The translations under genes and the position numbers were made by a program. This document shows, piece after piece, positions 1 through 20,326 of a DNA stretch of 20,326 bases (its first letter is position 1; the number at the start of each line of letters is the position of its first letter). The stretch is from IMG/VR virus record IMGVR_UViG_3300047358_000341, positions 1 to 20,326 of that record; one strand, written 5' to 3'. Source of the stretch: a virus. The notes under the pieces are model-generated. The model did not search any database. It had not been told where the DNA came from and saw only the letters and a list, made by a program, of their open reading frames with translations.

Positions 1-189
1 ATATCAGACGCCTTTACATACCTAGCCGTCGATGATGATGGGATGGTGACAGTTTATATTGGACCAGTAGATAAGTATGAACCTATTCCAGAATGGACAG
101 GATTAACTTTCGATAGTGCGGAAGTTGTTCAACAGATGATAGAAAAAAGGAGAGCGAATGACAAAGATATATTACGACGACAAGATTAG
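1..189 (+). CDS. Hypothetical protein, C-terminal part (cut by window start)
   Basis: The first reading frame is open from base 1 to a TAG at 187-189, giving the last 62 residues of a protein whose start lies outside the window. The visible part is acidic to mixed, with a run of three Asp (residues 11-13) and a charged tail ending in KDILRRQD. The next gene has a good ribosome binding site inside its last codons and overlaps it by 32 bases, as in the other packed genes here. No family is recognised. Confidence 0.6.
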   Translation: MSDAFTYLAVDDDGMVTVYIGPVDKYEPIPEWTGLTFDSAEVVQQMIEKRRANDKDILRRQD

Positions 190-403
190 TTCAATCGTGG
201 GGTGTGATGTCCTCATATTTTTAGAGAGACATAACAAAGCAGTGATTGAATTAGCGAGGGATTGTATCAAGAAGAACCTTGGTGTGAAGACATGCCTTGG
301 TACACAGATAATCCCTGACAAAGAATACCTTGATGAACAACACAGTTTTGTTGTTCTGCAAAATGGTATCACAAGTTTCGGACCTACTCAGTACCGAAAC
401 TAA
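158..403 (+). CDS. Hypothetical small protein (81 aa)
   Basis: An ATG preceded by AAAAGGAGAGCGA, a strong Shine-Dalgarno, opens an 81-residue protein. It overlaps the end of the preceding partial gene, which suggests coupled translation. The protein is soluble, has no membrane segment, and contains three Cys (16, 36, 46) without a clear metal-binding spacing. It is the last gene before the promoter at 414. I do not recognise the family. Confidence 0.65.
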   Translation: MTKIYYDDKISSIVGCDVLIFLERHNKAVIELARDCIKKNLGVKTCLGTQIIPDKEYLDEQHSFVVLQNGITSFGPTQYRN

Positions 404-413
404 GACAACTTAC

Positions 414-454
414 TTGACAACTTAAACAACTAACGTGTAACGGTTACGCTACAC
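414..454 (+). promoter_or_regulatory. Promoter with palindromic operator, copy A
   Basis: TTGACA (414-419) is followed after a 15-base spacer by the imperfect inverted repeat GTGTAACGGTTACGCTACAC (435-454; arms of 8 bases with one mismatch). A matching -10 box is weak (TAACGG at an 18-base spacing). Nearly the same arrangement is found at 2788-2826, where the core is inverted. AAAGGAG then leads to the ATG at 472. Promoter plus operator is inference from the repeated layout. Confidence 0.55.
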
Positions 455-471
455 GAAAGGAGAAGTACGTT

Positions 472-852
472 ATGAGACTATATACAAACGGCGAAGGTTC
501 ATGGGTTGGCACTCAAGCTGACGCACGAAAAGAGTTTGGCAAGGATTGGAACGAGGTAGATGTACCGACTGACAAGACGAGCCTATTAGAATTTTTAAAT
601 GACATGAGCGTTGGTGGCAGCGCACGTATCACACCGCCTGACCCTATCGTTATGAAAGACGGACGACCAGCCCTTAATCTAGGAGGGAGAACAAACTTAC
701 AAAGCTGTTCAGCCAATAGGGATGTACGAGAGGCAGCATCACTCAACAGATACGATGTCACTGATGTCGTACTTAACTGTCCGAAGCAGCACTTAGGAAA
801 TGCTTTGGCAGCAATCATTAGCAGACTTAACGATCAACTAGGAGAGATATAA
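472..852 (+). CDS. Hypothetical protein (126 aa)
   Basis: First gene after promoter A, with AAAGGAGAAG about 8 bases before the ATG. The 126-residue product is soluble, with a Gly/Pro-rich middle (around residues 47-75) and a more helical C-terminus. It overlaps the next gene by one base (TAATG), so the two are translated together. No family recognised; probably an accessory early phage protein. Confidence 0.7.
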   Translation: MRLYTNGEGSWVGTQADARKEFGKDWNEVDVPTDKTSLLEFLNDMSVGGSARITPPDPIVMKDGRPALNLGGRTNLQSCSANRDVREAASLNRYDVTDVVLNCPKQHLGNALAAIISRLNDQLGEI

Positions 853-1196
853 TGGGTGTATTTTCTTGGCATACAAATGACACAGACGAACCAATAATGA
901 ATATGTTTTCGGGGCGTGGTGGTCAAACAATTTACATGAAAGATAACAAAGGAAACGTCTGGAAGGAAACAAACTACGAAGGGTACGGAGATTTTGGCGG
1001 CAAAGACTTCTACGAATTGCTTGCTGAAATGAACGGATTAGAAAGCTGTCGTTACGAAGGAATATCTTTGTGCCACGATGCAGACAGACCTTTCTTTGCA
1101 CCCAACCTAGTAACTGATCCTGATTGGAGGTGGCGTGATGTGAAACCCAAAGACCATGAAGGTCAAGGACAATGGTGGGAGGATGAAGATGAATAG
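852..1196 (+). CDS. Conserved phage protein of unknown function (114 aa)
   Basis: The N-terminus MGVFSWHTNDTDEPI, the following IYMKDNKG stretch and the EGYGDFGGKDFYELLAEMN motif (around residues 42-60) resemble a small family that I remember from many tailed phages. Members usually begin with a similar FSW-T-DT motif and have no assigned function. The C-terminus is very acidic and rich in Trp. The start is fixed by the TAATG overlap with the upstream stop. The last bases overlap the start of the next gene. Confidence 0.7.
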   Translation: MGVFSWHTNDTDEPIMNMFSGRGGQTIYMKDNKGNVWKETNYEGYGDFGGKDFYELLAEMNGLESCRYEGISLCHDADRPFFAPNLVTDPDWRWRDVKPKDHEGQGQWWEDEDE

Positions 1197-1365
1197 AAGA
1201 TTAGCTGTTGGACGTGACGAATGCGGCACAGAAATTCATATCGAAATGAGTGCCGATGAAACCTTGGATGCACTTAGGGAGAGATACCCTGAGTGCCACT
1301 TAGGATACATCAAAGAAGAAGACATAGACTACTGGCACAACCTTAACAATCAAGAGGACTATTAA
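1189..1365 (+). CDS. Hypothetical small protein (58 aa)
   Basis: The frame is open from 1156, but GGGAGG at 1177-1182 lies 6 bases before the ATG at 1189, so that start is preferred (MNRRLAVGRDE). The ATG at 1183 directly abuts the Shine-Dalgarno and the one at 1156 has none. The product is small, acidic and soluble, and overlaps the end of the previous gene by 8 bases. No family recognised. Confidence 0.6.
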   Translation: MNRRLAVGRDECGTEIHIEMSADETLDALRERYPECHLGYIKEEDIDYWHNLNNQEDY

Positions 1366-1366
1366 T

Positions 1367-1777
1367 ATGACACGTAACAACCAAGTACAAAAAGTTATCG
1401 ACCTTATGCCCGAACCAACAGGGCATAAGAAAATCTCAGCACACATGCTCAAGAATGCAGAGTTCGATACGACTGCATCCTTGCGTACTCTTGCGCTGCA
1501 TCTTGGTATTGACTTTGCCAAGCTGAAGTTTGGCGAGAAGCGTATTGTCAATGCTCAGATCACAACAGCCGATGGTATAGTTGATACGACCATTAGCTTT
1601 CGACGCACACCGAAGCGAGGTGACAGGCGTATCTGGATTGGTAGGCTCAATCATTTCTGCCAAGACGGTGACACCATAGCTGTGTCTCTAAAGAACGGTG
1701 TGCTTGTAGTGAACATAGATCAAGCGATTGATCAGTGTTTTATTGACGATCACTTAACTACATTGGAAGGGAAGTAA
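1367..1777 (+). CDS. Hypothetical protein (136 aa)
   Basis: The ATG lies one base after the preceding stop, with an AGAGG-type ribosome site. The product is a 136-residue soluble protein with a basic middle (FRRTPKRGDRR, around residues 78-88) and a C-terminal region of likely beta strands (IAVSLKNGVLVVNI). There is no recognisable catalytic motif. The following gene begins immediately after its stop. Confidence 0.65.
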   Translation: MTRNNQVQKVIDLMPEPTGHKKISAHMLKNAEFDTTASLRTLALHLGIDFAKLKFGEKRIVNAQITTADGIVDTTISFRRTPKRGDRRIWIGRLNHFCQDGDTIAVSLKNGVLVVNIDQAIDQCFIDDHLTTLEGK

Positions 1778-2020
1778 ATGGCTTGGGAAACAATACCACG
1801 AGGTAGGGCTAGACCAAAGACCTACACTATTGAGCTAACTGAAAAGCAACTACATTACATTCAGTGGGCAACATATGAATATGATCTACAAGATGATAAA
1901 AGTAGATGCCTTGATCCACACTCAAAAACTTATGAACAAATTTCCAATAAGATTAAAAAACAAATTGGTCTTAAAGCAAGAGGTTCGTTAACGAGTTTGG
2001 AAGCTGGACAGTCAACCTAA
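1778..2020 (+). CDS. Hypothetical protein (80 aa)
   Basis: Starts directly after the stop of the previous gene; GGAAGGGAAGTAA is the ribosome site. The 80-residue protein is basic at both ends. A segment YTIELTEKQLHYIQWA (around residues 16-31) has the look of a small helix-rich phage protein. No known family could be assigned. It is the last gene before a hairpin-containing gap. Confidence 0.6.
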   Translation: MAWETIPRGRARPKTYTIELTEKQLHYIQWATYEYDLQDDKSRCLDPHSKTYEQISNKIKKQIGLKARGSLTSLEAGQST

Positions 2021-2031
2021 ATAAAACATTT

Positions 2032-2053
2032 ATCGTCCTACTTTTGGGACGAT
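2032..2053 (+). repeat. Intergenic hairpin
   Basis: ATCGTCC (2032-2038) and GGACGAT (2047-2053) form a perfect 7-bp stem with an 8-base loop just after the stop at 2020. No T-run follows, so it is not a standard intrinsic terminator. It may protect the mRNA end or bind a protein. The rest of the 2021-2101 gap holds only the ribosome site AAAAGGAG at about 2089-2096. Confidence 0.4.
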
Positions 2054-2101
2054 GATACCCCAAGATAATGCGAAGCTTGTTGTCTACAAAAGGAGTTAGG
2101 C

Positions 2102-2467
2102 ATGGCTGAAGCAATCTTTATTTTCCAAGATCACGAAACAGAAATGGCTGTAGCAGTACGAGACTGTGATGATGTGTCGGCAATGCGGATGTTACATGCG
2201 ACCCTCACTTCTGAAATGGCTACATCCATTAGGAACTTTGATGCCTTGGAATTTGCTACCTGTTTTGTAGCAGTCAATAAGAAAGGACCATACGATCTAT
2301 TGTTTGTCGGTGATTTTGAAGACGATGTATTAGACGATGTGGAAAATGTTTACGACTGTCAAGCAACAGGTGACGCACTGGTGGTAACACCAATGGACTT
2401 CAAGAACAACGACGGTATCCCTACTCCGACCCATCTATGGGCATTGAAACAATTCACTGTGCATTAA
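2102..2467 (+). CDS. Hypothetical acidic protein (121 aa)
   Basis: Preceded by AAAAGGAGTTAGGC, a clear ribosome site. The product is 121 residues and strongly acidic, with the cluster GDFEDDVLDDVENVYD in its second half (around residues 75-90). It has no membrane segment or signal peptide. Very acidic small phage proteins are sometimes inhibitors of host or defence DNA-binding proteins, but nothing specific supports that here. Confidence 0.65.
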   Translation: MAEAIFIFQDHETEMAVAVRDCDDVSAMRMLHATLTSEMATSIRNFDALEFATCFVAVNKKGPYDLLFVGDFEDDVLDDVENVYDCQATGDALVVTPMDFKNNDGIPTPTHLWALKQFTVH

Positions 2468-2475
2468 GGGACGAC

Positions 2476-2503
2476 TAGACAACTTCCGTTGTTGTATTAT
2501 ATT
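2476..2503 (+). promoter_or_regulatory. Candidate sigma70-type promoter
   Basis: TAGACA (2476-2481), a 16-base spacer and TATATT (2498-2503) lie 35 bases before the ATG at 2538. The AAC/GTT-rich stretches around it (for example ACAAC and GTTGTTGT) form short inverted repeats that could act as an operator. Confidence 0.4.
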
Positions 2504-2537
2504 CACGACAACAACTTAGTAGGAAAGGTGTACTACT

Positions 2538-2729
2538 ATGGAATGGAAGGTAAGCGTCGAAGCAATAGTCAAGAGAGTTGAGACTATTGATTATAAGATC
2601 GAAGCCAGAACAGGCGACGAAGCGAGGGCTAAAGTATTGGAATTATTTAATACTTGTCCACAAAGTAATGAGTCCAAGAACATAATGGGCTTAGATTTAA
2701 TTGACTTTGAGAGTGTAGCTGAAGCTTAG
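2538..2729 (+). CDS. Hypothetical small protein (63 aa)
   Basis: Single gene between the promoter at 2476 and the terminator at 2758, with AGGAAAGG as ribosome site. The 63-residue product begins with predicted beta strands (WKVSVEAIVKRVETIDYKIEA) and then a helix, a pattern typical of small alpha/beta phage proteins. Its stop codon lies inside a perfect hairpin (2721-2738). No family recognised. Confidence 0.6.
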   Translation: MEWKVSVEAIVKRVETIDYKIEARTGDEARAKVLELFNTCPQSNESKNIMGLDLIDFESVAEA

Positions 2730-2738
2730 ATAAGCTTC
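2721..2738 (+). repeat. Hairpin over the stop codon
   Basis: GAAGCTT (2721-2727) and AAGCTTC (2732-2738) form a perfect 7-bp stem around the TAG stop at 2727-2729, with a four-base loop. The full terminator follows 20 bases later, so this may block 3' exonucleases or slow the ribosome. Confidence 0.4.
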
Positions 2739-2757
2739 CTTGTTGTAAGAAAATGTG

Positions 2758-2785
2758 AGGCTTGCCCATTGGGTGAGCCTTTTTT
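2758..2785 (+). terminator. Rho-independent terminator
   Basis: A 10-bp stem (2758-2767 with 2771-2780, two G-T wobbles, three-base loop) ends in six Ts (2780-2785). It closes the unit 2476-2729, and promoter copy B begins three bases later. Confidence 0.8.
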
Positions 2786-2787
2786 AT

Positions 2788-2826
2788 TTGACAACTAACA
2801 CAACTAAAGTGTAGCGTAACCGACAC
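2788..2826 (+). promoter_or_regulatory. Promoter with operator, copy B
   Basis: TTGACA (2788-2793) is followed by an AACTAACACAACTAAA-type spacer and GTGTAGCGTAACCGACAC (2809-2826). The 14-base core GTGTAGCGTAACCG is the exact reverse complement of the core of copy A (435-454), and the TTGACAACT...ACAACTAA spacer is also shared. AGGAGA follows before the ATG at 2838. Confidence 0.6.
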
Positions 2827-2837
2827 AGGAGATAGAA

Positions 2838-3098
2838 ATGAAACTAGAATTTGATCAACGCATGTCACCTACGATTAAGAAGGGATGGTTCAAGCTTTAT
2901 GATTGGCGACCTCGAATGTTTTGGTGGCGGGTGAGTTGCGTAATCAGAGTGAACCGTATCAGGCACAAAGACTACGACAAGATCACAACAGTATGTCGTC
3001 TGATAGATCAACAGTTTCCTCACTATAAACAGGAAAGGAAGACCAGTGTTGTTAAGCACCGCATCAATCGTTTGCCTAAGTATGAACATCTATTTTGA
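2838..3098 (+). CDS. Hypothetical basic protein (86 aa)
   Basis: First gene after promoter B with AGGAGATAG as ribosome site. It is strongly basic and aromatic (for example YDWRPRMFWWRVSC, around residues 21-34), suggesting nucleic-acid or membrane-surface contact. There is no true transmembrane segment. Its last 53 bases overlap the start of the cell-wall hydrolase gene in another frame. No family recognised. Confidence 0.55.
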   Translation: MKLEFDQRMSPTIKKGWFKLYDWRPRMFWWRVSCVIRVNRIRHKDYDKITTVCRLIDQQFPHYKQERKTSVVKHRINRLPKYEHLF

Positions 3099-3483
3099 GG
3101 GAAGAGGTGAGGATCGGCTAGGACAATTTGCAATAGCTGAAGTCACACTTAACAGAGTAGCCAGCCCCGACTATCCAGACGATGTGTGTGGGGTAGTGAA
3201 GCAAGCTTACCTAGATGCCAATGGCAACCCAAAGAAACATCTGTGCCAATTCAGTTGGTACTGCGATGGCAAGTCAGACAAGCCTAAAGATAACCGAGCA
3301 TGGTCAAGGTCTTTGTCTGTTGCTGTTGAAGCCTTGAAAGATTTCGACACTGAGGAGCGTCGTATCGTTGGGCATAACGTTCACCATTATCACAACAAAA
3401 AAGTAAAGCCGCGATGGGCTAAAGCAATGAGGGCTGTCGCGGTGGTGGGCAATCACATTTTTTATGAGGACAAGAATGGATAA
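3046..3483 (+). CDS. SleB-like cell-wall hydrolase
   Basis: The N-terminus carries the hallmark of the SleB / Hydrolase_2 family: MNIYFEGRGE (residues 13-22, catalytic Glu expected at E18), then GQFAIAEVTLNRV (26-38), QFSWYCDG (68-75) and a C-terminal HYHNKKVKPRWAK plus NHIFYE. These enzymes cut peptidoglycan glycan strands or germination cortex. At 145 residues it is a minimal catalytic domain. The start is a GTG at 3046, supported by AGGAAAGGAAG seven bases upstream. The first ATG in frame lies only at the catalytic motif and would truncate the fold. No clear signal peptide is present, so release would need a holin or other route. It sits among early-type genes, far from the main lysis cassette. 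Confidence 0.82.
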   Translation: MLLSTASIVCLSMNIYFEGRGEDRLGQFAIAEVTLNRVASPDYPDDVCGVVKQAYLDANGNPKKHLCQFSWYCDGKSDKPKDNRAWSRSLSVAVEALKDFDTEERRIVGHNVHHYHNKKVKPRWAKAMRAVAVVGNHIFYEDKNG

Positions 3484-3637
3484 AAAACTACGGGCAATAC
3501 AAATACTAGAGCGCATGGATAGAAAGCTAACCTCTCTGAAGGAAGGACATCACTCAGCGTTTAGTGTGTTCGACGCGACTGAACTTCTCGAATTAAAGGA
3601 CAAGCTTCAACAGATAGTTGGAAAGATGCGCGAATGA
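3476..3637 (+). CDS. Small hypothetical protein (53 aa)
   Basis: A 53-codon frame starts at ATG 3476 after TGAGGACAAG, overlapping the hydrolase gene end by 8 bases. It ends at a TGA (3635-3637) that shares ATGA with the next start. The product is charged and helical (LERMDRKLTSLKEG; ELLELKDKLQQIVGKM) and probably a short coiled coil. The tight overlaps at both ends are the main evidence that it is real. Confidence 0.6.
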   Translation: MDKKLRAIQILERMDRKLTSLKEGHHSAFSVFDATELLELKDKLQQIVGKMRE

Positions 3638-4005
3638 TCAGACCATTTTTAGGAAGGAAGTTCCACGATTGGGATGAACGAGAACTATCAGTGATCATGT
3701 TAGCAAAGGAACGAGAATGGTCGAAGACGAAACACGAGGGGAAGACACTCAGACCACCTCTTCCATGCGATGTGGCTATTGCGAAGGAGAGGGCTACGTC
3801 TACCACGAAATTGCCGTTGTCGATTACGTCAATGGTGGATGGCTTGAAGAACGAAGAGAGCGATGCGAGGAATGCCAAGGCGAGGGAGTTATCTAAACTC
3901 CACGCTCAAGTCGAAGCACAAGAGTTCCTTCATAAAATGCAGCACATAAATCCAGAACTTGCACAGGTTCTTGAACAACAATTCAAGGACGAGGGGATAC
4001 TATGA
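3634..4005 (+). CDS. Hypothetical protein whose middle is dual-coded (123 aa)
   Basis: Begins at the ATGA overlap with the preceding stop and ends in an ATGA overlap with the next start. The N-terminal part (RPFLGRKFHDWDERELSVIML, residues 3-23) and the C-terminal helix (residues 88-123, Gln/Glu-rich) look like true protein. The middle (about residues 29-87) is low in complexity and rich in NNG codons. There it overlaps a complete second gene in another frame (3717-3896). The whole may be a two-domain protein joined by an overprinted linker. No family recognised. Confidence 0.55.
   Translation: MIRPFLGRKFHDWDERELSVIMLAKEREWSKTKHEGKTLRPPLPCDVAIAKERATSTTKLPLSITSMVDGLKNEESDARNAKARELSKLHAQVEAQEFLHKMQHINPELAQVLEQQFKDEGIL
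3717..3896 (+). CDS. Small DnaJ-type zinc-finger protein, nested in another frame (59 aa)
   Basis: ATG 3717, preceded by AAAGGAACGAG, opens 59 codons to a TAA at 3894-3896. It has two knuckles of the DnaJ central-domain type: CGYCEGEG (residues 19-26) and CEECQGEG (50-57), joined by a 23-residue linker with YVYHEIAVVDYV. Small phage proteins with CxxCxGxG pairs are common and probably bind one zinc ion. The role is unknown. It lies wholly inside the 3634-4005 gene, shifted by two bases. The paired motifs plus a good ribosome site make it more likely real than the surrounding frame in this stretch. Confidence 0.7.
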   Translation: MVEDETRGEDTQTTSSMRCGYCEGEGYVYHEIAVVDYVNGGWLEERRERCEECQGEGVI

Positions 4006-4205
4006 ACAACTCAGAACTTAAATTCAAATACCAATACTTGCTGAAACTTATTGATGATGCAGCCGAAAGCTACACCTCAACAGGCAAGTCAAACATCTAT
4101 GACCTTCAGCGCAGAGCCGCGACGGTAAGAGATAGTAACTACAATTTCCAATCAAAGATTGAGGCTTATGAAAATTTTGTGAAAGGAGAAAGCCATGACA
4201 CTTAA
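4002..4205 (+). CDS. Hypothetical helical protein (67 aa)
   Basis: Starts at an ATGA overlap with the upstream gene, with GAGGGG eight bases before the ATG. The 67-residue product is mostly helical and charged, without membrane segments or metal-binding motifs. It overlaps the next gene by 11 bases. No family recognised. Confidence 0.6.
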   Translation: MNNSELKFKYQYLLKLIDDAAESYTSTGKSNIYDLQRRAATVRDSNYNFQSKIEAYENFVKGESHDT

Positions 4206-4470
4206 AGAGAAATGGTGGGAGTTTCACAATAATAATCCACACGTTTACGAATTGGTTGAGAAGTTTACCTTTGATATTATTCACGAGGGGTATGAGGAGT
4301 ATTCAATCAACTCAGTCTTTGAGAGGATCAGATGGCACACCGACATTGAGACACGAGGTAATGATAAGTTTAAATTGAGTAACAATCATAGAGCTTACTA
4401 CGCCCGATACTTCATGCACTGCAATCCATCATACAAAGATTTCTTTCGGACAAAAGAATTAGCTGAATGA
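4195..4470 (+). CDS. Conserved phage protein of unknown function (91 aa)
   Basis: The sequence WWEFHNNNPHVYELVEKFTF (residues 7-26), VFERIRWHTDIET (42-54) and FKLSNNHRAYYARYFM (59-74), closing with FFRTKE, matches my memory of a small family found in many phages and prophages. That family has a characteristic ERIRW and YAR. It has no established function and is often near replication or regulation genes. The ribosome site GAAAGGAGAAAGCC lies inside the previous gene. A four-base ATGA overlap couples it to the next gene. Confidence 0.7.
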   Translation: MTLKEKWWEFHNNNPHVYELVEKFTFDIIHEGYEEYSINSVFERIRWHTDIETRGNDKFKLSNNHRAYYARYFMHCNPSYKDFFRTKELAE

Positions 4471-4727
4471 CTGACCTAAGAACTACACGCAAACAACTCT
4501 ATGTTATTGATGGTGCGCCAGCTATCAGCATAGATAAGGATGGCTATGTTCGATGTGGACTGAGCGAGAAAATGGAAGACAATGACAAGTTGGTTCTTGC
4601 TATCTGTCTCTCGCTCAAGAACAAAGCTTGGAAAAAGAAAATGCTTGCCGCTGTGGACAAGCACTTCGTAGGTAAGACCACCCCAACAAGTAGGATGGTC
4701 ACTGTTTATAATCTGATTGGTTCTTAA
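4467..4727 (+). CDS. Hypothetical protein (86 aa)
   Basis: Begins at an ATGA overlap with the preceding stop. It is the last gene of the plus-strand accessory block. The product is basic and soluble, with a conserved-looking centre (ISIDKDGYVRCGLSEKM, around residues 21-37). It ends convergently with the minus-strand gene at 4724, overlapping by 4 bases. No family recognised. Confidence 0.6.
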   Translation: MTDLRTTRKQLYVIDGAPAISIDKDGYVRCGLSEKMEDNDKLVLAICLSLKNKAWKKKMLAAVDKHFVGKTTPTSRMVTVYNLIGS

Positions 4728-4731
4728 TCAG
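4713..4731. terminator. Weak hairpin between convergent gene ends
   Basis: CTGATT (4713-4718) pairs with AATCAG (4726-4731) across a 7-base loop, exactly where the two convergent genes end. On the plus strand only a loose T-rich run (CTCTTTT, about 4739-4745) follows, so its terminator role is uncertain. Confidence 0.3.
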
Positions 4732-4954
4732 TAGATGTCTCTTTTAGTACATCATTAAAAGCCTCGCCTAATAACTGAGCATCATCCTGTGTCCAGTTGT
4801 TAGGCAAAATGTTTTTCACAACTTGCTCTAGTTCACACCTTACTACATCGACTAGTTCATCATATGGTATGTCTGAAAGGTTAGGTTCTTCTATCCTTTC
4901 GTCGTTTGATTTAGCCGCCATGAACGATATTATATTGCCTGTATTTGTTGTCAC
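4724..4954 (-). CDS. Hypothetical acidic protein (76 aa)
   Basis: The frame opens with GTG at 4954, supported by GAAAGG 8 bases upstream; an ATG lies 11 codons later (4921) without a ribosome site. The product is acidic and helical (ELVDVVRCELEQVVKNILP, about residues 33-51) and could be a small protein-binding factor. It lies just past the attP site on the integrase strand, so it may be co-expressed with the integrase or be a lysogeny-associated gene. No family recognised. Confidence 0.5.
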   Translation of the reverse strand: MTTNTGNIISFMAAKSNDERIEEPNLSDIPYDELVDVVRCELEQVVKNILPNNWTQDDAQLLGEAFNDVLKETSTD

Positions 4955-4976
4955 AACTTTGCCTTTCGATGTGTGA

Positions 4977-4993
4977 TCCTATCAAGAATAGGA
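4977..4993. repeat. Inverted repeat near attP
   Basis: TCCTAT (4977-4982) and ATAGGA (4988-4993) form a perfect 6-bp inverted repeat with a five-base centre. It lies 22 bases before the GTG of the minus-strand acidic gene and about 50 bases from the attP region. It could be an operator or an accessory protein site for recombination. In the 4955-5150 gap the only other clear feature is attP. Confidence 0.35.
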
Positions 4994-5042
4994 CGTGTTA
5001 AAAATTTAAAGGTGACACCCAAATGATTATCACCAGTAATAA

Positions 5043-5127
5043 TCGAAAGTTATTTCCAGGGAATAAGTAGTCCTTTAGGAGGGGGCTACTCTATCCAGTT
5101 GAGCTACGGGGCCGTAGCAACTTTCGA
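5043..5127 (-). other. attP: attP: tRNA-Arg(CCU) 5' half flanked by inverted repeats
   Basis: Read on the minus strand, 5113 down to 5075 is the 5' half of a tRNA. It has acceptor strand GGCCCCG, TA, D-arm GCTC...GAGT, anticodon-stem strand GCCCC and loop CTCCTAA with anticodon CCT (Arg, AGG codons). After the loop the match fails: the next bases do not rebuild the stem and there is no T-arm. The block is bracketed by a perfect 9-bp inverted repeat, TCGAAAGTT (5043-5051) and AACTTTCGA (5119-5127), which may be integrase-binding arms. It lies 24 bases past the integrase stop, the usual place for attP. The exchange point is expected at the anticodon loop. Confidence 0.75.
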
Positions 5128-5150
5128 CGTTGTGTGACTGCCACATGCTA

Positions 5151-6203
5151 TCAGATAGACGTGACTGCCTTAATATGATCCTCGAACTCTGGATGCACGT
5201 ATAGCATCGTTGTCTTTGGATCGGTGTGTCCCATCAGAGTTGAGATAACTGCGAAGGGTGTGTTGTTCTCGCCAAGGCGAGAGCCGAATGTATGCCTCAT
5301 GGTATAAGGCGGTTTGTCTTTAATGCCAAGACTTTTACATACGTCAGTCCAATCATTATAGAAGTACGAGTAACCAGCCTCAGTGTTATAAGGCTTATGA
5401 TAGTTGTCTACTTTGTAAGTGAACAACATGTCACCCTCTTGATCCATTGGTGCAGCTTGGTTGCCATGTGCAGCGGCATACGCCCGAGGATTTAAAGGGA
5501 TGGTTCTTGATCTTGGTTTGCGATTACGTCCTTTGATTGACGTAAGCACACACTTCTTCCTTGGAAAATCTAACTTAGATTTACGAAGGTTGTATGCTTC
5601 CGCTGGACGTGCGCCAGTGTTAAGGATGAATGACGCTAACCGTTTATTGCACGGCTTGAGCTTACGAAAGATTGCCTCTTCTTCTTTCTGTGTGAGCGTC
5701 ACAATTTCCTTCTCTTCTTCTGGTGGTTTCCGCAATGTAATTCTCTCACTGCGAAAGCCTTGGTCCTTCGCATAGTTCAACACCGATTGGAGTTGTGTTA
5801 TTACTCTTCGGGTGTGTGAAGCACTATGACCTAGCGACGTGTGGTTTTCAAAAACATACTGAGTTGCGTCGGCTGCTACGAAGTCGGACACATACATGTC
5901 CCCGAAACAATCATTTAATTTTTCTAGTATCTGTCTAGCTGTTCGACCTGATGCCGTTGAAGGATCAGCCATGAACGATTTGATTACAACATGGAAGGTA
6001 GGATTAGAGGAAGTTGACTTAGGTTTGATAGATACTTTCCCAAGCAAGATCCCCTGTTCAAGCTGAAGCATTTTTAAATGTGCCTCTTGCGGATCAGATG
6101 TCTCAAGAGATTTGCGGATGCGTTGCTTGCGTCCGTTTACCTTGAGTGATCCAACAGCCTGATAGTAGCTAGAGTTTTCACGAGTGTGTAATTTTAATCC
6201 CAT
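5151..6203 (-). CDS. int: Tyrosine recombinase (phage integrase)
   Basis: A 350-residue site-specific recombinase that would insert the phage at a host tRNA gene. The N-terminal part (about 1-60, basic, KVNGRKQRIRKSL) is a likely arm-binding domain, 70-155 the SAM-like core-binding domain, and 165-345 the catalytic domain. Expected catalytic residues are R199 (NTGARPAE), K224 (beta-hairpin SIKGRNRK), R303 (MRHTFGSRL), H326 (LMGH) and nucleophile Y335 (TMLYVH). The usual His of the HxxR box is Tyr here (Y300). AGGGGGGATC precedes the ATG. The LuxR-type gene ends 8 bases upstream, so the two form one operon. The attP site follows the stop. Confidence 0.93.
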   Translation of the reverse strand: MGLKLHTRENSSYYQAVGSLKVNGRKQRIRKSLETSDPQEAHLKMLQLEQGILLGKVSIKPKSTSSNPTFHVVIKSFMADPSTASGRTARQILEKLNDCFGDMYVSDFVAADATQYVFENHTSLGHSASHTRRVITQLQSVLNYAKDQGFRSERITLRKPPEEEKEIVTLTQKEEEAIFRKLKPCNKRLASFILNTGARPAEAYNLRKSKLDFPRKKCVLTSIKGRNRKPRSRTIPLNPRAYAAAHGNQAAPMDQEGDMLFTYKVDNYHKPYNTEAGYSYFYNDWTDVCKSLGIKDKPPYTMRHTFGSRLGENNTPFAVISTLMGHTDPKTTMLYVHPEFEDHIKAVTSI

Positions 6204-6211
6204 GATCCCCC

Positions 6212-6706
6212 CTATCTTTTAGTTGGTGCATACAATGGTGCAAGAGGATCATTCATTCCTATGCTGGCGTTGTCGCCCCAAGTCATAGGTAGTCCCTCAG
6301 ATGCAGCTTCATACTCACCCGATGTTGCTTTGTTACATATGTCTCTGAATGCTACAGCAATAGAGCCACGAGTTTTTAGACCCATCTTTTTACCTGTTGC
6401 AGATACGTGAAGCTTGATAGTGTTCTCACTTACACCCATCATTTCTCCGATGTCTGCATTCTTCCAACCCTTGACTATGAGTTGTGCGACACAGTGTTGT
6501 TTAGTTGTGAGCCGACGTAGCAAAGCTGCCTCTGCTATATTTAATTGACTGCCCGAAGGGTTCTCTAATGGCGCGTCCGATTTAGTCATTAGTAGTTGGA
6601 CTACCATATCGAGCTTGGCTTCTAGCCTTGCTATGTCTAGTCTAATATTCTCATTCATAGCTTGGTACTCCATTATTTGTGGAGCATACGCATGGTTCTG
6701 ATACAT
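6212..6706 (-). CDS. LuxR/GerE-type DNA-binding regulator upstream of integrase
   Basis: Residues 66-121 form a GerE-type helix-turn-helix: LTTKQHCVAQLI, KGWKNADIGEMMGVSENTIKLHVSATGKKMGL. The N-terminal 45 residues contain a short coiled coil (NIRLDIARLEAKLDMVVQLL) for dimer formation. There is no autoinducer-binding or receiver domain, so no ligand or kinase input is visible. GGGAGGG lies about 8 bases before the ATG. The stop is 8 bases from the integrase start, which makes this a likely regulator of integration or lysogeny. It could act on its own promoter through the GGCAAT repeat at 6741-6755. Family call is firm; target is inference. Confidence 0.85.
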   Translation of the reverse strand: MYQNHAYAPQIMEYQAMNENIRLDIARLEAKLDMVVQLLMTKSDAPLENPSGSQLNIAEAALLRRLTTKQHCVAQLIVKGWKNADIGEMMGVSENTIKLHVSATGKKMGLKTRGSIAVAFRDICNKATSGEYEAASEGLPMTWGDNASIGMNDPLAPLYAPTKR

Positions 6707-6740
6707 CTTCTTCCCTCCCTTGAATTAGATGCTTCTTTCT

Positions 6741-6755
6741 GGCAATCCTATTGCC
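6741..6755. promoter_or_regulatory. Palindromic operator candidate before LuxR-integrase operon
   Basis: GGCAAT (6741-6746) and ATTGCC (6750-6755) form a perfect palindrome with a three-base centre. A further TTGCC half-site follows at about 6763. It lies in the leader between the candidate promoter (6794-6823) and the ATG at 6706, where a bound protein would block or modulate the operon. Other RNA roles cannot be excluded. Confidence 0.45.
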
Positions 6756-6793
6756 TGTAATGTTGCCTAGCAAAAGTTGCTTGGGTAGACATA

Positions 6794-6823
6794 TATTAAG
6801 GTTTAAAATTTTAATCATATCAA
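6794..6823 (-). promoter_or_regulatory. Candidate promoter for LuxR-integrase operon
   Basis: On the minus strand TTGATA (6823-6818), an AT-rich 18-base spacer and TTAATA (6799-6794) make a reasonable sigma70-type promoter. It would leave a leader of about 80 bases carrying the GGCAAT palindrome. It was found by eye in AT-rich DNA, so confidence is modest. Confidence 0.4.
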
Positions 6824-6856
6824 TACTCTTTGGTTTGGCTAGTTGTAAGGTTAAAG

Positions 6857-7294
6857 TTACCCATTAGCTTTGTGGTATTTCCTAGCTGATTGGATGCCGC
6901 CGAAATCTTTATCAACGGAATAGTCTGCAACAACAGTTGCGTACTTTACCCACTGATCGACTAGCACTTGTGACGCCCGAACACGACGATAGTTGTTTTC
7001 TAGTCTGGTTACTTCTATCCAACCGCAACTTTCGCATTCACTAATCATAGTATCTACAGCGTTGATAGACACACCAATCCGCTGGGCAATCTTACTTGGT
7101 GGGCAGTCCATATCTTTTAATGTACAAATCGCACACTTAATTCCAAAAGCTCGACGATTAGGAGTGGACATAAAATAATTTCTTATCTTTTCCCCCTCAC
7201 CCTCTTCTGCTGGATACAACTCACCCATATACTGCGCGAGTTCTAACTCAGCCAAGTGAAGCGCATACCGTTGATTTAATTGTTTTATATCCAT
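6857..7294 (-). CDS. Winged-helix DNA-binding protein (145 aa)
   Basis: Residues about 50-108 read as a winged helix-turn-helix: AFGIKCAICTLKD, then PPSKIAQRIGVSINAVDTMISECESCGWIEV, with a basic wing (NNYRRVRAS). A helical C-terminal tail follows. Four or five Cys (54, 57, 64, 87, 90) could suggest a metal or redox site, though their spacing is not a known motif. It has its own candidate promoter with an operator (7341-7369) and stands between the lysis cassette and the LuxR-integrase operon. A phage transcription regulator is likely; the exact family is not known. Confidence 0.6.
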   Translation of the reverse strand: MDIKQLNQRYALHLAELELAQYMGELYPAEEGEGEKIRNYFMSTPNRRAFGIKCAICTLKDMDCPPSKIAQRIGVSINAVDTMISECESCGWIEVTRLENNYRRVRASQVLVDQWVKYATVVADYSVDKDFGGIQSARKYHKANG

Positions 7295-7340
7295 AGTTCC
7301 CCCATAAAGTTAAAGTTAAAGCACACAAGGTACTAGGGGG

Positions 7341-7369
7341 GTTGTAACGGAAACGACACTATTAGTCAA
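7341..7369 (-). promoter_or_regulatory. Candidate promoter with GTGTCG-type operator
   Basis: Minus-strand TTGACT (7369-7364), a 17-base spacer and TACAAC (7346-7341) lie 47 bases before the ATG at 7294. Read on the plus strand, the bases from 7342 are TTGTAACGGAAACGACAC (7342-7359), which resembles operator copies A and B. Bases 7355-7379 also form a nested inverted repeat (GACAC with GTGTC and TATT with AATA) that may serve as a stem after the outer spanin gene. Confidence 0.45.
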
Positions 7370-7378
7370 TAGCGGTGT

Positions 7379-7588
7379 CTAATCACATAGCTTTTCGTAG
7401 GTTTCATTGTGTACTAACACGTCTACCATTAGTTCATAGTCGTGTTCTTCTAACGATCTGATTGCTTCTTGATCTTCAAAGTACATAGGGAATGCTACAT
7501 CACAATAGCTATCACTCGTTATCTTTGCGCACCCACTTATTAGCAAGCTGACTGAGCCTATCATCATCCATTGAATTGATTTCATCAT
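7379..7588 (-). CDS. Outer-membrane spanin lipoprotein (Rz1-like)
   Basis: A 69-residue protein with a lipoprotein signal: Lys3, hydrophobic core, and lipobox ISGC with the lipidated Cys at 20. The mature part would be about 50 residues. It starts inside the upstream inner-spanin gene in another frame (7512-7588 shared), the classic Rz/Rz1 arrangement. Unlike lambda Rz1 it is not Pro-rich but acidic, with two Cys at the ends (28 and 68). Together with the inner spanin it would fuse the inner and outer membranes in the last step of lysis. The name is by architecture, not sequence similarity. Confidence 0.72.
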   Translation of the reverse strand: MMKSIQWMMIGSVSLLISGCAKITSDSYCDVAFPMYFEDQEAIRSLEEHDYELMVDVLVHNETYEKLCD

Positions 7589-7757
7589 CTACATCCTTGG
7601 CTAATCTCATGTCGTCGATTAGCTTTTGATCCATTTTACGTTTAATTTTATCTTGGCCTCGTGCGATACCTGACGAATAGATACCAAGCACTCCTAGTAT
7701 AAAGGCCGCGCCGATCAGCAAGTATAGCTGAAGCTTGCTTCCAAACATCATTCCCAT
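7512..7757 (-). CDS. Inner-membrane spanin (Rz-like)
   Basis: A short protein with an N-terminal membrane anchor (LYLLIGAAFILGVLGIYSSG, about residues 11-30) and a charged, helical periplasmic domain (about 33-81), as expected of an i-spanin. Three Met codons lie at the start: AAAGGA is best spaced (7 bases) for the third, at 7751, giving 79 residues. The gene follows the amidase by 6 bases and carries the start of the o-spanin in another frame. Confidence 0.75.
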   Translation of the reverse strand: MGMMFGSKLQLYLLIGAAFILGVLGIYSSGIARGQDKIKRKMDQKLIDDMRLAKDVDDEINSMDDDRLSQLANKWVRKDNE

Positions 7758-7763
7758 ATCCTT

Positions 7764-8438
7764 TTAGTGCCAGCCCTCGGCCCATGCTTTAATTCGTTCC
7801 CTCATTATATAAAGTCCGAACAATACTGTGATGCCAGCAAACGCTAGTATGATGTACTGGCTTGTCTCATTCATTCCCGTGAGTGATGTCACCGCTGTAC
7901 CAGCGGATGCAGCTATGGTTGCAGCACTAGCCTTGACTGTCTTCGATTGTCTTGGCTTGGTACGCTCTGGCTTCTTAGCAGTAGCCTCTGAGAGTTTCAT
8001 ACCTGACAGCCACTTCTGTACTCTAAATCCAGGACAAGCCTTTGTAGAAATACGATTGTGACCAATCACATTCTCGTTCTTGATACTGTACTGATCTTGT
8101 AGCTTGCGAATTAAATCGTAAGCCGCTGCTAATTGTAGTGGTGTGAAGTGATCTGTTGCTAGATCATCAGCGTCACTACCAAAGCCACCGAACAATGCGA
8201 TGCCAATACTATCAGAGTTATGTCCCTTGGCATGTGCGCCTGACTTCTCTACTGGCCTACCTTGGGCAATCTCTCCACCTCTACCAATGAGATAATGGTA
8301 TCCGATTGACGACCAATTACGAGGTGGTGTTGTATGCCACTTCTCAACTTCTTTGACTTGTTCGTTAAGTGTTTTGTTTTCCCACCAATCAGGACGGGTT
8401 GCCGTGCAGTGGACAATGATCTGGTTAATCTTTCTCAT
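7764..8438 (-). CDS. Endolysin: N-acetylmuramoyl-L-alanine amidase with C-terminal membrane anchor
   Basis: Residues 1-145 are an Amidase_2 / T7-lysozyme-type domain. Zinc ligands are H10 (VHCTATRP), H127 (VIGHNRIS) and C135 (KACPGF), with catalytic-type Y47 (GYHYLIGR) and K133. It cleaves the amide bond between muramic acid and the stem peptide. After a basic, Ala-rich linker (about 150-190) comes a hydrophobic helix (about 194-212, YIILAFAGITVLFGLYIM) and a positive, Trp-containing tail. A C-terminal anchor is unusual for a T7-type amidase and may hold the enzyme to the inner membrane or supply holin function. It overlaps the nuclease-like gene upstream by four bases. Confidence 0.9.
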   Translation of the reverse strand: MRKINQIIVHCTATRPDWWENKTLNEQVKEVEKWHTTPPRNWSSIGYHYLIGRGGEIAQGRPVEKSGAHAKGHNSDSIGIALFGGFGSDADDLATDHFTPLQLAAAYDLIRKLQDQYSIKNENVIGHNRISTKACPGFRVQKWLSGMKLSEATAKKPERTKPRQSKTVKASAATIAASAGTAVTSLTGMNETSQYIILAFAGITVLFGLYIMRERIKAWAEGWH

Positions 8439-8827
8439 AACATAAAAGCCTTTCTAATAGTTTGCGTTTGCTCTTCTTCAGTAAAACGATCAGGCTTTAT
8501 TTTAAGAGTTCTTCCCACCGTGTCGTCCCTTCTAAACGCAACGCAAAGTTTTTTGTCCAAGGCTACAAGGATGTAGATGCCATCATAGATGTTTCGATTG
8601 GGTCCGAACTGAAAAGAATATCGGGCTGGCCTAGCCTTGACGCCATGCACCATTGCTTTTGAACAAGCCTTAACTTGTACCCGAACCATGCCACGGTTAG
8701 GAGTATCGCACCACAAGTCGTCGTGTGGTAAGTCAACGTGGGTAGTGCGTATTCCATGACGTTCTAATATAAAGGCTGCGTAAAATTCACCCGCACGACC
8801 AATAAAGATTTGGTCTGTTCGTGTCAT
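8435..8827 (-). CDS. PD-(D/E)XK-like endonuclease or resolvase (130 aa)
   Basis: The layout matches small PD-(D/E)XK nucleases: GRAGEFYAAFILERHG (E14, motif I), LPHDDLWCD (D36/D37, motif II) and VRVQVKAC (Q51, K53, motif III). Q in place of E in the ExK motif occurs in some members of this superfamily. The likely substrate is branched or damaged DNA, but a restriction-like role is possible. It sits in the lysis operon with overlaps on both sides. The superfamily call is fair; activity is not proven by the motifs alone. Confidence 0.65.
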   Translation of the reverse strand: MTRTDQIFIGRAGEFYAAFILERHGIRTTHVDLPHDDLWCDTPNRGMVRVQVKACSKAMVHGVKARPARYSFQFGPNRNIYDGIYILVALDKKLCVAFRRDDTVGRTLKIKPDRFTEEEQTQTIRKAFML

Positions 8828-9099
8828 TACTTTCTTAGTAGTGTTTCTAAATGACTGATGGTTGCTTGTGCTGTTGCAAGTTCGCTCCGAAGCTTACCCA
8901 TTTCTTTAAGTAAGTCTTCCTTGTCCTTGGTGTAGATGTCGAGCTTGTTAGCAAGTCGATCTACTTGATCCTTCAAAGTATTCTGATACTCAGTTGCAGC
9001 TTCCCTCTTTGTCTTCTCCTTCATGGTGACAAATGACCAGAACCCAGCCGATCCAATCAAGGCTATGATAACTGTTATTAAACTTTCTATACCCATCAT
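8827..9099 (-). CDS. Membrane-anchored coiled-coil protein (90 aa)
   Basis: An N-terminal membrane segment (about residues 5-25, LITVIIALIGSAGFWSFV) is followed by a long charged coiled coil (about 30-88) with regular Leu and Ile spacing. The position two genes upstream of the endolysin makes holin, spanin-like or other lysis partner roles possible. A single anchor with a long cytoplasmic or periplasmic coil is not a typical holin. It overlaps its neighbours by ATGA (upstream) and TAATG (downstream). Confidence 0.6.
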   Translation of the reverse strand: MMGIESLITVIIALIGSAGFWSFVTMKEKTKREAATEYQNTLKDQVDRLANKLDIYTKDKEDLLKEMGKLRSELATAQATISHLETLLRK

Positions 9100-9344
9100 G
9101 TCCCCATTTCTTTTCCATTGTGCGGAGCTTCAAGCGTAGCACTCACACCTTTGTTCATCGGCACACATTCAATACTCATTCTGTAGTATTCATTGTTCTC
9201 TATCTTTGACCAGTTAGGTTGTGCCGCGATGAACATACATTGCTCCAATGTCATTGGTGTATTGTATATGTACTGATTGCCGATGTACTCCCACTCCACA
9301 CCTGTGTTTCCCCAAATAGAAAAGACCAATACAAAGAATGACAT
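9096..9344 (-). CDS. Small exported protein (82 aa)
   Basis: A short hydrophobic N-terminus (MSFFVLVFSIWG) may be a signal sequence. Two Cys (C37 and C60), about 23 residues apart, could form a disulphide outside the cytoplasm. Starts at a TAATG overlap with the upstream gene. No family recognised; a role in the envelope during lysis or superinfection control would be speculation. Confidence 0.55.
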   Translation of the reverse strand: MSFFVLVFSIWGNTGVEWEYIGNQYIYNTPMTLEQCMFIAAQPNWSKIENNEYYRMSIECVPMNKGVSATLEAPHNGKEMGT

Positions 9345-9790
9345 TAGATTTTCCCCATGAATTTTGCGATGAAATATATTCCAGTGAGGACGACAGCCAC
9401 AGCTAACAAAACACCAGCAACCATGCTGACTGCTTCAATCCTCTCTTGTCTTTCTTTCTCTAACTGTTTCTGTCTAGCCTTACGCATTTTCCTTGCTTCA
9501 TTTTGCCAATCCAGCCACCTCTGCCAAGTTCCAGGTTTTGCATACAAGCGACAAAAGGATTCTAATTCTCTGCGCTTTTCTTTAATATCCTCAAGCTGTT
9601 GGAAGCATTCCCAATCACCCTCTTCACCACCAGTAATAGCTGTCAAAGGGGAAGTTCGTTTCTTCCTTACCTGTTCTTTAAGTTGGTCTTCAGCCGTAAG
9701 AAATTTTCCGACATGGCTAACCATATCTTTAACTTCCCTAGAATTTTCTAGGGCTTTTTTTATAATTGCAAATGAGGCATTCGCCGCCAT
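9344..9790 (-). CDS. Hypothetical protein with C-terminal membrane helix (148 aa)
   Basis: A helical protein with an N-terminal part FAIIKKALENSREVKDMVSHVGKFL, a Trp-rich middle (TWQRWLDWQNEARK, about residues 88-101), a basic coiled stretch and a membrane helix near the end (about 123-145, MVAGVLLAVAVVLTGIYFI). I have seen the same layout in phage proteins of unknown role, but this is from memory. The ATG at 9790 has only a weak ribosome site, and the frame is open upstream to a TAG near 9875. A non-ATG start extending it by up to about 28 codons is therefore possible. It opens the run of overlapping genes that leads to the lysis cassette. Confidence 0.65.
   Translation of the reverse strand: MAANASFAIIKKALENSREVKDMVSHVGKFLTAEDQLKEQVRKKRTSPLTAITGGEEGDWECFQQLEDIKEKRRELESFCRLYAKPGTWQRWLDWQNEARKMRKARQKQLEKERQERIEAVSMVAGVLLAVAVVLTGIYFIAKFMGKI
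9736..9761 (+). terminator. Terminator-like hairpin antisense to the 9344-9790 gene
   Basis: On the plus strand CCCTAGA (9736-9742), a four-base loop and TCTAGGG (9747-9753) are followed by C and seven Ts (9755-9761), a perfect intrinsic terminator shape. It lies inside a minus-strand coding region (KKALENSREV), so it would only stop plus-strand readthrough. It may be a real insulator or a chance result of the codons. Confidence 0.45.
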
Positions 9791-9899
9791 GACTGCTTCT
9801 AGAATAGCTATTGTCTTTGCTCCAACGATAATAATTTGTAGGAGTAAAGTGAGAGTAAAGTTTTTTTTATACTACGAATAAGTGAGGGACTTGTCGTCC

Positions 9900-10274
9900 T
9901 TACAACTTCATTCTTTCACGTAAGAATGCCTCGTACATTTTCGAGAATGTAGATAGTCGAAGGAAGACAACACTATCCTCTGTGCTTTCCCTGTTACGGC
10001 GAGTAACAACTATGGGGATTTGGTCTGTCTTCTTACCGTGCGCGTTTCTTTCTGATTGTGCAAGAGCTTCCCGCCACGCCAGCTTCTCGACCCTCTTGGC
10101 TTCCACAAATATTTCGGGTGTTCCGAGTAGGTCTGCGTCACCGTAGCCCATCCCATGTTTACCCCCGCCACTAAGGGGAGTGCGTTCACACCTTTGTTCT
10201 TTGTAGACATTGGTGTTCAACCAAGCTGCAAGTTCTCGCTCGTAGCCATCGCCTTTTCTTTTTTGTCTGGACAT
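9900..10274 (-). CDS. Holliday-junction-resolvase-like nuclease
   Basis: A 124-residue protein with the Hjc-type PD-(D/E)XK layout: GYERELAAWLN (E12/E14), GYGDADLLG (D46/D48), IFVEAKR (E58, K60). RKGD near the start and the basic patches fit DNA binding. The enzyme probably resolves four-way junctions during replication or recombination, before packaging. AAGGATGGAACT precedes the ATG. Its start overlaps the upstream HTH/zinc gene by 58 bases in a different frame. A gap of 109 bases separates it from the next gene. Confidence 0.72.
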   Translation of the reverse strand: MSRQKRKGDGYERELAAWLNTNVYKEQRCERTPLSGGGKHGMGYGDADLLGTPEIFVEAKRVEKLAWREALAQSERNAHGKKTDQIPIVVTRRNRESTEDSVVFLRLSTFSKMYEAFLRERMKL

Positions 10275-10612
10275 AGTTCCATCCTTGGTAAGCTTATAGT
10301 AATGTTTCTTTTACAAGGCATGTGCTTATCAGCGTCACGTTCTCTGTCGTGACAAGCGTTACATTTAAACTGCATTCGAGGGCGCGACTTATTGCAACCA
10401 CATATAATGCATGGACGTGACCACCGTAGAGGTGAAGCACGTCTTTGATATTTTGCGCCGTGAACTACTTCAAGTTCGAGGCGAACCAATGCGCGTCGAA
10501 CCGTTTCTATACAACACCCGATACGTGCAGCCATTTGTTTATGGGTGTGAAGTTTATGATTTAATTTTAACCACTGCTCTATGTCGGGAGTAATCGGTGA
10601 CTTCCTAGCCAT
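10217..10612 (-). CDS. HTH and zinc-knuckle DNA-binding protein (131 aa)
   Basis: Residues about 20-45 (HKQMAARIGCCIETVRRALVRLELE) form a helix-turn-helix. A four-Cys knuckle follows: CIICGC (68-73) and CNAC (84-87). This combination, with basic stretches, marks a DNA-binding regulator or homing-nuclease-like remnant. The catalytic HNH residues are not visible. It is the first gene behind the promoter/operator at 10642-10679. Confidence 0.6.
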   Translation of the reverse strand: MARKSPITPDIEQWLKLNHKLHTHKQMAARIGCCIETVRRALVRLELEVVHGAKYQRRASPLRWSRPCIICGCNKSRPRMQFKCNACHDRERDADKHMPCKRNITISLPRMELCPDKKEKAMATSENLQLG

Positions 10613-10641
10613 TACCCATCCCTGTTATTTTTAATGTAACG

Positions 10642-10679
10642 TATATAACACTACACAACTTTCGTGTAAATAGTTACAC
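10642..10679 (-). promoter_or_regulatory. Promoter overlapped by perfect GTGTAA palindrome
   Basis: Minus-strand TTTACA (10670-10665), a 17-base spacer and TATATA (10647-10642) form a good promoter 30 bases before the ATG at 10612. Its -35 box lies in the perfect palindrome GTGTAA-ATAG-TTACAC (10664-10679). A protein bound there would repress the gene. The half-site is shared with the sites at 435-454 and 12899-12922. Confidence 0.6.
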
Positions 10680-10687
10680 AACTAGGG

Positions 10688-10715
10688 TTGACTTTTTAGC
10701 GAACACCGTTAAACT
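10688..10715 (+). promoter_or_regulatory. Candidate plus-strand promoter leading into the foldable element
   Basis: TTGACT (10688-10693), a 16-base spacer and TAAACT (10710-10715). It points toward the GC-rich structured element and then antisense to the primase gene; no protein-coding gene on the plus strand follows. If real, it would produce a small non-coding RNA or an RNA primer. Confidence 0.4.
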
Positions 10716-10791
10716 CGCTGACGAGTAGACGACGTGGGAAGCCGCGCTGTTGGCGCGGCAGACAAGACGGGTAGAAGGATACGCGAGTTTA
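10710..10791. ncRNA. GC-rich foldable element (structured RNA or origin)
   Basis: A closing 9-bp stem (TAAACTCGC 10710-10718 with GCGAGTTTA 10783-10791) encloses a perfect 7-bp hairpin, GCCGCGC-TGTTG-GCGCGGC (10741-10759). The 5' arm can instead fold locally (ACTCG-CTGA-CGAGT, 10713-10726), giving two exclusive structures. Repeated GAC triplets lie between. The stretch is much richer in G+C than its surroundings and has no coding potential. It sits between the primase-helicase gene and the promoter of the HTH/zinc operon. It could be a regulatory RNA or a replication origin near its replication gene. The pairings are read directly; the function is inference. Confidence 0.5.
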
Positions 10792-10810
10792 CTTTCTATA
10801 TCCAAAATTT

Positions 10811-12685
10811 TTATTGAATATTTGCAATATATTTTGAGACTTCTTTGGAAGTTGCTGGACGAACCCATTCATTTATTATGCTAACATGAACGTTTAAATT
10901 GTCTGCAATTTCCTGATTTGAAATGGGTGGAAGCACTGTCCCTTCACTGTCTCTTCTCGGTCTAGATAACTCCATTGCTCTTTGTTTGGTTGTCTTAACA
11001 GACACACATCTAAATGTTTCTCGCTCATGGTCGATAGCATAGCCTACATAACTTAGGTCTTCTAAACTTTCGTCGGCTTCTCTATTCTTAACAAACCGAA
11101 CTTCAAGCTTGACTGCCATCTTTTCTCCCTGACGTAACGCGGCTGGCATGTCTAGTCGATGGAGCAATGGAGTCTCTATGTCGGCTGACCACAATCCAGC
11201 TTTCGATCTGGCTTTGTCTTGGTCGTCATAGACTTGTGTTACCTTGATACCAAATTCCAAATTGGTGAGAGCGTTGGTTGATCCAGCATATGATCCTGAC
11301 GCACCATCGCCTTGAGGTTTGTTTGCATGGTGAACAAGAACAACAGAGATACCAGCGTTACGCAAGGTCAAGATCAAAGAGTTTATCTCTGACCATTCCC
11401 TTCCTTCGTTCTCAGACAATCCAACAAATGCAGTCCTTACAGTATCAATACAAACGATGTGGGGCTTGGTCTGGTTAATTAAATCTTGAAGGACACTTAT
11501 GCCTTTGTCAGTCTTGAGGTTCATATCCATATGCTGAAACGGAGCGAACATCATAAACCTATCACCAGCATCCCCATAAGTATTCTTCGCTTGCTTCAAA
11601 AACTTTAGAACATTTCGCTTGCCGTTCTCAAGATCAAGATAAAGAACACGCGGCTTGTCAGTGAGGATGAAGGGACCGTAGTTCATCTTGCCGACACATG
11701 CTGCATACAACATGTTTCGAGCGAACATAGATTTACCGTGACCGCTGTAACCAAAGATCATAGTAAGACTTGCATCATTCGAGGGGATGATTGGATCGAC
11801 AAACCAAGTTTGCTCACCGATAGTCTTTGCAAGATCATCAATTGACGCTGTAGTAATAGGGTCAAACTTGGTAGGTTCTTTTGGTTCTGGCTTGTACTGT
11901 TCTTCTATTTCTTCCTTGCGTCCAAGATCACGCATAATACCTTTGACCTTGGTATCAGGAAAAGGATCTTTCATAAACGTATCACACCAAAGCATTGCTT
12001 GATCGAATACTTCTTGACCACTAAGTTCTAGCGCAATCAAATGTCCGACCCAACTTACGATGCGGTTATGGCAAGTGTCCCCAGCGTCTAGCTTTCTCCC
12101 TTCTCTATCGACAAATGATTGAGCCTCTTCCCACGCATTCGTTTTAAGCTTGACCTCATTTAGATTTATTTCTTCATAACGAGAGTGGGTGTGTATAGGG
12201 ACAACGTTAGCACCACCAGCAAGAGGACCGTTATATCTTGGTAAATCAGTAGGGTCACAATCAGGTAGAGGTGCAAACGTTTTATCTAATGAAGGTGGCG
12301 CAAGGACGTATGACGCTTCAGCTTGAAGGTCGATCTTATCATGGAGCTTACCCTTTTGAATGCGACTTTCATTATAGAAGTAAAAGTGGAAACCCTTTCT
12401 TGTCTTTACTCTGTAAGGTGTTCTATCCCACCCCTTTTGTTTAGCCAGATCTGTTGCTTGCTCGTCGTCTGTATCGACAACAACAAGCTTACTTATCGTG
12501 CCACAAATAACAGCTATGTCATGGTCAGTGTTTTCAAACCAACTGTATAGTTCATCCTCTGTCGGATGCCTATGTTGATATTCTTTCCATGCAATCGCTG
12601 GGACTTTCTGTCCCTTCTTGATTGGTATGACTGACCAACCTCTGTCTAAATATTCAAGTGCTGCTTCCAGTATTTGTTGCGCCAT
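10811..12685 (-). CDS. Primase-polymerase / RecA-like helicase fusion
   Basis: The N-terminal about 160 residues are a Prim-Pol (archaeo-eukaryotic primase) domain: VVVDTDD with metal-binding D71/D73, KGFHFYF (H100), KIDLQAEASYVLAPPS (D119). Residues about 295-480 hold a RecA/AAA_25-type ATPase: Walker A GYSGHGKS (312-319), VLYLDLE (348-353) and Walker B VCIDT (411-415). The last 35 residues contain a helix-turn-helix (NQEIADNLNVHVSIINEWV), probably for origin recognition. At 624 residues this is a self-contained replication initiator that could synthesise primers and unwind DNA. GAGGACAATC precedes the ATG. It overlaps the Cro-like gene by 32 bases. Confidence 0.9.
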   Translation of the reverse strand: MAQQILEAALEYLDRGWSVIPIKKGQKVPAIAWKEYQHRHPTEDELYSWFENTDHDIAVICGTISKLVVVDTDDEQATDLAKQKGWDRTPYRVKTRKGFHFYFYNESRIQKGKLHDKIDLQAEASYVLAPPSLDKTFAPLPDCDPTDLPRYNGPLAGGANVVPIHTHSRYEEINLNEVKLKTNAWEEAQSFVDREGRKLDAGDTCHNRIVSWVGHLIALELSGQEVFDQAMLWCDTFMKDPFPDTKVKGIMRDLGRKEEIEEQYKPEPKEPTKFDPITTASIDDLAKTIGEQTWFVDPIIPSNDASLTMIFGYSGHGKSMFARNMLYAACVGKMNYGPFILTDKPRVLYLDLENGKRNVLKFLKQAKNTYGDAGDRFMMFAPFQHMDMNLKTDKGISVLQDLINQTKPHIVCIDTVRTAFVGLSENEGREWSEINSLILTLRNAGISVVLVHHANKPQGDGASGSYAGSTNALTNLEFGIKVTQVYDDQDKARSKAGLWSADIETPLLHRLDMPAALRQGEKMAVKLEVRFVKNREADESLEDLSYVGYAIDHERETFRCVSVKTTKQRAMELSRPRRDSEGTVLPPISNQEIADNLNVHVSIINEWVRPATSKEVSKYIANIQ

Positions 12686-12878
12686 GATTGTCCTCTAATT
12701 CAAAGTAATCGTTAATATCTAACTCAGGGTTAGCTTCTTTAATTTTTGATAAGTGATGTGAACCAATGAACGCTCGACGCACCCAACCGTAAGGGACTGT
12801 ACGACCAATGCTTATTTGCTTTGCAACCGTACTAGCACCCCCCAAGTCATTCAGTAATTTTTGAATGTTAAAGTGCAT
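12654..12878 (-). CDS. Small Cro-like HTH repressor (74 aa)
   Basis: Residues about 14-47 read as a helix-turn-helix of the Cro/YdaS type: GGASTVAKQISIGRTVPYGWVRRAFIGSHHLSKIKEA, with an acidic tail. Such proteins bind operators between divergent phage transcription units, which is where the gene lies: its start is next to the palindromes at 12899-12922. It probably represses its own operon (which includes the primase) and/or the recombination operon. The call rests on the HTH and the location. Confidence 0.72.
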   Translation of the reverse strand: MHFNIQKLLNDLGGASTVAKQISIGRTVPYGWVRRAFIGSHHLSKIKEANPELDINDYFELEDNHGATNTGSST

Positions 12879-12890
12879 AAATTATTCCTA

Positions 12891-12934
12891 TTGTATTGGT
12901 GTAACGGTTGTGTTACTAACACGTCTAACACGTC
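12891..12934 (+). promoter_or_regulatory. Divergent promoter/operator region of recombination operon
   Basis: TTGTAT (12891-12896), a 17-base spacer and TACTAA (12914-12919) form the plus-strand promoter. The perfect palindrome GTGTTA-C-TAACAC (12910-12922) covers the -10 box and GTGTAAC (12899-12905) lies in the spacer. Two copies of TAACACGTC follow in direct repeat (12917-12925, 12926-12934). On the minus strand TACAAT (12892-12887) could be the -10 box for the Cro-like gene. This arrangement fits an operator that switches the two operons. Confidence 0.6.
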
Positions 12935-12941
12935 TTACGCA

Positions 12942-13370
12942 ATGGTTAAAATTATGAACACTGAAAATAGTTACGAGAACATACCTCTTCATAAAAAGTC
13001 TCGGCAAGAAAGATTAGATCAGTACGCATCTGACTATAGAACAAACCAACTAGAACTAGAGAGAATAAAAGTAACACTAGAATATTTGCGTGAGCAAATA
13101 CTAGCAGAGTTTACTGAAGACGATTGCGAAATAGAAATTCCTTTTGAAGACGAAGGACGATTAAAAATAACCACGCCAATCAAATACGATTGGGACAAGT
13201 CAATGCTAACAGAAATGTTTAGCGAAGGTAACTTGCCCGAATGTATCAGTACAAATTTTACAGTTTCCAAACGTCTTTTCGATGCCGCAGACGTTACGGT
13301 TAAATCACAACTCAGTAAGGCTCTTACTATTAAACGCGGCACGACCACTGTGAAAGTAATGAAAACATGA
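12942..13370 (+). CDS. Hypothetical coiled-coil protein of recombination operon (142 aa)
   Basis: The frame is open from 12861, but that stretch covers the promoter, so the start is more likely ATG 12942 (or 12954, MNTENSYENI). No strong ribosome site is visible. The leader from the predicted start site would be only about 16-28 bases. The N-terminal half is a charged coiled coil (about residues 15-52 of this start) and the C-terminal part is acidic to basic, with no recognised domain. It overlaps the Sak4-like gene by 4 bases. It may be a helper of the ATPase. Confidence 0.65.
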   Translation: MVKIMNTENSYENIPLHKKSRQERLDQYASDYRTNQLELERIKVTLEYLREQILAEFTEDDCEIEIPFEDEGRLKITTPIKYDWDKSMLTEMFSEGNLPECISTNFTVSKRLFDAADVTVKSQLSKALTIKRGTTTVKVMKT

Positions 13371-14173
13371 AAATTAAACCTTTTACTACAAGTGATGTAA
13401 ACAACCTTCACTTAAACGTTTTGATCTATGGTCATGCGGGTGCTGGTAAGACAACAGCACTTGGACATTTTGAAGACACATTTGGCAAGGGTCTGATCCT
13501 CTCAGGTGAAGGTGGACTAGCTTCCGTTGCAGATAGAAATATTGACTACCTTCCGTTCTATAGCTTTGACCATCCAGTAGATCAGTCCAAACATCCAGGG
13601 GGTTACAGTTTCAAAGACCTTATGGGTTATGTAACTTCAGACGAATTTAAAAATGCTGGTTACAAATGGATTGCGATTGATAGCTTTACAGAATTAAGTC
13701 GTCGCGCTTTTACTGAAGCCACACTTGATAATGACAATCCAAAAGACGGGTTCAAGAAATACGAGTTGTATACTCAAAAGATTGACCCGATGATCAATGA
13801 CCTTCGTGACCTACCTATCCATGTGGTTTGCACCGCCCTTGCGACGGAGAGTAAAGATGAAAATGGCATGGCAAACTATTGGCCTATGCTTCATCAAAAG
13901 TCTAAAGTGGAAGCTTTTTGTGGAACCTTTGACGTAGTGGCAGCACTTATCAATAAATCTGAGACAGTGAAAAATGCTGAAGGTAAATCAAAAATTAAAA
14001 TGTCCCGCTACACACTGACAGGAAATATATCGGGATGGCATGGCAAAACAAGAGATTGCCACAACCGCATTCGAGTTGCAGAGGAAGGTACGAATGTAGC
14101 GTCACTGGTTCAGAGATTGGTGATGAACAATGAAGAATTTGAAAACACAAAGAGACAAGGAAAAGCAGCATGA
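13367..14173 (+). CDS. Sak4-like RecA-fold ATPase (recombination, AAA_24 type)
   Basis: A 268-residue ATPase with Walker A GHAGAGKT (22-29) and Walker B WIAIDS (101-106). The remainder has the typical order of AAA_24 phage nucleotide-binding proteins, such as ALATESKDENG after strand 4 (about 157-167). Sak4 proteins are small RecA-like single-strand annealing or exchange proteins that work with a phage SSB, and the next gene is SSB-like. Starts at an ATGA overlap with the preceding gene and ends in one. Family call is good; the annealing role is inference from the family and neighbours. Confidence 0.82.
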   Translation: MKIKPFTTSDVNNLHLNVLIYGHAGAGKTTALGHFEDTFGKGLILSGEGGLASVADRNIDYLPFYSFDHPVDQSKHPGGYSFKDLMGYVTSDEFKNAGYKWIAIDSFTELSRRAFTEATLDNDNPKDGFKKYELYTQKIDPMINDLRDLPIHVVCTALATESKDENGMANYWPMLHQKSKVEAFCGTFDVVAALINKSETVKNAEGKSKIKMSRYTLTGNISGWHGKTRDCHNRIRVAEEGTNVASLVQRLVMNNEEFENTKRQGKAA

Positions 14174-14613
14174 GTTATTTAGATTTAGATTTATCAAACG
14201 TTAAAGTTTCCGAAGCACCAAGGTCTAGCTTACTAGATCGTGGGGAACACGAGGTTATGATCGAAGGGGCGAGAGTAACAAAAACATCCAAGGGGCATGA
14301 CCAGCTTGAAGTTAATTATAAGAATGATAAAGGCTCTCGCAAACAATGGATATTGTTTGGGCATGATAACGTAATAACAAAAGATATTGCCCTTCAAGAA
14401 CTAAAGTCTCTTCTTAACGCTATAGGTTATCAGGGTAGTAACCCACCCGACGTTGGCTATTACACTGGTAAACCAGTTAAGATTAATATTTGGAAGGGAA
14501 AGAAGGACACACAATTGAGTGTAAAGAGTACAGAAAAATCAGCCAACTTGAACGAGGTAACATCATCAGACTTTAGTGGTTCTGAACTGGACGACGAAAT
14601 TCCATTTGGATGA
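14170..14613 (+). CDS. SSB-like protein (DUF669 type)
   Basis: A 147-residue protein with a beta-rich core (HEVMIEGARVTKTSKGHDQLEVNY, about residues 27-50), PVKINIWKGKKD (about 105-116) and an acidic tip ending in DDEIPFG. The tip is much like the protein-binding C-terminal tail of SSB (DDDIPF). DUF669 proteins next to Sak4 genes are known as phage SSB-like partners. It would coat single-stranded DNA and recruit the Sak4 ATPase and nuclease. It overlaps both neighbours by four bases. Confidence 0.78.
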   Translation: MSYLDLDLSNVKVSEAPRSSLLDRGEHEVMIEGARVTKTSKGHDQLEVNYKNDKGSRKQWILFGHDNVITKDIALQELKSLLNAIGYQGSNPPDVGYYTGKPVKINIWKGKKDTQLSVKSTEKSANLNEVTSSDFSGSELDDEIPFG

Positions 14614-15446
14614 ACCACCCTGTTGACCCTAAAGCTCTTGAAATAATAGAGGCGATAGACGCTGGATTTACTGAGGCAGTAAAACAGCGGAAAGAAGAAG
14701 TCCGTTGTTATATCGGGGCTTCTAGTGGTCACGATTGCGTGGCACGTCTTCAGCTATCGTTAAGGGGTTTTCCGAATGACGGTGTTGATCCACAGCTTCA
14801 ACGTATATTTCGGGAAGGGCATAGACTTGAAGACCAAATAGTGCGTGACCTTAAAAAAATGGCCGACCTTCGTGTATACGAAAAGGACAGTCTTACTGGT
14901 AGGCAGCACTCTCGGTCTTGGTTGGGTGGTCATATAGTCTGTCATTCAGATGGGCTAGTTGATTTCGAGGATGGCTCTCCACCAGCTATCCTCGAAATTA
15001 AAACAATGAATGAGGCGAACTATAACAAGTTTGTTTCGTATGGTGTGAAGTCTTCGCACAAAAAGTATTATTGTCAGATGATGATGATGATGGCGATGTT
15101 TGGAATTGAGCGTAGTTTGTTTGTTAGTTACTGTAAAAATAACTCTAAGTACCATGCAGAGATTGTCCACTTCGACCAATCCGAATGGGACGAAATCTAT
15201 AATAACATTCAAGCTGCGCTTGATGGACATGCTGGAAGGATAGCTTCTTACCCCGAGGATTGGCGGTGTAAGATGTGTTTTAAAAGGACTTCTTGTTGGG
15301 AGCAGCCAAAGCTATCCCCAGCATGTCGCTATTGTCAAAATTCCAAACCAAATAATAATGGTGGGTTCAGTTGCAAATTAACAGGCAAAGAAGAACTAGA
15401 ACCATGCGATAAGTATGAACAATTTAAAATGGTATCAAGAATATGA
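14610..15446 (+). CDS. RecB/Cas4-like PD-(D/E)XK nuclease with Cys cluster
   Basis: A 278-residue nuclease: REGHRLEDQIVRD (E74 region), HSDGLVDFED (D114/D118), ILEIKTM (E129, K131) and a downstream KKYYCQ motif (Q156) follow the RecB-family order. The last 60 residues hold seven Cys (C220, C223, C229, C239, C242, C255, C266). Some of these could hold an Fe-S cluster as in Cas4/AddB enzymes, but the order and spacing differ, so zinc is also possible. It probably resects DNA ends to make single strands for the Sak4 and SSB proteins. Starts and ends with ATGA overlaps. Confidence 0.82.
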   Translation: MNHPVDPKALEIIEAIDAGFTEAVKQRKEEVRCYIGASSGHDCVARLQLSLRGFPNDGVDPQLQRIFREGHRLEDQIVRDLKKMADLRVYEKDSLTGRQHSRSWLGGHIVCHSDGLVDFEDGSPPAILEIKTMNEANYNKFVSYGVKSSHKKYYCQMMMMMAMFGIERSLFVSYCKNNSKYHAEIVHFDQSEWDEIYNNIQAALDGHAGRIASYPEDWRCKMCFKRTSCWEQPKLSPACRYCQNSKPNNNGGFSCKLTGKEELEPCDKYEQFKMVSRI

Positions 15447-15706
15447 AAAAGGCAGACGTTCCTTGGGATGAAATTACGGACACCCAAAAAGATATTATAA
15501 GAAAAAAGGCAGAGATAGAAAGCATAGGTGATCGTATTGTCCAACTCGAAAAGGATGGTGACAACTATGATGATCTACACAAAGCAAGGATGAAACTTAA
15601 ACACGTCAAAGAAACATTGATGGAGCTAGAAGTTAAAGCTGTTGAACAAAATGTTGATTTGATCAAGTACGGTTATAGGGAGCCTACCAAATGGGTAAAC
15701 GATTAG
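15443..15706 (+). CDS. Hypothetical coiled-coil protein (87 aa)
   Basis: Starts at an ATGA overlap. Nearly the whole protein is a charged helix (DTQKDIIRKKAEIESIGDR, HKARMKLKHVKETLMELEVK) with likely coiled-coil formation. Its place between the nuclease and the last gene suggests an adaptor in the recombination set. It overlaps the next gene by 16 bases. No family recognised. Confidence 0.65.
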   Translation: MKKADVPWDEITDTQKDIIRKKAEIESIGDRIVQLEKDGDNYDDLHKARMKLKHVKETLMELEVKAVEQNVDLIKYGYREPTKWVND

Positions 15707-15999
15707 CAGACGAACCGATAGAGAAAGGTCAAGAGCTTATATCTGGTGATCGCCATGAAGAGTACGGCGAGGCTATTGATAATATGAGGGACATAGTTTC
15801 TGGCTGGAATGTTATAATAACTATAGCGATGGAGAATTACGGGCGGCTGTTACCGTTTCACGTATGTCTAATGATGGATTGGCTAAAGACTTGTCGGGCG
15901 TGTAGATCACCTGACAAGATAGATAGCTACTCTGACAAGGTTGGGTATGCTGGCCTTGCGTATGAATGCGCAATTAAAGGGACGACACTACCGAAATAA
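15691..15999 (+). CDS. DUF6378-like phage protein (102 aa)
   Basis: The pattern GDRHEEYGEAIDNM (residues 19-32), HVCLMMDWLKTCRA (57-70), then KIDSYSDKVGYAGLAYE (77-93) agrees with small phage proteins that I associate with DUF6378. Its all-helical order recalls the MazG-like nucleotide pyrophosphatases, so a nucleotide-pool role is possible, though no full ExxED motif is present. Final gene of the operon; the stop is four bases before the first terminator stem. Confidence 0.68.
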   Translation: MGKRLADEPIEKGQELISGDRHEEYGEAIDNMRDIVSGWNVIITIAMENYGRLLPFHVCLMMDWLKTCRACRSPDKIDSYSDKVGYAGLAYECAIKGTTLPK

Positions 16000-16002
16000 C
16001 TA

Positions 16003-16061
16003 ATACCATTATGGTATCATTTTTTCTCCATACTTACCCCGCTTTTTGCGGGGTATTTTTT
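16003..16061 (+). terminator. Two tandem intrinsic terminators
   Basis: Stem 1: ATACCAT-T-ATGGTAT (16003-16017) followed by a T-run to 16025. Stem 2: TACCCCGC (16035-16042), TTTTT loop, GCGGGGTA (16048-16055) and six Ts (16056-16061), an excellent terminator. Together they end the plus-strand recombination operon before the convergent minus-strand genes. A small minus-strand frame (16009-16164) also runs through them. Confidence 0.88.
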
Positions 16062-16164
16062 GAGCATGAAGCGCAATGGTTTTGCTTCTAGTGATGATCA
16101 GAACACGACCATCACGATATAGCACGTACTTACCTCGACGCTCTACTAGCTTATCCCCTTGCAC
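16009..16164 (-). CDS. Small basic ORF after the giant virion gene (51 aa)
   Basis: A GTG at 16164, inside the last codons of the giant gene, opens 51 codons to a TAA at 16009-16011. A second GTG at 16125 has a GAGGTAAG ribosome site six bases upstream. The sequence KYVLYRDGRVLIITRSKTIAL (about residues 12-32) and the basic tail look like a short beta-rich protein. The last third is encoded across the plus-strand terminators, which constrains it. It may be a real small late gene, or a chance frame. Confidence 0.42.
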   Translation of the reverse strand: MQGDKLVERRGKYVLYRDGRVLIITRSKTIALHAQKIPRKKRGKYGEKMIP

Positions 16165-19100
16165 CCTTCTCACCAGCTAATAAGTCAACACCTTTTTCTC
16201 GGACACCAGACATTTGACCAGCAACAGGCAAGCGACTTAGGATTGCCCTAACCGCTGCACGTTCTTTGCCGTTAGTTCCTTCGCCACTAATCACGTCACC
16301 AGTAGCAGACATACCACCACCAAGAACAGTGAGAGCATCGAAGAACAATCCAGATGTCGGACCAGCAAATGTTTGAGCAACCCGAACCTGACCATAGGCT
16401 CCGTTGTCGGCTTGATTAACTGTGTCGTACATAAGTTCACCAAGGATACCCAAACCACCCATTGTCATAAAGCCATCCCAATACCAGCCCAAAGCTTTGT
16501 CTGCATTGTCATTAAGCATTCCTTCAAGTGGCGTAACAGTCTTGGATAACTTACGATCTCTAAATTCAGCTTCACGGTTGTCCTCACCGCCTCGCATCTG
16601 AACAACGTCTTTCACATTGGCGGCTGTAAAACCCATCGCTGGGCCAGCGGTCATATATAGTAGTGCTGGTGCAAAGTTAGGATCATCTTTGCGTAAAGCT
16701 TCAGAGAAAGAATACCTACCAAGACGTAGCATCTTGAGAGGGAAAGACTTGAGTTGGAAAATTAACTGACCCGCTGGTGTTGTTGCCCATTGTGGTAGAT
16801 CATTTTTGTTTGGCGTAAAGATACTTTCGTTTGCAAACTTGATCATGCCTGTTGATACTTTTTCATACATAGGATGTTGAGCTTGTGTACCACCAGAACG
16901 CATGATCATGTCGATGTGGGGCGCACCCTTCTGATACAACTCTTGTAGTCCAAATTCATCCAATGCTCTTTTAGCTAGTCGGCCTTGGCGAGTGTTTGGA
17001 TTTTCAATAGCAATCCGCGCACTAGCTTTGAAATGTTCAAAGGCTGTAGAACCAGCTATCTCACGCATCATGTCGGTCCAGGGAGTTAGCCCCGTTGCTG
17101 TGAAAAAGCCAGTAGTAAAACGGTTAGCGTCAATCCCATAAGAGTTAGACATTCGTTGATGCACTGTATTCTCTACTGCAACGCCAACGTTTCTAATCAT
17201 GTCTCGGTAAGCAGAACCAGAAACAGGATCGGAAGCAAAGTTCTTCAATGCTGAAGTCCATGCTTTGAAGTTACCTGATCTGATTAGTGGTAGAACTAAA
17301 TCACCAAGCGATGTCAGAGTTGTGAAAGAAAGTAGAGTTACACCGTTGACCATTCGCAATGCAGAGGAAGCCTTACGCCATGCTTCAGAACCGTTTGGTT
17401 TATTCATCAACAAATCAATGTAGTTCTCCGCATGTTTAGCATTCGCTTCACTTGGAAACTTAGTAAATCCACGAGTGTCTTCCAAAGCATTCGCAATAGC
17501 CTCGGCACGTTTACGAAAGTTCTTCCGCATCTGATCGCTAAATTCATCGCTGTCTGGTGTCGGGGCCATTAGATCCATGATGTCTCTAACCATGTCGTCC
17601 TTGTTTGCACCACTGGCAGCTTTGCGTACAAGTTCATCAGTAAAGAAGTCTGCATTTTTCTTTGTAGCAAACGGAGCTTTAAACAATGCAGAGTTGCCCG
17701 TTTGTTTAAATACGGCTGCACCAGTTAGATCTGGTTCGTTACCAGACGAGAGAACATGGTAGTCTGACTTGAGTATCTTGTCACTTGATAGAAGCCTAGC
17801 AACAGCATCATGCCGATTACGAATGATTGCCATATAATCGTTTAAGGCGTGACCTTGTGGACCGAACCTTTCAGATATATCTAAACGTCTTTCAACATTT
17901 TCTGTGTATTTCGACATCACAACCATTAAGTCGTTTTCTAAAAAACCACCAAGAAACTTCTTCTGATTGGTCGGGTCTAAGAACTCAGGGTATTGGTCAA
18001 GTCTTAGCATACGCTGTTTCAGAAAGTCTTCATTACCACCACCATCGTTGAAGACTTTACTTCGTGGTAGATTTACACCCCCGTCTTCGTCAACAATTTG
18101 TTTGGTAATTTTTTTTGCTTTCTCTAAAGCTTCTCTTTTCTTGAGCATTGCGTTACCGCCATGACGGTTCACGTCTTCTGCTATAAAGAAATCAGCAAGC
18201 ATACTTTCAAACTCAGGACGACGTGCATTGATTAAATCCACTCGGTAAACTTGTGGAAAATAATTATCAACAATCACACCAACGTCTTCACCAGCTTGTG
18301 CAAGCCTAGATCTTACTTCATCTAGGTATCCACGGAGCATAGTAAAAACTTTCTTCTCACTCGGTTTGAGTTTGTTGACAGCGGTTTCATTTCGCAACGC
18401 AGTTACAATACGTTGATGTGATTTTGGCTGTGCCTCGGCACGAGTTGGGTTAAAACCAAATAAGTTACTTTCTGAATTTCCAAACCTACGAGATAGGGCT
18501 TCCGCTGTGGTGTCGTACATTTGTTTTAGACCAGCATCGAACCAACGCCCCATAGGATTTTTACTATCTGGTAAGGCACTTAACGCTCTTGTCATTGGTT
18601 GAAGGATACGAGCCATCTTGCCGTGAATACGTTCATAGTGACCGCCACTACCATCGGCGGGTTCAGCAAAGTCGGCAACATAGTTCATGCCTGATCGACG
18701 TATGATCCCTGATTGAGTGTCAGTTGTTAAAGCTGTGCGTACCGCTTCAACCTCACCAGTTTTTAAACTCTTACCACGACGCATATTCATAGTCGCTTTT
18801 AGGAAGTTTGGATCAGCACCGCCTTGTTCTAAAACATGGGCGGCTCTCTTAACTGCATCCTCACCACCATCAGTTGCAACACGAGCCTCAGACATGATAA
18901 AGCTATTAAGTCCTGATCCTATTTCTTTCTCGCCCAACAATGGTTTAGCGTGTAACAACTCTGGACTATCGACACTGCGAACATTCTTTGGACTGACAAG
19001 AACAGTCTCACCATCTACTGTTATAGTAGAATAATTATTGCGCCTCATAACTCTCCGTAGTTCTTCGGCACTACCAGCGATATTAGACAGGGTTTCAAAC

Positions 19101-20326
19101 ACTTGACGACCAGTAAACAAGCCAACATTGTCTTCTATTGCTCGGTCTACCTGTCGAATAATCTCAGGTGAGTTTGCTGTTCTTTTGATAGCATCAGTAA
19201 TACCCTTAACAACATCGGATTTAAATGTCATTTGATGCCCAAATACGGCTGGCTTACTGTCCTTCAAAAAGACTGCATTCGCTTTAGTCATATCAGTAGC
19301 ACCAAACCGTTCGATCTCTTTACCTACGACATCATCAAACAAGTAATGGTCCCCTAAATCACTAGAAGAACCATCAGCCCTCATACCATTGATGCCATTA
19401 CGAACCGCTTCAGATTGGTCAACTAATTCAGATACTAATTCCTTACGGGCTGTTGGTGCGCTTTCAATAATCTTATCACGCATATTTGCCATAGTATTAG
19501 TCGGACGGTCTGTGATCTGTGGCATGTTGCCAAACATAGGGTCTACATTTGCCCCTGTTACAAAGAAAACCTTTACATCGTCTGAACCAGTAAAGTCTTT
19601 TACTGCATCAACACTTGCTTGTGTCAGACGACCTATGGTTTCACTTGCATATTCGGAAGCAAATTCCGCTGGCACTTCGTTTCCATAAACAGCGGCGGGA
19701 GAACCGCGAGACAATACACTGTCTGCTTTCATATCGCCATACATAGTCAGAGGTAAAAACCTTTGACGTGCTTGGGGATTTACAATTAGCCCATTAACCG
19801 AATACGCAATTGCTTCGCGCATAGCATCACGAGCGTCATTGATTGCATCCTCTACCTCAAACCCATCGACCTCTGGCAAGGTGTCTTTGATTTGTTTCAT
19901 AAGTACACGGTTAGCTTGCATGTCTACATCCTCAACTACAAGCTGTTCAAGAATGCTATCAGCATCATATCCCATTCGTGCCGCTGTTTTTTCTAGTAGA
20001 TTACGTGTACTGTCTTCCAAAATATGAGAAGGGTATAACCGCTTCGATAACTCTCGAACCGTTTGTGTTATATCATCAGTCTCTAGGTTTGCAGCTAATC
20101 GTCTAACTACGTTTCGGAACTCTTTGAATGCGTCTGTCTTAGTGCTAGGCGACATATTAAAACCTAGACCTACCATTCTCATAGCAAGCTTACGGGCAGC
20201 ATTCATTTTCTGTGGTGTTCTGTGCTTAATCTCTCCAAGAAAATCAGACAGAATAAATGGTGTGCTTTGTCCTATACCAACATCAACCTCACCGCCCCTG
20301 TCAAATGCAGCCTCAACTTTAGTTGC
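16151..20326 (-). CDS. Giant virion-associated / polyvalent-type protein (partial, N-terminus outside window)
   Basis: The frame is open from the right edge (20326) to a TAA at 16151-16153, with 1391 codons visible. The ATG at 20206 is not the start, because 40 in-frame codons lie before it. The protein is long, mostly helical and charged, with motifs such as VDNYFPQVYRVDLI (about visible 650-665) and, near the end, PAGQLIFQLKSFPLKMLRL. Several hydrophobic Gly-rich stretches follow (MTAGPAMGFTAANV, MTMGGLGILGELM, GLFFDALTVLGGGMSATGDV). This shape fits the giant ejection or internal-core proteins of podovirus-like phages, where hydrophobic C-terminal parts may cross the host envelope. A polyvalent protein with LPD-type domains is an alternative. 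No enzymatic motif was found by eye. Confidence 0.75.
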   Translation of the reverse strand, partial: ATKVEAAFDRGGEVDVGIGQSTPFILSDFLGEIKHRTPQKMNAARKLAMRMVGLGFNMSPSTKTDAFKEFRNVVRRLAANLETDDITQTVRELSKRLYPSHILEDSTRNLLEKTAARMGYDADSILEQLVVEDVDMQANRVLMKQIKDTLPEVDGFEVEDAINDARDAMREAIAYSVNGLIVNPQARQRFLPLTMYGDMKADSVLSRGSPAAVYGNEVPAEFASEYASETIGRLTQASVDAVKDFTGSDDVKVFFVTGANVDPMFGNMPQITDRPTNTMANMRDKIIESAPTARKELVSELVDQSEAVRNGINGMRADGSSSDLGDHYLFDDVVGKEIERFGATDMTKANAVFLKDSKPAVFGHQMTFKSDVVKGITDAIKRTANSPEIIRQVDRAIEDNVGLFTGRQVFETLSNIAGSAEELRRVMRRNNYSTITVDGETVLVSPKNVRSVDSPELLHAKPLLGEKEIGSGLNSFIMSEARVATDGGEDAVKRAAHVLEQGGADPNFLKATMNMRRGKSLKTGEVEAVRTALTTDTQSGIIRRSGMNYVADFAEPADGSGGHYERIHGKMARILQPMTRALSALPDSKNPMGRWFDAGLKQMYDTTAEALSRRFGNSESNLFGFNPTRAEAQPKSHQRIVTALRNETAVNKLKPSEKKVFTMLRGYLDEVRSRLAQAGEDVGVIVDNYFPQVYRVDLINARRPEFESMLADFFIAEDVNRHGGNAMLKKREALEKAKKITKQIVDEDGGVNLPRSKVFNDGGGNEDFLKQRMLRLDQYPEFLDPTNQKKFLGGFLENDLMVVMSKYTENVERRLDISERFGPQGHALNDYMAIIRNRHDAVARLLSSDKILKSDYHVLSSGNEPDLTGAAVFKQTGNSALFKAPFATKKNADFFTDELVRKAASGANKDDMVRDIMDLMAPTPDSDEFSDQMRKNFRKRAEAIANALEDTRGFTKFPSEANAKHAENYIDLLMNKPNGSEAWRKASSALRMVNGVTLLSFTTLTSLGDLVLPLIRSGNFKAWTSALKNFASDPVSGSAYRDMIRNVGVAVENTVHQRMSNSYGIDANRFTTGFFTATGLTPWTDMMREIAGSTAFEHFKASARIAIENPNTRQGRLAKRALDEFGLQELYQKGAPHIDMIMRSGGTQAQHPMYEKVSTGMIKFANESIFTPNKNDLPQWATTPAGQLIFQLKSFPLKMLRLGRYSFSEALRKDDPNFAPALLYMTAGPAMGFTAANVKDVVQMRGGEDNREAEFRDRKLSKTVTPLEGMLNDNADKALGWYWDGFMTMGGLGILGELMYDTVNQADNGAYGQVRVAQTFAGPTSGLFFDALTVLGGGMSATGDVISGEGTNGKERAAVRAILSRLPVAGQMSGVREKGVDLLAGEKGARG

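Follow-up and report, generated by a model that had tools for sequence, protein, structure and literature searches.

Among elements that integrate into tRNA genes, restoration of the 5' half of the target is rarer than restoration of the 3' half, both in bacteria and in archaea (PMC8371274), as the first-pass annotation of the DNA analysed here had stated, and in bacteria it is seldom met (PMC8371274, citing Williams 2002). The archaeal element pTN3 carries a 41-bp 5' half, and the tRNA gene rebuilt with it is parted from its original promoter (PMC5495485, PMC8371274); for the archaeal pTN3-like integrases, the rebuilt tRNA is expressed from the integrase promoter (PMC8371274). In Roseobacter phage CRP-810, integration at the anticodon region of a tRNA-Thr was verified by PCR (PMC11288001). 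The locus described here belongs to a marine phage and lies in a 20,326-nucleotide viral stretch (IMG/VR record IMGVR_UViG_3300047358_000341), whose whole length is referred to as the window. It is very likely the attP of a temperate relative of the CRP-810 type, with an integrase that targets an alphaproteobacterial tRNA-Arg(CCU) and restores its 5' half.

The nearest named phage is indeed CRP-810, with which this 20.3-kb fragment shares a Prim-Pol (31% identical over 97%), an integrase (approximately 30%) and the order of luxR and int. The fragment further encodes an amidase, a Sak4-like (AAA) ATPase and a nuclease that is Cas4/YqaJ-like. Of the core genes by which the CRP-810 family is recognised (Prim-Pol, AAA ATPase, PD-(D/E)XK nuclease, portal, terminase and capsid), the last three were not identified in it; a 1351-aa protein encoded at 16151-20206 weakly matches both a virion structural family and an unknown phage family. 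The integrase gene (5151-6203, minus strand) encodes a 350-aa tyrosine integrase (PF00589, 3.5e-19; PHROG integrase, 3.3e-42), whose residues aligning with CRP-810 include R199, K224, R303, H326 and Y335. The HxxR catalytic motif of this integrase group has Tyr (PYTMRHT; residue 300) in place of its first His, whereas CRP-810 has His. The adjacent gene for a LuxR/GerE-type HTH protein (6212-6706, minus strand; PF00196, 2.1e-10) probably forms one operon with int, and the gene order is the same in CRP-810.

On the same strand as int, positions 5113-5075 (minus) hold the 39-nt sequence GGCCCCGTAGCTCAACTGGATAGAGTAGCCCCCTCCTAA, which covers a tRNA from its nucleotide 1 through the last base of the anticodon loop, CTCCTAA. 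It is identical at 37 of its 39 positions to the tRNA-Arg(CCT) gene of the Tritonibacter mobilis megaplasmid and likewise at 37/39 to that of the Ruegeria sp. TM1040 megaplasmid, both called as tRNA-Arg(CCT) by ARAGORN, and the match to the host tRNA starts at nucleotide 1 and stops where the anticodon loop ends. The annotation's reading of this stretch as a tRNA-Arg(CCU) 5' half, from the acceptor strand to CTCCTAA, is thereby borne out, as is the choice of tRNA-Arg(CCU) as the target. When the host half was compared with the whole window allowing up to three mismatches, the single match was the one at 5113-5075, and 100 dinucleotide-preserving shuffles gave none. ARAGORN called no tRNA gene in the window, including when the downstream bases were considered for a full cloverleaf, and the T-arm motif, already reported as missing, was found neither in the window nor in the 21 kb of L023, the closest longer relative. 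Due to these two results, no full cloverleaf or 3' half can be said to be present, and neither a full tRNA-Arg nor a tRNA 3' half was found in the window or in the 21 kb of L023. An Rfam scan of a 400-bp region returned nothing, and a lone tRNA half may stay below the threshold of the tRNA model. The claim that the similarity ceases after the loop held in part: the host match ends there, but a portion of the 3' anticodon stem is kept past the loop, as AGGAC in the window and as GGGTC or AGGGC in relatives.

The half is the common core of the proposed attP, within and beside which putative integrase sites can be placed. The anticodon loop (5075-5081, minus), at which the host match ends, would be the strand-exchange overlap, by analogy with the 7-bp overlap of tyrosine recombinases in anticodon loops (PMC8371274). 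GCCCC (5082-5086, minus), the 5' strand of the anticodon stem, would be the left core-type integrase site, and the imperfect stem partner AGGAC (5070-5074, minus), which is GGGTC or AGGGC in relatives, would be the right one. Around this core there is a perfect 9-bp inverted repeat, as had been annotated, with its left arm TCGAAAGTT at 5119-5127 and its right arm AACTTTCGA at 5043-5051 (both read on the minus strand), separated by 67 nt; in the sister contig L003 the inverted repeat is 21 nt long at 81%. The repeat has its midpoint at 5085 and the anticodon loop at 5078, and since the repeat is not centred on the loop, its arms are more likely a pair of integrase arm sites than core sites, a plausible though putative assignment. 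A 37-nt spacer (5114-5150, minus) separates the stop codon of int from nucleotide 1 of the tRNA. On the other side of the half, RNA folding predicts a hairpin followed by a T-rich run (5000-5034, minus), weakly terminator-like and not called by a consensus terminator scan, and past it lies a small phage ORF of 76 aa (4724-4954, minus) that is conserved in the contigs and has no Pfam match.

The half also occurs in four more IMG/VR contigs (L002-L005), at the corresponding position and again followed by this small ORF, and it is identical in them at 39/39 or 38/39 positions, the L005 copy having a single change from C to T at position 5. In all contigs int lies immediately upstream of the half and the conserved phage ORF immediately downstream. 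In the comparison with L003, the int genes are 77.8% identical at the nucleotide level, while the 25-nt left flank, which includes the left repeat arm (25/25), and the 39-nt half are together identical at 64/64 positions, and the right repeat arm at 9/9, past which identity drops to 63%. By our own arithmetic, taking the bases as independent, the probability of 64 consecutive identical bases at 77.8% per base is about 1e-7. The window, L002-L005, L010, L023 and L025, in which the phage genome is incomplete, contain no tRNA genes; the longest of the sister contigs has 28 kb.

The annotation's central claim, that the element is an attP carrying a 5' half, is supported by the adjoining int on the same strand and by the junctions that it would form. 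Joined in silico, the int side of the phage, its 5' half and the 3' half of Tritonibacter mobilis, used as a surrogate host, give a tRNA-Arg(cct) by ARAGORN, whereas neither the native attP alone nor the host 5' half followed by the right side of the phage gives any tRNA. Because only the int-side junction gives tRNA-Arg(cct), integration would rebuild the tRNA gene on that side, without the host promoter. In the proposed mechanism, modelled on the integrase family, the integrase would pair two anticodon stem-loops, one in attP and one in the host gene, and exchange the strands within the 7-bp loop. As attP holds tRNA nucleotides 1-38 and not the 3' part, the int-side junction would consist of the phage 5' half and the host 3' half, that is, a complete tRNA gene, which would become the last element behind luxR-int and be co-oriented with int. 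By the same in silico geometry, the host promoter and the host 5' half would move to the other end of the prophage, facing the small phage ORF.

The rebuilt gene would thus, by the geometry of the junction, be separated from its own promoter and placed behind phage DNA, as in pTN3. This agrees with the earlier proposal that the host tRNA would depend on a phage-supplied promoter, but no consensus promoter was found between int and the half, and a dedicated promoter upstream of the half was therefore set aside as a candidate. In two related contigs with 5' halves (L065 and L071), the tRNA follows the int stop after only 11-12 nt, too short a gap to accommodate a promoter outside int. With no consensus promoter between int and the half in the window, read-through from the luxR-int operon would be the likeliest source of the rebuilt tRNA, over a dedicated tRNA promoter; most simply, the tRNA would come from transcription that continues past int or from a promoter within the int gene. 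The tRNA would then be released from the read-through transcript by RNase P processing, or else be made from a non-consensus phage promoter.

The layout of CRP-810, the closest named relative, raises the question of whether the core of the window would belong to a tRNA-dependent lysogeny, in which a short core suffices and a complete tRNA encoded elsewhere by the phage offsets the broken host tRNA. CRP-810 has a whole tRNA-Thr adjoining int and a separate core of 11-13 bp (PMC11288001), which matches the definition of that behaviour (PMC10865867). Nevertheless, no complete tRNA was found in the window, in the 21 kb of the sister contig L023 or in the other contigs, and compensation by a full tRNA, as in CRP-810, was rejected on that account; moreover, a 39-nt half starting exactly at nucleotide 1 would be needless for it, and a complete tRNA already results from the chimera with the host 3' half. 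We consider this explanation improbable. The int-adjacent half could also be a tRNA-mimic regulatory RNA in the int 3' UTR instead of a recombination core, given that it lies inside the presumed int transcript and is followed by a terminator-like hairpin, but at this position next to int related phages have different tRNAs and different halves, which can also lie on the other strand. A common UTR element would not account for this, and the chance that this reading is correct appears very small.

Lone tRNA fragments can be remnants, and in that sense the half might be what an earlier integration or a transduction left behind, or a phage tRNA gene in decay, with no function now. A leftover would hardly stay the same, or differ by a single base, among five contigs with int genes diverged to 78%, nor would it be expected to end at the anticodon loop, to adjoin int and to sit between conserved repeats, which makes this origin highly doubtful. 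Least credible of all is that the contig is the end of an integrated prophage and the half the displaced 5' part of the host gene: such an end would also show a lone tRNA half with no partner, but int lies upstream and a conserved phage ORF downstream in all contigs, and as both flanks are of phage origin, the half borders on neither host DNA nor a host tRNA promoter.

The alphaproteobacterial host is probably a roseobacter, as suggested by two sequence relationships only, the roseobacter-like tRNA, which at 37/39 falls short of full identity, and the kinship with CRP-810. Searches of GTDB genome contigs for close relatives of the integrase and for the exact core revealed no prophage integrated with this integrase: there were no close integrase relatives, and the exact 34-nt core had no match, the query having been too strict in that it kept two bases differing from Ruegeria/Tritonibacter. 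An integrase located 33 kb from the megaplasmid tRNA-Arg of Tritonibacter mobilis was rejected as a prophage, there being no second tRNA piece beside it, and other plasmid-borne relatives of the integrase have no complete tRNA adjoining them. Both the TM1040 and the Tritonibacter mobilis tRNA-Arg(CCU) genes are on a megaplasmid (L012, L013 601-677), and the TM1040 copy adjoins an IS3-family transposase.

A survey of CRP-810 integrase relatives in viral contigs, together with their neighbouring sequences, yielded three designs beside int. There are 3' halves of tRNA-Ser(GCU) (L030-L033, L040, L057) and of tRNA-Thr(GGU), the latter on the int strand (L035-L039, L041, L042) or on the other strand (L043, L046, L048, L049), and the named phages D3, AP3 and Aaphi23, with sequences judged by eye, have 3' halves on the opposite strand. 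The second design, a whole tRNA-Thr with the separate core CCTTACCAAGG, is found in CRP-810, L029 and L034. The third one comprises the 5' halves: those of the window group, those of tRNA-Ser(GCU) in L059 and L061/L062/L066, and those of tRNA-Ser(UGA) in L065 and L071. Opposite halves can be complementary, as the 5' half of L061 and the 3' half of L030 join into a complete tRNA-Ser(gct), and likewise those of L059 and L040, which means that related integrases share the tRNA and the crossover while carrying opposite halves. A tree of 32 integrases requires the 5'-half label to change four times, at least three of these changes being forced by well-supported branches; owing to several long branches, the exact placement of the changes is unsure.

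A DNA scan of viral contigs for the tRNA-Ser(GCU) 5' half found nine contigs, six of them with no 3' half and with the half beside an integrase in each: L114 (the L059 contig), L115/L119/L121 (the L061 group), and the new L117 and L120. In L117, whose integrase is 30.5% identical to that of L059, the half (8378-8417) lies 164 nt after int (8582-9619, minus) and is co-oriented with it; in L120, the half (5071-5110) and int are convergent. Co-orientation of int with the 5' half is therefore usual and not universal. A consensus scan called no promoter upstream of the L120 half; the half may nonetheless have a promoter of its own in that sequence, or the contig could be a prophage end. As for the whole-tRNA design, tRNA-Thr(GGT) lies beside int at L006:6026-6133 (CRP-810), L029:1517-1591 and L034:4011-4085, each with its separate CCTTACCAAGG core, a layout that fits tRNA-dependent lysogeny and would take that behaviour past the actinobacteriophages; the available part of the CRP-810 paper does not name it (PMC11288001). 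In L046 (2231-3445) and L048 (2917-4134), the int frame crosses attP, so that the C-terminus of the integrase is encoded antisense to the tRNA 3' half and would be altered by integration. In further contigs (L044, L047, L050-L056), from a related integrase clade, neither a tRNA piece nor a known core can be recognised near int.

Integration by a 5' half cuts the tRNA gene from its promoter, so the host would rely on transcription of the prophage to be supplied with that tRNA. The occurrence of 5' halves in several related phage integrases, beside relatives with 3' halves or whole tRNAs, makes certain questions testable: how, and how often, do phages switch the half that they restore? What drives the displaced tRNA? 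In a speculative and rather unlikely scenario, the restored half would flip repeatedly in this integrase family, the int transcript would be the sole source of an otherwise single-copy host tRNA in 5'-half lysogens, transcription of int and luxR would be locked on by the need for the tRNA, as would follow if that transcript were its sole source, and prophage genes at the opposite end would be driven by the captured promoter of the host tRNA.

Among the closest known systems is pTN3/TKV4 of Thermococcales (IntpTN3), in which attP is also a tRNA 5' half (41 bp shared, including the anticodon) and the tRNA rebuilt on integration is likewise parted from its own promoter, that of pTN3 being under the integrase promoter. 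Unlike the window phage, those elements are archaeal and their attP lies inside the integrase gene, which is split upon integration; in the window, attP lies 37 nt past the int stop and int stays whole, and hence its integrase is not suicidal as that of pTN3. CRP-810 (OR671924; PMC11288001) shares the LuxR-int order, a Prim-Pol at 31%, an integrase at about 30%, an anticodon-loop core and an attP right after int, but it has a whole tRNA-Thr on the opposite strand and a separate short core, with no 5' half. The tRNA-dependent lysogeny of actinobacteriophages (PMC10865867) has in common a tyrosine integrase, a tRNA attB and a crossover in the anticodon loop; in it, however, the host tRNA is not rebuilt and the phage encodes a complete tRNA, whereas for the window phage the tRNA is rebuilt in silico and no complete tRNA was seen. 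Ordinary 3'-half attP sites (D3, AP3, Aaphi23, L030/L035) are alike in their related integrases, in the position of attP beside int and in carrying one tRNA half, but it is the 3' half that they restore, and the host promoter still drives the tRNA. Attachment sites with a 5' half are thus documented but rare, in the archaeal pTN3 and in rare bacterial cases, and the window phage is a new case.
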